Below are positions 1 through 64,000 of a DNA stretch of 64,000 nucleotides, in pieces. The notes beneath the pieces are model-generated. The model made no database searches. It was not told the DNA's origin and saw only the letters and a program-made list of their open reading frames with translations. Made by a program: the position numbers and the translations under genes. Source of the DNA: Psychrobacter sp. NG25 (GTDB taxonomy: Bacteria > Pseudomonadota > Gammaproteobacteria > Pseudomonadales > Moraxellaceae); assembly GCF_015234355.1 (NCBI RefSeq), contig NZ_JADGMV010000002.1, positions 434,001 through 498,000 on the forward strand, read 5' to 3'. Within the stretch, counting starts at the first letter, position 1, and each line of letters opens with the position of its first letter.

Positions 1-1
1 C

Positions 2-328
2 TTTAACGATGTGAGTTTAGAGGATGAAGTCATGCTGGCGGCACTAGATGCGGGTGCCCTCGATATCGAAAATGATGGCGAAAGCTTACTGGTCATCACT
101 GAATGGGAAAGCTTCGGTCAAGTTCAAGATGCGCTTAATGCAGCGGGCCTTGTTTCTGACAATGCGGAAGTAACCATGTCACCATCAACCATTGCTGAAA
201 TAGACAATGTTGAAGATGCCGAAAAAGTCATGAAGATGATTGATATGCTAGAAGATATCGATGATGTACAAGAGGTTTATAGCAATGTAAACTTCTCTGC
301 TGACGTAATGGCACAGCTTGAAGGGTGA
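2..328 (+). CDS. YebC/PmpR family transcriptional regulator, 3' part
   Basis: This is the C-terminal part of a YebC/PmpR-type DNA-binding regulator. The reading frame is open to the left window edge, so the true start lies outside; the GTG at 11 is only an internal valine. What remains is about 108 residues: the acidic alpha/beta domain with a helix rich in [17 protein letters not shown] and the usual ending around YSNVNFS. Full-length members are about 240-250 residues, so more than half is missing. Family members are cytoplasmic and bind DNA or affect translation of specific proteins. A hairpin terminator follows about 90 bases downstream, so this gene ends its transcript and is not joined to feoA. 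Confidence 0.85.
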
Positions 329-419
329 TTAATATAGTCTCAAATGTGGCCTATGTTACTGACCTTTGAGATCTAAATATTAGAAATAATCTTTAATATT
401 AATCATTTACACTTTAGAG

Positions 420-449
420 CCAGACAGTTTCTTACTGTCTGGTTTTTTG
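420..449 (+). terminator. Rho-independent terminator after the YebC-type gene
   Basis: Arms CCAGACAG (420-427) and CTGTCTGG (435-442) form a perfect 8-bp stem with a 7-base loop, followed by six Ts. It separates the YebC-type gene from the feo locus. Confidence 0.85.
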
Positions 450-520
450 TTGTCACAAGCACCCTTATAAATATTGTTTTTGTGAAAGTTGAGGAATATA
501 ATCGCACACAAACAGTAATA

Positions 521-547
521 GTTATTATTTGCAATAATGCGAATAAT
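521..547 (+). promoter_or_regulatory. Possible Fur box upstream of feoA
   Basis: The segment contains ATTATTTGCAATAAT (524-538), a perfect 6-3-6 inverted repeat, followed by GCGAATAAT. It is built of AATAAT-like hexamers as in Fur operators and lies 13-39 bases before the feoA start. Fur control of feo genes is common, but this match is looser than the one at 32059. Confidence 0.45.
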
Positions 548-559
548 TAAGGACTCTCT

Positions 560-898
560 ATGAGTATTACGATCCTACCTTCTCAAAACCTCACTACCGA
601 TACATCTACTCCTTCTGATCATAAAACCACATCATCGCCTGTGTGTTCATTGCTGGATTTCAATAAGCGTCAACCTGCCATTATTGATGAGATTGTCGCC
701 AATAGTCGGTTTGGTGAGATCGATGGCGCTATCAGTCAACGACTAAAAGATTTAGGGTTTTTACCTAATACTTTGATTCACATTGTAGCCAAAGGGTTAT
801 TTGGTAAGCCACCTTATGCCGTACAGCTGAGCACTGGCGCACAGTTTAGCTTACGTGCCGATGAACTGATAAAAATACAATGCCGCGCTGTCACATAA
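560..898 (+). CDS. feoA: FeoA, ferrous iron transport accessory protein
   Basis: This is a 112-residue protein with one FeoA (SH3-like) domain from about residue 38 to 110. It holds the typical segments GEIDGAISQRLKDLGF and ALSL-like LSTGAQFSLRADEL. FeoA is a small cytoplasmic partner that interacts with FeoB in Fe(II) uptake. The first 37 residues are a Ser/Thr-rich extension beyond the usual 75-85 residue length; AAGGA shortly before the ATG supports this start. It is upstream of feoB in the same direction, but about 200 bases containing a family B repeat lie between them. Confidence 0.92.
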   Translation: MSITILPSQNLTTDTSTPSDHKTTSSPVCSLLDFNKRQPAIIDEIVANSRFGEIDGAISQRLKDLGFLPNTLIHIVAKGLFGKPPYAVQLSTGAQFSLRADELIKIQCRAVT

Positions 899-960
899 AG
901 GCAAATGATAAAAGGCACTAATTATTGGATGCCCATGTGCTCTATCCAAATGCTTTTCTC

Positions 961-1060
961 ATATAGTCGATTCCATTTAAAAGTAGTACAAGGCACCGAG
1001 TGTAGATGTATATTAAATACTTCAAGCGAGGTTAACGCGGTAACACTTTTTTAGTGAAAT
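961..1060 (+). repeat. Family B intergenic repeat, copy 1 (between feoA and feoB)
   Basis: This copy carries the family core, ACAAGGCACCGAGTGTAGATG followed by CTTCAAGCGAGGTTAACGCGG, and imperfectly complementary ends (ATAGTCGATTCCATTT and AGTGAAATGACGATA). Related copies are near 25002, 27475, 35881, 42600, 47478, 47611, 53880, 56356 and 59886. It occupies about half of the feoA-feoB gap and would be transcribed with the operon. Confidence 0.7.
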
Positions 1061-1096
1061 GACGATACCAGTCCTTTAACAGCGATTCATAAGCTT

Positions 1097-3016
1097 ATGT
1101 CCTCTTCAGCAACCCTTTCAGTACCAGCCAATCAAATAAAAGCCAGCACTGTTCCTATCACACTGGCTTTGGTCGGCGCACCCAATTGCGGCAAAACAGC
1201 TACCTTCAATGTGCTTACAGGCTCCAAAGCTAAAGTGGCAAACTACTCTGGCGTCACGGTTGATAAACGCAGTGCTAGCCTACTTGGGCACTCAAATGTC
1301 AATATTTTAGATCTACCGGGCACCTACAGTTTAAAAACAGCCAGTCTCGATGAAGAAGTCACTCGTAAAGTACTGTTTGGTCAGATGCCTGGCGAATCTG
1401 TCCCTGATGGGATTATATTTGTGGCTGATGCAACCAATCTACGTATGTCATTACGTATGTTGCTAGAGCTGAGAAACTTAGGCTTACCCATCATCGTGGC
1501 GCTCAATCTAAGTGATGTGGCGCAGAGCCGTGGTTTGGTTGTAGATGAGTCGATACTATCAAATGAGCTAGGCGTTCCTTTCGTACAAACAGTCGCCATT
1601 AAACGTAAAGGCTGCACGCAGTTACTCACCTTAGCTGATGAGCTGATTGATTATATTGGTAATAGCGAGCAGCCCATACATTTTTTTGAGACTGATACTG
1701 ACACCCATACGATGTACCAACAGGCTGACGATATTCTCAGCCGAGCCGTGACGGCAGTACAGCGTTTGCCCAAATGGCATGAACGTTTAGACCAATTGAC
1801 ACTTCACCCCGTGATAGGTGTTGTCATCTTATTGATGATTTTATTTGTCATATTTCAAGCAGTATATGCATGGGCCACACCGCTGATGGACAGCATTGAG
1901 TGGCTAGTAGGCAGCGTGGGAACCCTCTTATCACAGTGGCTGCCGGATGGAATATTACAAAGTCTCATTGTAGATGGCATTGTGGCTGGTGTGGGTAGCG
2001 TTGTGGTGTTTGTGCCACAGATTGCATTACTGTTTTTATTTTTGTTAATACTTGAAGATTCAGGGTATCTGCCCCGAGCCGCTTTTTTATTAGACAATCT
2101 ACTGGCCAAGATAGGTCTATCTGGACGCTCGTTTATTCCCTTACTATCAGGTTTTGCGTGCGCCGTACCAGCAGTTATGTCGACCCGTACTATTCCTAGT
2201 CACACAGAGCGATTGGTAGCGATTGCTGTATTACCCATGCTAACCTGTTCGGCTCGCTTACCTATCTATGCGCTCATTATTGCCGCTGTGATACCCAATC
2301 ATGCGGTGCTTGGCATATTTAATTTGCAGGGTATTACGTTATTTGTATTATATGTGGCTGGCACATTTTCAGCGGCGCTCATCTCTTGGCTGTTCAAACA
2401 TTTTCATAACACAAAGTCAGAGTCTTCTGCTTTTCCGTTATTGATGGAACTACCCACATATCGTATGCCCAATGTTAGGCATATAGCAGGTGAGCTTTGG
2501 GACAAAGTAAGTGCGTTTCTAATGAAGGCTGGTACCGTTATTTTCACCTTGTCCGTTGTGCTATGGGTGTTGGTTACCTTTCCAGAAGCCCCTACTGGTG
2601 CAACTGGACCCGCTATTGATTACAGCTTTGCTGGTATGCTTGGCCATTTGATTGAGCCTATTTTTGCGCCTATTGGCTTTACCTGGCAGATGTGTATTTC
2701 TTTGATTCCAGGGCTTGCAGCAAGAGAAGTTGTGGTTGCCGCTTTGGGTACAGTATATGCCGTGGGCAGTGTCGGTGATGAAGCTATCAATCAGACGCTT
2801 ATTCCAATCATTCATGCCCAGTGGGGACTTGCGACTGCATTTTCGTTTTTAGCATTTTACGTATATGCGCCTATGTGTTTGGCCACGCTGACGGTTATCC
2901 GCCGTGAGACAAAATCGCTAAAGCAGACGTTGGCCATCACTGGCTATTTGTTTGTATTGGCTTATGTCATGGCTTGGGTAGTTTATCGAATAACGGGCCA
3001 AATTTTTGGATTCTAA
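1097..3016 (+). CDS. feoB: FeoB, ferrous iron permease with G domain
   Basis: This is the inner-membrane Fe(II) transporter, 639 residues. The N-terminal G domain shows G1 GAPNCGKT (27-34), G2 Thr in YSGVTV, G3 DLPG (72-75) and G4 NLSD. A helical spacer follows, then a polytopic region from about residue 235 with the two Gate segments (SGFACAVPAVMSTRTI and IPGLAAREVVVAALGT). At 639 residues it is shorter than the roughly 770 of E. coli FeoB, mostly at the C terminus. There is no obvious strong ribosome site before the ATG at 1097. The cysteine-rich microprotein gene follows 10 bases after the stop, so the two are co-transcribed. Confidence 0.95.
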   Translation: MSSSATLSVPANQIKASTVPITLALVGAPNCGKTATFNVLTGSKAKVANYSGVTVDKRSASLLGHSNVNILDLPGTYSLKTASLDEEVTRKVLFGQMPGESVPDGIIFVADATNLRMSLRMLLELRNLGLPIIVALNLSDVAQSRGLVVDESILSNELGVPFVQTVAIKRKGCTQLLTLADELIDYIGNSEQPIHFFETDTDTHTMYQQADDILSRAVTAVQRLPKWHERLDQLTLHPVIGVVILLMILFVIFQAVYAWATPLMDSIEWLVGSVGTLLSQWLPDGILQSLIVDGIVAGVGSVVVFVPQIALLFLFLLILEDSGYLPRAAFLLDNLLAKIGLSGRSFIPLLSGFACAVPAVMSTRTIPSHTERLVAIAVLPMLTCSARLPIYALIIAAVIPNHAVLGIFNLQGITLFVLYVAGTFSAALISWLFKHFHNTKSESSAFPLLMELPTYRMPNVRHIAGELWDKVSAFLMKAGTVIFTLSVVLWVLVTFPEAPTGATGPAIDYSFAGMLGHLIEPIFAPIGFTWQMCISLIPGLAAREVVVAALGTVYAVGSVGDEAINQTLIPIIHAQWGLATAFSFLAFYVYAPMCLATLTVIRRETKSLKQTLAITGYLFVLAYVMAWVVYRITGQIFGF

Positions 3017-3026
3017 GGAGTTAATA

Positions 3027-3152
3027 ATGAGTATATGGTTAGAATATTTTATCGTCTTTATAATCGTTGCCATCTCTATTTACTATGTATGGACAAAGGT
3101 TATATTTAAGAAGTCACAAGGCTGCTCTGGCTGTAATAAATGCGCCAAATAA
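3027..3152 (+). CDS. FeoB-associated Cys-rich membrane microprotein
   Basis: This is a 41-residue protein starting MSIWLEYFIVFIIVAISIYY, with one transmembrane helix (about residues 4-24), a short basic segment and a tail CSGCNKCAK carrying three cysteines. The length, topology, cysteine tail and position 10 bases after feoB fit the FeoB-associated Cys-rich membrane protein family. TAAGGAG overlapping the feoB stop gives a strong ribosome site. The cysteines could bind iron or a cluster, or act as a redox site on FeoB; that function is inference. It may fill the place of FeoC, which is not seen here. Confidence 0.85.
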   Translation: MSIWLEYFIVFIIVAISIYYVWTKVIFKKSQGCSGCNKCAK

Positions 3153-3184
3153 AAAAGCACCAAACCTCATGACAGGTTTGGTGC
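3151..3184 (-). terminator. Terminator between the feo locus and ogt
   Basis: Arms GCACCAAACCT (3157-3167) and AGGTTTGGTGC (3174-3184) make an 11-bp stem. The A-tract at 3151-3156 becomes a T-tract on the minus strand, so it best serves ogt. The same hairpin could still slow transcription leaving the feo genes, although no T-tract follows on the plus strand. Confidence 0.8.
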
Positions 3185-3214
3185 TCAATCAATTCGTAAA
3201 AAGTAGATTTACGC

Positions 3215-3787
3215 TTATGGTTTGCATTTGACCCCTTCAAGCGCTAACAGATATTCTTTTTTATCTAGCCCGCCTGTATAGCCGCCAAGCTTACCATCGC
3301 TAGCAATCACTCGATGACAAGGCACGATAATACTAAAAGGGTTTTTGCTATTGGCATTAGCAACGGCACGAAACCCTTTAGGACTATCAACACGCTTTGC
3401 CAATGTAGCATAGCTGATCGTTTCGCCATGCTTGATATCTTGTAGTGCATGCCATACTTGCTGCTGGAATTTAGTACCCAAGCTCATATCTATCGGCAAA
3501 TCAAACGCCTGAAGTTCACCTTTAAAATATGCCGTTAATTGCGCGATGGCTTCTATTAACAATGCTTGAGAAGGTTCATTATCGCTTAGGCTATTATTGT
3601 CTATAAAGGTAAAGTCTTGCTCTATAAGTTTATAATGCTTTTTGAGTTTGGGAATAGATTTTGAGTGCTGCCAAGAGTTACCTGCCAGCAACCAATTGGC
3701 CTCAACGAGCATAGGGTGACCATGCTCATTGACACGGGCGATTAGCGTTAATCGATGTGTTCCAAAAGATGCGGTGGTAACTATCAT
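3215..3787 (-). CDS. ogt: Methylated-DNA-protein cysteine methyltransferase
   Basis: This 190-residue protein repairs O6-methylguanine by suicide transfer of the alkyl group to a cysteine. The active-site motif is PCHRV with Cys157, preceded by GFRAVANANSKNPFSIIV and followed by GKLGGYTGGLDKKEYLLALE, all typical of Ogt/AdaC. The N-terminal ribonuclease-like domain (about 1-95) is divergent. It is a single-gene unit, convergent with the feo operon and sharing the terminator at 3151-3184. I use the ogt symbol because there is no AraC-type Ada domain. Confidence 0.93.
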   Translation of the reverse strand: MIVTTASFGTHRLTLIARVNEHGHPMLVEANWLLAGNSWQHSKSIPKLKKHYKLIEQDFTFIDNNSLSDNEPSQALLIEAIAQLTAYFKGELQAFDLPIDMSLGTKFQQQVWHALQDIKHGETISYATLAKRVDSPKGFRAVANANSKNPFSIIVPCHRVIASDGKLGGYTGGLDKKEYLLALEGVKCKP

Positions 3788-3823
3788 GGCGTCTATTTTC
3801 CAATTGTCTTAAAAATGATTTAC

Positions 3824-3997
3824 TAGGGCATGTCCTCAATTCAATCGATAGTCATCTAAATGGGTTAAAAATGGCTAAATCTTGCCAAACATCGTCAAAT
3901 ATCTGGTTAATATCCCGATATCATCTGCGCTATTTTCCTTGTTTGACGGCGATTTATCTCATTTTTATCACCATTTTTGAAATGAAGACACGCCCTA
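3824..3997. repeat. Family A MITE-like element, full-length copy (174 bp)
   Basis: The element begins TAGGGCATGTCCTCA and ends TGAAGACACGCCCTA, near-perfect inverted ends of 15 bases. A 174-base relative lies at 60107-60280 with clear similarity along its whole length, and shorter relatives at 31922, 50943 and 62349. There is no coding capacity, so it is a non-autonomous element. The ends recall IS5-group elements, but that family assignment is a guess. Confidence 0.8.
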
Positions 3998-4013
3998 AAT
4001 GAAAACAGCTATT

Positions 4014-5354
4014 TTATTCTTTATCGTCAGTCTCAAATAACGCGGCAACAAACTGTTTTGGACTAAAGGCACGTAAATCATCAATCGACTCACCCACCCC
4101 AATATAGCGAATAGGCACGTCCGTTGTCTCAGCAATATTAAAGACTACGCCACCTTTTGCCGTACCATCTAACTTGGTAATGGTAATACCGGTCAATGGT
4201 ACGATTTTATTAAATAGCTCTACTTGGTTAATCGCATTTTGCCCTGTGCCAGCATCAAGTACAATCATGCCTTCATGCGGCGCGCTTGGATCAGCTTTAC
4301 GCATGACACGTACGACTTTCTCTAGTTCGGCCATCAAGTGAGTTTTGTTTTGCAAGCGACCAGCAGTATCCGCGATTAACACATCAATGTTTTTTGCTTT
4401 GGCAGACTGCATGGCATCGAAGATGACAGACGCACTATCAGAGCCATGACCTTGCGCTACTACTGGTATGTTATTACGCTCACCCCATATCTGTAGTTGC
4501 TCTGTGGCTGCCGCACGGAACGTATCTCCCGCCGCTAACATAACTGATTTACCTTCACCTTGTAGGCGCTTGGCAAGCTTACCAATCGTTGTGGTTTTAC
4601 CCACACCATTGACACCAACGACTAGGATGACAAATGGCTTTTTGGTGCTATCAATTACTAAAGGTGCGACTTTCGGGGTTAAAATATCGACTAGCTCACT
4701 TTGCAGTGCTTTATATAATGAGTGTGCATAAATCAAATCACCACGGGCGGTCTGTTCAGTGAGACTTTTGATAATACGATTGGTTGCATTTACCCCAATA
4801 TCAGCCACTAGCAGTTGATCTTCAACTTCTTCTAATAGCTCATCATCAATCTCTTTGCCACCGATCAAGATACTGACCATACCTTCAGCAAGATTTTTAC
4901 GTGACTTACTCAGTCCCGTTCTCATACGGTTAAACCAACTGCCTTTTTTGTTATTTTCTTGGCTCTCTGCTGATTCTGGCGCTGTCTGAGTTACCGCTTG
5001 CGAATTGCTACTTGCAGCGCTAACAGCTGGTGTATCGCCTAACTGGTCCTGTAATGGCATAGTTGGCGCAGTAGAAATGCTACTAGGTGTTGCAGAGTTA
5101 TCTTTATTAACTGTATCACTTTCGATTGGCGAACCCAGAGCGATATTATCTGCTGCATTGGCGACAGCATTGATACTTGGTACTTCTTTATTTACCGTGC
5201 TGTCTTTTTGCGATGCTGCAACATCGACAGTCTCATCGATAATGGGTACGGATTGTGCCGGTAGACTGGGTAAAGTAATATCGTCGTCATCCAAGTCATC
5301 AAGATCTCCATCGAGGTTAATGACCACACGGCTATTATTGTTTGGGTTATTCAT
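4014..5354 (-). CDS. ftsY: FtsY, signal recognition particle receptor
   Basis: This 446-residue GTPase receives SRP-ribosome complexes at the inner membrane. The first ~140 residues are an acidic, low-complexity A domain (GDLDDLDDDDITLP), as expected for membrane association. The NG domain follows: helical N domain from about 145, then G1 GVNGVGKTTT, the DTAGR motif and TKLDGTAKGG. The C-terminal end, GVGESIDDLRAFSPKQFVAALF, is characteristic. AGGGC before the ATG is a modest ribosome site. No ftsE or ftsX follows it. Confidence 0.96.
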   Translation of the reverse strand: MNNPNNNSRVVINLDGDLDDLDDDDITLPSLPAQSVPIIDETVDVAASQKDSTVNKEVPSINAVANAADNIALGSPIESDTVNKDNSATPSSISTAPTMPLQDQLGDTPAVSAASSNSQAVTQTAPESAESQENNKKGSWFNRMRTGLSKSRKNLAEGMVSILIGGKEIDDELLEEVEDQLLVADIGVNATNRIIKSLTEQTARGDLIYAHSLYKALQSELVDILTPKVAPLVIDSTKKPFVILVVGVNGVGKTTTIGKLAKRLQGEGKSVMLAAGDTFRAAATEQLQIWGERNNIPVVAQGHGSDSASVIFDAMQSAKAKNIDVLIADTAGRLQNKTHLMAELEKVVRVMRKADPSAPHEGMIVLDAGTGQNAINQVELFNKIVPLTGITITKLDGTAKGGVVFNIAETTDVPIRYIGVGESIDDLRAFSPKQFVAALFETDDKE

Positions 5355-5687
5355 AAGCTTGCCCTAAAAGTTGTCACAATCAGTTATTTGTTTATTTTAA
5401 ATGGGTTTATCGGTCATGATGTTTTGACCATCGACATGACAAATAATTTTGCCCTAGTTTAGCATAATTCAGGTTATGCTCAGCCCTTACCATCATAGAC
5501 TATCATCAAAATTTATAAGTTTAAGAGATCATATAACCGACTGAGAAAGTTTTGCTTAAGGTTTGGACACAAAAATCTGACTTTACACATGTTAAACTTC
5601 ACCTACTCTACCAGTCTTACTTTCTTGTTCTAGCTTTTCATTCTATACCTAGAAACCACTTTGGTTATCACCTTTTAGGAGTTACCT
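5355..5687. other. Intergenic region between ftsY and a small lipoprotein gene
   Basis: This 333-base AT-rich gap lies between two divergent genes and must hold both promoters. I see no hairpin, repeat or coding region in it that I can defend. Confidence 0.5.
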
Positions 5688-5852
5688 ATGTCATCACTAT
5701 CTAACACTTATAAAAAACATGCACAGAAAATAATCAGTATCAGTACCGTAATGCTGATAGCGACCGTCACACTAGCAACAACAGGCTGTAACACCACACA
5801 TGATATTAAGCCAACTGCTACTGTTATGGTCGGTGCACATACTTCTCTATAG
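5688..5852 (+). CDS. Small secreted or lipoprotein-like hypothetical protein
   Basis: This 54-residue ORF has a strong ribosome site (TTTTAGGAG) 6 bases before the ATG. It has a basic start, a hydrophobic stretch (about 15-31) and a cysteine at 34 within ATTGCNTT. The residue three before the cysteine is Thr rather than Leu, so the lipobox is weak. The short polar tail recalls entericidin-like small lipoproteins, but I cannot assign it. It ends about 190 bases before the M16 peptidase gene, so co-transcription is possible. Confidence 0.55.
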   Translation: MSSLSNTYKKHAQKIISISTVMLIATVTLATTGCNTTHDIKPTATVMVGAHTSL

Positions 5853-6040
5853 CACTTTATCACGACAACTAAAGCCTATTAGACATTCACAAATTATCAG
5901 TGCTTTTCTAACGTTAAATCGTCTAAACAATAGCCACTGTCTGTCTATACCATAGCTGAATAGTGAACCTGTCCTAATATATTGTTTGATTTATCAATCA
6001 TCAGTTTACAAGCTATCATTTTATATGAGTAGAACACATC

Positions 6041-7540
6041 ATGATATTGTCTTTACCACTACCTAAAACCGCTTTACGCATTGCTTGTTCCATCGCAATG
6101 ATGACGACCCTTGCTGCTTGCCAAACCAATGCTATCGATCCAAAGCCATTGTCTACCGCTCAAATTCCAGCAACTCCGAGCATATTAAACCAAGATAAAG
6201 CGGGTCAAAACCAAACAACCAATGACAATCAGTCATCATCATTAACCATAGACATGTCAGGTCGACATGAGTATCAGTTAGAGAACGGTCTGAAAATAGT
6301 GATAAAAGAAGACCATCGTGCACCAGTGGTCATGTCTCAGATTTGGTATCGCGTAGGTTCAACTGATGAACCTATTAACAAGGGCGGTATCTCTCACTTA
6401 CTTGAGCATATGATGTTTAAAGGCACTACAGATGTATCAAGTGATGATTATGAACGCTTAATTGCCAAGTTTGGCGGCGTCAATAATGCCTTTACGAGCT
6501 ACGACTATACGGGTTATTACGAGCTGTTCCCTGCCAATCGGTTCACTCTAGCGCTTGAGCTAGAAGCAGATCGCATGAAAAACCTGCTGTTCAATGAAAA
6601 AGAGTTTGTTAAAGAGCACCAAGTTGTCATGGAAGAGCGCCGTCAACGTACCGATGACAATCCATTGGCAAAAGCATACGAGTCATTTCGTTTACTCGCA
6701 TTGCCTGATAGTCCAAAAGGTGAATCCGTTATCGGCCCTATGAGCGAGATTGAATCAATCACACTACCAGAACTCAAAGACTGGTATCAAAAATGGTACG
6801 CGCCAAACAATGCAACCTTAGTCATCGTCGGTGATGTCGACCCTCAAGACGTGTTGGCTCAGGCCAAACGATACTTCGGTGAGCTAACGCCAAGCGCTTT
6901 ACCGAAACGCCCTACTGTCAGCCAAAAAGGTTTTCGTGGCTATCAGAAAGTCGATTCCGAGCAAGCCGTACAAGTACCGGTTTTATTAATGGGCTATAAC
7001 GTACCTAGCCTCGTCACAGCAGATAAAAATAATGAAAAACAAGCGTATGCGCTCTCACTGGCCCAAGATGTATTAGATGGTGGCTTGTCCGCTCGCCTTG
7101 AGAGTCGACTGATACGTGAGCAAGGGCTACTGACCACAGTAGGAACGTCTTATGATTTGCTCGATCGCGGCGATGGTCTGTTCCTGATTCAAGCAACTCC
7201 ACGTGAAGGCGTGAGCTTAGAGCAAGCGCAGCAAGCCATCATGACTGAGATAGAGAAGCTAAAAACTGATCCAATTGCCGCCGATGAAATCAGCCGTGCC
7301 AAAACCAACACGGTGACAGGACTTGTCTACGCACAAGATAGTATGGAAGGTCAGGCACGTATGATTGGCTCATTACAGTCCATTGGACTGGATGATAGAC
7401 TGCTTGCCGAGCTACCCGCCAAACTTGATGGCATCTCGATCACTGATATACAAACCGCCAGTAAAAAATACTTAGTAAAAGACAACTTAACGGTCATGCA
7501 TGTTATCCCGCCTAAAGATCAAGTAAACACAAAAAAATAA
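6041..7540 (+). CDS. M16 zinc metallopeptidase, catalytic subunit (lipoprotein)
   Basis: This 499-residue M16 (pitrilysin/PqqL-like) peptidase has a lipobox LAAC with Cys27, so it should be anchored to a membrane on the periplasmic side. The inverted zinc motif HLLEH is at residues 119-123, with the downstream glutamate in the KEHQVVMEERR segment. The second M16 domain (about 250-490) lacks a zinc motif, as usual. The next gene, 54 bases on, encodes an inactive M16 partner; such pairs form heterodimers. Substrates of this family are short peptides or misfolded exported proteins; none can be read from the sequence. Confidence 0.92.
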   Translation: MILSLPLPKTALRIACSIAMMTTLAACQTNAIDPKPLSTAQIPATPSILNQDKAGQNQTTNDNQSSSLTIDMSGRHEYQLENGLKIVIKEDHRAPVVMSQIWYRVGSTDEPINKGGISHLLEHMMFKGTTDVSSDDYERLIAKFGGVNNAFTSYDYTGYYELFPANRFTLALELEADRMKNLLFNEKEFVKEHQVVMEERRQRTDDNPLAKAYESFRLLALPDSPKGESVIGPMSEIESITLPELKDWYQKWYAPNNATLVIVGDVDPQDVLAQAKRYFGELTPSALPKRPTVSQKGFRGYQKVDSEQAVQVPVLLMGYNVPSLVTADKNNEKQAYALSLAQDVLDGGLSARLESRLIREQGLLTTVGTSYDLLDRGDGLFLIQATPREGVSLEQAQQAIMTEIEKLKTDPIAADEISRAKTNTVTGLVYAQDSMEGQARMIGSLQSIGLDDRLLAELPAKLDGISITDIQTASKKYLVKDNLTVMHVIPPKDQVNTKK

Positions 7541-7594
7541 TGGTGTGGTAATTGCGCCGATCATAAAGACGTTACTATTAATAAGAAGAAAACC

Positions 7595-9163
7595 ATGACT
7601 CAAAATAATGACTTATTACAGATACGAAAAAACCCTCTAAATCATGCACGAATGCCAATGCAACGATTAAACACCGCCTCTAAAAAGCTCTCTCATCTAG
7701 GCATAGGCGTATTGTTCGGTATGACGATATTGACGATACCCGCACAAGCGGACTCAGCGGCTACTGAAGAATATCGTGGCTCAGCGGCTGCCGTAGATAC
7801 GAGCGCACCTATTGCAGCACTATCGAAATTGACGAGCTTAAATGACGCCAAACCTTTGACCGTCACCGTACCGACAATTCAGCAGTTCAAAACCGAATCG
7901 GGTGTACCTGTACGCTTTGTACAAACAACAACATTGCCAATTGTCGATGTCGATTTACGTTTTAATGCGGGTAGCGCACGTGATGGCAGTATCCAAAAAG
8001 ATGGATTTGGTATTGCTAATATGACAGCCACCATGCTGACTCAAGGCTCTAAAAGCTTGGACGAAAATAAATTCACACAAGCAGTTGAAACATTGGGTAT
8101 AAACCTAGATAGCAGTGCCTATAAAGACATGTTTATCGTCTCATTGCGGAGCTTGTCTGATGATAAGCATCTACTGCCTGCCATTGATTTAATGACACAG
8201 ATGCTCAGTGAACCTGCTTTTGACGATGCTATCTTAGCGCGCAATAAAGCACGATTGTTGGTCGGTTTGCAGCAGCAAAAACAAGATCCAAACAGCCTTG
8301 CTAGCATTGCTTTTGATCAGGCGCTATACGGAGAGCACCCCTATGCTCACCCATCCGCTGGTACGCTTGAAAGCGTCCCTAATATCGGCAAACAACAGCT
8401 GATAGATTTTAAAAATCGTTATTTAGTTGCAGCTAATGCCTCGCTTGCTATGACAGGAAACCTAACCTTAGTACAAGCGAAAAAATTGGCTGAAGATATC
8501 ACCGCCGAGCTACCGACAGGTCAGGTAGCACCTGAATTGCCTGAGCCAAAATCACTAAGCCAAGCAAAACACATTCATATTCCATTTCCAAGCACCCAAA
8601 CTACCGTACTGATGGGCCAGTTGGGCAGCAAACGCGCTACCAATACAAAAGATCAGCAGCAGCAAACAAACTTTGCTGTCGGCAACGAAGTCATGGCTGG
8701 TGGAGATTTTAATGCACGGCTGATGACTGAAATCAGACAAAATCTTGGCTACACCTATGGCATATCAGGATCTATGAACCCAATGCTTGCAAAAGGTCCT
8801 TATCAGATTGGATTTTCGACTCGTAATGATAAAGCTCGTGCTGCCATTGACGCCAGTTTAGAGGTTATCAATGATACTTTAGATGAGGGTATTACCAGTA
8901 GCGAGATGCAACTGACAACAGATGGTCTTAAGAATAGTTTTCCAATGGGATTTGCGAGTAATGCGGGGATCAATGGTTTACTTGGTATGATGAATTTCTA
9001 TCAGTTACAAGACAATTATCTGACTAATTACGTCAATCGTATTGACCAAGTAAAGCTATCGGAGGTCAATCAAACAATGCGTGACACGCTAAAGCCTGAT
9101 GATTTTTTAATTGTCACTGTCGGCCAAGATGACCCTTGGAAAGATAAGAAGTCTAAAAAGTAA
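7595..9163 (+). CDS. M16 family peptidase, non-catalytic partner subunit
   Basis: This 522-residue protein has an internal hydrophobic segment ending AQA (about 31-52), probably a signal peptide after a long polar N region. The N-terminal M16 domain aligns by context (RFNAGSARDGS), but the zinc-motif position reads GIANMTATM, so HxxEH is absent. The second domain keeps the TEIRQNLGYTYGISGSM segment typical of substrate-binding subunits. It is most likely the regulatory half of a heterodimer with the gene just upstream, in one operon. Confidence 0.9.
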   Translation: MTQNNDLLQIRKNPLNHARMPMQRLNTASKKLSHLGIGVLFGMTILTIPAQADSAATEEYRGSAAAVDTSAPIAALSKLTSLNDAKPLTVTVPTIQQFKTESGVPVRFVQTTTLPIVDVDLRFNAGSARDGSIQKDGFGIANMTATMLTQGSKSLDENKFTQAVETLGINLDSSAYKDMFIVSLRSLSDDKHLLPAIDLMTQMLSEPAFDDAILARNKARLLVGLQQQKQDPNSLASIAFDQALYGEHPYAHPSAGTLESVPNIGKQQLIDFKNRYLVAANASLAMTGNLTLVQAKKLAEDITAELPTGQVAPELPEPKSLSQAKHIHIPFPSTQTTVLMGQLGSKRATNTKDQQQQTNFAVGNEVMAGGDFNARLMTEIRQNLGYTYGISGSMNPMLAKGPYQIGFSTRNDKARAAIDASLEVINDTLDEGITSSEMQLTTDGLKNSFPMGFASNAGINGLLGMMNFYQLQDNYLTNYVNRIDQVKLSEVNQTMRDTLKPDDFLIVTVGQDDPWKDKKSKK

Positions 9164-9176
9164 TTATTTAATTTAA

Positions 9177-9208
9177 GAGCGATGCCAGAAATAGCATCGC
9201 TCTTGACG
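9177..9208 (+). terminator. Terminator-like hairpin after the M16 pair
   Basis: Arms GAGCGATGC (9177-9185) and GCATCGCTC (9194-9202) form a perfect 9-bp stem with an 8-base loop. The following TTGACGTTT is a weak T-tract, so termination may be partial. Confidence 0.6.
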
Positions 9209-9243
9209 TTTATCTTTAGCAACAAAGACAGTTAAGGACATAT

Positions 9244-9813
9244 TTAATTGGCAATCGTTACGGCAACGTCATAAATAAAATTTTCAGGTTTATAGTCTGC
9301 CCCATTGTAAGCCAGTCGAATCACGTGCTTGTCGTAAGAGCTTACTTGATAATCACCATTGGCAAAGTTATATAACGTAGGGACTATTAATAATGCTTCG
9401 ATTTGACGATTGTTAACTTTAACAGAAATATTTTGACCTTCTTGTGGATATAGAAAATAATCACAATAATCATTTACCATAACTTCTGCAGTACGCTCAA
9501 CGACCTGACTGCCTACATCCTCTTGTATCAGTTTTGGACAGACATCTGAACGTTGTGAAGCCAATCGAGCATAAGAGTTTCGAATATTGTCTTCAATCTC
9601 TTGCGCTTCTTGCAAGGTTTTATCAGCATTGTTAGCAGTCGCCTCGGTCATTGGCATACTGTCTTCAAAAATAGAATCTGGACTGCAAGCACTGATAAAT
9701 AAAATCGAGAATATGACTGAACCAAATAAAACAATGTGCTTGTTATTTGACTGCAAGAATGTTTTGGTTGGTTTATAGGTATTATTATTTTTTGCTGAGT
9801 ACTGCTTTTTCAT
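9244..9813 (-). CDS. Putative lipoprotein of unknown function
   Basis: This is a 189-residue protein with a long basic N region, a hydrophobic core and a lipobox ISAC (Cys43), so probably lipid-anchored. After a short helical segment rich in Glu/Ala/Asn (about 55-85), the rest looks like a small beta-rich domain with two further cysteines (CPKLI and NDYCDYF). I recognise no family. It is convergent with the M16 operon and stands alone. Confidence 0.6.
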   Translation of the reverse strand: MKKQYSAKNNNTYKPTKTFLQSNNKHIVLFGSVIFSILFISACSPDSIFEDSMPMTEATANNADKTLQEAQEIEDNIRNSYARLASQRSDVCPKLIQEDVGSQVVERTAEVMVNDYCDYFLYPQEGQNISVKVNNRQIEALLIVPTLYNFANGDYQVSSYDKHVIRLAYNGADYKPENFIYDVAVTIAN

Positions 9814-10045
9814 AAATTCTACTTATAATAAATTACTTGCAAAAGTATGGAATTACTAAGATTGATAGGCGAGCTTTGCAAGCTGTCTAGCGACTCAATC
9901 AAGAGGTCAAATAAGTGGTACTTTTAGTTATACGAATATAGTCTATCAACATATTCGTTAATACCAAAAAAATTTATGACTTATGCGTTTATTTCTTACT
10001 TTTGAACCATCTCATAGCTGATAATCTACTCACTGATAAGCAATC

Positions 10046-10987
10046 CTAATAGCGACAGGGCGAGCCACTACTCGCATGGTTGAACCCCCACTTACGATAG
10101 CCATCAGTATCTAAATGAATAGCGCCTGTCGCATATAACCCTAAACCAAAATTATGCCCACTTCCCTGATATTGCCAAAATTGACATAATCCATCCTGCA
10201 TCGTGCTACGCTGCCATGGGTTATATTCATATTCTGGCACCCAGATGTCCATAGCACTAGCATTCATGTGCTTGCTGCTGTCAGCACCGCCTGCACAATC
10301 ATTGAGGCCGGGACTACGATATACCGAACGTATTTCACTACTTGCAGGCAAGATGCCCTGCTGCTTGAGCTCACTATACAGACGTAACGTCGGTACAATG
10401 TTTGCCCATAATTCTTGCGGTGGCAACTGATAAGGCTCATAGCCACATTTACTCCAGCTACGAGCAGTAGTCAATAACTGTGATAGTGGTGGTACGTTTT
10501 TTGAGCCCACTTGCGAGCTGAGATAGCGTTGATACTCTGCCACTTGTTTGGCACGGTAACTGTTGTTATTCAGCCATACGTTAAAGTCCATACTAACGGC
10601 GTCATTGTAATCATTGTTTGCTGCGTCCTGTCCTTCATGATTGTGCTCCGTGCCATAAGTAGGACGCCGGTTAATATTGACACGTTTGTTTTCTTCGATA
10701 GATAGACGGGCATCCAAATTAAAATCACGCTGTTTTTGAGCAATCAATCCCTGCATACTATCGCCATTGGTAACATTGTCGCCACTCAGCATCGTAATAC
10801 CAGGGCTGTGAATTGAGCCATTTGTGGAAGGTTCAATGTAGACATTGCTACCTTGACGTACTTGTATTCGACGTTCACTATTATCACTGGTAAGCGCAGC
10901 ATGGGCAGATATACTGCTGGCACACACAAGTAATGCAATCATAGGCTGCTGAATATGCCTATAGTTTCGGGCTGTTATATTGATCAT
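10046..10987 (-). CDS. M15-type D-Ala-D-Ala carboxypeptidase-like protein
   Basis: This 313-residue exported protein has a signal peptide ending near SAHA. The C-terminal domain (about 175-313) looks like the peptidase M15 (VanY/DacA-like) zinc fold: SVYRSPGLNDCAGG, then SSKHMNASAMDIW giving the His and Asp zinc ligands, and HLDTDGYRKW with a third His. Members trim peptidoglycan peptides in the periplasm. The middle portion (about 30-170) is Asn/Gln-rich and unassigned. It faces away from rodA across about 250 bases. No clear ribosome site is seen at the ATG. Confidence 0.75.
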   Translation of the reverse strand: MINITARNYRHIQQPMIALLVCASSISAHAALTSDNSERRIQVRQGSNVYIEPSTNGSIHSPGITMLSGDNVTNGDSMQGLIAQKQRDFNLDARLSIEENKRVNINRRPTYGTEHNHEGQDAANNDYNDAVSMDFNVWLNNNSYRAKQVAEYQRYLSSQVGSKNVPPLSQLLTTARSWSKCGYEPYQLPPQELWANIVPTLRLYSELKQQGILPASSEIRSVYRSPGLNDCAGGADSSKHMNASAMDIWVPEYEYNPWQRSTMQDGLCQFWQYQGSGHNFGLGLYATGAIHLDTDGYRKWGFNHASSGSPCRY

Positions 10988-11243
10988 CGCAAGAGACTAC
11001 CGCTAAAAACGTTTTATCGATACTATCAAATTTTCAGCAAGCAGGCTAAACTATCGCTTCCAATCAGAGGTGTGATATTCGTAATTAACACTTATCCTCA
11101 TAATTTTTATAATTATGTGACTTTATTGCTTAGGTGTTACTTTTTACGCAACATTGCACTAGTAAATAACATCCTGTTCTCTCTGAATCTATATCATTAG
11201 ATAAAACTTTTCTTTTACACCAATTGCCAGACTCACTTTGCCT

Positions 11244-12386
11244 ATGTCTTCTAATCCGCAATATCGTTTTTCACGTCAGAGCCATCATTTCGGCCAAGGT
11301 CATGCACCAACGCTATGGCAGCGTATTCATATCGACCCATGGCTAACCCTGCTTTTATTAACGGTTTGCTGCATTGGTTTGACGATTTTATACAGTGCTG
11401 CAGCCCAAGACGTTAATATGGTCATACGCCAGATGATCAGCTATGGTGTGGCGTTTACCGTCATGATTATTATGGCGCAGATACCTCCTAGTATTTATCG
11501 TACCTTTACGCCCATATTTTATGTGCTTGGGCTCATACTGTTGGTGCTAGTTGATATCATCGGCGAAGTACGTATGGGTGCTCAGCGGTGGATTAACCTA
11601 CCTGGGTTTGGTAGTGTTCAGCCATCAGAATTTATGAGACTGGGCATGCCGATGATGTGTGCTTGGTTTCTGTCCAAACGTGAGTTGCCACCATCCGCTT
11701 CCAGTATCGCTATCACGTTAGGGTTAATCATAGTACCTGTCTTATTGATTGCAAAAGAGCCTGACCTTGGTACTTCGATATTGGTAGCAGCCAGCGGTAT
11801 TTTTGTGTTGTTCTTAGCAGGTCTATCTTGGCGACTGATTTCAGCAGCAGCCATTCTAGCAGTACCTCTTATCGCCTTCGCTTGGAACTTTCTATTGCAC
11901 GACTATCAGCGAACACGCGTCATGACATTGCTAAACCCTGAAGCCGATGTTCAAGGGGCTGGTTGGAATATTATTCAATCCAAAACCGCTATTGGGTCTG
12001 GTGGCCTCACAGGAAAAGGCTACTTAGAGGGTACGCAGTCGCACCTACACTTCTTACCAGAGGGTCATACGGATTTTATTATTGCGGCTTTTTCTGAAGA
12101 ATTTGGCTTGCTAGGTGTATTGCTATTGATGTTTATTTACTCTTGTATCCTCATGCGCGCCTTGTACATTGCCTTTACCCACCCTGATGCCTATAGCAGA
12201 TTGTTAGCAGGTGCTATTGCGATGTCTTTCTTTGTTTATGTATTCGTCAATGTCGGCATGGTTGGTGGTATTTTACCTGTGGTTGGTGTCCCTCTACCTT
12301 TTATCAGCTATGGTGGTACTGCTATCGTAACTCTCATGGCAGGCTTTGGGCTGCTAATGTCTATCCACACCCATAAATCAGGTTAA
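11244..12386 (+). CDS. rodA: RodA, SEDS peptidoglycan glycosyltransferase
   Basis: This polytopic inner-membrane protein of the SEDS family (380 residues from the ATG) polymerises lateral-wall glycan together with a class B PBP. Evidence is the conserved LNPEADVQGAGWNIIQSKTAIGSGG block, the FLPEGHTDFIIAAFSEEFG segment and the C-terminal GVPLPFISYGGTA. About ten membrane helices are visible. The frame also opens at a TTG at 11238, two codons earlier; I prefer the ATG. No strong ribosome site is visible. No mrdA or mreBCD is next to it here. Confidence 0.93.
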   Translation: MSSNPQYRFSRQSHHFGQGHAPTLWQRIHIDPWLTLLLLTVCCIGLTILYSAAAQDVNMVIRQMISYGVAFTVMIIMAQIPPSIYRTFTPIFYVLGLILLVLVDIIGEVRMGAQRWINLPGFGSVQPSEFMRLGMPMMCAWFLSKRELPPSASSIAITLGLIIVPVLLIAKEPDLGTSILVAASGIFVLFLAGLSWRLISAAAILAVPLIAFAWNFLLHDYQRTRVMTLLNPEADVQGAGWNIIQSKTAIGSGGLTGKGYLEGTQSHLHFLPEGHTDFIIAAFSEEFGLLGVLLLMFIYSCILMRALYIAFTHPDAYSRLLAGAIAMSFFVYVFVNVGMVGGILPVVGVPLPFISYGGTAIVTLMAGFGLLMSIHTHKSG

Positions 12387-12406
12387 CACTGATTTGTCAA
12401 AAAACA

Positions 12407-12464
12407 CTTAAAGATAACTGGGAGGAATAAAATAGAATGTCACTCTTCCCAGTTATCTTTTGAC
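12407..12464 (+). terminator. Long-stem hairpin after rodA
   Basis: Arms AAAGATAACTGGGA (12410-12423) and TCCCAGTTATCTTT (12447-12460) pair perfectly over 14 bp, with a 23-base loop and one further T. It probably ends the rodA transcript. Confidence 0.7.
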
Positions 12465-13238
12465 TATTAAATTAACGGATTAAAGTGGTGGATTTAGACA
12501 GCAGTGAATTTGAAAACAACTGAGCATGAATATTAAACAATCAGATATTAGACCCAACTAATGATTTCTAGTATCTGACTATTTCAATAGAAAATATAAT
12601 GGCCTTCACAAAAGCACTCATACACGTCATAAAAAACACTTATAAATAGTTGATATATATCATATAAACACCAACTTTATCTTTAATTCTTTTCTCGAAA
12701 AATACACCTCTATAAATAGTAATGATAGATTTTAATCCTTGTTTTTTACAAATAATTGCGTTAACCTCGTTCAAATGTACTTTGATACATAACCCGTACA
12801 GAGCTACTAAAAAAGTTTTCATTCAATTATATTCTAGTTGTAGCCCAGCCGTATAGTAAGCAGCTTGTAGATTTTGAGCTTTCAAATACACTACTTAATT
12901 AACGGTTTAGCCACAAAGTTATACGTAAAGACATTTATTAAGTAATAGGTTTAGTACTTAACTTTCCTATTTGATTAATGTGTTTTACGGGTATCGTTGA
13001 CTATCATTTGAGCGTGTCATAAGTACCTTCAGTTAAGTAACTGTAACCGACTTATGATGATGAAAAATCACCCTATATTAAGATCTATAAAAGCCCTATC
13101 TGGTATTAACTATTACATAAAAATCAGATGAATAATGCGGCTTCAGAGTGTATGACACAGTTAAGTTGAACAGATACTGTGACACTCTATCTAATATGAT
13201 TAGAGTTAGGTTTTAATGTACACGTTATAGAGGTATCT
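12465..13238. other. Long AT-rich intergenic region upstream of the RlpA-like gene
   Basis: This gap of about 770 bases has no defensible gene. A 60-codon minus-strand frame at 12640-12822 exists but has AT-driven composition (many Ile, Lys and Tyr) and no recognisable family. No repeat of family A or B is seen. It may contain the promoter and a long leader for the gene at 13239, or a small RNA that I cannot call by eye. Confidence 0.4.
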
Positions 13239-13853
13239 ATGAACAAGCGTTTATCTGGTTTACTTACCGTCTCAGCAGTATTGTTTGCTGGCTCTGCAGC
13301 CGTTACTAATGCAAATGCTGTAGAATCAAAAACCTCCCTTGCGATGATTTCACAAGATAACGCCTCCCATATCGATCGTGTGCTTGGTGAGCTTAGCCGT
13401 CAACATGATGGTGCATCAAGTTTGGTTAAGTCAGCACGTCAACCTACTTCATTAGCGCTTAGCAGTTCGCTGTTGGCTAATGACACGACCCAAGTAAGCA
13501 ATGATGAAGATGTACTAGAGCGTCTGACAGCTGTCGCCTCTAATTCAGTCAGCAAATTTAAGCAGACTGGTCTCGCTTCTTGGTATGGTCGTAAATTCCA
13601 TGGTCGTAAAACAGCCAGTGGCGAAACATTTGATATGAATGCATTGACGGCTGCCCATCGCTCATTACCATTGAACTGTTATATTAAAGTCACCAATAAG
13701 ACAAACGGTAAAAGCGTCGTGGTAAAAGTGAATGACCGTGGTCCATTCCATGGCAACCGTGTATTAGATTTATCTTATGGCGCTGCTAAAAGCCTAGGTA
13801 TTACGAACAAAGGGGTTGGCAACGTTTCTATTGAGCGTGTTTCAGGACCATAG
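13239..13853 (+). CDS. RlpA-like double-psi beta-barrel protein
   Basis: This is a 204-residue exported protein. A signal peptide ends near NANA, a polar linker follows (about 28-108), then an RlpA domain (about 110-200): GLASWYGRKFHGRKTASGE, FDMNALTAAHRSLPL, VKVNDRGPFHGNRVLDLS. RlpA domains bind or cleave denuded glycan strands at the septum; the conserved His and Asp (AAHRSLP, NDRGP) are kept. There is no SPOR domain, unlike E. coli RlpA. AGAGG before the ATG is a fair ribosome site. Confidence 0.88.
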   Translation: MNKRLSGLLTVSAVLFAGSAAVTNANAVESKTSLAMISQDNASHIDRVLGELSRQHDGASSLVKSARQPTSLALSSSLLANDTTQVSNDEDVLERLTAVASNSVSKFKQTGLASWYGRKFHGRKTASGETFDMNALTAAHRSLPLNCYIKVTNKTNGKSVVVKVNDRGPFHGNRVLDLSYGAAKSLGITNKGVGNVSIERVSGP

Positions 13854-13925
13854 TTCTACCACAATAGTTCTGCCCCAGACTTTATCTAAAAAATACGTCA
13901 AAATCTGATAGATATATCAAACAAT

Positions 13926-13962
13926 AAAAAGCGCCTAACCATGATGAGTTAGGCGCTTTTTT
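13926..13962. terminator. Bidirectional terminator between the RlpA-like gene and radA
   Basis: Arms GCGCCTAAC (13931-13939) and GTTAGGCGC (13948-13956) form a 9-bp stem, flanked by five As on one side and five or more Ts on the other. It can end transcripts from both convergent genes. Confidence 0.9.
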
Positions 13963-13999
13963 ATTTAGCTCAAATTGGCTATATTGAAGATATAAGACC

Positions 14000-15436
14000 T
14001 TACAATTCAAATGCGCTTTCAATCGCATCATCAAGCCGCTCTACAGCAATGACATTAATACCTTTAAACTGAGGCGCATTCTTAGCAGGCGCATTCGCCT
14101 TTGGAATGATGGCATGCTTGAATCCATGTTTCATCGCTTCTTTTAGACGCTCTTGCCCATTAGGTACAGGGCGAATTTCACCAGAGAGTCCTACCTCACC
14201 AAAGACCGCCAATGAAGATGGCAATGCCCGTTCCTTAATGCTTGAGGCACAGGCCAACAATACTGCTAAATCAGACCCTGTCTCTATGACTTTGACTCCG
14301 CCGACCACATTGACATATACATCTTGCCCACTGGTATGAATACCACCATGACGGTGCATGACAGCTAGCAACATGGATAGACGCTGAAAGTCCAACCCCA
14401 ACGCCATCCGTCTAGGTGAACCTTGCGAATCATCAACTAAGGCCTGTACTTCTACCAATAGAGGTCTTGTACCTTCGCGGCTGACCATGACAACAGAACC
14501 AGCCACAGGTTTGTCATAACGACTCAAAAATATCGCTGATGGATTGGCAACTTCTTTAAGACCCATGTCAGTCATACCAAAAATACCTAACTCATTAACC
14601 GCACCGAAACGGTTTTTGACGGCACGAATCATGCGAAATTTAGAGTCTGACTGACCTTCGAAGTACAACACCGTATCAACCATATGCTCAAGTACACGGG
14701 GTCCTGCTAGTGTGCCCTCTTTCGTCACATGACCCACTAAGAATAGTGCGGTGCCCGTTTGCTTAGCATAGCGGGTCAAAATAGCTGCAGACTCTCTAAT
14801 CTGACTGACACCGCCCGGCGCAGAATTGATCGCATCTGTATAAATAGTTTGTATAGAGTCAATAATGGCAATGGCTGGCTGCTCTTGCGTTAAAGCCGCG
14901 CAAATTGTCTCTACATTGGTTTCAGCAAGTACGCGTAGCCTATCTGCAGGCAAATCCAAACGTTTGGCGCGCATGGCTACCTGCGCAAGTGACTCTTCAC
15001 CTGTCACATACAGTGCACTACCTGCTAATGAGTCAGCACGTGCCATATTAGTCGCCGTTTGCAATAGAATAGTCGACTTACCAATACCAGGGTCGCCGCC
15101 TATCAGTACTACAGAACCAGCGACCAATCCACCACCCAGCACTCGATCGAACTCACCAATGCCCGTCGGTAGACGCGTGTCTAACGTTACGCTGACTGCG
15201 TTGAGTGGCATGACCGCACTATGCGTACCTGAATAATTACCCGCAGGTGCGCCAGTACTACGAGAAGCGGCACGACTGGCATTAGGCTTGGCTGTACTTT
15301 TATTATGATGTGGCATGCTGACATTAGGTGCTTCAACCAAGCTATTCCACTCGCCACAATCGGTACACTGCCCTGCCCACTTGCCAAAATGCGCACCGCA
15401 ATGCTGACAGACATAGCTGCTCTTATTTTTTGCCAT
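14000..15436 (-). CDS. radA: RadA (Sms) DNA repair ATPase
   Basis: This 478-residue protein processes recombination intermediates. Domains in order: a zinc finger CQHC...CTDC (residues ~9-30), a RecA-like ATPase with Walker A GGDPGIGKST, the RadA-specific KNRFG motif, and a Lon protease-like C-terminal domain without the catalytic pair (about 320-478, with GLSGEIRPV). It is a helicase that extends D-loops with RecA. It shares the terminator at 13926-13962 with the convergent RlpA-like gene. Confidence 0.96.
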   Translation of the reverse strand: MAKNKSSYVCQHCGAHFGKWAGQCTDCGEWNSLVEAPNVSMPHHNKSTAKPNASRAASRSTGAPAGNYSGTHSAVMPLNAVSVTLDTRLPTGIGEFDRVLGGGLVAGSVVLIGGDPGIGKSTILLQTATNMARADSLAGSALYVTGEESLAQVAMRAKRLDLPADRLRVLAETNVETICAALTQEQPAIAIIDSIQTIYTDAINSAPGGVSQIRESAAILTRYAKQTGTALFLVGHVTKEGTLAGPRVLEHMVDTVLYFEGQSDSKFRMIRAVKNRFGAVNELGIFGMTDMGLKEVANPSAIFLSRYDKPVAGSVVMVSREGTRPLLVEVQALVDDSQGSPRRMALGLDFQRLSMLLAVMHRHGGIHTSGQDVYVNVVGGVKVIETGSDLAVLLACASSIKERALPSSLAVFGEVGLSGEIRPVPNGQERLKEAMKHGFKHAIIPKANAPAKNAPQFKGINVIAVERLDDAIESAFEL

Positions 15437-15751
15437 AATTTATGAGCCTTATTCAGGTGTTCAATCAAAAATAACTGAGAAAATATCGTGGCACTTGTAT
15501 GAGTGCTAGTCTATATATAAGTATTAGCTTAAGAATGACTTTGAGACCAATCAGTTGTAATCATGACGGACTATGCGCGATAGGGGTGATGGCATCAAAT
15601 ATAGTCAAATCAATATAAATTCAACTATAAAATGATGTTCTAGAAATAAGAAAAGTAGCTATAGTAGTAACTGGCTGAAATAAATCATTAAACCTTTTAA
15701 TTCTAGCAGCCAGCTTAAATATTAGCGTGGTATATATGAAAAGGTATCAAT
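15437..15751. other. Intergenic region between lptB and radA
   Basis: This 315-base AT-rich gap carries the radA promoter and the end of the lpt transcript. A weak pairing of TAACTGGCTG (near 15670) with CAGCCAGCTTA (near 15709), with a loop of about 30 bases, could be a poor terminator for lptB. Confidence 0.4.
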
Positions 15752-16531
15752 TTATACCTGAAAATCCTTACCTAAATAGACGGATTTCACTAGCTCATTG
15801 TCTAAGACTTCAGCCGAAGTACCTTCCGCAATGATGGCGCCCTCTGAAACGATATAAGCCTTTTCACAAATGGCCAATGTATCGCGTACATTATGATCCG
15901 TAATTAAAACCCCAATACCACGATTTTTTAGGGACAGAATAACGTCTTTAATATCACCAACAGAGATAGGATCAACGCCTGCAAAAGGCTCATCTAGTAA
16001 GATAAATTTTGGGTCAGCTGCCAATGCGCGTGCAATTTCACAGCGACGACGCTCACCACCTGACACACTCATTCCCAAAGATTTCCGCACATGCTCTAAA
16101 TGAAATTCACCGATTAACTTTTCAAGCTCTTGCTTTTGTTCACTTTTACTTAACTCTTTACGAGTTTGCAAAATAGCCAGAATATTGTCTTCGATAGACA
16201 ATTTACGGAAAATAGAGGCTTCTTGCGGTAAATAGCCAATACCTGCACGAGCACGCTCATGCATCGCATACTTAGATAGGTCCATTTTTCCTAACGTCAC
16301 ACGGCCTTTATCCATGTTAACCAGACCCACCACCATATAAAAACTAGTCGTCTTACCTGCACCGTTGGGTCCTAACAACCCAACGACTTGTCCTTGTTCA
16401 ACAGAGAACGAGACATCTTTTACGACCCAACGTTTACCATAGCGCTTACCTAGATTTTGCATCGATAATCGCTCAGCAGGTACTATATTATTACCCGTGG
16501 CTGGAGAGTCTATATTTTTACTATCACTCAT
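15752..16531 (-). CDS. lptB: LptB, LPS export ABC ATPase
   Basis: This 259-residue ATPase powers LPS extraction by LptFG. It shows Walker A GPNGAGKT, the signature [16 protein letters not shown], Walker B ILLDEP with the FAGVDPISV loop, and the switch His in [10 protein letters not shown]. It is the last gene of the minus-strand order kdsD, kdsC, lptC, lptA, lptB. An N-terminal stretch of about 20 polar residues precedes the usual start of the domain. Confidence 0.97.
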
Positions 16532-16608
16532 AACTTACTCATACTGTTGAAGAATCTAAGCACTGGTGCAGGCTGGTTAGTATATTGGTACATAGACGAT
16601 TTAACGTC

Positions 16609-17172
16609 TTAGCGTACGCCACTTTGGCTGCTGCCACTACTGGGCGGAAATACCAATTCTACTCGCTGATTACCACCAGCAGTTGCCTCAACATCGCCTG
16701 CTTTTAGGCTATAACGAATGACATTACCAGCAAAACTTGCACCATTCTGAACCAACTTGGCATTACCTGTTAAAGTAATGATGCCGGTAACCGCATTATA
16801 ATCGATCTTGCTGGCTTGGCCTTTTGCTAAGCCTTTTTCTTGAGTCACTACCTGCTGCATAGTCGCTGGACGTCCGGTCGCTACGGCTGAGTTAATACTA
16901 CGCTGCTGCGATAAGTTGACAGTGATATTGTCCGCTGTCATCTTAAACGTACCTTGAGTGATACTGACATTGCCTGAGTAACTGGTCACCCCTGTACGCT
17001 CACTATAAGTCGCTTTGTCAGCCAGCAGTTTTATTTCTTGATTAGAATCTGATGGTAGTGCATGGCTGTAAAGTGGCAATGCTAGCAGCATGACCATTGG
17101 TAACTTGCGCAGTTGACGCAAGCTATGTACTTTTGAATTTGAGCGCAAAGTAGGCAAAAATTTAGATTTCAT
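16609..17172 (-). CDS. lptA: LptA, periplasmic LPS bridge protein
   Basis: This 187-residue protein has a signal peptide ending near SHALP and an OstA/LptA beta-jellyroll domain (about 45-160: TYSERTGVTSYSGNVSITQG, ITLTGNAKLVQNG). It forms the periplasmic bridge that carries LPS from LptC to LptD. It sits between lptC and lptB with gaps of about 80-90 bases, consistent with one operon. Confidence 0.93.
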   Translation of the reverse strand: MKSKFLPTLRSNSKVHSLRQLRKLPMVMLLALPLYSHALPSDSNQEIKLLADKATYSERTGVTSYSGNVSITQGTFKMTADNITVNLSQQRSINSAVATGRPATMQQVVTQEKGLAKGQASKIDYNAVTGIITLTGNAKLVQNGASFAGNVIRYSLKAGDVEATAGGNQRVELVFPPSSGSSQSGVR

Positions 17173-17260
17173 AAAATCACTCGTTTTATAATGGGTAGTA
17201 GAATTTGCAAACTTTATGCTAGCTGCTGTCTTTTAATATAAGCAATAAGCACAGTTATCA

Positions 17261-17845
17261 TTAGAACAATGCTTTATCTTGGCGTTCAGAAGGGGTAAAA
17301 GCAACAGCGACGTGGCCAAACTCATACTCACCTGTTTCAAGATTGGCAGTCATACTAGAAGCTTCAAAACGATTCATCCCTTGCACAACCTGAACAGGCT
17401 CGTCACTATATACTTTACCTGACTTAGTATTACCTTTAAGGGTACTACCTGTGACTTTTATTGGCTCAACCTCAGACGCGTCTTTGTTGCCTTCACTAAC
17501 AAGTGAGAAGCCACCTGATAGACTAAGCTCACCTGTCTCTTGACTGATAGCAGCCGTACCTGCTTCAATACGATAGCGCTGTTCAGCGGACGGCTCCCAA
17601 TTCATAATGATACCTGACATTTCGTCCAAATTGGTCTCTGGATTATGCGTCAAGGACTCAGCTGTCAGCTCATACTCAGTCTCACCTTCATCGTTAGTCT
17701 GTACCGCCTTAATTTCTGTTGCCTCATAATCGACATCAGTGGGCGCCATACTAACTGGTGGCGCAACATCACCCTGCTGCTGAAAAAACCAACCTGCAAT
17801 ACCAGCAATAATTAATGCAATAATTACTAAAACACGAGTATTCAC
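17261..17845 (-). CDS. lptC: LptC, LPS export protein
   Basis: This 194-residue protein has one N-terminal membrane helix (residues ~5-22) and an LptC beta-jellyroll periplasmic domain (ELTAESLTHNPETN, LTGEYEFGHV-like end). It receives LPS from LptBFG and hands it to LptA. Its start overlaps the end of kdsC by 4 bases, so the two are translationally coupled. Confidence 0.92.
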   Translation of the reverse strand: MNTRVLVIIALIIAGIAGWFFQQQGDVAPPVSMAPTDVDYEATEIKAVQTNDEGETEYELTAESLTHNPETNLDEMSGIIMNWEPSAEQRYRIEAGTAAISQETGELSLSGGFSLVSEGNKDASEVEPIKVTGSTLKGNTKSGKVYSDEPVQVVQGMNRFEASSMTANLETGEYEFGHVAVAFTPSERQDKALF

Positions 17846-18411
17846 GACAAATCATCCTGAGTTTTTACTTCATCAAGCGTATAGTGCGCAATAAAGTCTT
17901 GATAGTGTCCATGACCCTTTAAGATGAGATCACATATTTCACGTACAGCGCCAGTGCCACCTGCACGAGTCGTGACCATATCGCTTCGATTGATTACTTC
18001 CGCATGTGCATTAGGGACCGTGGCAGAAAACCCAACCGTTTGCATAGCTTTAATATCTGGTAAATCATCACCCATATAAGCACAATCAGCTACCGTAATA
18101 TTGAGCGCTGGATCAAGTGTTGATAGTAGCTCATTCAAAGCAATCAGCTTATCGTCACGCCCTTGTACCACATAGCCAACACCCATCTCTAGGGCACGCT
18201 TATCAACCATAGCGCTGCTACGACCAGTAATAATAGCTGTTAAGATGCCATAACGCGCTAAAGACTTAACACCAACACCATCATGAACTGAAAATGCTTT
18301 GGTCTCGATACCATTGGCATCATAGATGATTTGACCATTTGATAAGATGCCATCAACATCCATTACCAGTAATTTTACCTGTCCAGCTTTTTTGATTAAG
18401 TCTTGCATCAT
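17842..18411 (-). CDS. kdsC: KdsC, Kdo-8-phosphate phosphatase
   Basis: This 189-residue HAD-family phosphatase removes phosphate from 3-deoxy-D-manno-octulosonate 8-phosphate in Kdo synthesis. HAD motif I is MDVDGILSNG, motif II is the Thr in AIITGRSS, and motif III/IV is YMGDDLPD. It has the short C0-type KdsC layout without a cap domain. The gene lies between kdsD and lptC, the usual neighbourhood. Confidence 0.95.
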   Translation of the reverse strand: MMQDLIKKAGQVKLLVMDVDGILSNGQIIYDANGIETKAFSVHDGVGVKSLARYGILTAIITGRSSAMVDKRALEMGVGYVVQGRDDKLIALNELLSTLDPALNITVADCAYMGDDLPDIKAMQTVGFSATVPNAHAEVINRSDMVTTRAGGTGAVREICDLILKGHGHYQDFIAHYTLDEVKTQDDLS

Positions 18412-18473
18412 GTACCTCTTGCTTAACGCTACTTATTAGATTTTATTATGATAAACCGATAATACCAGTCTGC

Positions 18474-19466
18474 TTACTTTACACCAGCTTGCAACAAGTC
18501 ATGTACCGTAATAATCGCTTCTAAACGATCTTCGTCATCAATAATTAACAACTGACTGATGCTGTTTTCGTTCATCACGCTAAGCGCATCTGAGGCACGC
18601 ATAGATTTACTAATACGGCGTGGATTGCTGACCATTACGTCACCCATCGGCGTTTGTAAATCAATGCCTTTTTCTAGGCCACGACGCAGGTCACCATCTG
18701 TAAACACGCCAATGACTTTATCACTATCATCAGTCACCACTGTCATACCTAAACGCCCAGCAGACATCGTAAATAAAGCTTCTTGCAGTGGAGCGTTCTG
18801 ATGAATAAGTGGCAGATTCTCAGACTGAGTATGCATTAAATCTTCAACTCGCGTTAGCAGCTGGCGGCCTAGTGCACCTGCCGGATGCGACAATGCAAAA
18901 TCTTCTGAGGTAAAGTTACGGGCATGTACCAAAGCAACTGCCAGTGCATCGCCAAGGGCCAAAGTAGCTGTGGTACTCGAGGTAGGTGCTAGATTAAGAG
19001 GACAAGCTTCCTGAAACTGACCCAGTGTCAAGACAATATCAGCGGCACGAGGCAGCATGCCACGCTTATCACGGCTAATGCTAATCAATGGAATATTTAA
19101 ACGTTTAACAACAGGCAGTAGCATCTTAATTTCATCAGACTCACCAGAGTTAGAGATAGCAAGTAGCACATCACCTTTTACCAGCATACCCAAATCACCA
19201 TGTCCCGCTTCACCAGGATGCATAAAAAATGATGGTGTACCAGTAGAGGCAAATGTTGCCGCGATTTTACGTCCAATCAGCCCTGACTTACCCATACCGG
19301 TCACTACTACTCGACCCTGACAGGCCAAAATAGTATCGCAAGCTTGTGCGAATCTATCATCTATCTGTTCTGTCAATAATGTTAGCGCAGATATTTCTGT
19401 ATTAATCGCTTCGATAGCTCTACTGATAAATTGCTTATGGGTCAAATTAGCTTGGGTATTATCCAT
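18474..19466 (-). CDS. kdsD: KdsD, D-arabinose 5-phosphate isomerase
   Basis: This 330-residue enzyme converts ribulose 5-phosphate to arabinose 5-phosphate, the first step to Kdo. An N-terminal SIS domain (about 45-190) holds VVTGMGKSGLIGRK, HPGEAGHGDLGM and SNSGESDE. Two CBS domains follow (about 215-330; GVFTDGDLRRGL and a final TVHDLLQAGVK). It is the first gene of the Kdo/Lpt block. Confidence 0.95.
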   Translation of the reverse strand: MDNTQANLTHKQFISRAIEAINTEISALTLLTEQIDDRFAQACDTILACQGRVVVTGMGKSGLIGRKIAATFASTGTPSFFMHPGEAGHGDLGMLVKGDVLLAISNSGESDEIKMLLPVVKRLNIPLISISRDKRGMLPRAADIVLTLGQFQEACPLNLAPTSSTTATLALGDALAVALVHARNFTSEDFALSHPAGALGRQLLTRVEDLMHTQSENLPLIHQNAPLQEALFTMSAGRLGMTVVTDDSDKVIGVFTDGDLRRGLEKGIDLQTPMGDVMVSNPRRISKSMRASDALSVMNENSISQLLIIDDEDRLEAIITVHDLLQAGVK

Positions 19467-19616
19467 AAAAACGCTCTATTTTTATAATGAATCAATCAGG
19501 TATTTTACTACACTATGACTAATATTAATAATATTAGGCTGTTAATAGCATCAGGCAAAACCTATCGATAGCCATTACGAACTACCTATTAAATCATTAT
19601 TGTGTGTTTATTTATA

Positions 19617-19643
19617 CAAAAAAAACCCACTATAGTAGCAGGT
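19617..19643 (-). terminator. Probable terminator downstream of hfq
   Basis: On the minus strand ACCTGCTA (19643-19636) pairs with TAGTGGGT (19632-19625), 8 bp including two G-U pairs with a 3-base loop. At least eight Ts follow (19624-19617). It lies about 55 bases after the hfq stop. Confidence 0.7.
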
Positions 19644-19698
19644 CTTAATCGAATAAGTCATATCTTAACGATACAGTTGAGGCAATGCACTGAGATAT

Positions 19699-20232
19699 TT
19701 AACCGTTGTTATCATTAGATCCATCATTTGGCTTATCTTCAAATCCTGCACTGTCTGCTGGATTCTCAAACCCACGATCTTGACCAAATCCACCACGTTC
19801 AAATCCGCGTTCTTGACCTTGACCAAAGCTACCGCGTTCAAATCCGCGCTCTTGGCCTTGGCTAAACCCACCACGATTAAAACCACTACGGTTAGATGCA
19901 AAACCACGCTCTTCAAAGCCACCCGTACTAGCAGGGTTACTGCCACGCTCGAAACCACCACCTTGATAAGCCGTTGGCGCTGCGCTTTGAGGTTGTTGGG
20001 TGCTAGTGCCAGTCGTCGTGCTACTACGAGGATTTCGAGCTGGCACTACGGTTGAGATAGCATGTTTGTATACCATTTGACTCACAGTATTCTTAAGCAA
20101 AACAACATATTGATCAAATGACTCAATTTGGCCTTGCAGTTTGATGCCGTTGACCAAAAAAATAGAAACAGGAATGCGATCTTTGCGCAGCGAATTCAAG
20201 AACGGATCTTGTAAAGTTTGTCCTTTTGACAT
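19699..20232 (-). CDS. hfq: Hfq, RNA chaperone with long repetitive C-terminal tail
   Basis: This is a 177-residue Hfq. The Sm core (residues 1-67) is canonical: [28 protein letters not shown] as Sm1 and the YKHAIS motif (55-60) as Sm2. Beyond it is a tail of about 110 residues with Thr/Gln-rich and Gly/Phe/Arg-rich parts, including near-identical 12-mers of the type [10 protein letters not shown](S/G)F at about 124-149 and an acidic Asn/Asp end. E. coli Hfq has 102 residues; long Gly-rich tails are known in Moraxellaceae. It is usually next to miaA; here miaA is just upstream in the same direction, across 430 bases. Confidence 0.95.
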
Positions 20233-20661
20233 GAAATCTCTCCTAAATATTATATAGTTATGTTTTGAGCGCCAATTATTTTAAGTGTTGATTTAATTAT
20301 AATGGCTGAAGGTAGATACAATAATAAGCTATCTTTATAAAACGTATCTAAATAAACCCTAATTGTTGTCAAGTGATTCCACTTTATCGTGAATACATTA
20401 TTATTGTAAATAATTAAGTAACTACTTGTATCATTGATGATTATTTTCAACAAGCATCAGTAACTAGCAATTAGGAAAGTAGTGTTAAAGCCGTTACTTT
20501 CATAGATTTAAATTATAGCAGTTATCTACGTTATAATTTGAAACTAATTGTCACTACTTTCTGATGGCTGTGTAGCGTCTGTTTCTATACCAAATTTTCA
20601 GTACGTTACGCTTTGCGCGCAACTTACCTTTGAGCTGATAGTCTACTCATACGAGCAATTT
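20233..20661. other. Intergenic region between miaA and hfq
   Basis: This 429-base AT-rich gap probably holds an independent hfq promoter. No hairpin, repeat or credible ORF was found in it. Confidence 0.4.
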
Positions 20662-21840
20662 TTAGTATAGATACTCTCTTGCCTGCGCCATCGTTGTAAA
20701 TGTCTTTATAATCATACCCGTGTCTATAGAGGTATTCTCATCGTTAGGTAAATCCGGCATCTTTATCACCTCTGTCGTAGCATGAGGCAATTGCATGACT
20801 TTACGCAACCAAGTGTACTGCCGTTTTGCCAGTTGTCTTGTAGCATATAATGCCTTATTTTGCATTTGCTGACAAGCAAGTGCCTCGGTCTCTTCACTGT
20901 GGAGCAATGATTGTGCTGACAGCTCAACAGCATTATTTGATATTACTTGTGCATCAACTGATTCTGAATATCCTCCAAAAGCATCATAAAACTGCGCTTT
21001 GTCCAAATGCGGCAATTCAAATATCGGATGATTAATATGTACCAAATACTCCAATACTTGTCTATAGCCAACACAGCGCATAGCAGGCAAATTAGGTGTC
21101 AACTGATACTGCTCAAGTAAGCCAATCACTTCAGCTACCAGCCCTTCATCCCACATTATATCTAGACGCTGAGCAATACGCGCATGCAGCCATGGACGAT
21201 CCGGCATAATTGTCAATGCATGCCACTGCTGATTGGGATTATGTGCCAGTGCTTGTTTAGGCTGACGTTGCCAATCACTGATTGGGATGTTTGTTTGCAG
21301 ATAAACTTCAATCGCTCGGGTAATGCGCTGAGTATCAGTTGCATTAAGACGCTCATGACTTATCGGGTCAACTTGACCAAGGTAATCATACAAAGCTTCA
21401 ATACCTTCCTCTTGCCGCCACTGCTCCACACGTGCACGCACGCTATCGTCACTATCAGGTACAGGTGATAGTCCATCAAGTAGCGCCATGTAATACATCA
21501 TGGTACCGCCCACTAATAACGGTATCTTGCCATTCTTATGACAGTTATCAATCAAACTAGCGACATCTGCGACAAACTCCGCAACACTATAGCTCTGTGT
21601 CGGATCAATGATATCAACCAGATGATGCGGATAACGTGCCAGCTCACTAGCCGATGGCTTTGCTGTACCGATAGTCATATCACGATATATCAGTGCTGAA
21701 TCTACTGAAATCAGCTCGTAGCGCCCTGTATCATATAGCTCATATGCCAATGCAGTTTTGCCACTCGCAGTTGGCGCCATCAAGCACACCACGCTATTAT
21801 CTGTCAGCTTATGAGATAAACCATCAGACGAATGTCTCAT
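20662..21840 (-). CDS. miaA: MiaA, tRNA dimethylallyltransferase
   Basis: This enzyme adds a dimethylallyl group to A37 of tRNAs reading UNN codons. The P-loop is APTASGKTAL, followed by the DSALIYRDMTIGTAKP and HHLVDIIDPTQSYSVAEF blocks and the C-terminal ATRQLAKRQYTWLRKV. I place the start at the ATG at 21840 (392 residues) because AAAGG lies 6 bases before it; an ATG at 21858 is in frame but has no such site. It is longer than the usual ~310 residues, with an insert of about 45-50 residues after the YLVH segment (rich in Ser, Glu and Gln) before the conserved C-terminal block. Confidence 0.94.
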   Translation of the reverse strand: MRHSSDGLSHKLTDNSVVCLMAPTASGKTALAYELYDTGRYELISVDSALIYRDMTIGTAKPSASELARYPHHLVDIIDPTQSYSVAEFVADVASLIDNCHKNGKIPLLVGGTMMYYMALLDGLSPVPDSDDSVRARVEQWRQEEGIEALYDYLGQVDPISHERLNATDTQRITRAIEVYLQTNIPISDWQRQPKQALAHNPNQQWHALTIMPDRPWLHARIAQRLDIMWDEGLVAEVIGLLEQYQLTPNLPAMRCVGYRQVLEYLVHINHPIFELPHLDKAQFYDAFGGYSESVDAQVISNNAVELSAQSLLHSEETEALACQQMQNKALYATRQLAKRQYTWLRKVMQLPHATTEVIKMPDLPNDENTSIDTGMIIKTFTTMAQAREYLY

Positions 21841-21908
21841 AGAATTGCCTTTAATCATTATTTATAGGTAAGTAATATTTATAGGTAGTAATTAAGGTGT
21901 TGTCGAAC

Positions 21909-23762
21909 CTAACTTAGTATTGCTTCAGGGGTAGACAGAAGCATCAATATTACTAGGTGACTGCTACTAATCGTCTTGATAGAGTTTTTAATTAACAACG
22001 CTTCAATATCTGTTATAAATACCATCAAGTCTTGCGTAGACATCTGCTGGCTCATGGTAATAAGCTGCTGATTTATTTCTCTCGCACTAATGATAGGCTT
22101 ATCGTGCTGCAATACATTACTGCGTAGCATCTGTGATTCAAACAGTTGGTTCAACTTTGATTGCCAATCCTGTTCTCCAATAAGAAAGCACTGTCCTTGG
22201 TGGAAAAATAACAACCAAGGTAAGGTCTTATCATCAATATCTTTAGCAATATCAGTGCAAAGTGCTAACTTATCTAAACCACTAATAACCTCTAAGAAAA
22301 TTGGTAAAGGTCTCGTTCCTACCAACACACCATTAGAAATATCAGTACGCTGACTTGTAAACTTATTACTACCTAATTCTGACTCTGCTGGATATTGAGA
22401 TTCAGACATTGTCTGACTGGCTGGCAGCTCATAGAATTGCTTAGCAGTATTTACCTGTCTGCTTCGAGGCTGTGATAAAGCATTTTCGTAAGGCTGATCG
22501 GTAGCTACCATATCTACCCTTTCATCACTTGTCAGCTTGTTATCTTCTATTAATGGTTTGTCAAATTTTTCAGGCTGTTCGTTGACTTCGATATTTTTCA
22601 GTTGGGACTGTACCGCATGGTTTAAATGCGCCATGATATTATTTAGCGGGCTAATCTTAATACGCTGCTTCGATGGATGCACATTGATATTGAGCCACTG
22701 GGTTGGCAGGTCAAAATAAAGTGCGTAACCCATACCAGTTAATTGCGCACTCTGAGCCAATTGACGGAGCTGATTATTAATTAAGGCTTCTTTGACCAGT
22801 CGACCATTCACATAGATTAGCTTCGGTAACGCCGATGACCCCTTGGCTTGCTGCTCGTGATATATAGGCCATAACCAACCACTGATACTCGCTTGACTGC
22901 CAAAGCTATTATTATTGGCATAGTCCATCGTCTGTTGCATCAGGCTAGACAAATCAATCGTGATCTTTATGGCATTATCTACTAATGAAATGCCTGTGGC
23001 TTGCTCCAGACGTGATAACGGCAGACGGCTAGCATTTTCGTTGCCGTTTCTATTAGCCCCTATCGTGCTATCATCTATATGCACGCTATTTGAAGGCGTT
23101 GAACCTACAGATAGTGACGTTGAAGACAGTGTATCTGAGGATAGAGACATGCGTTTTTTATTGTCATGAAACAGCGTCAGCGACACATCGGCTCGCGCCA
23201 AAGCAACTTCTCGCACGATGGTCTCAATATGCCCAAACTCAGTGGCAATAGACTTCAAGTTACCGCGACGGGCTGGTACATTGAAATATAAATCTTTGAC
23301 GGTAATCGTCGTTCCACGATTGTGTACAACAGGTACTAATTTTGGCGTATCAGCCAAGACACCAGCGACCTGTAACTGACGACCAACACCACTATCATCA
23401 TGACTACTCGTCAAAGTCAGACGGGACACCGCCGCCGTTGCTGCTAGCGCCTCACCGCGAAACCCCAAAGTGGTGATTCCGTGTAGATTAGCGACATCGG
23501 CGACCTTACTGGTTGCGTGACGGGTAATCGCCATGACCATATCATCGGGATGGATACCAACGCCATTGTCTATGACTTCTATCATCCCCATGCCGCCTTG
23601 GGTAATATGCACCTCGATATTGTTAGCACCAGCATCGATGGCATTTTCAAGCAGCTCTTTAACCACAGCTGCCGGACGCGTCACTACCTCACCCGCTGCT
23701 AATTGATTGATTAACAATGGCGACAGTTTTTTGATACGTGTATTAGCGTAATTATTAGACAT
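21909..23762 (-). CDS. mutL: MutL, DNA mismatch repair protein
   Basis: This 617-residue MutL has an N-terminal GHKL ATPase (about 10-340): ELLENAIDAGA, DNGVGI, TTLGFRGEAL and LYFNVPARRGNLKS. A Ser/Gln-rich linker and a C-terminal dimerisation domain (about 440-617) follow. There is no DQHAxxERI metal motif of endonuclease-type MutL in the C terminus, as expected in organisms using MutH or related nicking. It lies between tsaE and miaA on the same strand, a common order in gammaproteobacteria. Confidence 0.95.
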   Translation of the reverse strand: MSNNYANTRIKKLSPLLINQLAAGEVVTRPAAVVKELLENAIDAGANNIEVHITQGGMGMIEVIDNGVGIHPDDMVMAITRHATSKVADVANLHGITTLGFRGEALAATAAVSRLTLTSSHDDSGVGRQLQVAGVLADTPKLVPVVHNRGTTITVKDLYFNVPARRGNLKSIATEFGHIETIVREVALARADVSLTLFHDNKKRMSLSSDTLSSTSLSVGSTPSNSVHIDDSTIGANRNGNENASRLPLSRLEQATGISLVDNAIKITIDLSSLMQQTMDYANNNSFGSQASISGWLWPIYHEQQAKGSSALPKLIYVNGRLVKEALINNQLRQLAQSAQLTGMGYALYFDLPTQWLNINVHPSKQRIKISPLNNIMAHLNHAVQSQLKNIEVNEQPEKFDKPLIEDNKLTSDERVDMVATDQPYENALSQPRSRQVNTAKQFYELPASQTMSESQYPAESELGSNKFTSQRTDISNGVLVGTRPLPIFLEVISGLDKLALCTDIAKDIDDKTLPWLLFFHQGQCFLIGEQDWQSKLNQLFESQMLRSNVLQHDKPIISAREINQQLITMSQQMSTQDLMVFITDIEALLIKNSIKTISSSHLVILMLLSTPEAILS

Positions 23763-23806
23763 TAATGAGCATCATATATTTTGGACTACAGGCATTTTGT
23801 ATAACG

Positions 23807-24337
23807 TTAAATTTTGAGCGTTGATAGATCTAAATCTAGCGCTTGTCCTGCTTTCGATAGTCGCAGCTCAACCAAACGAGACTCTTTACTATGATTATCA
23901 CCATCACCTTGCGTCATATCAATAAACAAAGTCGGCAGCGGTAAATAGCCATCCGCACGGCTTGCCCATTCGATAATGACCAGAGCATTCGGCTCATCTA
24001 AATACTCATCAAACCCAATAAAAGACAGCTCTTCTGGGTCTTGAAGACGATACAGGTCTGCATGATAGACTGGTTTAGTTGTGCCATCACCTTGCTGAAT
24101 ACTATAAGGCTCTACCAAGGTATAAGTTGGACTTTTTACTGCCCCTGTATGACCAAGCGCTTGCAGCCAGTAGCGAGTCAACGTGGTCTTACCTGCACCC
24201 AAATCACCTGCCAGCCACACACTACCAGTCAATGGCAAATCAGCCAACTGCTGAGCCAATGATTGAGTATCTTGCTCAGAGTTCAGTATCAATGTTTGCG
24301 AGTATTTACTATTTTCTATAGATTTATCAGTGTGCAT
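23807..24337 (-). CDS. tsaE: TsaE, tRNA threonylcarbamoyladenosine ATPase
   Basis: This 176-residue P-loop ATPase is needed for t6A37 formation with TsaB, TsaC and TsaD. Walker A is GDLGAGKTT, followed by VKSPTYTLVEPY and the HADLYRLQDPEEL and VIIEWASR motifs. The start codon overlaps the stop of the QueD-like gene by one base (TGATG), so the two are translationally coupled. Confidence 0.95.
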   Translation of the reverse strand: MHTDKSIENSKYSQTLILNSEQDTQSLAQQLADLPLTGSVWLAGDLGAGKTTLTRYWLQALGHTGAVKSPTYTLVEPYSIQQGDGTTKPVYHADLYRLQDPEELSFIGFDEYLDEPNALVIIEWASRADGYLPLPTLFIDMTQGDGDNHSKESRLVELRLSKAGQALDLDLSTLKI

Positions 24338-24942
24338 CAGTTTGAACCCGTCTGTACTTGCATAGTCACTGATGGGTTGATAAAGCGCTCACCGCGAATC
24401 AGTTTGGCATACAGCTCAGGGTCATGCCATTCTTTAGAGACTTGGTCGCTAAATGCAAACTCTTCCAAAACCAGTTTACCCATTTGATCATTGGCTACGT
24501 CATCAGAAAAACACTGCGCATAACCCGTTGCTGTTTCGTGCGCAATAACTGAATAGACACTGACATCAGACTCGCCATTTTGCATTTGAGTCTGGCGCAA
24601 AATCTCTTGCGCCCAAAAGAAGATAACACGCGAGAATTGCTCTGCTGACGGTGATACTGGCAAGCTTATCCAGCGTGCACTGAACTTTTTGCAGGCATCG
24701 ATATATTCAGGATCGTCTTTATTCCAAAAACAGATAGCATGATCAAAGCTGTCGATAATGTCTTTGATCGAAGACTTTAACAGACCAAAATCATAGACCA
24801 TCTGACCATGGTCTAAACGCTTAGCTTCTAGAATCAGCTCAATCTGATAGCTATGACCATGGATAGAATGCTTGCAACGCTCAGAGCTACAATTACGAAC
24901 GATGTGGGCATTTTCAAATTTAAAAAGTTTACGAATACGCAT
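24337..24942 (-). CDS. 6-pyruvoyl-tetrahydropterin synthase / QueD family protein
   Basis: This 201-residue protein belongs to the QueD/PTPS family. Visible are FKFENAH with a first zinc His, SIHGHSY with two more, a preceding Cys in ERCKHS, MVYDFGLLK, DHAICFWN, the PSAEQFSRV segment and HETATGYA. QueD makes 6-carboxy-tetrahydropterin for queuosine. It is longer than E. coli QueD (about 120 residues), and no other que genes are nearby, so the substrate is open. I choose the ATG at 24942, just before the conserved RKLFKFENAH; the frame extends 20 codons further up through hydrophobic residues. It is coupled to tsaE. Confidence 0.8.
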   Translation of the reverse strand: MRIRKLFKFENAHIVRNCSSERCKHSIHGHSYQIELILEAKRLDHGQMVYDFGLLKSSIKDIIDSFDHAICFWNKDDPEYIDACKKFSARWISLPVSPSAEQFSRVIFFWAQEILRQTQMQNGESDVSVYSVIAHETATGYAQCFSDDVANDQMGKLVLEEFAFSDQVSKEWHDPELYAKLIRGERFINPSVTMQVQTGSN

Positions 24943-25001
24943 AATAATTTTGACCAAAACAGTAAGCACCATCGTGCTAGATATTAATATCATCAACTCC
25001 A

Positions 25002-25094
25002 TATAAATTCGCTACATCGTCAGCCTCGCTAACCATACTAGTGTATAGCTTGGTTCGACTTCTTTGTATCAAAGTTATTTGAATTCAATTATAA
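25002..25094 (-). repeat. Family B intergenic repeat, copy 2
   Basis: In reverse complement this copy closely matches copy 3 at 27475: a GAATTCAAATAA start, the ATACAAAGAAG core, TATGGTTAGCGAGG, then a GACGATGTAGCG end. It lies directly before the QueD-like gene. Confidence 0.75.
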
Positions 25095-25392
25095 ATAAGG
25101 GTTTGCCGCGTCTATTCATCGGCTTGTCGCTCATTATAGCAAATCGCCATGTATCCGTAAGTAAGCACTTATGAATACTCATATTTATTATACGAATTGA
25201 CATGACGCATTTGGGATTAACAAAGGTATTGATTGAATCGTAGGTGAATTGTGCGCGTGCTATCTATTAGCCTCTCTTAAGCCTATACTCATGAAAGTGC
25301 GCGATATTTGCGTTATTCGTACCAATATATTCCTTGAAGTCTGCTTATTTCGACTTTACGGGTATTGCAGCTTATTTCAAGAGGAAAAAACC
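25095..25392. other. Intergenic region upstream of the small basic protein
   Basis: About 300 bases between divergent genes. An ATG-led frame runs in from 25249 in phase with the small basic protein, but its 48-codon extension (MCACYLLASL...) looks non-coding. A ribosome site GAGGAAAAAA just before 25393 marks the real start. Confidence 0.5.
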
Positions 25393-25515
25393 ATGAGCAA
25401 AGGTCAAGACAGTAAAAAAAACGTAAAAAAGAAACCACTTTTGACGGCAAAAGAAAAGAAAGCAGCGAAACAAGCTAAAAAAGAAGACAACGGCAGTATC
25501 TTAGGTAAACACTAA
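25393..25515 (+). CDS. Small lysine-rich protein of unknown function
   Basis: This is a 40-residue, very basic protein (MSKGQDSKKNVKKKPL, then LTAKEKKAAKQAKKEDN). The start at 25393 follows GAGGA by 8 bases, and a strong terminator follows the stop. Similar short Lys-rich proteins with a KKPLLT-EKKAAK-like core occur in other gammaproteobacteria; no function is known to me. Charge suggests nucleic-acid or ribosome contact, which is inference only. Confidence 0.7.
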   Translation: MSKGQDSKKNVKKKPLLTAKEKKAAKQAKKEDNGSILGKH

Positions 25516-25532
25516 TAGTAAATGCAACAATA

Positions 25533-25569
25533 TGCCAATCAAACCTAACCGTTTGATTGGCATTTTTTT
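25533..25569. terminator. Terminator after the small basic protein
   Basis: Arms TGCCAATCAAAC (25533-25544) and GTTTGATTGGCA (25551-25562) form a perfect 12-bp stem followed by seven Ts. Confidence 0.9.
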
Positions 25570-25590
25570 GTGTTAGCTACTAATTTTTAA

Positions 25591-25923
25591 TTAGCCACTG
25601 CGGGGTGCAAACATAATAATCGCCATTCCTATCAGTGCAACTATCGAACCTATAACATCCCAAGTGGTTGGTCGGATACCATTCACCGTCCACAACCATA
25701 GAATTGCCATGACAACATATACCCCACCGTAAGCGGCATAGACTCTGCCCACAGCCGTCGGATGCAATGTCAGCAACCATACAAAAGCTGCCAAACTCAG
25801 TACAGCAGGTATCAGAAGCCAGATTGACTTACCTTCTCGCAGCCATAAATAAGGTAGGTAGCAACCGATAATTTCTGCTAATGCGGTAAGCGCAAACAGC
25901 CCAACGGTCTTCAATTCTGTCAA
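25591..25923 (-). CDS. YnfA family (UPF0060) membrane protein
   Basis: This 110-residue integral membrane protein has four helices and conserved [20 protein letters not shown] and [16 protein letters not shown] segments, typical of YnfA. YnfA proteins resemble small multidrug resistance transporters and have been linked to efflux; the substrate here is unknown. The start is a TTG at 25923, supported by GAGGAG nine bases upstream. It stands alone, convergent with the small basic protein. Confidence 0.9.
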
Positions 25924-26061
25924 AACTTACTACTCCTCACCCATTACTCTGCAATCGTGATAAATCCAGTCAAATACTTTATAGCATTACCAGAGACCAG
26001 CACCCTATCCTCTACAACTGTGCAATCGAGGACCCCACCTCGACTGGATGCTTGATAGGCC

Positions 26062-26523
26062 TTATATCCACCTTCGTACACTAGCTAGATAAGCCTGATA
26101 TTCTCTGCCAAAATTTTGTGTCATTATTCTTTCTTCTGGTTGAATTTGAAAGCGTGTCATATAAATCATAAAAACGGGCACTAACACAAATGGCAAAAAA
26201 TGAGACAGATAGAATGCCCAACCTAATAAGATAAGCACCAGTCCTAAATACATTGGATTGCGAGTATATTGATAAATACCGAGTGTTACTAAATCCGTAG
26301 ATTTTTCGGGCGTATGCGGATTAACAGTGGTTTGTGCTTTTTTAAATTGAACCACACCCATAATGCCACTGCTCAACCCTATGATACTCAGAGCAATCGC
26401 AAACATATTTTTTCCATCAAAATAGAACTGTAGACTTGGTATGATTCTAGAAGCACCATACATAACAGCTGCTGTAATAATGACTTGCGCTACAGGTGGA
26501 ACTTTGAGCTCTAGAGCGTTCAT
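26062..26523 (-). CDS. Isoprenylcysteine carboxyl methyltransferase-like membrane protein
   Basis: This 153-residue protein with about four membrane helices fits the ICMT/phospholipid methyltransferase (PEMT-like) family: TLGIYQYTRNPMYLGLVLILLG, then a C-terminal EERIMTQNFGREYQAYLASVRRW. The RNPMY and EE...FG...Y residues are the family's SAM-binding signature. Bacterial substrates are mostly unknown. The start at 26523 is chosen because GAAGG precedes it; the frame is open 20 codons further upstream. Confidence 0.85.
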   Translation of the reverse strand: MNALELKVPPVAQVIITAAVMYGASRIIPSLQFYFDGKNMFAIALSIIGLSSGIMGVVQFKKAQTTVNPHTPEKSTDLVTLGIYQYTRNPMYLGLVLILLGWAFYLSHFLPFVLVPVFMIYMTRFQIQPEERIMTQNFGREYQAYLASVRRWI

Positions 26524-26668
26524 GGTTAGACCTTCTCTATTTCTAATGAATATTATGGTGGTATCCACAAAGCATACTAACAAGGAAAGTTAAGAAAATA
26601 CCCTTTTTACGTTCTCTCGTTTTACAAAGGTTTTAAAGCATTAATAATATTTCTACATTTTTTAAAGA

Positions 26669-27310
26669 TTAACCTTGGTCATCGTTATTATCCTCTCCGG
26701 AAAAGTCAAAATAAAGAATGTTTGACCAAAGTCCAAGGCCGAGAGCGTAGATCGCTTGTTCTGGATTATTCGCGGACAATGCTTTTAGCGGTGTTGAGCG
26801 ACGACCGAACAGTTTTGCCCAGAAGCCAATAGTTTTAGGCTGCTCGCTCACTACTGGCGCAGGTGGCAACAGTGACTGATATGCGGCCTCTATCTCAGGC
26901 TGAAGGTTCTGCACTTGATTGAGAAGTGCCAGATTTTGCGCTTCTACTGGCGTCTCACTCATCTCAAAAATCTCGCCACATTCCAAAATAAAATATTGAT
27001 TTTGGTTCTCAGGCATTTTTAAAAATTCAAGTGCCTCTGCGATTGGGGCCTGAGCAGCAGGTAACGTGATACTTGCTAAGAATGCTTCAAGGTTTTGAAC
27101 ACCACTAGCATAATCCCCAATGAGAGCAATCTTTTCGGAGTTTTCCCAAATTACTGATAGACAGGCTTGCGGATTGCCAGAGAGTAAAATTTTAAAGACG
27201 ATTGGAATGTCATAATTATGTTCTGAAATACCAGTCAGCACACGGCTGCTATCATCTTGATTTGGTTCGGGGATAGTCTTGGTCGAATATAGATAACTAC
27301 GGTTCGCCAT
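26669..27310 (-). CDS. Hypothetical protein, single-domain, cytoplasmic
   Basis: This is a 213-residue soluble protein starting MANRSYLYST. The start is set by GGAG 8 bases upstream; a GTG three codons earlier is in frame but less likely. The N-terminal part contains acidic, aromatic segments, the middle a helical stretch with GDYASGVQNLEAFLASI, and the C-terminus WSNILYFDFSGEDNNDD. I recall similar MANRSYLYS-starting proteins in Acinetobacter, without known function. It stands alone between the ICMT-like gene and the htpX promoter region. Confidence 0.6.
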   Translation of the reverse strand: MANRSYLYSTKTIPEPNQDDSSRVLTGISEHNYDIPIVFKILLSGNPQACLSVIWENSEKIALIGDYASGVQNLEAFLASITLPAAQAPIAEALEFLKMPENQNQYFILECGEIFEMSETPVEAQNLALLNQVQNLQPEIEAAYQSLLPPAPVVSEQPKTIGFWAKLFGRRSTPLKALSANNPEQAIYALGLGLWSNILYFDFSGEDNNDDQG

Positions 27311-27474
27311 AATAATCACTCCAATTTATAATAATTAAATCAATCGCCATACGTTCTTTTGTTTACAATAGTATTTAAGACCGCCTGTTCGATAGTCGAT
27401 GTGAGCGTCATTGTCATTATCCAATATACCCTGATTAAAATGACATGACACTCAGAATCATCGTAAAATCTATC

Positions 27475-27570
27475 ATATAGTTGAATTCAAATAATTTCGA
27501 TACAAGGAAGCCGAGTGCAAGTGATACATTAGTATGCTTAGCGAGGATGACGATGTAGCGGATTTATATG
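27475..27570 (+). repeat. Family B intergenic repeat, copy 3 (upstream of htpX)
   Basis: The copy reads ATAGTTGAATTCAAATAA, GATACAAGGAAGCCGAGTGC, then TGCTTAGCGAGGATGACG. It closely resembles copy 2 in opposite orientation. It ends about 80 bases before htpX. Confidence 0.75.
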
Positions 27571-27649
27571 GACTTGACTATAGCAAACAAACCTCTTAGA
27601 GAGTGCTCTATCGAGGTAATACCGACACTTTACATAGGAAGTTAGCGTC

Positions 27650-28564
27650 ATGATGCGTATTGGATTATTTTTATTAACCAACTTAGCAGTGATTGTGGTA
27701 TTTAGCATTGTGTTCGGTATATTGTCGAGGTTTTTTGGGATTGGTAGTGTGCATACAGCAGGTGGGCTGAACTATGTCAGCCTTGCCATTATGTGTGGTA
27801 TCTACGGTATGGTTGGCTCGATGGTGTCACTATTTCTGTCAAAGTGGATGGCCAAAAGATCAACGGGTACGGTGGTGATAGAATCTCCACGCAACGCTAC
27901 TGAGCAATGGCTGGTCGATACGGTAGCCAAACAAGCACGGGCGGTAAATATCGGCATGCCTGAGGTTGGTATTTTTAATAATTCGCAGCCAAACGCCTTT
28001 GCGACTGGTTGGAATAAGAATAAAGCGCTAGTGGCAGTATCGTCTGGCCTACTACAGAATATGAATCAAGATGAAGTCGAGGCGGTATTGGCGCATGAGA
28101 TTGGTCATGTGGCCAATGGCGATATGATCACGCTTGCTCTCATTCAAGGCGTGGTGAATGCTTTTGTGATGTTCTTTGCACGTATTATCGGCAGTTTCGT
28201 TGACCGTACTGTGTTCAAAAACACCAGTGGTCGCCCAGGTATTGGTTATTTCATTACCAGTATTGTGATGGACATTTTGCTTGGGTTTTTGGCATCTGCC
28301 ATCGTCATGTGGTTCTCACGCTTACGTGAATTCCGTGCGGATCAAATGGGCGCAAAACTTGCCAGCCGTGAAAAAATGATCAGTGCGCTTGATGCCTTGC
28401 GTCCTTCTGCACAGCGTCCCGACCAAATGCCAGAGAGTATGAAAGCGTTTGCAATCTCGTCTGGGCAAACTCAAGGCTTTAGTATTGCAAACCTATTCCG
28501 CTCGCACCCAACGCTTGATGACCGTATTGCGGCATTGAGAGCGTATAATCCTAGTGAAGCGTAA
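27650..28564 (+). CDS. htpX: HtpX, membrane-bound M48 zinc protease
   Basis: This 304-residue inner-membrane protease of quality control has two N-terminal membrane helices (about 5-25 and 40-60), the zinc motif HEIGH within [13 protein letters not shown], further helices, and the downstream Glu in [16 protein letters not shown]. The end [16 protein letters not shown] is typical. AGGAAG about 7 bases before the tandem ATGs at 27650 and 27653 supports the start. Confidence 0.96.
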
Positions 28565-28779
28565 TAGAAAAATCTTCAAATACTGCAGACATGATCTTTA
28601 GATTGAACCGATTGTCTATAGATTATGCTGCAATGTGCGCTTATCTGACGCAGAAAGTGCACCCTACTAAATTACAATATAATAATGATTAGCTAGAATC
28701 ATATTAAACAACTTCACATATTGGTTTGGTCAACACACAATCTGTTAGATATATTTTATAGATAACTACTTGAAATATT

Positions 28780-29394
28780 TTAGTAAAAAGATACATCTTT
28801 ATCTGGGTCATCACATATTTTTTGTAAATTTATTCTTCCTATTGTTTTCCTGTCTGTGTAATAACTACCTGAAAGTTCATAACTTTTACCTTCCTCTGTT
28901 TCTATAACTCTTATGTCAAATAGTGTTGAACCATTATACGAAGACCAGCTCGGATTTTTAGGAGTTGAACGATATACGTAGTATAACTTTTTTTGGCCTT
29001 GTTCTATTGTTGGGGTTGTTTCTATAGTAATTGATTTTGTTGTTTCACCATGCATATCAATCTGGGTTGCTAATAGTGATTGACGAATCACAGCTTTAAC
29101 TACGAGAGCTCTGTTATTCTCAAGGATCACTTCCCCTTCCCATGTTCCATTTAAATCAGGAAACATTGATTTATTAAAATAAGTAAGAAAAGCCCACAAC
29201 TTTCTAGCAAAGAATGATTTTAATAAAATAATCATTATAAAAGTACTTACAATAGTGGATATAGTGATTACTAATGTCAATGGAACATCTGAAAGAAAAT
29301 AGGTTCTTATTAAGAAATAAACCCCTATACTCATTACAGTAGTAGCCGAAACTACATATCTAAGAATAAGATCAAACCTTACAATTCTGAACAA
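28780..29394 (-). CDS. Cap15-like 2TM beta-rich effector (Panoptes OptE-like)
   Basis: This is a 204-residue protein with two N-terminal membrane helices (about 9-33 and 37-61), then a beta-rich domain (about 75-200) starting PDLNGTWEGEV and ending LSGSYYTDRKTIGRINL. This matches the 2TM plus beta-barrel architecture of Cap15, a CBASS effector, and of the OptE effectors paired with mCpol. These proteins sense a cyclic nucleotide through the barrel and damage the membrane. It starts with TTG at 29394, 8 bases after GGAG of a GAGGAG site that overlaps the stop of the mCpol gene. Composition is very AT-rich. Family recognised by pattern; effector role is inference. Confidence 0.8.
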   Translation of the reverse strand: MFRIVRFDLILRYVVSATTVMSIGVYFLIRTYFLSDVPLTLVITISTIVSTFIMIILLKSFFARKLWAFLTYFNKSMFPDLNGTWEGEVILENNRALVVKAVIRQSLLATQIDMHGETTKSITIETTPTIEQGQKKLYYVYRSTPKNPSWSSYNGSTLFDIRVIETEEGKSYELSGSYYTDRKTIGRINLQKICDDPDKDVSFY

Positions 29395-29406
29395 TTTTTT
29401 TGCTCC

Positions 29407-29784
29407 TCATAGGCCCAGCTTTGCATAATTGTGTAAACAATTTTTTCCATTAGACTTAGCTGACATCAATGCTATATAGGCTTCGCTAAGACTTGTGCCT
29501 ATCCCAGCAGAAAAAGTCATATTATTGGGTGCTAGAATTTGTATTTCATGATATACAGCTTCCAAGCTAATATCTAACTCTGTGGATGCTACGACTCCAT
29601 CAGCAGCACAAAATATGATATCAAAACCATAATTTTGGAGTTCAGTGGCTATCTTTTTCGTAAACTCATATAGTGATTGGCTTATATTGATAAGCTCTTG
29701 ACGATTGTTGCTTAAATAGCAAGAAGTAATTTTTCTACCTATATCATCACCATCAATTGAAATATAATTCAAAATAAATCTCAT
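29407..29784 (-). CDS. mCpol, minimal Cas10-like nucleotide polymerase (Panoptes OptS-like)
   Basis: This is a 125-residue single palm domain. From the ATG at 29784, the first catalytic motif is YISIDGDDIG (D11, D13, D14). The strand-turn motif is IIFCAADGV with Asp62 where GGDD/GGDE stands in Cas10 or GGDEF proteins, and the third block is FSAGIGTSLSEAYIAL plus AKSNGKN. This is the minimal CRISPR polymerase (mCpol) pattern; in Panoptes systems it makes a cyclic nucleotide that keeps the effector silent. The frame extends 8 codons further up; neither start has a clear ribosome site. No CRISPR array or other cas gene is in the window. It is 12 bases upstream of its effector. Confidence 0.82.
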   Translation of the reverse strand: MRFILNYISIDGDDIGRKITSCYLSNNRQELINISQSLYEFTKKIATELQNYGFDIIFCAADGVVASTELDISLEAVYHEIQILAPNNMTFSAGIGTSLSEAYIALMSAKSNGKNCLHNYAKLGL

Positions 29785-29834
29785 CCGATAAATCACAAAG
29801 GTTAGCATGGATATATTGATAGCAGCATAACAAT

Positions 29835-29858
29835 TTATATTTATATTTATATTTATAT
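29835..29858. repeat. (TTATAT)4 microsatellite in the mCpol promoter region
   Basis: Four perfect TTATAT units plus a partial fifth end about 50 bases before the mCpol start. On the minus strand they read ATATAA/TATAAA, which resembles the -10 element, so a change in copy number could shift or alter the promoter. Confidence 0.75.
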
Positions 29859-29967
29859 TTTATAGTTCAAATTAAGATATTATCATTAGTCTTGATAGTA
29901 AGAAACATCACCTCAACTAAGATACACAGCAGAATTGTATTCATGTTAAACGATAAAAAACTAGCCG

Positions 29968-30046
29968 AAAAAAGCCGACATAACTCAATTAAAGTCAGAT
30001 AAGCCCTTTCGAACAGTTATTACGACTAACTAGATACCAAACCTCA
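29968..30046 (-). repeat. Decayed duplicate of the carboxynorspermidine synthase 3' end and terminator
   Basis: The stretch 30006-30046 (CTTTCGAACAGTTATTACGA...) matches 32195-32234 with only a few mismatches and one indel. The preceding AAAAAAGCC...ACTCAATTAAAGTCAG also resembles the terminator at 32153-32198, but its stem is broken here. It includes the position of the stop codon of the gene ending at 32219. Confidence 0.7.
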
Positions 30047-30142
30047 TTCATCATAATCGATGCTTGATGACTATATTAAAATGTAGTTTATCTATGATTT
30101 TAATCATGCATGAGGATTTGATTATTTGAAAATATGCCTTAG

Positions 30143-31864
30143 CTACTTCTCTTTTTTAGACGGAAAAAGCGATATCAAACCATCCCCTATTATTCCTCGC
30201 CAAGAAAAATAATCATGCCCTGCACCATATTCTTGATAATGCGCCTCATACCCTTTTGCTAATAACACATCACGCAGATGACGATTGGTTCCCAATATAC
30301 CGTTGCTACTACTATTACCACGAGCCGTTTCAAACACGCCAGCACTCAAAAAGAAACGAACGGGCACTTTATCCATTTTTATGACTTCAGACGCTACAAA
30401 ATGTTTATCAGTTTCACTCTGATCTTCTGGTTTCCACCAAAAAGAACCAGACATAGAGATAACATTGCCAAATATATCAGGATGACGTAGCGCAATGGTT
30501 GTTGCAGCCAATCCGCCATAGCTCGACCCTGCAATGATAGTTCTATCCTTCGGTATCGTTATTGGCAGTTGTTTATTAATTTGCGGTACCAGCTCATTAG
30601 CCAATACATCTGCAAATACAGGGTTGGCAGGTAATTCACGCGCACGAGCATCACCATCAGGATTACTGATAAATACCGCCGTCACAGGTGGAATCTCACC
30701 TGCTGCAATTAAATTATCTAATATCGTTGGCAATCCAACCGTATCGATATATGACTCGGCATCAAATATATACAGCAACACCGCATCGTCTCTATTATTC
30801 TGGCTGTCATCAATAGCAGGAGAATAGATAGTGATGTCTCGGGTATTATCTAATGTGCTACTGGTGAATTTAAAAGTAGAAAGCTCGCCTTTGGGGGTTT
30901 CTTTTTGCACATCTAGCCAAGGATTTTTTGGTGCATCTTTTAACGTAATAGTAGATTTGGTTGTGTATTTGTCGATTGCTGAATGAGGCCATGGATGATG
31001 GTTATAAGGATCTGCCTGAGCCACAGCTTTTATGGCAATTCTACGGGCACGCCCAGACAATGGTAGCTGAGGCACATTGGGCGCTATTTGATAAGACAGA
31101 TGGGTATTTTTTGGCACAATAAAGCTTTTGTACCATGTATCAGAGTCCGCCAATCGTTGCAATGCATCATGATTATTGGACGGGCCACCCATTAGCTTGA
31201 TATTACGATAGTCGCCTCGCGCCAAAAACGTCATCAAGGTGCCCGAAGGTATCTCTTCTATAAGCGGCGTACCTAATGCTTCTACATCTGCCCAAAAACT
31301 ATCAGTACTCTCACCCTTTTGCAGTGATTCACGTAATGCAGATACTTTTGGGCTGAGTAACGTATCAGAACTTTCTAAATTACTTTGTAAATGATTTTCT
31401 AAAGAGCCTTCTAAATCCTGTTCCGCTAAACTGACACGTTGTTCGAGCACTATCTGATATGCACCTGCGCCCGACAGTCGCCATATCTCTGCGCAGTTTT
31501 CGGCCACTGAATAGAACTTTTGCTTGCCGCTTTCATGGTCAATCAAACGGCGCGATATTTCTCCTTTGGCATCGATAATATCCATCGTCATCGTATTATC
31601 ACCACTGTCAACATATCCGGTCAGATAGTCACCCTTGTCACAGGGAACGTTGATGTCTAATGACTTATGCTGTGGCTTAGACTGTGACTGAGTGTATGGC
31701 TTGATATTATTCTCGCTGTTGGAATAACTTAGCTCACCTTTCATAGGACTTCCCACTTTTAACACTGCTGTCTCCGAACCAAATGCCGAAAATGATGTCG
31801 AATATATCAAACAAGTAAATCCTGCTATCGCCCATTTATTAGAGAAAAAACGTGTGTATGTCAT
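30143..31864 (-). CDS. Exported Fes/IroE-type siderophore esterase
   Basis: This 573-residue protein has a signal peptide ending near SAFG. Parts in order: a small pre-domain (about 35-140), a Fes-type N domain (about 175-285, with IPSGTLMTFLARGDYRNIKL), and an alpha/beta-hydrolase domain (about 320-570). The nucleophile motif is IIAGSSYGGLAA and the catalytic His lies in GAGHDYFSWR. Related enzymes hydrolyse ferric catecholate siderophore esters. A near-consensus Fur box lies about 195 bases upstream and a MITE sits between. There are no siderophore biosynthesis or receptor genes nearby, so it may serve xenosiderophores. Periplasmic location rather than cytoplasmic Fes points to an IroE-like role. 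Confidence 0.85.
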   Translation of the reverse strand: MTYTRFFSNKWAIAGFTCLIYSTSFSAFGSETAVLKVGSPMKGELSYSNSENNIKPYTQSQSKPQHKSLDINVPCDKGDYLTGYVDSGDNTMTMDIIDAKGEISRRLIDHESGKQKFYSVAENCAEIWRLSGAGAYQIVLEQRVSLAEQDLEGSLENHLQSNLESSDTLLSPKVSALRESLQKGESTDSFWADVEALGTPLIEEIPSGTLMTFLARGDYRNIKLMGGPSNNHDALQRLADSDTWYKSFIVPKNTHLSYQIAPNVPQLPLSGRARRIAIKAVAQADPYNHHPWPHSAIDKYTTKSTITLKDAPKNPWLDVQKETPKGELSTFKFTSSTLDNTRDITIYSPAIDDSQNNRDDAVLLYIFDAESYIDTVGLPTILDNLIAAGEIPPVTAVFISNPDGDARARELPANPVFADVLANELVPQINKQLPITIPKDRTIIAGSSYGGLAATTIALRHPDIFGNVISMSGSFWWKPEDQSETDKHFVASEVIKMDKVPVRFFLSAGVFETARGNSSSNGILGTNRHLRDVLLAKGYEAHYQEYGAGHDYFSWRGIIGDGLISLFPSKKEK

Positions 31865-31921
31865 TCATTGCTCCTTATTCTATTCATTGATAAACATCTA
31901 ACCTCCACCGTTACAAGATGT

Positions 31922-32013
31922 TAGGGCGTGTCATCAATTCAAACGAGTGCCCTCTAAATGGGCTAAAAATAGCTAAATTTTGATCATCATTTTTAAAATG
32001 AAGACACACCCTA
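31922..32013. repeat. Family A MITE-like element, 92-bp internally deleted copy
   Basis: Ends TAGGGCGTGTCATCA and TGAAGACACACCCTA are intact inverted repeats. The interior retains only the outer parts of the 174-base form (CTAAATGGGCTAAAAATAGC and ATCATTTTTAAAATG). It lies in the leader of the esterase gene. Confidence 0.8.
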
Positions 32014-32058
32014 GCAAATGATACAAAGCTGAAATACTACCTTACTTTCCTTATAAAT

Positions 32059-32077
32059 GATATTGAAAATCATTATC
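32059..32077 (-). promoter_or_regulatory. Fur box upstream of the esterase gene
   Basis: GATATTGAAAATCATTATC matches 17 of 19 positions of the classical Fur consensus (GATAATGATAATCATTATC). It is about 195 bases before the esterase start, with the family A element in between. I infer iron-repressed expression of the esterase. Confidence 0.75.
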
Positions 32078-32152
32078 ATTTAAATATTTGTAAATTGAAT
32101 GCCTAATAATGGCTTAACATTCTCGTAAACCTTTGAACCTAAAATTCTGTAA

Positions 32153-32198
32153 AAACAAAAAAAGCCCCTCTGACTCAATAGTGAGTCAGAGGGGCTTT
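32153..32198 (-). terminator. Strong terminator after carboxynorspermidine synthase
   Basis: A 17-bp perfect stem (32161-32177 with 32182-32198; AAAGCCCCTCTGACTCA) with an ATAG loop is followed on the minus strand by a T-tract (32160-32153). Confidence 0.95.
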
Positions 32199-32218
32199 CG
32201 AACAGATATTACGACTAA

Positions 32219-33493
32219 CTAGATATCAAACTCAAGTGCTCTATCGCCATTCTCGTCTTTGATACGAGTTGGCAAACCAATCTTATTCAACAGGTTGATA
32301 AGTGGCTTGGCATCAAGCTCTTCGACGTTGACCATCTTGCCTGCGTCCCATTCACCGGTAGCAATAAGCATGGCAGCCGCGACAGGTGGCACGCCCGCAG
32401 TATAAGAAATACCTTGGCTACCCATGGCTTCAAAGGCCTCTTTGTGATCAGAGACGTTGTAGATAAATACTTCGCTATCCACGCCATCTATCTTGCCTTT
32501 AACCTTGTCACCGATACAAGTCTTGCCTGTATATTCTGCTGCTAAAGAGCTTGGATCTGGTAGTACGGCTTTTACCACTTTTAGTGGAATGACTTCTTGC
32601 CCTTCAGCGGTCATAACAGGCTGCTCAGACAACAAGCCTAGGCTTTGAAGCACAGTAAAGACATTGATATAGTGCTCACCGAAACCCATCCAAAAGCGAA
32701 TGTTTGGCACATTCAAGTTGGCTGATAATGAGTGAATCTCATCATGTCCGCTTAGATAGCTGTTTTGCATACCAACCACAGGCAGATCATCCGTACGCTT
32801 CACTTCAAACATTTTGTTTGACTGCCACTTACGATCTTGCCAAGAGTAAACCGTACCCGTAAATTCACGGAAATTAATCTCGGGATCAAAGTTAGTGGCG
32901 AAATATTTGCCATGGCTACCAGCATTGATATCGATAATATCGATGTCTGTGACCGAGCCTGCATCCATCATGTCATAGCCAAGACGCGCATAAGCGTTGA
33001 CCATACCAGGATCGAATCCTGCACCTAAGATAGCGGTGATTTTATTGTCCGCACAGCGCTGCTTACGCTTCCACTCATAGTTGTTATACCATGGCGGCGT
33101 CTCACAGATCTTACGAGGATCTTCGTGAATAGCCGTATCAATATAAGCAACTTCCGTTTCGATACAAGCTTCTAGCACACTCATATTCAAAAAAGGTGAG
33201 CCAACGTTGATGACGATTTGGATGCCTGTGTCTTTTATCAGCTGTATTAGCGCAGGGATATCCATGGCATCGATTTGGTGCGTATGCAAAGTCGCTGGCT
33301 GCTTAAAGCTGCCTTTTTCTTGCACACTTTGGGCGATGGCATCACACTTATCTACCGTGCGCGACGCAATATGAATATTGCCAAGCACGTCATTATGCAT
33401 CGCACATTTATGCGCAACCACTTGAGCGACACCGCCTGCTCCAATGATGAGCACGTCTTTTTTGTTGGTTGTAGCTTGTTGGTTTGTGTTCAA
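32219..33493 (-). CDS. Carboxynorspermidine synthase (saccharopine dehydrogenase family)
   Basis: This 424-residue NAD(P)H-dependent enzyme condenses aspartate semialdehyde with a diamine to carboxynorspermidine or carboxyspermidine. It starts with a Rossmann motif (LIIGAGGVAQVVAHKC) and has the family blocks IHIASRTVDKC, GAGFDPGMVNAYARL, DINAGSHGKYFATNFDPEINFRE and GVPPVAAAMLIATG. The next-upstream gene in the same direction is the matching decarboxylase, which supports this role over saccharopine or lysine metabolism. AAAGGAGG is a strong ribosome site. The 5' leader carries a long hairpin (33611-33648). Confidence 0.9.
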   Translation of the reverse strand: MNTNQQATTNKKDVLIIGAGGVAQVVAHKCAMHNDVLGNIHIASRTVDKCDAIAQSVQEKGSFKQPATLHTHQIDAMDIPALIQLIKDTGIQIVINVGSPFLNMSVLEACIETEVAYIDTAIHEDPRKICETPPWYNNYEWKRKQRCADNKITAILGAGFDPGMVNAYARLGYDMMDAGSVTDIDIIDINAGSHGKYFATNFDPEINFREFTGTVYSWQDRKWQSNKMFEVKRTDDLPVVGMQNSYLSGHDEIHSLSANLNVPNIRFWMGFGEHYINVFTVLQSLGLLSEQPVMTAEGQEVIPLKVVKAVLPDPSSLAAEYTGKTCIGDKVKGKIDGVDSEVFIYNVSDHKEAFEAMGSQGISYTAGVPPVAAAMLIATGEWDAGKMVNVEELDAKPLINLLNKIGLPTRIKDENGDRALEFDI

Positions 33494-33610
33494 TGAACAA
33501 TCCTCCTTTGTGTCCCTGTCGATACCATTGATAGCGGCTATGCAAAACAGAAACGAGTGAATGATATGCGTGAATTAAAAAGGAAGACCGAGGAAAACCC
33601 ACGCACCCGT

Positions 33611-33648
33611 CGGGCAAATGCCATTTTTTACCAATGGATATTTGCCCG
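33611..33648 (-). promoter_or_regulatory. Hairpin in the leader of carboxynorspermidine synthase
   Basis: CGGGCAAAT (33611-33619) pairs with ATTTGCCCG (33640-33648), with a second inner helix CCATT/AATGG. A minus-strand TATAAT lies just upstream at about 33655-33660. If that is the -10 element, the hairpin is at the very start of a leader of about 150 bases. There is no T-tract after it, so it does not look like a simple terminator. Confidence 0.5.
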
Positions 33649-33755
33649 AGGCGATTATAACAATTTTTTAATCTCTTTTTGGCAAAAATTCATGAATAAA
33701 TATGAATCTTATTAACAATGTAAGCATAACGCTAGCCAACACTCAGTTCTGAAGG

Positions 33756-35012
33756 TTAAGACAAGCTCGCCTTATATTCCTGATAATCAAACTCACGCTG
33801 CACATCAATCGAGCCATCAAGACGACGAATGACGATAGCTGGCATGTTGACACCATTGAACCAATTTTTCTTAACCATGGTATAACCTGCGGCATTGCCA
33901 AAAGTAATCTGATCGCCTATCTGTAAATTACTTGGCAAATCGTACTCACCAAAAATATCCCCTGCCAAACAAGAACGACCATAAATGAGTGTACTGTTTA
34001 TCTCACTTTCGAGAATAGGTTCTGACGTCTCAATCACTGAATGGCCAATAGGAGCGATATCCATTGCTGTATTATTGATGGCGGCAATGGGTGCTGACTC
34101 GCGGTAAATCAGTAGATCAAGCATGTGTGCCTCGATAGACGAATCAACCACGGCAAGATGCTTTTCATTGTGCATGGTGTCCAATACGGTCGTGACTAAT
34201 GAGCCAGCACCATGAATGCTCGCTTCACCCGGTTCAAGATAGACTTGCACGCCATATTGTTCGCTAAATCCTTTTAGTCTTCCAGCGAGCTTTTCCAATG
34301 GATAATCAGGCGCGATAAAGTGGATACCACCGCCTAAGCTTACCCACTCTAATTGCGCCAGAAGATCGCCAAACCTGTTTTCAATATCTGCCAGACTCTC
34401 ACTAAACGCTTCAAAGCTGTCATTTTCACAGTTGTTATGAATCATAACGCCAGTGATGTCACCAAGTACTGCGGTGATTTTATCTTTATCGTGCTCGCCT
34501 AGACGACTAAAAGGACGGGCCGGATCAGCGATAATAAACGATGAATTACTGGTTTTTGGATTTAAACGCAGGCCGACAGGAATGTCTTGTGCACGTGCCT
34601 GCTCGCCAAAAGCATTGAGCTGCGAGATAGAGTTAAAGATGATTTTATCCGCGTATTCTAATACCTCAGGCATCTCATCTGCACTATACGCCACGCTGTA
34701 GGCATGCGTTTCTTTTTTGTCTTTGCTACTCGCGTCATCATTATTGCCAAAAGTCTCATAGCCCAGTCTGACTTCATTGAGCGAGGATGAGGTAGTGCCA
34801 TGCAAATAAGGCTGCATAATATCGAACACACCCCATGTGGCAAAGCATTTCAGTGCTAATAACGCCTTTGCACCGGACAGCTCGCATAACCGTGCAATGA
34901 TTTGCATATTGGCAACGATGGCAGCTTCATCGAGTAAGTAGTACGGCGTTGGCACGTTGATAGTCTGGCTGGTAGATTTGTTAAAAGTTGGATTGGTAGA
35001 CGATGTATTCAT
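33756..35012 (-). CDS. nspC: NspC, carboxynorspermidine decarboxylase
   Basis: This 418-residue PLP enzyme of the alanine-racemase-fold decarboxylases forms norspermidine or spermidine. Evidence: PTPYYLLDEAAIVANM, ALLALKCFATWGVFD with the PLP lysine, GGGIHFIAPDYP, EPGEASIHGAGSLVTTV and GRSCLAGDIFGEYDLP with the catalytic Cys. The start is set at the ATG at 35012 because the frame upstream to 35084 would leave only 14 bases for two divergent promoters. It is followed about 260 bases later by carboxynorspermidine synthase. Together they form the alternative polyamine route known from Vibrio. Confidence 0.93.
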   Translation of the reverse strand: MNTSSTNPTFNKSTSQTINVPTPYYLLDEAAIVANMQIIARLCELSGAKALLALKCFATWGVFDIMQPYLHGTTSSSLNEVRLGYETFGNNDDASSKDKKETHAYSVAYSADEMPEVLEYADKIIFNSISQLNAFGEQARAQDIPVGLRLNPKTSNSSFIIADPARPFSRLGEHDKDKITAVLGDITGVMIHNNCENDSFEAFSESLADIENRFGDLLAQLEWVSLGGGIHFIAPDYPLEKLAGRLKGFSEQYGVQVYLEPGEASIHGAGSLVTTVLDTMHNEKHLAVVDSSIEAHMLDLLIYRESAPIAAINNTAMDIAPIGHSVIETSEPILESEINSTLIYGRSCLAGDIFGEYDLPSNLQIGDQITFGNAAGYTMVKKNWFNGVNMPAIVIRRLDGSIDVQREFDYQEYKASLS

Positions 35013-35098
35013 GATGGTGCACCCGATAGCATTTGATAACAGTAGCGAATAATATTTTTCGCTATAGTAGACTAAATTTATCATGATTAGAATAGTTT

Positions 35099-35764
35099 AT
35101 GGCACTTTCAACCGACTACTCCACCTCGTCAAGTCAAGCCAACTCGGCCCAATTGGATCCAAAAAACATTGATTTGACCCATCTAAATCCTAATGCGCGG
35201 GCCGTATTGGACTTTTGGTTTGATACAAACAATGAGCAATATTGGTTTGCACAAAATGATAACTTTGATAGACAAATAAAAAATAAATTTGGCGATATCT
35301 GGCAAGCAGCCAAACAGGGTGAATGTGCGACTTGGCGACTTTCAGAGTCATCATTAGACAGCAACAGCTCAATCACTGCTTTGGCGGGACGCTTGGCAGA
35401 AATTATCGTATTGGATCAGTTTTCACGTAACTTATGCCGCGGGCAAGTCGGCGCTTTTTCTCAAGATGGTATGGCAGTCGCTTTAGCACAAGAAGCCAGT
35501 CAGCAACCGTATTTTGATACGCTACCAATGGCATGGCGTAAGTTCATTATCATGCCGTTTATGCACTCTGAATCGGCAGTTATTCACGAGCGTTATCTGC
35601 CATTGTTTGAACAATTGGATGATGCCTATACTTTAGACTTTGAACATCGCCATAAAAATATTATTGAGCAGTTTGGCCGCTACCCTCATCGCAATAATAT
35701 GTTGGATCGTGAATCAACTTATGAAGAAGAAGTGTTCTTGCAGCAGCCTAATTCATCGTTCTAA
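35099..35764 (+). CDS. DUF924 family protein
   Basis: This 221-residue soluble alpha-helical protein belongs to DUF924 (TPR-like). Family blocks: VLDFWFDTNNEQYWFAQND, LAEIIVLDQFSRNLCRGQ, FIIMPFMHSES and HKNIIEQFGRYPHRN. No biochemical function is established. It is divergent from nspC across about 85 bases, so the promoters are close together. No other partner is evident. Confidence 0.9.
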   Translation: MALSTDYSTSSSQANSAQLDPKNIDLTHLNPNARAVLDFWFDTNNEQYWFAQNDNFDRQIKNKFGDIWQAAKQGECATWRLSESSLDSNSSITALAGRLAEIIVLDQFSRNLCRGQVGAFSQDGMAVALAQEASQQPYFDTLPMAWRKFIIMPFMHSESAVIHERYLPLFEQLDDAYTLDFEHRHKNIIEQFGRYPHRNNMLDRESTYEEEVFLQQPNSSF

Positions 35765-35785
35765 GTATTTTAAATTATAAAAGCA

Positions 35786-35819
35786 AAAGCCACCTGCCTA
35801 TAAATAAGTAGGTGGCTTT
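35786..35819 (+). terminator. Hairpin after the DUF924 gene
   Basis: AAAGCCACCT (35786-35795) pairs with AGGTGGCTTT (35810-35819). The T-tract is short and partly within the stem. Confidence 0.7.
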
Positions 35820-35880
35820 CCATATTTCAATGACAGTATATTTTATGCTTAGGCTATTTTATAGGGGCTTTTAAATACAG

Positions 35881-35985
35881 CTATAGTTGATTCAGTTTAA
35901 AAGAGAGACAAGGCAACCAAGTGTAGATGTATGTGTGATACTTCAAGCGAGGTCAACATTGTCACTCTTTTATAAAGAATTGAAT
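35881..35985 (+). repeat. Family B intergenic repeat, copy 4
   Basis: It carries ACAAGGCAACCAAGTGTAGA and then CTTCAAGCGAGGTCAACATTG, almost the same as copy 1. It ends at the 3' end of rnhB. Confidence 0.7.
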
Positions 35986-35988
35986 ATA

Positions 35989-36888
35989 TTAACTTTCTAG
36001 CGCCTTTCTAACGGGTGCAAAGCTACGTCTATGCTCAGATAATACGCCATAAGTTTCAATCGCTTCCATATGGGCACGCGTTGGATAGCCTTTATGTTTG
36101 GCAATTCCGTATGCTGGATGCTGTGTATCAAGCACATACATGGCTTCATCACGGCTTACTTTTGCTAAGATACTACCCGCGGCAATACTAGTATGACGAG
36201 CGTCGCCCTTTACCCATGCTTGGCAATCGATATTAGCCTGTTCGACCCCACACTTAGTAAGCTTACCAAAGTCCAACTCTGGACAACGATTGCCATCGAA
36301 CAACACCTCAACTTGTAACGGTTTAACAGCATCTGCCTCGATTTCATGAGCTATGGCAAATTGTTGAGCAACCGCCTCTAATAACGTTTCGGTACATAGG
36401 CGCATCCCTAGCATGGTCGCTTGCAAGATGTTGACCTGATCAATCACTGCTGCAGGTATATCAGCGATGACATAGCCTACTGCATATTGCTTCACCAACG
36501 GATAAAGAATGTCGCGTTTTTTTTCACTCAACTGCTTGGAGTCTGTCAATATAGACAGCGGCGTACCTGTGAGTGGCTGCTCCTCAATCAGTCCTGACCA
36601 AGCGGCAGGCAATATCGCAGCGGCAACATTGACGCTCCCGAGCAAAGGCCCACGCCCTGCTTCATCGATGCCAATTTGTAGCATTGGCTGTGTTAAATTT
36701 TGCTGTCTATCTACTGAATATTGAGTGAGAAACTCAGAGATATTGAGTCGCCCAGTCAAATGAATGGGGGCTGCCAATTGGATATATTGACCTTTAATAT
36801 CAATGCTCTCAATACTCACTTTAATTGGTGTCATTGAGCTGTCGGTACTGTGCTGTTTACTCATAGCGTTGCTGTGTCTTTTTATCAA
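35989..36888 (-). CDS. rnhB: RNase HII with N-terminal extension
   Basis: This enzyme removes ribonucleotides from DNA. The catalytic core (about 70-299) has [12 protein letters not shown] with two acidic residues, [23 protein letters not shown] and VSRDEAM. At 299 residues it is about 100 longer than E. coli RnhB (198); about 70 of these are N-terminal and precede the catalytic domain ([18 protein letters not shown]...). The ATG at 36888 is the first; a later ATG at about residue 69 ([12 protein letters not shown]) would give a normal-length enzyme. It follows lpxB in the same direction, a conserved pairing. Confidence 0.93.
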
Positions 36889-36936
36889 AATAGTGAAAAT
36901 ATAGCGTGCTTCAATCTGCGGTATTATGCTTATGCA

Positions 36937-38226
36937 TTAGTCTTCATGGTCTTTTTGAATAAACCACTGCTCAATCACGCTATTGGCTGGGTCATGATTA
37001 CTTTGCTGCTCTAATGACCGTTTAGTAGCGACGAGGTCTTTTAACTGCTCAGCATAAGCTCGCGGTTGCAGTAATCGCATGAGCGTACGGCAGATATTAT
37101 CGCCACTTGCCTGCTCTTGAATCAACTCAGGGACGATAGCAGTACCCGCCAAGATATTAGGCAGCGCCACATACGGCACTTTTACCAAGCGTTTGGCTAT
37201 CTGATAGGTGAGCTTATTTAATTGATAAACCACGACCATCGGGCGCTCTAATAGCATCGCCTCTAACGTTGCCGTACCAGACGCTAGCATGACGATGTCA
37301 GATGCAGCCATGGCCTGCTGACTGAACGTTGGCTGGCTGTCATCATATACCACGACTATCGCGGCGCGCAGCTGCTCTGAGCGTTGATCAATCACATCTT
37401 GCACGATATATTGATGATTCTGATCCACTGTTGGAATGATAAAACACAGCTTTGGATCTAATAGTATTAGCCTTTGAATACCGTCTAGCATCAACGGTAA
37501 AATAGCGGTTATCTCTCCGCGTCTAGAGCCTGGCATCACACAAATAAGCTGGCTGACGTCATCAAATCGCTCAATAAAGAACTGCTGCAAGCCATCATTG
37601 TGCCAAACCAATTCGCTGCGGCGCTGATTAATCGGTGTCTCTAGTAATGTCTGATCAATGGTGCGTAGTAGCGGATGACCGACACATATCGCTGGGTGAT
37701 TATGGCGCTCGTAAACAGGTAGCTCAAAAGGAAATAAGCACAGCACCAAATTGGTCGCCGCTTTGATATTATGAATACGTGACTCGCGCCATGCCCAAAT
37801 AGAAGGACTGACATACTGCACACAAAACACGCCTTTTGGCTTTAGCTTTTTAGAGACTCTGAGATTGAAATCAGGAGCATCAATACCGATGAACCAATCA
37901 ATATTAGCGGCTTTGAATGCGCTCAACAGCTCACGACGGGCTTTGAGCAAATCAGGCAGTTGGCCCATCACCTCTACCAACCCCATGACTGCCAAACGCG
38001 ACAAAGGAAAAATACTTTGTAGCCCTTGCGCTTCCATCATGCTGCCGCCCACACCTACCCAAACAATATCATCACGCAAATTGTTCATTTGTTGCATAAA
38101 ATCCGCACCCAAACTGTCACCTGATACTTCACCTGCGACGATACCTATCACTAATGGCGTCGATTTTAACTCAGGTGTCTGCTCTGTGAGTTCAGTATGT
38201 TTATCAGGCGTAGAAAAATCTGTCAT
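36937..38226 (-). CDS. lpxB: LpxB, lipid A disaccharide synthase
   Basis: This 429-residue glycosyltransferase joins UDP-diacylglucosamine and lipid X. It shows GIVAGEVSGDSLGADFM, FIGIDAPDFNL, YVSPSIWAWRESR, CVMPGSRRGEI and the end block LASGTATLEAMLLERPMVVVYQ. It acts on the inner face of the inner membrane. It is followed by rnhB 48 bases later. The first 25 residues are an acidic, Thr/Ser-rich extension. Confidence 0.96.
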   Translation of the reverse strand: MTDFSTPDKHTELTEQTPELKSTPLVIGIVAGEVSGDSLGADFMQQMNNLRDDIVWVGVGGSMMEAQGLQSIFPLSRLAVMGLVEVMGQLPDLLKARRELLSAFKAANIDWFIGIDAPDFNLRVSKKLKPKGVFCVQYVSPSIWAWRESRIHNIKAATNLVLCLFPFELPVYERHNHPAICVGHPLLRTIDQTLLETPINQRRSELVWHNDGLQQFFIERFDDVSQLICVMPGSRRGEITAILPLMLDGIQRLILLDPKLCFIIPTVDQNHQYIVQDVIDQRSEQLRAAIVVVYDDSQPTFSQQAMAASDIVMLASGTATLEAMLLERPMVVVYQLNKLTYQIAKRLVKVPYVALPNILAGTAIVPELIQEQASGDNICRTLMRLLQPRAYAEQLKDLVATKRSLEQQSNHDPANSVIEQWFIQKDHED

Positions 38227-38660
38227 GACAAGCTCTCGATATTAAAAAACACAATGTTATAAAGAATAAAAAATAATTATTATGAAATAATGCTGGGGAA
38301 ATCTACACTAAAATATGGTGATTAATGAGTATTCTCAGTGCTCACTATTTTAGCGTCCTCTCATTTATGTTGTCATCATACGTGACGATGATATAAATAG
38401 CTAAGTTAGCTGATAAAAGTAGCATGATATACCTATGAAAAATGACTTAAAATTTCGGTCACTATTTCATAATAGCTAGACGTATAAAGCATAAATCTTA
38501 CCTCTATTACGCCCAATACAAGACTGATAATAAACAAGTATAACTAAGTTTTGTTTTTATCATTCCAGTTATGAGTCAATAAACTCGCCGACTACCCTTG
38601 TCAACTGCCCGTTTTGTCCGCATAATGATTATTCCTATAAATTAGCTAGACGATATAATC
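38227..38660. other. Intergenic region upstream of the DAHP synthase gene
   Basis: This 434-base gap separates divergent lpxB and the DAHP synthase gene. TAGCTAGACG occurs twice, at 38473-38482 and 38643-38652, the second just before the DAHP synthase start where no ribosome site is visible. No leader peptide or attenuator was identified. Confidence 0.4.
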
Positions 38661-39743
38661 ATGACGACACCAGCTACCCATAATGCAGATATTGATGACG
38701 TGAACATTGAACAATTCATCCCCCTAATCACTCCAAACGAGCTCAAAACTGAGCTACCTTTGTCAGAGAAAGCATATGACACGGTTTTGAAAGGCCGTAA
38801 TACTATCCAAGACATCTTGGATGGCAAAGACAAACGCTTATTTGTGGTCATCGGCCCTTGCTCTATCCATGATATCAAAGCCGCTCACGAATATGCCGAT
38901 CGCTTAGCCATATTGGCAAAAGAAATCGAAGACAGTATTTTTGTTGTGATGCGTGTCTATTTTGAAAAGCCGCGTACCACTGTCGGCTGGAAAGGTATGA
39001 TCAATGACCCTGATATGAACGACAGCTTCGATATCGAAAAAGGTCTACGTACGGCCCGTAAGCTGCTGATTGATCTGAACGAAAAAGGCTTGCCTTGTGC
39101 GACTGAGGCATTAGATCCAAACACTCCGCAGTACATGCAGGATTTGATTAGCTGGTCAGCGATTGGCGCACGTACAACTGAGAGCCAAACTCACCGCGAG
39201 ATGAGCTCTGGTTTGTCATGCCCAGTTGGTTTTAAAAATGGTACTGATGGCGGCATGACAGTCGCAGTGAATGCTATGCAAGCTGTAAAAGCCGGTCATA
39301 GCTTCTTAGGTCTATCATCAGATGGCAAAGTCTCTATCATCAAATCTAAAGGCAACCCTTATGCGCACGTAGTATTGCGTGGCGGTAATGGCAAGCCTAA
39401 CTATGATCAAACGGCTGTCTCTGAAGTTGAAGATGCGCTGGCTGCAGGCAAAACCAGTAGCAAGATTATGATTGACTCAAGTCATGCCAACTCAGGTAAA
39501 GACCCATATCTACAGCCGATGGTCATCAAAAACGTCGCTGAACAAATTCAGAACGGCAACAAATCTATCATCGGTATGATGATTGAGAGTCACCTAAAAG
39601 GTGGCAATCAAAAACTGACTGCTGATTTGAGCCAGCTTGAATATGGCAAATCTATCACTGATGGTTGCTTAGATTGGGACAGTACCGTCGTTGCGCTACA
39701 CAATTTACGTGACATGGTAAAAGACGTATTGCCTAACCGCTAA
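38661..39743 (+). CDS. DAHP synthase, class I (aromatic amino acid pathway)
   Basis: This 360-residue 3-deoxy-7-phosphoheptulonate synthase is of the AroF/AroG/AroH type and catalyses the first step of the shikimate pathway from PEP and erythrose 4-phosphate. Motifs: VIGPCSIHD, YFEKPRTTVGWKGMINDP, GARTTESQTHREMSSGLS, VGFKNGTDGG and IMIDSSHANSGKDP. The N-terminal ~45 residues include the allosteric segment, so feedback control by an aromatic amino acid is expected; which one cannot be read. A strong bidirectional terminator follows. Confidence 0.95.
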   Translation: MTTPATHNADIDDVNIEQFIPLITPNELKTELPLSEKAYDTVLKGRNTIQDILDGKDKRLFVVIGPCSIHDIKAAHEYADRLAILAKEIEDSIFVVMRVYFEKPRTTVGWKGMINDPDMNDSFDIEKGLRTARKLLIDLNEKGLPCATEALDPNTPQYMQDLISWSAIGARTTESQTHREMSSGLSCPVGFKNGTDGGMTVAVNAMQAVKAGHSFLGLSSDGKVSIIKSKGNPYAHVVLRGGNGKPNYDQTAVSEVEDALAAGKTSSKIMIDSSHANSGKDPYLQPMVIKNVAEQIQNGNKSIIGMMIESHLKGGNQKLTADLSQLEYGKSITDGCLDWDSTVVALHNLRDMVKDVLPNR

Positions 39744-39782
39744 CCGTCATTGGCTTATAGTCAATTGCTATAAGCCAGGCAT

Positions 39783-39824
39783 AAAAAATCCCGTCCGACA
39801 TAATAATGTCGGACGGGATTTTTT
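39783..39824. terminator. Bidirectional terminator between DAHP synthase and pepN
   Basis: AAAAAATCCCGTCCGACAT pairs with ATGTCGGACGGGATTTTTT (39783-39824), a stem of about 19 bp with a short loop. A/T tracts within and around the stem allow termination in both directions. Confidence 0.95.
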
Positions 39825-39856
39825 ATGCTTTCAATTCAGTCACAAGGTCATTTAGC

Positions 39857-42499
39857 CTACTCGCTCGCTGCACCTAACACACTGTTTAAACTCTCAAGCA
39901 CATGCTTAGATGAGACTTGCTGCTGCAACTCAAGCAACTGATCATGCGCCATCTGACGATGTGATTCGGCCAATGTATTCCAACGTGCCAGCACTTGCAG
40001 CAAACGCGAGGCCAAGACAGGATTGGCATCATCTAGCTTTTTGATCACACCTGTATAGAGACTCAACCCTTCTGCTGTCCACAACGCTGTTGGCTGTGAC
40101 GTAAAGGCACTGATGACCGAACGTACGCGATTGGGCGTATTCCAATCAAAATCAGTATGAGCAATCAACGACTTGATAGCATCAGCCGTGACAGTATCAG
40201 CGGACGCTTGCACACTGAACCATAAATCAATGACCAAATCATTGCCGTTAAAGCGCTCATAAAAATCGGCTAAATAAGCATCAGCATTTGCTACCTGATG
40301 ATTGACCATCACTTTTAGTGCACCGAAACGCTCGGTCATACAGCTGGCATTGTCATACTGCTGCTGCGCCCATACTGCTGCATCTTCAATTTTGGCCGTT
40401 AGTGCCATGTCTAACACCACATTACGTAGCGCACGAGTACCACGTGCCTCAGGGCTGTCTTCATAAGACTGCATCGGTAGCTGCTTATAAAGTGCTGCCC
40501 ACTGATCCTTTAAGGAATCTGCTACCAGTTGGTACAAGCCTTCACGCTGTGATTTCACCAACGCTGGATCGTAATCTTTGTGAATAGCAGACGCTAACTC
40601 TTGTGCTGATGGAATATCGAGCAAACGTGCTGCCAACATAGCATCTTCAATTGCCAATTCAGGCAATGTCTGAGCCAATGCGCTTAGATAGACGTCAGGA
40701 CTGCTCTTCAATCCTTGGCCTTGTAGCAGGATACGATTGACGAGCATCTGTGTTACTTGCCAGCGATTAAAACCATTGGTTTCATGCTTGAGTAAAAACG
40801 CCAAGTCTTCATCTTGATAATCATAATTAAGCTGTACTGGCGCACTGAAGTCACGCAGTAGTGACACGACTGGTTCACTAGACACATTCTCAAAGGTGAA
40901 TGATTGTGTTGCTTGATCGAGCAATAATATACGTTCGGCGATGATATCGCCAGAGTCTTGATCAAACAGTGCCGTCGCTACCGGAATAGGTAATGGTTTT
41001 GGTGCATCAAAGCCACTGACACGGCGAGTTTGCTGACTCAAAGTAATGGTTATTGTTTGTGCTGCACTGTCATAGCTTTGATGGCCAGAGACCACTGGTG
41101 TGCCTGGCTGACGATACCAATCTATAAAGTTTTCAATCTTGCTATCAGTGATACTCAGCGCAGACAAGAAGTCCTCAACGGTCACAGCTTGCCCATCATA
41201 ACGGCGGAAATACTCATCAGTGCCCTTGCGGAAATCATCAGGCCCTAACGTATTCGCAATCATACGGACAATTTCAGCGCCTTTTTCATAGACAGTCGTC
41301 GTATAAAAGTTATTGATCTCAACGAAACTCTCAGGACGCACAGGGTGTGCAAGCGGCCCTGCATCTTCTGCAAACTGATGCGCGCGCAATGTCGCGACAT
41401 CGTCGATACGCTGTACAGCACGCGACTGCTGATCTGCTGAAAACGATTGATCACGGTAAACGGTAAAGCCTTCTTTTAGACACAGTTGGAACCAGTCACG
41501 ACAGGTGATGCGATTGCCTGTCCAGTTATGAAAATACTCATGGGCGATGATGGCTTTGACACTGAAGCTACGTGAGTCAGTCGTTGTCTCTGGGCTAGAC
41601 AATACACAGGCCGTATTAAAAATATTCAGGCCTTTGTTTTCCATTGCACCCATATTAAATTGGCTGACAGCCACGATCATATAACGATCTAAATCGTATG
41701 GCCGGCCATAATTGACCTCATCCCACTCCATAGCATCTTTTAGCGCTTGCATACCGACATCGCATTTATCGATATCGGCAGATTTGGCATATACCTCAAG
41801 CTTGACGTCTCGGCCTTCGCTCGTCGTATAAGAGTCTGTCAGTACGTCTAAGTCAGCGACGACACAGGCAAATAGATAGCTTGGTTTATTAGTCGGATCA
41901 TGCCAGATCGCATAGTGGCGGTCTGGCGCATCGGCCAACTCACCAGACTCAACCAAATTACCATTGGCCAATAGCGTTGGGTAGCGCTTATCTGCCTCCA
42001 GACGCGTGGTAAATATCGCTAGCACATCGGGACGGTCTGGATAAAAGGTAATTTTTCGGAAGCCTTCAGGCTCACATTGGGTGACAAACATGGTATCGTC
42101 ACCACTACCTGCCATATATAAGCCTTCAAGTGCAGTATTGGTCTGCGGGCAGATGCGAACTTGAATCTCTAAAACGACCTCATCAGGTGCATTCGATATT
42201 GTCAGTTTGTCAGCGTCTTGCTGATATTGCTCAGCAGTCAGTGTCTCGCCATTCATACTGATAGCAAGCAGCTCTAACGCTTCACCAAATAATACGATAT
42301 CTCCTGCGGCTTGACGTACCATTTTTAGCGTACTGTCTACCTGCGCAAATCCTTCAAACAACTTGATATTCAAATCAACCGTTTCGACATCAAAGCTTGG
42401 TTTTTTATAGTCCTTCAAGTTAATTTTACTCGGTGATTGCGGTGGCACGTCTGGCATATCAGCATTGATGATTTGAGCATCAGTTTCAGCAGTAGACAT
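39857..42499 (-). CDS. pepN: PepN, aminopeptidase N
   Basis: This 880-residue M1 zinc aminopeptidase is of the bacterial PepN type. It has GAMENKGLNIF for substrate N-terminus recognition and HEYFHNWTGNRIT as HExxH, with the second Glu in LKEGFTVYRDQSFS. The C-terminal domains (about 540-880) are helical, as in the E. coli enzyme (870 residues). It is cytoplasmic and processes peptides. It forms a single-gene unit sharing the terminator at 39783. Confidence 0.96.
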   Translation of the reverse strand: MSTAETDAQIINADMPDVPPQSPSKINLKDYKKPSFDVETVDLNIKLFEGFAQVDSTLKMVRQAAGDIVLFGEALELLAISMNGETLTAEQYQQDADKLTISNAPDEVVLEIQVRICPQTNTALEGLYMAGSGDDTMFVTQCEPEGFRKITFYPDRPDVLAIFTTRLEADKRYPTLLANGNLVESGELADAPDRHYAIWHDPTNKPSYLFACVVADLDVLTDSYTTSEGRDVKLEVYAKSADIDKCDVGMQALKDAMEWDEVNYGRPYDLDRYMIVAVSQFNMGAMENKGLNIFNTACVLSSPETTTDSRSFSVKAIIAHEYFHNWTGNRITCRDWFQLCLKEGFTVYRDQSFSADQQSRAVQRIDDVATLRAHQFAEDAGPLAHPVRPESFVEINNFYTTTVYEKGAEIVRMIANTLGPDDFRKGTDEYFRRYDGQAVTVEDFLSALSITDSKIENFIDWYRQPGTPVVSGHQSYDSAAQTITITLSQQTRRVSGFDAPKPLPIPVATALFDQDSGDIIAERILLLDQATQSFTFENVSSEPVVSLLRDFSAPVQLNYDYQDEDLAFLLKHETNGFNRWQVTQMLVNRILLQGQGLKSSPDVYLSALAQTLPELAIEDAMLAARLLDIPSAQELASAIHKDYDPALVKSQREGLYQLVADSLKDQWAALYKQLPMQSYEDSPEARGTRALRNVVLDMALTAKIEDAAVWAQQQYDNASCMTERFGALKVMVNHQVANADAYLADFYERFNGNDLVIDLWFSVQASADTVTADAIKSLIAHTDFDWNTPNRVRSVISAFTSQPTALWTAEGLSLYTGVIKKLDDANPVLASRLLQVLARWNTLAESHRQMAHDQLLELQQQVSSKHVLESLNSVLGAASE

Positions 42500-42599
42500 A
42501 TAAATTCCTATTATTTTTTATGATATAAATATACAAATGGTATGGGTACAAGAGATTGCTAGACTTATAACTAAATTGACCTGAACGGCCAAATTTCAA

Positions 42600-42690
42600 G
42601 TGCAGGTTTAAAGATTATAGCATCCAGAAGAAATGCAGATACACATGTGATATTTCAAGCGAGGTTAAGACAACTTGTGTTAATCAATCA
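42600..42690 (+). repeat. Family B intergenic repeat, degenerate copy 5
   Basis: Only the second half is clear (ATGTGATATTTCAAGCGAGGTTAAGACAAC); the first half is eroded. It lies before the hypothetical gene at 42760. Confidence 0.45.
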
Positions 42691-42759
42691 TTGGATAATG
42701 ATGCTTAAAATGATTTAATAGATTCACTACTGATCACTATTCAATTAACGGCCTATTAT

Positions 42760-43383
42760 ATGACAAAGCATGCCTTCCGTCGTTCAGACATTACTTTACC
42801 ATTACTTATAGATTACGTTGATGCCCTACTACCATCGTTAATGACGCAAGATGACACACCGGAAATGATTGAACAGGTCAACGACATCACTGAATTATTA
42901 TGGGTAGTACAAGACAAAAATGCACGCACGGCATTAAAGACAGAGCTAAAAGAATATCTCAGTAATAAAGACAGCAATAATGAAATGGAACAGGCTGAAG
43001 CGCTACAGATAGTAACGCTGACAGAGCTTACGCAGCAGCAACTGCCTGAACGGTATGAGCTCGCCTGTTTTTGGTTGCCCGCATTATCATCCGAGCTCCT
43101 ACAGCAATATATTCCACTACTGATGCGCTATCGTGATCTGTATGCTGCGCATCTACTCATCGCACTTGAGAGCAGCATAAGCTTGCAAGCTTATGGCTTT
43201 ACATCATTTGATATTTTGAACGAGCAGTCTTTAGAGATTAGCTTAACTGATCAAAAAAACTCGCTCGTATCAATAGTAACCACCCTTTGGCAGTTTAATT
43301 TATATGACTACAAACAGCTACCGAATTGGCTTAATGCTGACTACTGGGCCAACCCTGAAAACTGGGGCAAGCATCGGTGGTAG
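42760..43383 (+). CDS. Hypothetical protein, soluble, mostly helical
   Basis: This is a 207-residue protein with no family I recognise. It is rich in Leu and Gln, acidic in the middle (NDITELL, SNKDSNNEMEQAEALQ), with a C-terminal aromatic motif LNADYWANPENWGKHRW. It has no signal peptide or membrane helix. The ATG at 42760 has no strong ribosome site. It is 150 bases upstream of the pal-type gene in the same direction, but an intergenic AT-rich stretch suggests separate promoters. Confidence 0.65.
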   Translation: MTKHAFRRSDITLPLLIDYVDALLPSLMTQDDTPEMIEQVNDITELLWVVQDKNARTALKTELKEYLSNKDSNNEMEQAEALQIVTLTELTQQQLPERYELACFWLPALSSELLQQYIPLLMRYRDLYAAHLLIALESSISLQAYGFTSFDILNEQSLEISLTDQKNSLVSIVTTLWQFNLYDYKQLPNWLNADYWANPENWGKHRW

Positions 43384-43533
43384 TAAGCCTCATATCTATA
43401 TGTAAATTCTAGAATTATTTACAGTAAAACTAATTACATAAAGTAACATTTAGTATATTATAGATAGCAATTGCCCAAGTATTATCCTAAGCAGTTTACA
43501 AAAACAATTTAATTAAAATTTTAGGAGCTCAGC

Positions 43534-44052
43534 ATGTCAAATAACTTTTCTAAGATCGCCGTTCTAACCGTATTAGCAAGCGCAATCGCCATTACTACAG
43601 GTTGTGCTACCAAACGTACAAACTCTGAAGTTGTGGTTGCCCCACTAGGTATCCCAGGTGGTCAAGCTGGATATAATGGCTCTGTTTCTATGAACAACTC
43701 TAGCGCCGTTATGGCTGGTGCTGAGAACCTACAAGCCGTTGTATACTTCGGCTATGATAGCAGCGAAATCACCGCACAATCAGCCAGTGTTCTGAATCAA
43801 CATGCAAGCTTGCTTAGCTCAAACCCATCAGCTGGTGTTGTTATCGCTGGTCACACTGATGAGCGCGGTAGCCGTGAATACAACATCGCATTAGGTGAGC
43901 GCCGTGCTCAAGCAGCGCGTGACTATCTTGCTGCCCAAGGTGTGTCTACAAATAATATCCGTGTCATCAGCTATGGCGAAGAACGCGCTGCTGCTGCTGG
44001 TAACACTGAAGCTGATTATGCACAAAACCGTCGTGCTGAGCTGTCTTACTAA
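43534..44052 (+). CDS. pal: Peptidoglycan-associated lipoprotein (Pal/OmpA-like)
   Basis: This 172-residue lipoprotein has its lipobox cysteine at residue 24 (TTGC), then a linker and an OmpA-like domain (about 65-172) with VYFGYDSSEI, GHTDERGSREYN, ALGERRAQAARDYL and SYGEERA. The Asp and Arg that bind diaminopimelate are present. It anchors outer membrane to wall, usually with TolB, but no tol genes are in the window, so it could be a Pal paralogue. TTTTAGGAG is a strong ribosome site. Confidence 0.9.
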   Translation: MSNNFSKIAVLTVLASAIAITTGCATKRTNSEVVVAPLGIPGGQAGYNGSVSMNNSSAVMAGAENLQAVVYFGYDSSEITAQSASVLNQHASLLSSNPSAGVVIAGHTDERGSREYNIALGERRAQAARDYLAAQGVSTNNIRVISYGEERAAAAGNTEADYAQNRRAELSY

Positions 44053-44097
44053 GGGTCGCAAAGCCAATCAGAATCAGACAAGCTTAATTTGATTCAT

Positions 44098-44132
44098 AAA
44101 AGCCCAGTGATATTGATATTGCTGGGCTTTTT
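44098..44132 (+). terminator. Terminator after the pal-type gene
   Basis: AAAAGCCCAG (44098-44107) pairs with CTGGGCTTTT (44122-44131), with a 14-base loop and a further T. Confidence 0.85.
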
Positions 44133-44180
44133 ACGTGTTATTAAGCCAATAAATACAACTCATACCAATCGATATAACTC

Positions 44181-44951
44181 ATGATGCCAACCTTACATCT
44201 GACGCAGATTCAATTTACTCAGCTGCAGCCCATGACCTGGTGTGCTACCGCGCAGGTAAGTGAATCTCCATGCCTTACATATCGAGATTTGTGGGGACAA
44301 TCACCGAGGCGACCAATTGATAACGCTTCGTACTCGTATACTGATGAATGGTACAAACGTAGTTGGCAATACCACATACCACCAGATAATTTATCAGTGC
44401 GTGATATCGCTTGTGCCCAACGTCAGCGACAGCGTCTAGGCGTACGCCTGTTATTACAGCAGTTACTGGATAAACTAGCGCTCAGCGATACGTTAGATGA
44501 ATCCGCATTCCCGTATCGCCTTGTCAAAGGTGGGCACTACGTATGCTTCAGCCATACAGGTGGTAAAAACAAGACAGTCAATACACCTTTAAGTGGCACC
44601 GTTGCCGTGGTGATTAGCCCTCATCGTCCTATAGGTGTCGACGTAGAGGTCAATAATATTGCATGGCATGTGGCAAAGCGATTTTACTCAGACAGCGAGA
44701 TTTCAATCTTGCAATCATTACCCGTGATTCAACGTGACACCATCGCTAAGTTGTTGTGGCAAATAAAAGAAAGCTTTATTAAAATTCATCAATACAAACT
44801 GGCTCAAGGTCTAGGAATAGATTATTCCTATCTTATTGATGACTTAATAGATACCAGTAGAGAGCCGTCAGCTTTAACCGTCATAACTGACCATAAGTCA
44901 CCTTATCAGATTGCCGTTTTAACTATACAACAGACGGTCATTGTTTTTTAG
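44181..44951 (+). CDS. 4'-phosphopantetheinyl transferase superfamily protein
   Basis: This 256-residue enzyme of the Sfp/AcpT-type transfers phosphopantetheine from CoA to carrier proteins. The signature GVDVEVNN (magnesium-binding) and LLWQIKESFIKI (WxxKES) are both present, separated by about 40 residues. The N-terminal part (about 1-135) contains the HYVCFSHTGG segment. No NRPS, PKS or fatty-acid genes are near, so the carrier protein is unknown; it may be the cell's general enzyme. Confidence 0.88.
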   Translation: MMPTLHLTQIQFTQLQPMTWCATAQVSESPCLTYRDLWGQSPRRPIDNASYSYTDEWYKRSWQYHIPPDNLSVRDIACAQRQRQRLGVRLLLQQLLDKLALSDTLDESAFPYRLVKGGHYVCFSHTGGKNKTVNTPLSGTVAVVISPHRPIGVDVEVNNIAWHVAKRFYSDSEISILQSLPVIQRDTIAKLLWQIKESFIKIHQYKLAQGLGIDYSYLIDDLIDTSREPSALTVITDHKSPYQIAVLTIQQTVIVF

Positions 44952-45021
44952 ATAAGTGACAATTATATTAATTTAGATAGCGATTATTGTTTTAAACAAC
45001 GACTGCTACTTTATTTCAGAC

Positions 45022-45052
45022 AAAAAAACGACCCATTTTAGGGTCGTTTTTT
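45022..45052. terminator. Bidirectional terminator
   Basis: AAAAAACGACCC pairs with GGGTCGTTTTTT within 45022-45052 (4-6 base loop). It lies between the phosphopantetheinyl transferase gene and the convergent outer-membrane gene. Confidence 0.9.
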
Positions 45053-45096
45053 GTGCTTACTTTTCTTCTAATGACAGTATTTAAACTGTGATTAGA

Positions 45097-46002
45097 TTAG
45101 AAACGGTAAGTTGCACCAACTTTAACAATTGGTAACCACTCTAACCAATCTTTATCTTCAAGCTCTTGCTCAGCTTTTTTAGCAACATCGCCTGCAGTAG
45201 TTGTTTGAGTATCACCATTTGAATCTGTATAGCTAACTTCACTGTCTGCATCAACAGCTCGAACAGTTGCGTCAGTTTTACCCATGTAAGCCGCGCCGAT
45301 TTCACCAAATAGACCGAAGTTATTTGTGATGTTAGGACGGAAACCGATAGTACCATAAGGCGCTAGCTTGTTACGATGCTCGATAGTACCTTCAAGAGTA
45401 CCAGTTTGAGCAGCATTATATTGCTGGCCGTCAACTTTAAAGAAACCACCATCTGCATTAGCAGTTACATCAATATCGTTGTCAGGTACGATGATACCAG
45501 CACCAACTGTGAACCAGTTACCAGTAGGACGTAATTGTACGCCTAGGTAAGGGTTGCTGAAGTCTGCGTCAACATCATAGTTAACATCGCCAGCATCGAA
45601 ATCACCGCCGAATAGGTCAGCGACATCGCCACCTGCCCAACCAGCTTGCAATTCAGTGTTCTCGTTTAGTGACCAACCGATGTTAGCACCATAACCTAAA
45701 GTACCAGCTTCAGCACTTACAGATGCTGGGTTAATAGCGGTGTTGAATAGCGTTTTAGTGCCACCAACGACAGCGCCAGTAGTATTACGGACAGCACCAG
45801 CAGTTTTACCGATAACACCAGTGTTAGTAGGTTCTGCTTCATAAGCGACAGCAACTGGCTCAGCTTCATAAGCAACAGCAGCTGGCTCTGCTTCATATAC
45901 CATTGCATCAGCTTCATCAACAACGATAACTGGTTCAGCAGCGAAAGCAGCAGTTGATGCCATGACAGCAGCAGAGATAGCCGTTAATTTAATAAATTTC
46001 AT
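45097..46002 (-). CDS. Putative outer-membrane beta-barrel protein with YEAEP repeats
   Basis: This 301-residue protein begins MKFIKLTAISAAVMASTAAF, a signal peptide ending AFA/AE. TTTAGGAGA before the ATG at 46002 sets this start; the frame extends 22 codons further up. After the signal come three 9-residue repeats of the type VAYEAEPVA (residues ~34-58), a Gly/Thr-rich segment, and a beta-rich domain ending YRF, a C-terminal aromatic typical of barrels. It has WSLNENTELQAGWAGG and VQLRPTGNWFTVGAG strands. Family unknown; possibly a porin-like or OmpW-like protein. Confidence 0.75.
   Translation of the reverse strand: MKFIKLTAISAAVMASTAAFAAEPVIVVDEADAMVYEAEPAAVAYEAEPVAVAYEAEPTNTGVIGKTAGAVRNTTGAVVGGTKTLFNTAINPASVSAEAGTLGYGANIGWSLNENTELQAGWAGGDVADLFGGDFDAGDVNYDVDADFSNPYLGVQLRPTGNWFTVGAGIIVPDNDIDVTANADGGFFKVDGQQYNAAQTGTLEGTIEHRNKLAPYGTIGFRPNITNNFGLFGEIGAAYMGKTDATVRAVDADSEVSYTDSNGDTQTTTAGDVAKKAEQELEDKDWLEWLPIVKVGATYRF
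45829..45903 (-). repeat. 27-bp coding repeats (YEAEP) in the outer-membrane gene
   Basis: Three units of 9 codons (VAYEAEP(A/V)A) follow the signal peptide. The units are near-identical in DNA (GCTTCATAAGCGACAGCAAC, read on the plus strand), which suggests recent duplication or a length-variable tract. Confidence 0.7.
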
Positions 46003-46604
46003 CAATATTCTCCTAAAGAATGTAATAACTCGCCCGTAAAAAAATGATAATTCAAATTTTGATATCAATCATTTTTGTTGAGGAGATTAAAACAATTTTG
46101 GCCTTAAAAGTCATCCCTATAGATGCGCTTTTTATTTGCCATTATGTAAAGATTGCATAGGTATTGTAATAATTACTACACCAATCCGTAAAACTTCGAG
46201 TTTCTGTTACACAACACTCTTACAGCTACTGAATAGCGTAAACATTGACATTGGACAGCTTAATGTTTATGTAAGGATATTACAAAATATGTCATTATGG
46301 TGAACGACCTTTCCACTAAACTCAGTGGCTGTTATATAGCTTATTACTACGGTTTGTTGTACTTTGTGAGTTGTTGTAGCCACTGTTGCTCTGAACAGGT
46401 TTTTAGACACATTCATTAATCATACAATTGTTTCTATATAGTATGAGTAGATAGCGTACCTAAGACTTGTCTAAGCTTGATATTGTGCTAAATTAGAAGT
46501 AGTTAAGAGTATGGCAATAGCCTGCATATTCTCAACCACCTGTCTGATTGATTAAAACATTATGATATTTCCTGCTGTATTATTTTTATTATTGAGCCAT
46601 CCAT
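46003..46604. other. Long intergenic region between the outer-membrane gene and the IclR gene
   Basis: About 600 AT-rich bases with divergent promoters. No repeat of family A or B, no terminator and no credible ORF was seen. A strongly expressed outer-membrane gene could need upstream activator sites here. Confidence 0.4.
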
Positions 46605-47363
46605 ATGCCTAAAGTATCGTCGATTACCCGTGTGTTAGAGATTATCGAAGCTGTGTCTTATGCTTCAAAGCCTCTCTCTCCACTTGAGCTGTCACAGGAA
46701 TTAGACATTCCTAAACCAACCATGCATAGATTGATCCAGAATTTGGTTGATGAGGGTTTTGTGACCGTCGATATTGGAGGTGGCATCATTCCTGGCAAAC
46801 GAGTACGCAACTTAAGTGTTGAGCTGTGGCAGCAGCGCCAGTTCTTTAATGAACGACAAATGGTTTTGCACAAATTAGTAGAAGAGGTAAAGGAAACGTG
46901 CGGGATTGCTATTCCCTATTATATGGACATGCTCTATACCAACCGTGCACAGACCGCTCTACCGCTACAGATTTATCTGCCCGTAGGTGCCAAGTCACCA
47001 ATGTGGTGTACCGCTACCGGTAAGCTGTATTTGAGTCAGTTATCTGCTACCAGTCGCAACAAGATACTGCAAAGTCTGCCACTAGATAAGTTCACAAAAA
47101 ACACCATCGCCGATATCGATGCGTTAAACAAAGAACTGGATCATATTGCTGAAATGGGTGTTGGTATCGACAATGAAGAGTTTATCTCTGAAATGGTAGC
47201 TGTGTCCGTCCCTATACTTGATAAAAAGTCGCGCTATCTAGCTTCACTATATATTCATGCGCCAACCGTACGTCTATCTTTGGATGAGCTATTGACACAT
47301 GTGCCACGACTACAAGCAGCGGCACAAGATATTCAGTCGTTGGTATATGAGCTACAAAGCTAA
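46605..47363 (+). CDS. IclR family transcriptional regulator
   Basis: This 252-residue regulator has an N-terminal winged helix-turn-helix (about 5-65: LSPLELSQELDIPKPTMHRLIQNLVDEGFV) and an IclR effector domain (about 80-250: SPMWCTATGKLYLSQL, IDNEEFISEMVAVSVPILD). It converges with the valine-degradation genes on the other strand and is the only regulator near them, so it may control them; that is inference from position. A terminator follows. Confidence 0.9.
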   Translation: MPKVSSITRVLEIIEAVSYASKPLSPLELSQELDIPKPTMHRLIQNLVDEGFVTVDIGGGIIPGKRVRNLSVELWQQRQFFNERQMVLHKLVEEVKETCGIAIPYYMDMLYTNRAQTALPLQIYLPVGAKSPMWCTATGKLYLSQLSATSRNKILQSLPLDKFTKNTIADIDALNKELDHIAEMGVGIDNEEFISEMVAVSVPILDKKSRYLASLYIHAPTVRLSLDELLTHVPRLQAAAQDIQSLVYELQS

Positions 47364-47414
47364 AGCCGTGACCGTTAAATGACTATCATTAAATGGCTAT
47401 AATCGAATAACTAC

Positions 47415-47452
47415 AAAAAGGCCTGCGCTAATATCTTAGTGCAGGCCTTTTT
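47415..47452. terminator. Terminator after the IclR gene
   Basis: AAAAAGGCCTGC pairs with GCAGGCCTTTTT (47415-47452) around a 12-14 base loop. A and T tracts make it usable in both directions. Confidence 0.9.
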
Positions 47453-47477
47453 ATAGGGTTGAACACATCTCTTATAA

Positions 47478-47590
47478 TGTATAGTCGGTGAACTACTAAA
47501 CCGCTAAGGTGTTACCCTCCTTAGATGTACGACTTGTACAATCTGCAGTCGGTTGCCTTGTACCCATTTTAGAGTTCTTTAACTATATTA
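47478..47590 (-). repeat. Family B intergenic repeat, copy 6a
   Basis: In reverse complement the core reads GTACAAGGCAACCGACTGC, then CTAAGGAGGGTAACACC. It is head-to-head with copy 6b. Confidence 0.6.
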
Positions 47591-47610
47591 AACATACTAT
47601 TTTGGAGCTA

Positions 47611-47714
47611 ATACCATCCACAAAAATTAGAGAAGCAAGGAAAACGAGTGCAAGTACGACGCATTGTAGACTAAACAAGTTTGACACCGCTAATCGTACT
47701 TTTGGGGATTGGTG
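47611..47714 (+). repeat. Family B intergenic repeat, copy 6b
   Basis: The ends ATACCATCCACAAAAATTAG and CTAATCGTACTTTTGGGGAT are inverted repeats; the core has GCAAGTACGACGCATTGTAG and ACAAGTTTGACACCG. It is near-identical to copy 8 at 56356. It abuts the mmsB stop codon. Confidence 0.8.
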
Positions 47715-48659
47715 CTAAGAGAGTACCGAACTGTCATGACGCGCCATGATACTAGAAAAATCCCTATCGCCATTTTCGACTGTATGCGCTTCATATAACT
47801 CTGCAGCCTTAGCACCCATCGGCGTATCGACGTTTGTATTCTGAGCGGTTTGCAAGGCCAGATTTAGGTCTTTTTGCATCAGCTTACTCATAAAGCCACC
47901 TTGATAACCATTGCTCGATGGTACGTTCTCCATTACTTGCGGGTAAGGATTGTACACTTCTAATGTCCAGTTACGACCTGAGCTTTGTAGCATAATATCT
48001 GATAACACTTTGGGATCTAAGCCATTTTTGACACCCAAATTAATCGCCTCTGCTGTCCCAGCCATAAGAATACCTAACAGCATATTATTACAGATTTTTG
48101 CGACTTGTCCGGCACCATGCTCGCCAGCATGAAAGATGTTTTTGCCCATGACTACTAGTATTGGCTCTGCTTTTGCAAACGCATCAGCACTGCCACCCAC
48201 GATGAAAGTCAAGCTGCCTGCAATAGCGCCGCCCGTACCACCGGAGACTGGCGCATCTAAGAACTCTATACCTAGCTTGCTTGCCGCCTCTGCCACGGTC
48301 CTTGCATCAGCCGCTGCGATAGTACTGCTGTCAATCACCAATGTGCCCTGTGGTAACTCTGCCAGTAGACCATTAGTTCCATCTTCACCCAAATAGACAG
48401 AGTGAACGTGCTTGCCAGCAGGCAGCATACTGATGACGACTTGTGCATTGCTTGCAGCAGCTTTAGGACTATCTGCCACCCTAGCACCTACTTGCTGTAG
48501 ACGCTGGGTCGCATCCTCAGACAAATCATAGACAGACAATGCATAACCTGCTTTTAACAAGTTCTCCGCCATTGGCGCGCCCATATTACCAAGTCCGATA
48601 AAAGCAATGTTTGGCTTCGCACTGCCACTATCAGCAGTATTTACATCCTGTGTATTCAT
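47715..48659 (-). CDS. mmsB: MmsB, 3-hydroxyisobutyrate dehydrogenase
   Basis: This 314-residue NAD-dependent enzyme oxidises 3-hydroxyisobutyrate to methylmalonate semialdehyde in valine degradation. The Rossmann motif is FIGLGNMGAPMAENLLKAGY; then DAPVSGGTGGAIAGSLTFIVGG and the catalytic Lys region GAGQVAKICNNMLLG. The end of the gene touches a family B repeat. It is the last gene of the minus-strand cluster. Confidence 0.94.
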   Translation of the reverse strand: MNTQDVNTADSGSAKPNIAFIGLGNMGAPMAENLLKAGYALSVYDLSEDATQRLQQVGARVADSPKAAASNAQVVISMLPAGKHVHSVYLGEDGTNGLLAELPQGTLVIDSSTIAAADARTVAEAASKLGIEFLDAPVSGGTGGAIAGSLTFIVGGSADAFAKAEPILVVMGKNIFHAGEHGAGQVAKICNNMLLGILMAGTAEAINLGVKNGLDPKVLSDIMLQSSGRNWTLEVYNPYPQVMENVPSSNGYQGGFMSKLMQKDLNLALQTAQNTNVDTPMGAKAAELYEAHTVENGDRDFSSIMARHDSSVLS

Positions 48660-48785
48660 CTCATCATTCCTTGATGGTTATATAGTCAGCATGGCGCACG
48701 CTTGTGTTTTGTGTACGTCATGCCATTATGTCATTCAGTGTGGTATGTCTAGTTCGAATAGCACTCAAATGGGTAGTTTAAATTG

Positions 48786-50048
48786 TTAGCGCACAAACTG
48801 GTTGCCTGCTGCTTCATTACCCAACCAATCATCTAAAGGGTGCTCACCTGTCACATAAGGGTTCACAAAATGCTGTTGGATATATGCCTGCCCCTCTGCA
48901 TTGAGACAATCAGCTAATGAACGCGACCACTGCGGATTTCTATCTTTATCAATCAATAGCGCGCGCACCCCTTCTTTAAAGTCAGGATTGGCCGCACAAT
49001 GTACAGCGACGTTGGTTTCTAAATATAAAACTTGCTCTAAAGATAAATCAGTGACTTTGTGATAAAGCGCATAGGTCAAAGCGACAGTAACGGGACAACC
49101 ATGTCGATAAGTGGCGACTGCTCGCTGCGCCCAACTGTCTGCTGCAAAGTCTAAAGGTAACGTTGCTAATGCCTCATCACTTTGCAATATGGCATCTATA
49201 TCTCCTAAGCCACCACTATTCATCAACTGCTGAATAGGTTGCCAATATTTTGCTAAATTGCTGGCAGGCAACTCCGAGACTGATTGCGCGGCGAGTGCAC
49301 GGCTAACGATACTATGCGCACTATTGTTATCGCATTTATCCATACTATTAACGGCTGGTTGCCAATCACTCTGTTTTAAACTTTGTATGACGGCATCATA
49401 ATCACTACTAGCGACGGCATACTCTGCTAAATTGGCCAATAGCGCATCACTACCATTGCACATTGCACCGGTTAACCCTAAAAACAGACCTGTTTTAGCA
49501 GGCATATTCTGCAAAAACCAACTGCCAGAGGCATCAGGGAATAGCCCAATAGTCACTTCTGGCATCGCAAAGCGAGTACGTTCAGTGACCAAACGATGGC
49601 TACAACCTGCCATCAAACCCATACCACCACCCATGATGATACCGTCGCCCCAAAGGATTAATGGCTTGGCATAAAAATGCATCTGCCGATAGAGGCTGTA
49701 TTCATGACTGAAGAATTCTGTTGCATAAGGATTCGGTAACGGTGCACTGGTTGACATACTGTCATACAGTTTACGAATATCACCACCAGCACAAAAAGCC
49801 TTATCACCTGCTCCTCTTAATACAAGCGCTACTATTTGGGCATCATTTGCCCAAACATCTAGCTGCTGTGCTAATAATTTGCACATATCAACACTCAGCG
49901 CATTGAGAGATTTTGGTGTATTGAGTGTCATGACGCCAATCAGATGACCACAATCTGTCGGTTCAGTATTGAATAATACCGACGCTTCTTGCTCTGTGCT
50001 TTCTGTGACTTTTTGATTATTATTCGTTGCTGTTATAGCTGCTGTCAT
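48786..50048 (-). CDS. 3-hydroxyisobutyryl-CoA hydrolase
   Basis: This 420-residue crotonase-superfamily enzyme releases free 3-hydroxyisobutyrate from its CoA ester. CDKAFCAGGDIRKLYD, GIIMGGGMGLMAGCSHRLVTERTRFAMPEVTIGLFPD and the C-terminal NPDFKEGVRALLIDKDRNPQW are HIBCH-type. The longer C-terminal half separates it from simple enoyl-CoA hydratases. I use the ATG at 50048; a TTG five codons earlier is in frame. It follows the enoyl-CoA hydratase gene by 60 bases. Confidence 0.92.
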   Translation of the reverse strand: MTAAITATNNNQKVTESTEQEASVLFNTEPTDCGHLIGVMTLNTPKSLNALSVDMCKLLAQQLDVWANDAQIVALVLRGAGDKAFCAGGDIRKLYDSMSTSAPLPNPYATEFFSHEYSLYRQMHFYAKPLILWGDGIIMGGGMGLMAGCSHRLVTERTRFAMPEVTIGLFPDASGSWFLQNMPAKTGLFLGLTGAMCNGSDALLANLAEYAVASSDYDAVIQSLKQSDWQPAVNSMDKCDNNSAHSIVSRALAAQSVSELPASNLAKYWQPIQQLMNSGGLGDIDAILQSDEALATLPLDFAADSWAQRAVATYRHGCPVTVALTYALYHKVTDLSLEQVLYLETNVAVHCAANPDFKEGVRALLIDKDRNPQWSRSLADCLNAEGQAYIQQHFVNPYVTGEHPLDDWLGNEAAGNQFVR

Positions 50049-50108
50049 AAAAGGTACCTGCAAAAGTTAAAATGAGTAAAACGACTATTAGGACATCTTA
50101 CCTACAGC

Positions 50109-50891
50109 CTATTTATTTTGCCAATTCGGTTTGCGCTTCTCTAAGAAAGCTTGCACGCCTTCACGCTGATCGTTGGTATCGAACAACTTAACAAACGCTT
50201 CGCGCTCATGGATAAGGTTTTGTGCAGGCGGAGTATCTCTGGCGGCTTGTATAAGCACTTTAGAATAACTGACGGCAACAGGAGACTGTTTAGCCACTTT
50301 TTGCGCTAATGCTTGCGCCACTTTTAGTCCTTCTCCTTTGGCAGTAACTTCTTCAACGAGGCCAATACGTAACGCTGTCTCTGCATCAACGCGCTCACCG
50401 CATAAAATCATACGTTTTGCCCAGCCTTCGCCAACGAGCCAAGGCAGATTCTGTGTGCCACCCGCACATGGCAGTAATCCCACACCAGTCTCCGGCAATG
50501 CCATTTGTGAATGCGCTTCTGCGATACGAATATCACAAGCAAGCGCACACTCAAGTCCGCCGCCCATCGCATAGCCGTTGATGACAGCAATACTGACACC
50601 ACGATATGCTGATAGCGCCTCAAACGCTTCGCCAAAAGCAATTGCCATGCTGATTGCACGACCTTTATCACTATCTGAAAAATTGTTTAAATCAGCACCC
50701 GCTGAAAAGAACTTCTCGCCATCACCATGAATAATCAAAGCATAAATATCATCATTGGCATTGAGGTCAGTCACTAGCTGTTTGAGTGCTGGCAGACTGT
50801 CCATCGTCCACGTATGGGCTGGTGGGTTGTTCAATGTCACGGTAGCAGCATGACCGTCAATCGACAGTTTGAGATTGGTATAATCCGTCAT
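50109..50891 (-). CDS. Enoyl-CoA hydratase (probable methacrylyl-CoA hydratase)
   Basis: This 260-residue crotonase-type enzyme hydrates an enoyl-CoA; its place in the cluster suggests methacrylyl-CoA. The oxyanion hole region FSAGADLNNFSD and AMGGGLECALACDIRIAE and the PETGVGLLPCAGGTQNLP block are conserved, with both catalytic glutamate positions likely kept. The C-terminal NDQREGVQAFLEKRKPNW is typical. It lies between the acyl-CoA dehydrogenase and hydrolase genes. Confidence 0.93.
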   Translation of the reverse strand: MTDYTNLKLSIDGHAATVTLNNPPAHTWTMDSLPALKQLVTDLNANDDIYALIIHGDGEKFFSAGADLNNFSDSDKGRAISMAIAFGEAFEALSAYRGVSIAVINGYAMGGGLECALACDIRIAEAHSQMALPETGVGLLPCAGGTQNLPWLVGEGWAKRMILCGERVDAETALRIGLVEEVTAKGEGLKVAQALAQKVAKQSPVAVSYSKVLIQAARDTPPAQNLIHEREAFVKLFDTNDQREGVQAFLEKRKPNWQNK

Positions 50892-50942
50892 AAATAATCC
50901 TTTATTTTATCTGAATCGGGTATGGTTAAATGGTTAGCCATT

Positions 50943-50979
50943 AGGGCGTGTCATCAATTAGATGGAGAATATGCCCTAA
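50943..50979. repeat. Family A element, 37-bp remnant
   Basis: TAGGGCGTGTCATCAATT with an inverted end TATGCCCTA. It sits between the acyl-CoA dehydrogenase and enoyl-CoA hydratase genes, inside the presumed operon. Confidence 0.65.
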
Positions 50980-50984
50980 TACAA

Positions 50985-52145
50985 TTAACGCAATTGATCC
51001 AACGCATCGTCCTGTAATAACTGACGCGAGACAATTACTCGCATAATCTCATTGGTGCCTTCCAAAATCTGATGCACACGCAAATCTCGTACATGACGCT
51101 CAAGTGGATACTCATTTAGATAGCCATAACCACCGTGTAGCTGTAAGGCTTCATTGGCGACATCGAAGCACAGGTCAGTAGAGAGACGCTTTGCCATTGC
51201 GCAGTAGGTAGACGCTTGGACATCATTGTTATCGACTTTGCTCGCTGCTAGATAAAGCATTTGTCGCGCGCTAATGGTCTGGGTCAGCATATCCGCAAGT
51301 TTAAACTGTACCGATTGTAAATTAGCAATCTGGCTACCGAATTGGCTACGCTCTTGCACATAGTTGGTCGCCGTCTCTAATGCTGACTGCGCTGTACCAA
51401 CCGCACAGATACCAATGTTGATACGACCACCATCTAAACCTTTCATCGCAATACGAAAGCCTTGACCTTCCTCACCGATTAAATTCTCTACTGGAACTTT
51501 CACATCTTTAAAGCTTATCGTGCGGGTTGGCTGTGCTTTCCAGCCCATTTTATGCTCGTTTTTACCATATTCGATACCAGCACTATTAGCATCTACCACA
51601 AAAGCCGAAATGCCCTTTGCGCCTGCGCTGCCTGTACGTGCCATGACGACTAACACATCGGTAGACCCTGCGCCTGAAATGAATGTTTTCTCTCCAGTTA
51701 GTACATAATGCTCGCCTTGCTTATCCGCTTTGGTACGCAGAGAAGCCGCATCGGAACCAGCATTGGGTTCCGTTAGGCAATAACTACCCAACCACTCTCC
51801 ACTCACCATATTGGGTAAATATTTCTGACACAAAGCATCGCTACCATATTCACCTATCATCCAAGCAGTCATGTTATGAATACTCATATAAGCAGCAACG
51901 GCAGTATCACCCCATGCAAGCTCTTCGAACACCATGGCAGAGTCTAAGCGTGGTAATCCCAAACCATCATATTCTGGATTGGTATACAATCCTAAAAACC
52001 CAAGCTCGCCTGATTTTCTGATGACATCAACTGGGAAATGCGACGTGCGATCCCACTCTGCTGCGTGTGGCTTTAGCTCTTTTTGGGCAAACTGCCGAGC
52101 GGTTTGGCGGAAGGCAATTTGGTCTTCGGTCAATGAAAAATCCAT
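50985..52145 (-). CDS. Acyl-CoA dehydrogenase (probable isobutyryl-CoA dehydrogenase)
   Basis: This 386-residue FAD enzyme likely oxidises isobutyryl-CoA to methacrylyl-CoA. It has GSYCLTEPNAGSDAASLRT, TGEKTFISGAG, MKGLDGGRINIG and the C-terminal catalytic region LHGGYGYLNEYPLERHVRD and ILEGTNEIMRVIVSR with the Glu base. The ATG at 52145 is preceded by AAGGA; the frame extends 9 codons further up. Substrate is inferred from the neighbours. Confidence 0.92.
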   Translation of the reverse strand: MDFSLTEDQIAFRQTARQFAQKELKPHAAEWDRTSHFPVDVIRKSGELGFLGLYTNPEYDGLGLPRLDSAMVFEELAWGDTAVAAYMSIHNMTAWMIGEYGSDALCQKYLPNMVSGEWLGSYCLTEPNAGSDAASLRTKADKQGEHYVLTGEKTFISGAGSTDVLVVMARTGSAGAKGISAFVVDANSAGIEYGKNEHKMGWKAQPTRTISFKDVKVPVENLIGEEGQGFRIAMKGLDGGRINIGICAVGTAQSALETATNYVQERSQFGSQIANLQSVQFKLADMLTQTISARQMLYLAASKVDNNDVQASTYCAMAKRLSTDLCFDVANEALQLHGGYGYLNEYPLERHVRDLRVHQILEGTNEIMRVIVSRQLLQDDALDQLR

Positions 52146-52274
52146 GAGGTCATCCTTGTGCGTGCATCGCAAATATGGTGTAGAGAACTTTATAAATCGT
52201 CAGTCTAATATTGTTCATATAGTCTTGGCTATACAGTATAGCAGCGGTATAACGACAATCATAAAGTCAGGCTT

Positions 52275-52300
52275 TGCTAATCATAATTGCTAATCATAAT
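52275..52300. repeat. Two 13-bp direct repeats after mmsA
   Basis: TGCTAATCATAAT occurs twice in tandem between the acyl-CoA dehydrogenase and mmsA genes. No function is evident. Confidence 0.6.
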
Positions 52301-52346
52301 TACTAAGCAGAACCACCGCTATACCGCAAACATATCGAACAAACGA

Positions 52347-53831
52347 TTAAATTGAAATGGTGGTATTGACGCCGCGGCTCGCCTCATCATCAAACCAACG
52401 CGCAGTAACAGTTTTGGTTTGAGTATAAAACTGCACGGCTTGCTTACCATACGGACCAAGATCACCAAGCTTACTAGCACGTGAGCCTGAGAATGAGAAC
52501 ATTGGTAGTGGCACAGGAATCGGTAAGTTAATGCCAATTTGACCGACTTGAATGTCTTGTTGGAATTTATGTGCAGCAGCACCTGACTGAGTAAATATCG
52601 CCGTGCCATTACCATGTGGATTGGCATTGAGCATCTCAATCGCTTCATCAAGGTCGGCTGCACGCATGATGCACAGTACTGGCCCAAAGATTTCCTGCTG
52701 ATAAATCTGCATGTCGCTTGTGACGTTATCAAAGATAGTCGGGCCGACGAAGTTGCCTTTCTCATATCCTTCAACAGTAATTCCGCGACCATCCAGAATC
52801 AGACTCGCACCTTCTTCTACCCCAGTACCAATCAAATGCTCGACACGGGCTTTTGCAGCAGGAGAAATCAGTGGGCCTAGATCTTTATCATGCTTACCTG
52901 CTGATACAACTAGTTTTTCTGCTTTGGCTTTAATGTCATCAATCCACTCACCTGCAGTACCGACCAACACCACCACTGACAGTGCCATACAACGCTGACC
53001 GGCAGCACCAAATGCTGCGCCTGCTAGCTGGTTAAGCGTTTGTTCTTTATTAGCATCCGGTAAGATAACACCGTGATTTTTTGCACCCATCATGCACTGG
53101 GCACGCTTACCAGATTGACTGGCACGCTCATAGACGTGTTTGCCAACAGCGGTAGAACCGACGAAAGAAACGGCTTTGATATCAGGATGGTCACAAATAG
53201 CATCGACGGTAGCTTTTCCGCCATGTACGACGTTTAGCACGCCTTCAGGTACGCCCGCTTCAATCGCTAGTTCAACCAAACGCATGGTGACCATCGGGTC
53301 TTGCTCAGACGGCTTAAGAATAAAGGTGTTACCCGTAGCAATTGCCATTGGGAACATCCATAGTGGAATCATTGCTGGGAAGTTGAACGGTGTGATACCT
53401 GCACAAACCCCTAGCGGCTGCCAGATACTATAGGTATCAACGCCTGATGCGACGTTTTCAACGAAGTCACCAATCTGTAAGTTTGCAATACCTGCTGCAT
53501 GCTCGACCACTTCTAAACCACGGAATACGTCACCGCGAGCATCTGCAATCGTTTTGCCTTGTTCAGCGGTCAAAATCCCTGCTAGCTCGTCCATATGCTC
53601 GCGTATCAATGCTTGATACTTTAAGAAGATACGGGCACGTGTGGTGATGGGTGTTTTGCGCCACGTTTGAAAGGCGGTCTGGGCAGCGGCAACTGCTTGG
53701 TTAATTTCATCGTCAGTCGTTTGTGGAACTTTTGCGATAACTTCTTGTGTGGCAGGATCGGTGATATCAATCCATTCGCTGGTATTAGAATCGACGAATT
53801 GACCATTGATGAGCTGCTGAACGTGGTGCAT
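52347..53831 (-). CDS. mmsA: MmsA, methylmalonate-semialdehyde dehydrogenase (acylating)
   Basis: This 494-residue aldehyde dehydrogenase-fold enzyme converts methylmalonate semialdehyde to propionyl-CoA. It has [60 protein letters not shown] and the catalytic [11 protein letters not shown] cysteine. MmsA is distinguished from other ALDHs by these IPLWMFP and PSEQDP segments. It is the first gene of the inner valine cluster, upstream of the acyl-CoA dehydrogenase. Confidence 0.95.
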
Positions 53832-53879
53832 AAGATATCCTTATCTTTTTTGCAAAACCACCATGTGACGGTATAGCAA

Positions 53880-53980
53880 ATTCTCTATAAATTGGCTACG
53901 GTGTCAGCCTCGCTTAGTCTACTATTTGTAGTACTTTCACTCGGCTTCCTTGTATCCAAACTATATTGAATAGACCATAT
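53880..53980 (-). repeat. Family B intergenic repeat, copy 7
   Basis: In reverse complement it reads GATACAAGGAAGCCGAGTG, AGTACTACAAATAGTAGACT and AAGCGAGGCTGACACCGTAG. It lies just upstream of mmsA, in its promoter region. Confidence 0.8.
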
Positions 53981-54155
53981 TTTGTATTGATCAAAAATTA
54001 AATATTCATCAATAGTTACCAAACATGATAATTTTAAAATGATTTATTATGTATCGTTATTGACTATAACAATAAATCAATTTTAGGGTCAAGCGCTTTA
54101 TTAAACTTTTATGTTAGGTTATATCCACCAGTAAATATTATGGAAATTTAAAACT
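53981..54155. other. Remainder of the mmsA to propionate-CoA ligase gap
   Basis: This AT-rich stretch has no gene or repeat that I can support. With copy 7 and the terminator at 54156, the whole gap is about 410 bases and probably separates two transcripts. Confidence 0.4.
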
Positions 54156-54186
54156 AAAAAAGCCCATGATGATTCATGAGCTTTTT
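54156..54186 (-). terminator. Terminator after the propionate-CoA ligase-like gene
   Basis: On the minus strand AAAAAGCTCATGA pairs with TCATGGGCTTTTT (one mismatch) around a short loop, followed by a T-tract. Confidence 0.75.
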
Positions 54187-54241
54187 ACAAAATCGAGTGT
54201 CGTTATTGGTCAGCAATCAATAAAGTCACATTCCGCATTGA

Positions 54242-56302
54242 TTAATAATCTTTCATAGACTGTTTGATCGCATCAATCGCGGGTGGATTATCGAGTGTCG
54301 ACATATCCCCTGTTTCCTTCCCTTCTGCTAATGCACGAATGGCACGGCGTAATATTTTTCCAGAGCGGGTCTTTGGCAACGCTTGCGGGAAATAAATGGC
54401 CGCGGGCCTTGCAATACCGCCAAGGGATTTGACCACGGCACCGATGATTTGCTGCTCAATACGGAACCGATTTTCAGTCGTTGCCACCTGCTCATGATCT
54501 CTCAGCACACAGAATGCAATAGGCAACTCCCCTTTTAACTGATCTTGAATACCTACAACCGCACACTCTGCCATCTCTGGATGCATGCTGATCGCCTCTT
54601 CAATCTCTTGCGTACCAATACGATGACCAGCGACATTAATCACATCGTCTGTGCGTCCTAAGATATAGAAATACCCATCCTCATCAGTTACGGCATAGTC
54701 AGACGTTGAGTATTGTTGTCCATCAAACAAGCCGAAATAGCTACTGATAAAGCGCTCGTCGTTACGCCATACGGTAGTGAGACAGCCTGGTGGTAATGGG
54801 GCACTAATCGCTAGCAATCCTTTTTCGCCCGCAGCACAAGGCTCGCCTGTTTCTTCATTGATAACTTGCGCATCATAGCCATACATTGGATAACCAGGCG
54901 ATCCTTGCTTATGCGGTTTATGATTGAACTTTGGCGTATTACTTAGAATAGGCCAACCAGATTCTGTCTGCCAATAATGATCTAAAATAGGGACACCCAG
55001 ATGCTTAGTTAGCCAATTGGCTGTGGATTCATCGAGCGGCTCACCTGCCAAAAAGAACGACTTAACGCTTGAGACATCGTAGCGTGTCATCCAAGCTTCA
55101 TCTTGTTTTTTGAGCATGCGCACACCCGTCGGTGCGGTGAATAAGATATTGACCTTATTGGCCTCGACAATCCGCCACCAAATACCTGGATTTGGGCGAT
55201 GTGGTAATCCTTCATACATGACACTGGTCATGCCAGCTAATAGTGGCGCATAGATCGTATAAGAGTGTCCAACGGCCCAGCCAATATCAGATATCGCCCA
55301 AAACGTTTCACCTGCCTTACCGTCATAAATATAATCCATCGATGTTGTCAGCGCTACGGCATGACCGCCCGTATCGCGTTGCACGCCTTTTGGCGTACCC
55401 GTCGTTCCTGAAGTATAGAGAAGATACGATGGCGTATTGGACTCAAGCCAAACAGGCTCAACAATCGCGTTGGCTTCACAACTAACACGGCGCTCAGTCG
55501 CATAGTCCACATCGATCTCTTGTGGTACAAATGGCAATACGCCTCGGTTGACGACCAACACATGCTCCGGCTTTGTCGTTGCTTGCTCAACCCCTTGATT
55601 GACGAGGCTTTTATAGTTAATGACCTTACCACCGCGCAAACCTGCATCCACCGTGATGACCATTTTAGCTTCGGCATCATCCATACGGATCGCCAAGTTA
55701 TGTGCAGCAAACCCACCAAACACGACCGAATGCACCGCACCGATACGAGCACAAGCCAACATGGCATAAGCCGCTTCCAGAATCATCGGCATATAAATAA
55801 TGACTCGATCACCCTTGCCGATACCATGACGTTGCAATACATCCGCAAAATAATTGACTTCTTTATACAAGTCATTGTACGTCAAACGGCGCTTGGTATA
55901 GTCTGTATAAAACTCGACGTTGTTACCTAGGTCTTTAAACGAATCAACGACGGCAGGGAATGTCTCGATCAATTCTTGGTTAATCTCTGATGACAACCAA
56001 ATGAATGCGTCCTGCTCTGCACGCTCTTCGAGGTGACGATCCACACAGTTATAACAAAGATTGGTCTCACCGCCGACGAACCACTTAGCGAATGGCAGAT
56101 TACTGTTATCGAGAATTTGCTCAGGCTCTTTATGCCAGTAGATACGCTTGGCTTGCTCAGCCCAAAACTGCTCACGATTATTGATAGAATCATGATAGAT
56201 ATCAGCAAAGTTCTGAGTGGTATCGGATGGCTCTTGAGAGTTTTGAATGGAGACGTGATTGCTGCTTTGATTGATGCTTTGGTTGGTGGCTTGCTCGCTC
56301 AT
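54242..56302 (-). CDS. Propionyl-CoA/acetyl-CoA synthetase-like ligase (PrpE-type)
   Basis: This 686-residue AMP-forming ligase has the P-loop YTSGTTGTPKG, SGWPILSN, GRTDDVINVAGHRIG and the C-terminal KTRSGKILRR lysine. The CYNCVDRHLEERAEQDAFIWL and GGKVINYKSLV blocks resemble PrpE/ACSS3 more than AcsA. The product would be propionyl-CoA from propionate. AGGACAG precedes the ATG at 56302; 20 further codons are open upstream. It links propionate use to the valine cluster, which ends in propionyl-CoA. An N-terminal extension of about 30 residues is Ser/Gln/Asn-rich. Confidence 0.85.
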   Translation of the reverse strand: MSEQATNQSINQSSNHVSIQNSQEPSDTTQNFADIYHDSINNREQFWAEQAKRIYWHKEPEQILDNSNLPFAKWFVGGETNLCYNCVDRHLEERAEQDAFIWLSSEINQELIETFPAVVDSFKDLGNNVEFYTDYTKRRLTYNDLYKEVNYFADVLQRHGIGKGDRVIIYMPMILEAAYAMLACARIGAVHSVVFGGFAAHNLAIRMDDAEAKMVITVDAGLRGGKVINYKSLVNQGVEQATTKPEHVLVVNRGVLPFVPQEIDVDYATERRVSCEANAIVEPVWLESNTPSYLLYTSGTTGTPKGVQRDTGGHAVALTTSMDYIYDGKAGETFWAISDIGWAVGHSYTIYAPLLAGMTSVMYEGLPHRPNPGIWWRIVEANKVNILFTAPTGVRMLKKQDEAWMTRYDVSSVKSFFLAGEPLDESTANWLTKHLGVPILDHYWQTESGWPILSNTPKFNHKPHKQGSPGYPMYGYDAQVINEETGEPCAAGEKGLLAISAPLPPGCLTTVWRNDERFISSYFGLFDGQQYSTSDYAVTDEDGYFYILGRTDDVINVAGHRIGTQEIEEAISMHPEMAECAVVGIQDQLKGELPIAFCVLRDHEQVATTENRFRIEQQIIGAVVKSLGGIARPAAIYFPQALPKTRSGKILRRAIRALAEGKETGDMSTLDNPPAIDAIKQSMKDY

Positions 56303-56355
56303 AATGGCTGTCCTTAGCGTAAACGATGAGTAATAAGATACTGCTTTATAATATA

Positions 56356-56460
56356 ATACCATTCACAAAAATTAGCGTAGCAAGAAAAACGAGTACAAGT
56401 ACTACCTATCGTAGACTAAACAAGTTTGACACCGCTAATCGCAGTTTTTGGAATTGGTAT
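56356..56460 (+). repeat. Family B intergenic repeat, copy 8 (with clear inverted ends)
   Basis: ATACCATTCACAAAAATTAGC at the left end pairs with GCTAATCGCAGTTTTTGGAATTGGTAT at the right. The inner core AAGTACTACCTATCGTAG also has self-complementary parts. It is the best copy for seeing a MITE-like structure. Confidence 0.8.
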
Positions 56461-56510
56461 AAGCTCTTATTGTATATTCTCACAATACAATATTGGCTAT
56501 CCTTGCCAAA

Positions 56511-56542
56511 ACTAAAAAAACCGATACATTATGTATCGGTTT
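56511..56542 (-). terminator. Terminator after the fatty-acyl-CoA ligase gene
   Basis: AAACCGATAC (56518-56527) pairs with GTATCGGTTT (56533-56542), 5-base loop. The A-tract at 56514-56520 is a T-tract on the minus strand. Confidence 0.9.
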
Positions 56543-56583
56543 AAAATGTAGCAGAGCTAATGATAAAGGTCAACTACATAAAA

Positions 56584-58254
56584 TTATACTTCAGTCTGAT
56601 CCGCATACATCTTACGCATGACTTTTTTATCATGTTTACCGACAGAGGTTTTTGGCAGGTCATCCACAAACTTAAACTGACTAGGCACACCATACTTCGG
56701 AATCATACCTCGCTCTACAGCTTTTTCAGCAATGGCTTTGATATCATCCACATTCGTGTCTTGAGCATCAGGTTTTAGAACTATCAAAGCCAATGGACGC
56801 TCACCCCACTGTTTGTCACGAACACCAATGACTGATACATCCGCCACGGCTGGATGCAGTGATAAAATGGTCTCAATCTCTAATGATGATATCCATTCAC
56901 CACCTGATTTGATCACATCTTTTAGGCGATCGGTAATGCCAATACAACCATCAGGGCGTATGTAAGCGATATCTTGGGTATGCATGTAGCCATTTTCCCA
57001 TAGCTCCTTACCCGCATCCTCATTTTTCAAGTAACTTTGGGTCAGCCAAGGTGCCCGCAATACCAACTCGCCTGTATTTTCTTTACCGGTACCAACCGAT
57101 TTATTGTCTGTACCCCACACTTGAGCATCCACCATCAGCACAGGCTTACCAGTCATACAACGGCGCGCGATATCTTCATCATCAGACATCTCAGGCTCAT
57201 TAAGACTAAATTCGGTCAAGCTAATAAGCGGTGCAGTCTCTGACATACCGTAGCCGGTATAAACTTCGATACCTTGGCTCATGGCTACTTTTGCCAAGCC
57301 TTCTGTCAATCGTGAACCACCAATGATCATTTTTAGGCCGTTAAAGCTCGCACCACGATCCTGTGCTTCTTTGAGCACCATTTGTAAAATCGTTGGTACG
57401 CAGTGGGTGATACTGACTTTTTCATTAATAATCAAATTGAGCAAGCTGTCAGGGGCATAGCGGCCTGGATAGACTTGTTTTAGACCTACCATCGTTGCGG
57501 TAAAAGGAAAGCCCCACGCATGGACATGGAACATCGGCGTCATAGGCATATAAACATCACCATAGCTGACGCCCTGCTTATCAGGCAGCATACCTAAAGT
57601 CGCGGCTTCCGCCAAACTGTGCAATACCAATTGACGATGGCTAAAGAATACGCCCTTTGGATCGCCCGTTGTTCCTGACGTATAGAAAGTCGTCGCAATG
57701 GTATTTTCATCAAAGTCAGGAAAATCAAACTCGCTATTGGCGGCTTCTAATAATGTCTCATACTCACCTTTTACACGATTTTGGCTACCACCAAAAACGC
57801 CTTCATACGACACGCCATCATCATCAAGCCAAATAATATGCTCGATACTGGAGTTTTCAAACTGGTAGTCTTTGACCAATGGCGCAAACTCAGAGTTCAG
57901 CATCAGTACTTTAGGCTTGGCATGATTGATGGTGTAAAGGATTTTGTCTGGTGACAGGCGGATGTTAACGGTTTGCAAAATATACTCTGACATTGGTACC
58001 GCAAAGTACGACTCCAGATAACGATGACTGTCCCAATCCATCACCGCCACCACATCACCAGCGTCAAGCTTTAAATCAGCTAAAACGTTGGCTAAGCGAT
58101 TGATACGGCTAAACAGCTCTTTATAAGTGAAGCGTTTTTTATCTGCATAAACAATTTCTTGATCTAGCGACACTGTCTTGGCACGGTTTAATAGTTGCTT
58201 TACCAATAGTGGATAATCGTAAGCGGACGGTGCACTATTATAGATATTTGACAT
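56584..58254 (-). CDS. Fatty-acid/medium-chain acyl-CoA ligase
   Basis: This 556-residue AMP-forming ligase has YTSGTTGDPKG, VYTGYGMSETAPLI, GCIGITDRLKDVIKSGGEWIS and the terminal KTSVGKHDKKVMR. The length and the GGSRLTEGLAKVAM segment fit medium- or long-chain acyl-CoA synthetases of the class near FadD/AlkK. It is upstream of the PrpE-type gene in the same direction with a terminator and repeat in between, so it is probably its own unit. Confidence 0.88.
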   Translation of the reverse strand: MSNIYNSAPSAYDYPLLVKQLLNRAKTVSLDQEIVYADKKRFTYKELFSRINRLANVLADLKLDAGDVVAVMDWDSHRYLESYFAVPMSEYILQTVNIRLSPDKILYTINHAKPKVLMLNSEFAPLVKDYQFENSSIEHIIWLDDDGVSYEGVFGGSQNRVKGEYETLLEAANSEFDFPDFDENTIATTFYTSGTTGDPKGVFFSHRQLVLHSLAEAATLGMLPDKQGVSYGDVYMPMTPMFHVHAWGFPFTATMVGLKQVYPGRYAPDSLLNLIINEKVSITHCVPTILQMVLKEAQDRGASFNGLKMIIGGSRLTEGLAKVAMSQGIEVYTGYGMSETAPLISLTEFSLNEPEMSDDEDIARRCMTGKPVLMVDAQVWGTDNKSVGTGKENTGELVLRAPWLTQSYLKNEDAGKELWENGYMHTQDIAYIRPDGCIGITDRLKDVIKSGGEWISSLEIETILSLHPAVADVSVIGVRDKQWGERPLALIVLKPDAQDTNVDDIKAIAEKAVERGMIPKYGVPSQFKFVDDLPKTSVGKHDKKVMRKMYADQTEV

Positions 58255-58595
58255 AAAATTGACTTCCTTGTTGATCAGAGATAAAGCGTTAACGATTCTC
58301 GTTGTTAAAAACTTCTAACAAATTATATTTTTATGAGCAGCCATTACTGTTGCTCCATTTTTACTAATAGTATTTAAAAAATGCCATCATCGATAGTAAG
58401 AAAAAACCCATACCATGTAAAGTATACACGCATAAACACTATGACACTGAGCGTTCGTTTATTCTGGTTTCACGCCTTATCACGTTATGTTAGCGAGCCT
58501 ATAGATTAGTAGCCCTTAGATTAGTAGACTTTAGATTAGCAGCACTTAGATTAGTAGACTTTAGATTAGCAGCACTTAGGTTATTAGCCTTTATA
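58255..58595. other. Intergenic region with tandem repeat between the MFS and ligase genes
   Basis: The region holds the ligase promoter and the 15-bp tandem repeat at 58502-58591 downstream of the MFS gene. No other gene is seen. Confidence 0.6.
58502..58591. repeat. Six tandem 15-bp units after the MFS transporter gene
   Basis: Units are TAGATTAGTAGCCCT, TAGATTAGTAGACTT, TAGATTAGCAGCACT, then the last two repeated in order, then TAGGTTATTAGCCTT. The alternation gives a 30-bp higher-order period. It ends a few bases before the MFS stop codon. Confidence 0.9.
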
Positions 58596-59849
58596 TTAAG
58601 CGGCACGTGATTTGGTCTTTACCATACCAAAACTGGCAACGAGCAATGCTAAAACCTGTACAAATACTAGCAACCATACTGTCAGTGACCACTGCCCACG
58701 CGCATAGACGATGCCGCACAGCCATGCCCCTAATGTCCCACCCGTATAATAGCCCAGATAATACAGACCCGATGCGAGTGAGCGGCCTTTCTTCACATTG
58801 ACCGCGATATAGCTAATAGTAGCCGCTTGGGTAACGAACACACCTGAGGACATAATAGCAAGCCCTACCACCACGCCCCATAATGGCGTCACAAGTGTCA
58901 ACAACACGCCTATCATAGAGATAAAAATAGCAACTCGAACGGTACGTGCTGACCCGAATCGACGTAACAGGTTGGTCGATAAGGGTGTAATGACAACCCC
59001 TATCAGATAGACCGCAAAAATATTGGCCAACGCACCTGTACTCAGCTCATAAGGCGTATTGGCCAGATGTAGATTAATAAAGGTAAAACAGCCCACTAGC
59101 GAGAACAACACACATGCCCCAAGCAGACAGGCAGTCACGACATAACGGTTCGTCAAATGCTCTCCAAGCGTCTGTATCGCTGCTCGAAAGTTGGGATTGG
59201 CCACGAATTGTTGTGATGACGGTAGCATTTTTCCGACCCACATCGCGCCGACTAGCGTCATCGCTGCCATCACATAATACCCAGCACGCCAGCCAATGAG
59301 CTCGTGTAAATGCCCGAGCAAAAACCGACCAAGGAACCCGCCTAATACACAGCCTGACACATAGAATGACATCAGGTCCGTCACTGCTCGCCCTTCAAAC
59401 TCCTCACCGATATAAGCAATCGTCACGACTGTAATACCTGGCACTGACAAGCCCTGCATGAATCGCCAGAGCCCTAGCCAACCAATACTCGGACTCTGCG
59501 CGATTAACGCCGTAGGTATCGCCAAAAACAACAGCGCCCCAACGATAAATGGCTTACGCCCCACTGCATCAGAGAGCATACCCAAAAATGGCGACATAAT
59601 CGCAATCGCCATTATCGTCGCGCCAACGATCATACCTGCTTGCACTTCGGTCGCCGAAAAGTCCACCATCAGCACAGGTAGCACGGCTTGAATAGAGTAC
59701 ACTTGCAAAAAAGCAAACATACCAATCAAACCAATCGTGAGCTTTAATACCCATGATGGTGAATTGGTTTGAGGAGATGGCAATGGGGCATTATTTTGAG
59801 TCTGATTGACAGTATTGTTCACAAGGATGCTGACTATATTAGGCGTCAT
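58596..59849 (-). CDS. MFS transporter, YnfM-like
   Basis: This 417-residue integral membrane protein has twelve hydrophobic helices and the MFS signatures GMLSDAVGRKPFIVG (A-motif) and GGFLGRFLLGHLHELIGWRAGY. It begins with a cytoplasmic polar stretch of about 35 residues. Closest class by memory is YnfM/arabinose-efflux-type DHA1 transporters. The substrate is unknown. Its stop codon is next to the 15-bp tandem repeat. Confidence 0.88.
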   Translation of the reverse strand: MTPNIVSILVNNTVNQTQNNAPLPSPQTNSPSWVLKLTIGLIGMFAFLQVYSIQAVLPVLMVDFSATEVQAGMIVGATIMAIAIMSPFLGMLSDAVGRKPFIVGALLFLAIPTALIAQSPSIGWLGLWRFMQGLSVPGITVVTIAYIGEEFEGRAVTDLMSFYVSGCVLGGFLGRFLLGHLHELIGWRAGYYVMAAMTLVGAMWVGKMLPSSQQFVANPNFRAAIQTLGEHLTNRYVVTACLLGACVLFSLVGCFTFINLHLANTPYELSTGALANIFAVYLIGVVITPLSTNLLRRFGSARTVRVAIFISMIGVLLTLVTPLWGVVVGLAIMSSGVFVTQAATISYIAVNVKKGRSLASGLYYLGYYTGGTLGAWLCGIVYARGQWSLTVWLLVFVQVLALLVASFGMVKTKSRAA

Positions 59850-59885
59850 GTGGCTGACGTGAGTGATAGAATTAAAATAGAGTCA

Positions 59886-59985
59886 ATTCATTATAAACAG
59901 GTTACAGCGTCAACTTAGCTTGATGTATGAAAACTACCTCTGCGCTCGGTTGCCTTGTACCACTATTAAATTGAATTAACCATAT
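59886..59985 (-). repeat. Family B intergenic repeat, copy 9
   Basis: In reverse complement: GTACAAGGCAACCGAGCGC, then CATCAAGCTAAGTTGACGC. It lies just upstream of the MFS gene. Confidence 0.7.
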
Positions 59986-60106
59986 AAACGTCAGCAATGA
60001 TAATTGCTTTAGGTTTGTAACGACAAGCACATTATGGTATCACAGCCAATCACGCGTGCTGATATCAAAACCTAATACAAACAAAAAACGCCATTAATAA
60101 CAACGT
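59986..60106. other. Rest of the gap before the second 174-bp family A element
   Basis: The MFS to MBL-like gap is about 560 bases. With a family B and a family A copy it is largely made of repeats. No gene was found in it. Confidence 0.5.
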
Positions 60107-60280
60107 TAGGGCATGTCCTCAATTCAAACGACATTCATCTAACTGGGCTAAAAATGTCTAAATTTTGCCAAACATCGTCAAATAGTTAGTCAATATCCCG
60201 ATATTATCTACACTATTTTTCTCGTTTGACGGCAATTTATCTCATTTTTATCTCCATTTTTGAAATCAGGACACACCCTA
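60107..60280. repeat. Family A MITE-like element, second 174-bp copy
   Basis: It starts TAGGGCATGTCCTCA and ends ATCAGGACACACCCTA. Length equals that of the copy at 3824, and they share the interior (CCAAACATCGTCAAATA, GTCAATATCCCGATAT, GTTTGACGGCAATTTATCTC). It lies about 130 bases before the MBL-like gene. Confidence 0.85.
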
Positions 60281-60407
60281 ATCAAAGTTTCACCTTTGTA
60301 ACAGACTTTGAGTGAGCAAATTGCCATAATCATAAAGCGCTATATAAAGTAGCTGTATAACAATAATCTTATAAATTTAAAAATTAATCATTTAAGGAAG
60401 TATATCG

Positions 60408-61154
60408 ATGAGCGATAAAATTCATGATTTAGGGTCGGGTTTTTGGAACATACGCGGATCATTTCGCATTGGTGGTGTACTAAATATCGGTACGCAATGC
60501 TCACTAATAAAGCTAGCATCAGGACGCTTTATCTTTTTGGACAGTTATGCCTTAACAGGTGACGTTCGAGACGAAGTGATGGCATTGACCAATAATGGGG
60601 AAAATGTCGAGGCTGTACTGAACGTACACCCATTCCACACGGTACATTGTGCACAGATGGCAAAAGACTTCCCAAAAGCAACTTTTTACGGCAGTAGCCG
60701 ACATCATAAAAAAATATCAGAAGTACAATGGGCAGATGACTTGGTCGAGAGTGATGCGGTCGCTGAACGCTATCCTGAGCTTGAGTTCTCTATGTCAGAA
60801 GGCGTCTACTATATCTCGCCTAATGAGATGATTCATGCCGGTTCATTATTGGCCTACCATCCTGCCAGCAAAAGCTTGCACGTCGATGATACCTTTATGA
60901 GTCCGCCAACTAAATTATTAGAGGCGATATTGCCTGAGCTGATACTGCATCCTACGACTAAAAAAGCATTGAAAAACGAACCCAGTGCTGGCAAGGAATA
61001 TTGTGACTGGGCCACCAATCTCGCCCATGAATGGCGTGACACTCAGAACTTTTGCGCGGCGCATTCATATTTGGTCCAATTCAAAGAAAGCCAGTTTGAA
61101 AAGGCACTATTAAAAGCGATTAATAAGGCACGTCCTAAGTTAGAAAATGCTTAG
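60408..61154 (+). CDS. Metallo-beta-lactamase-fold-like protein
   Basis: This 248-residue soluble protein has a fold pattern like MBL hydrolases: strand-rich N-terminus (IGTQCSLIKLASGRFIFLDSY), then NVHPFHTVHC in place of HxHxDH, and a HVDDTF segment where a metal-ligand Asp may lie. The canonical HxHxDH is not intact, so metal binding may differ or be lost. A ribosome site, AAGGAAG, precedes the ATG. It could be a DUF4336-like or lactonase-like protein; I am not sure. Confidence 0.65.
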   Translation: MSDKIHDLGSGFWNIRGSFRIGGVLNIGTQCSLIKLASGRFIFLDSYALTGDVRDEVMALTNNGENVEAVLNVHPFHTVHCAQMAKDFPKATFYGSSRHHKKISEVQWADDLVESDAVAERYPELEFSMSEGVYYISPNEMIHAGSLLAYHPASKSLHVDDTFMSPPTKLLEAILPELILHPTTKKALKNEPSAGKEYCDWATNLAHEWRDTQNFCAAHSYLVQFKESQFEKALLKAINKARPKLENA

Positions 61155-61470
61155 CTTCTCACAGTTAAAAGTTGAAAAACAGGCTAGGTAGGTCATCGTT
61201 CCAATCGAAAACTACCCAAATGGACTAGAACGAATTTATTCCTCAAAGAAGAAGCTACCATTTTGGTGGCTTTTTTAGGATATTACTTCTGACTTAAAGT
61301 CACTCTTTGCTAAGTAGACATAAATCTGTTATAAAATCCTACTTTCAGATAACACATAATAATCTTAATACAAGAAAATAAACTTTAAGCTTTATATAAT
61401 TGCGGCGTACAATTTTTACGCCGTATTTATTTGATTTTTAAGGTACTGTAACTTTATTCAGGACTATAAT
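61155..61470. other. Intergenic region between the MBL-like gene and the carbonic anhydrase gene
   Basis: The gap is about 316 bases and contains a terminator at 61253-61276. The rest is AT-rich and should carry the carbonic anhydrase promoter. Confidence 0.5.
61253..61276 (+). terminator. Terminator after the MBL-like gene
   Basis: AGCTACCA (61253-61260) pairs with TGGTGGCT (61264-61271) with one wobble, loop TTT, then five Ts. Confidence 0.75.
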
Positions 61471-62301
61471 ATGAATCGTCATTATTTAGCATTTGCTACC
61501 ATAGCAGTAAGCACCCTCGGTTTTTCTGCCTGTACCTCTCACCATCAAGTTTCAAAAGAACAGCTGACTAACACTAATGCGACCGTAATGGCATCGCAAG
61601 ATAGTCATAGTGTTCATCATCCTAAGTGGTCATACGAAGGTAGTACAGGTACTGAATATTGGGGTGACATCGAAGGTGCTAGTACCTGTAAAACTGGGAA
61701 ACAGCAGTCGCCTATCAATATTACAAAAGTGACTGCCAGTAGCGCAGCCACACCCGTCATGGATTATGCTAAATCTACTGACATTCGAATTCATGACAAT
61801 GGCCATACTGTTGTTTATACACCGACGACCGAAAATAACGCTATTATATTAGACAATGAACGCTATCTATTGAAGCAGTTTCATTACCATACGCCAAGCG
61901 AACATCAATTTGGTAGTCAAAATTATCCAGGCGAGATTCATTTTGTTCACGCTAATAGCGAAGGCAATCTTGCGGTAGTAGGTGTCATGCTTAAAATTGG
62001 TGAGGCCAATAACATGCTGCGCGTGTTGCTAAACGGGACTGAAATCACCACCCAAAATGATGACGAATTTACGGCTAATGATGTTGATTTATCCACCTTA
62101 GCACCTGTCATGGCTACTTTCTATCATTATAGCGGCTCGCTAACAACACCGCCTTGTTCAGAAAGAGTCCAATGGTATGTCAGTAAGCAACCTTTAATAT
62201 TGACTAGCGATCAGTTTGAGATTATGTCTGATTTATACGAAGGTAATAACCGCCCTATTCAGCCACAAGGCTCGCGTAAGGTAGAACAGCTTAGCAACTA
62301 A
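61471..62301 (+). CDS. Alpha-class carbonic anhydrase, exported
   Basis: This 276-residue protein has an exported N terminus with a cysteine in GFSAC (Cys21; weak lipobox) and the alpha-CA fold: KWSYEGSTGTEYWGD, QQSPINI, FHYHTPSEHQF with two zinc histidines, EIHFVHAN with the third, and YSGSLTTPPCSERVQWYV. It hydrates CO2 in the periplasm. AGGACT before the ATG supports the start. The N-terminal ~45 residues before the domain are Ser/His-rich. Confidence 0.93.
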   Translation: MNRHYLAFATIAVSTLGFSACTSHHQVSKEQLTNTNATVMASQDSHSVHHPKWSYEGSTGTEYWGDIEGASTCKTGKQQSPINITKVTASSAATPVMDYAKSTDIRIHDNGHTVVYTPTTENNAIILDNERYLLKQFHYHTPSEHQFGSQNYPGEIHFVHANSEGNLAVVGVMLKIGEANNMLRVLLNGTEITTQNDDEFTANDVDLSTLAPVMATFYHYSGSLTTPPCSERVQWYVSKQPLILTSDQFEIMSDLYEGNNRPIQPQGSRKVEQLSN

Positions 62302-62348
62302 ACTAACCATCATTAATATAATTAGATCAATATAAAAAAATATACCGT

Positions 62349-62398
62349 TAGGGCCTGTCATCATTACCTATAAATAGGCTAATTGATGATACGCCCTA
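62349..62398. repeat. Family A element, 50-bp remnant
   Basis: TAGGGCCTGTCATCATTA is mirrored by TTGATGATACGCCCTA. The copy lies between convergent carbonic anhydrase and nsrR genes; its own hairpin could act in termination. Confidence 0.7.
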
Positions 62399-62427
62399 GA
62401 TAATTATCCACACCATTACCAAAACCA

Positions 62428-62934
62428 TTATCTAAACAACAAATCTTTCAGCTCGTCTTCATTATTAATAATATCTGCCAATGTATAATGCTCAAGGACG
62501 GTAATAAAAGCCCTTAATGCTTCAGAGAATACACTTTTGAGTTGGCATACTGGCGTAATCACGCAGCCTATCGGTTTATCTGTCTTTTCTTCGATGAAGG
62601 TAACTGGCAAATCTTTTGATTGAGAGCCTTTATCCTTACTCACTGGTACGGCAAAGCACTCTACCAAATCAAAATCAGGCTCTATTTGTTTAATCAATAC
62701 ACCCAAATTAATCTCTTTAGGTGTACGTGCCAGTCGTATGCCTCCATTTTTGCCACGCACACTTTCTATATATCCTAACTGACCCAGCTGATGAATAACT
62801 TTGGTCAAATGACTTTTGGAAATGTCATAGCTATTGGCAATGTCACTGATATTAGCGAGCGTGTGCGGCTCCGGTTTGACCGCCAGATAAATCAATGAGC
62901 GCAGTGCATAATCACTATAATTGGTCAATCGCAT
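62428..62934 (-). CDS. nsrR: NsrR-type Rrf2 family nitric-oxide sensor
   Basis: This 168-residue Rrf2 regulator has the N-terminal MRLTNYSDYALRSLIYLA winged helix and KSHLTKVIHQLGQLGYIESVRGKNGG, as in NsrR. Three cysteines (93, 124, 130) are expected [Fe-S] ligands. In E. coli NsrR the first two are only about 5 residues apart; here about 25 extra residues (KDKGSQSKDLPVT...) lie between Cys93 and Cys124. It is directly downstream of nnrS and likely regulates it in response to NO. Confidence 0.88.
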   Translation of the reverse strand: MRLTNYSDYALRSLIYLAVKPEPHTLANISDIANSYDISKSHLTKVIHQLGQLGYIESVRGKNGGIRLARTPKEINLGVLIKQIEPDFDLVECFAVPVSKDKGSQSKDLPVTFIEEKTDKPIGCVITPVCQLKSVFSEALRAFITVLEHYTLADIINNEDELKDLLFR

Positions 62935-63002
62935 TTACGAACACTCCCATTCTAATTCTCATTATTAATCATTTAACCACTAGCTGCTTAACCACTATCT
63001 AC

Positions 63003-64000
63003 TTAACCAAACAGGCCATCCGGTCTAGGGCGTGCCAGCATCGGTACGTAGCTGATGCAAAATAACATAAAGCAGGCAATCCATGCACCTTGAGCAATCA
63101 TAATCCATAATAAGTAATGGCTCATATCTACCAAAGGCAATAGCACGCGACTGGCAAACACCAAAACCATCAAACCATACATCAAAGTTGTCGTTTTAGG
63201 TGGATTATGAATACTGCGGCCAGTATGCCCAAGCGATACCCGTGTCATCATCGCTACCGTCATCATGCCAATACCCGAAATCGCGAGCCCATGTACCGCC
63301 AAACTATGAGAGAAACCTAACCACGGTTGCAATGCGTACAGCATAAAACTCAAACACATGCCTAAAAACGCAATATACAATGACCAAAGCAACGGCTTTT
63401 GCCAAATGCCACGATGATACCAACCTACTAGACGAATGATGTTAACGATTGCCACACCGAGCGCCGTTATAGTCAGTAAATATGGATGAGGATAAAACAG
63501 ATCAACGATAAAAAAGGCTAAAAATAATAATAAGCTTGCGATATCTTGTACTTTACTATTATACAAGGTAACGGTTTCCGCAACGCCTTTAGCGTTAGTC
63601 GTACTAAGACCTCGCTCAATAAAGAATGGTACCACGCGGCGACCAATGGTCAATACTAAGCCAATGATTAAATAAAATCCCAGATACATGCCTGTCTTCA
63701 TGATGCTCATGTCTGCATTGATAATGCCCCAATAGCACAGTCCATTGCCTAACATTAATAATGCCAACTTAGCTAAGATGCCCATCTGCTTATATTGCTT
63801 GACTTGCCATACTGCTCGGAAAATAGCAAAGGCCATCGATGCGATAAACAAAAAATCACACACTGCGGCGACGTACAACAACAATGCGCTATTGCCCGCC
63901 ACCACTATGCCCATGCCAAAAGCGATCCAACTAAGACGTGCTAACAACCAACAGGCAAAGATACCTAACAGTTTGTAGCCGTGCGGCATCATCACCCCTG
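63003..64000 (-). CDS. nnrS: NnrS family heme-copper membrane protein, 5' end outside window
   Basis: The visible 330 codons plus the frame open to the window edge code for a polytopic membrane protein with about ten helices, e.g. GFYLIIGLVLTIGRRVVPFF and MTVAMMTRVSLGHTGRSI, both NnrS hallmarks with the HTGR motif. NnrS helps cells resist nitrosative stress. The GTG/ATG cluster at 63986-63995 is internal, because family members have about 60-100 further residues upstream. It is 68 bases upstream of nsrR in the same direction, so they form an operon. Confidence 0.85.
   Translation of the reverse strand, partial: GVMMPHGYKLLGIFACWLLARLSWIAFGMGIVVAGNSALLLYVAAVCDFLFIASMAFAIFRAVWQVKQYKQMGILAKLALLMLGNGLCYWGIINADMSIMKTGMYLGFYLIIGLVLTIGRRVVPFFIERGLSTTNAKGVAETVTLYNSKVQDIASLLLFLAFFIVDLFYPHPYLLTITALGVAIVNIIRLVGWYHRGIWQKPLLWSLYIAFLGMCLSFMLYALQPWLGFSHSLAVHGLAISGIGMMTVAMMTRVSLGHTGRSIHNPPKTTTLMYGLMVLVFASRVLLPLVDMSHYLLWIMIAQGAWIACFMLFCISYVPMLARPRPDGLFG

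What the first reader, a model, noticed from the sequence alone, without database searches (positions are those of the whole stretch)
29835..29858. Hexamer microsatellite at the promoter of the mCpol gene
Four perfect TTATAT units plus a partial fifth end about 50 bases upstream of the mCpol start, the expected promoter position. On the coding strand they resemble -10 elements. Slippage could change spacing or expression, giving phase-variable defence. If effector silencing depends on constant polymerase activity, dosage would matter.
Basis: partly seen in the sequence, partly recalled or inferred. Interest (0 to 1): 0.6.

Follow-up and report, generated by a model that had tools for sequence, protein, structure and literature searches.

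The report
AT-rich repeat before Panoptes operon
A real but short repeated DNA stretch sits just in front of a two-gene anti-phage system; it looks like an ordinary AT-rich promoter or leader feature, and whether its length ever changes to tune the defence is untested.

Summary
In detail: a perfect period-6 run of 28 bases (29833-29860, 4.7 units) ends 48 bases before the best-supported mCpol start. It exceeds every simulation and is the longest period-6 run on its 652-kb contig, which has very few microsatellites. mCpol and the next gene form a two-gene Panoptes operon, alone in a variable slot between conserved genes.

The best-scoring coding-strand -10 (TAAAAT, 29862-29857) overlaps the tract's upstream edge. 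On that model the tract begins the leader, so slippage would change leader length in 6-base steps, not promoter spacing. That promoter match is no better than background, and the opposite strand scores as well. No other genome searched carries this locus, so copy-number variation could not be tested. Seventeen other mCpol upstream regions lack such a repeat, while the same hexamer occurs, in either orientation, before unrelated genes.

Best reading: a sporadic slippage-born AT tract in a promoter or leader. Graded tuning of Panoptes remains possible but unproven: the layout resembles Haemophilus hmw1A P2, and published data show that raising Panoptes expression weakens defence.

The parts
29833..29860 (-). 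Perfect hexamer tract; TATAAA repeats on the mCpol coding strand, 4.67 units
29407..29784 (-). mCpol (OptS) gene, start ATG 29784; an upstream in-frame ATG lies at 29808
   Evidence: PF18182 E 2.3e-28; alignment with three Acinetobacter-genus homologues, 46-49% identity
28780..29394 (-). 2TM-beta / Cap15-like effector (OptE) gene, TTG start preceded by GAGGAG eight bases upstream (read by eye)
   Evidence: PF18153 E 1e-22; PADLOC 2TM effector models, best E 1.1e-21; alignment
29857..29862 (-). Best-scoring -10-like hexamer TAAAAT on the coding strand, overlapping the upstream edge of the tract (prediction only)
   Evidence: score no better than window background
29881..29886 (-). Weak -35-like hexamer ATGATA, spacer 18 (prediction only)
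29964..29979 (-). Weak terminator-like site upstream of the operon, would separate it from the esterase gene (prediction only)
   Evidence: 1 found, shuffles mean 0.4
28566..30143 (.). Variable slot between an HtpX-like M48 peptidase gene and an esterase gene; holds the Panoptes operon here, other genes or almost nothing in relatives

Best explanation
The tract is a sporadic, slippage-born AT-rich microsatellite in the promoter or 5' leader of a stand-alone Panoptes (mCpol + 2TM-beta) operon. Most likely RNA polymerase uses a -10 at or just above the tract's upstream edge, so that the tract forms the easily melted start region and the first, unstructured A/U-rich part of the leader of mCpol, a gene without a clear Shine-Dalgarno sequence. 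A change in unit number would lengthen or shorten the leader by six bases without moving -10 against -35, so any effect would be mild and graded and would act on both genes of the operon. Shown: tract, position, operon identity, low duplex stability, weakly folded predicted leader. Inferred: promoter position, transcription start, any effect on expression.
For: Tract and position. Top coding-strand promoter-like pair ATGATA-18-TAAAAT ends inside the tract. The tract is among the weakest-paired DNA of the window (rank 5 of 63,973; the weakest stretch starts 3 bases away). Leader folds less than 188 of 200 shuffles. Same hexamer found sporadically in the genus, 24-base form in 2 of 105 genomes and 18-base form in 8 of 105, in 6 of these 8 loci within about 125 bp before a frame start, three in each orientation; upstream of a trxB-like gene it is present in G072 and absent from its two best-matching relatives.
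Against: The promoter match is ordinary: 5 found against 5.2 in shuffles, 43% of 300-base strips score as well, and the opposite strand scores the same 7.1. No transcription start is known. A 28-base perfect tract on a contig so poor in microsatellites could mean selection for it.
Confidence: 0.55

Rival explanations
1. The tract is a contingency locus: its unit number changes often by slippage and tunes Panoptes expression, hence how easily the effector is released on infection. It would work like Haemophilus hmw1A promoter P2, whose -10 includes bases of the first repeat and whose repeats lie in the 5' UTR.
For: Perfect tract, longest period-6 run of the contig; -10 candidate overlaps the first repeat, as in hmw1A P2 (passages of PMC8262952); repeats upstream of genes vary in number in Moraxella catarrhalis, same family (passages of PMC7302503); Panoptes output depends on dosage.
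Against: No second allele seen. Only 4.7 units, against 13-24 in the hmw1A constructs quoted. In G072 the same hexamer precedes a trxB-like housekeeping gene in the other orientation. None of 17 other mCpol upstream regions has a run over 10 bases.
Confidence: 0.12
2. The tract is part of a binding region for an H-NS-type silencer that keeps a horizontally acquired, AT-rich operon low; low expression would suit Panoptes, where more expression means less defence.
For: The own genome encodes one H-NS family protein (PF00816, E 6.4e-18). The operon and its upstream region are 66-72% A+T against 58% for the window. Found in 1 of 105 genus genomes, so probably acquired. That H-NS favours flexible A+T-rich DNA with TpA steps is recalled.
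Against: No binding data; any AT-rich stretch would fit; no specific motif was tested.
Confidence: 0.15
3. The tract is neutral: a chance slippage product in AT-rich non-coding DNA, with no effect on expression.
For: Sporadic occurrence of the hexamer in the genus, in both orientations. The next-longest repeats of the contig also lie away from clear gene starts: the octamer run between frames, the 20-base hexamer run at the 3' end of a frame, the heptamer run over a 68-aa TTG-started frame only.
Against: It lies within the about 130 bp where promoter and leader must be if the upstream terminator-like site works.
Confidence: 0.18

Closest known systems
Panoptes (optSE; mCpol + 2TM-beta), PMC12657218 and PMC12657230 (passages seen)
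   Same: Two-gene operon, synthase first, effector second; both domains match by profile and by alignment with other such pairs.
   Different: No repeat at the promoter is mentioned in the passages seen. No SMODS-domain cyclase (CBASS) was found in this genome, whereas the paper reports significant co-occurrence.
Haemophilus influenzae hmw1A promoter P2 with heptamer repeats, PMC8262952 (passages seen)
   Same: -10 box includes bases of the first repeat and repeats lie in the 5' UTR, as predicted here.
   Different: There repeats are many, vary among isolates and are shown to lower expression; here 4.7 hexamers and no variation or expression data.
Moraxella catarrhalis uspA2 AGAT repeats and glutathione disulfide reductase GACTGTTT repeats, PMC7302503 (passages seen)
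   Same: Short tandem repeats upstream of a gene in the same bacterial family.
   Different: Different units; numbers shown to differ among strains (for example 2 to 17 for GACTGTTT).
Neisseria meningitidis nadA promoter repeats, PMC2791445 (abstract and outline seen)
   Same: Repeat number in an upstream region tunes expression.
   Different: Works through spacing of NadR operators; no regulator or operator is known here.

Membership tests
Panoptes anti-phage system | mCpol-domain synthase gene | tested here: met
   PF18182 E 2.3e-28, 99.3 bits against cut-off 26.4
Panoptes anti-phage system | Adjacent effector with 2TM and Cap15-like receptor domain | tested here: met
   PF18153 E 1e-22, PADLOC 2TM effector models, 12-base gap between the genes
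Panoptes anti-phage system | Conserved residues of the mCpol domain kept | tested here: met
   IDGDDIG and FCAADGV identical in 4 of 4 aligned sequences; catalytic role not tested
Panoptes anti-phage system | Constitutive cyclic nucleotide synthesis that restrains the effector; anti-phage activity | not testable with these tools
   needs bench work
Phase-variable simple-sequence-repeat promoter | Perfect short tandem repeat beyond chance in a promoter or leader | tested here: met
   promoter or leader position inferred from distance
Phase-variable simple-sequence-repeat promoter | Copy number varies between isolates or within a culture, reversibly | not testable with these tools
   locus in 1 of 105 genus genomes, one genome per species, no reads
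Phase-variable simple-sequence-repeat promoter | Repeat number changes promoter spacing | tested here: not met
   tract longer than any usable spacer; best -10 at its upstream edge; rests on predictions
Phase-variable simple-sequence-repeat promoter | Repeat number changes expression by another route (leader, regulator spacing) | not testable with these tools
   needs reporter fusions

The most novel reading that the evidence does not exclude
Repeat number at this promoter reversibly tunes expression of a Panoptes guard system, so that a population holds cells with different trip thresholds for phage nucleotide sponges: a contingency locus acting on a defence system through its inhibitory signal rather than on a surface protein or a methylase.
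Probability: 0.1. Interest if true: 0.65.

Novelty: new member of a known kind. Interest (0 to 1): 0.27.

Why it matters
Published work shows that stronger Panoptes expression weakens defence (PMC12657230). A length-variable tract at its promoter would be a simple way to set the trip threshold differently from cell to cell. As it stands, the finding mainly adds a stand-alone Panoptes operon in a small variable slot, with an unusual but unproven AT repeat in front.

Tried and rejected
Rejected: a promoter-spacing switch (tract longer than any usable spacer). A known structured RNA in the leader (no Rfam match at gathering score in 28500-30300; leader less folded than 188 of 200 shuffles). The repeat as a shared Panoptes feature (no perfect tandem run over 10 bases with 2.5 or more copies and period up to 12 in 17 other 300-base upstream stretches). 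The repeat brought in with a known homologous upstream region (the 184-base upstream region matched, in 15 of 347 other family genomes, only short pieces of 21-58 bases that overlap the tract; only 2 candidates per genome were scored). The repeat as cassette boundary (homology to relatives ends at about 28550-28628 and resumes at about 30144-30164 or 32215).

Led nowhere: scan of genome contigs with the single mCpol protein (no relative), DNA search of plasmids (none), phage protein search (none). The plasmid protein search gave one distant relative in Sulfitobacter. The class-wide PF18182 search matched 3 of 369 genomes including the own; the two others have open frames of 322 and 641 aa. A literature search for repeats, phase variability and Psychrobacter together found nothing.

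Limits: start codons of the other loci were picked by a simple rule; L117, L118 and L120 are partial or uncertain, L122 was left out, L112 and L113 are the same contigs as L060 and L062, and L119-L121 are virus-collection contigs. In one search I aligned 21 of 30 delivered trxB loci (105 genomes matched) and judged the tract by eye. The reversed control is a rotation of the same repeat, so not independent; it also marks further genomes (G057, G077, G092) with related runs. The microsatellite count covers 1 of 28 contigs, 652,687 of 3,387,899 bases. In one search only 2 candidates per genome were scored. The promoter matrix uses E. coli frequencies recalled from memory.

Full report
What is there. 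The family is Moraxellaceae by inference: contigs of two family members equal in length named Acinetobacter records. The genus is probably Psychrobacter, which is my guess and comes from no call. On the coding (minus) strand it reads as TATAAA repeats.

More than chance? Yes. Sixty simulations at each of Markov orders 0, 1, 2 and 4 gave perfect period-6 runs of at most 19 bases. On the whole contig the tract is the longest period-6 run (next 20 bases). Among periods 1 to 9 only one run is longer, a heptamer run of 36 bases, and twelve simulations of the contig gave at most 19 for period 6. The contig has few microsatellites: no homopolymer over 9 and no dinucleotide run over 11 bases. The octamer run lies between frames, the second hexamer run at the 3' end of a 325-aa frame, and the heptamer run over a 68-aa TTG-started frame only.

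The genes. mCpol (29407-29784, minus) matches PF18182 at E 2.3e-28, and the next gene (28780-29394, minus) matches PF18153, the Cap15 receptor domain, at E 1e-22 and PADLOC 2TM effectors. This is Panoptes. The homologues begin close to the methionine at 29784 rather than the upstream ATG at 29808, so the tract ends 48 bases before the start. By eye, mCpol has no Shine-Dalgarno sequence before ATG 29784, whereas the effector's TTG start has GAGGAG eight bases upstream. The own genome has no SMODS-domain match.

The slot. I compared 12 stretches from related genomes. Homology to the window stops at 28550-28574 (once at 28628), just after the HtpX-like gene. In 10 of the 12 it resumes: in 6 at 30144-30164, the end of the esterase gene, and in 4 at 32215, the end of the next gene, which reads like a saccharopine dehydrogenase (my reading). 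In G083 and G093 no right flank was found. The space is 68-167 bp in G066, G086, G058 and G084 and holds unrelated genes in six others, among them a PADLOC candidate PDC-S19 protein in G015 and an Mrr-type nuclease domain in G048; four of the other five proteins scanned matched nothing in Pfam or PADLOC, and one matched only a marginal PADLOC model. mCpol by protein search occurs in 1 of 105 genus genomes. In the family 11 of 348 genomes match PF18182 and 7 exceed the cut-off, but only four (G000, G119, G145, G173) have open frames of stand-alone length (126-150 aa); the other seven have 616-714 aa.

Promoter. The consensus scan of 29380-30150 gave 5 promoter-like pairs where shuffles give 5.2; the one at the tract on the coding strand is ATGATA-18-TAAAAT, -10 at 29862-29857. 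A weight-matrix scan ranked the same pair first on the coding strand with 7.1, but 43% of 300-base strips of the window score as well and the opposite strand also reaches 7.1, with a -35 hexamer overlapping the tract's edge. The best unit inside the tract (TATAAA 29845-29840) scores 5.4, with spacer 19. The tract is longer than the spacers allowed (15-20), so no pair can straddle it. If the top pair is used, transcription starts at about 29850, inside the tract, and adding or removing a unit changes leader length, not -35/-10 spacing. The predicted leader is weakly folded (-6.7 kcal/mol against a shuffle mean of -10.75), and the tract is among the weakest-paired DNA of the window (rank 5 of 63,973). 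The leader model rests on these and is inference.

Relatives of the tract. The 24-base form occurs in 2 of 105 genus genomes: here and upstream of a trxB-like gene in G072, in the opposite orientation to its gene. Of 21 trxB upstream regions aligned, only that of G072 has it; the two best-matching relatives (85%) lack it. An 18-base form occurs in 8 of 105 genomes. In six of these eight loci it lies within about 125 bp before a frame start (mCpol, trxB-like, an 83-aa frame, TauE-like, gltS-like, fabI-like; names other than mCpol are my reading of the translations), three with TATAAA and three with TTTATA on the coding strand. In G004 and G077 it does not. This looks like sporadic slippage in AT-rich upstream DNA without strand preference. 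Of 17 other mCpol-like loci none has a tandem run over 10 bases in the 300 bases upstream. The closest relative (67%, a gammaproteobacterial MAG, L106) has its mCpol 12 bases behind another gene.

Against known cases. A first repeat that overlaps the -10, with the repeats in the 5' UTR, is the layout of hmw1A P2, where more repeats lower expression (PMC8262952, passages). In Moraxella catarrhalis repeats upstream of uspA2 and of a glutathione disulfide reductase gene differ in number among strains (PMC7302503, passages). In nadA repeats change operator spacing (PMC2791445, abstract). These have proven variation; this one has none. [quoted passage not shown] 4), and OptE alone inhibits colony formation (PMC12657218, passage). 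Both genes share the operon, so a weaker promoter would lower synthase and effector together. Two searches of the paper library for Panoptes or mCpol listed two papers on this system, with no occurrence of 'phase variation' in either; the listings were capped and the library holds open-licence papers only.

Verdict. Observation confirmed; the proposed mechanism (spacing change, phase-variable defence) is not shown. The best reading is an AT-rich slippage tract at the promoter or start of the leader. H-NS silencing and a neutral tract are live rivals, and reversible graded tuning remains open at about one in ten.

Noticed in passing
28566-30143 in the window; L047-L056, L058, L059: The space between an HtpX-like gene and the esterase / saccharopine-dehydrogenase-like genes is a variable slot in the genus: Panoptes here, a PDC-S19 candidate in G015, an Mrr-type nuclease in G048, unknown genes in others, 68-167 bp in four.
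   Followed up: partly
29969-30042 and 32158-32231: A 74-base stretch upstream of the operon is 79% alike to the 3' end region of the gene at 32219-33493, as if the cassette had once sat next to that gene before the esterase gene came between them.
   Followed up: partly
whole genome G000: No SMODS-domain (CBASS cyclase) match in the genome, so this Panoptes operon seems to lack the CBASS partner often found with it; other cyclase families were not tested.
   Followed up: no
L124 8314-8349 (contig C12 28314-28349): The longest short-period repeat of the contig is a 36-base CAGTAAG run, over a 68-aa TTG-started frame only.
   Followed up: no
L106 85-4006 and L061 51-3983: In the closest mCpol relative and in G173 the mCpol-effector pair follows genes that read like an E1-type and a JAB-type protein (my reading of the translations), as in type II CBASS neighbourhoods.
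   Followed up: no
L046 1500-1556 (G072): The same hexamer has expanded just before a trxB-like gene in one species only.
   Followed up: partly
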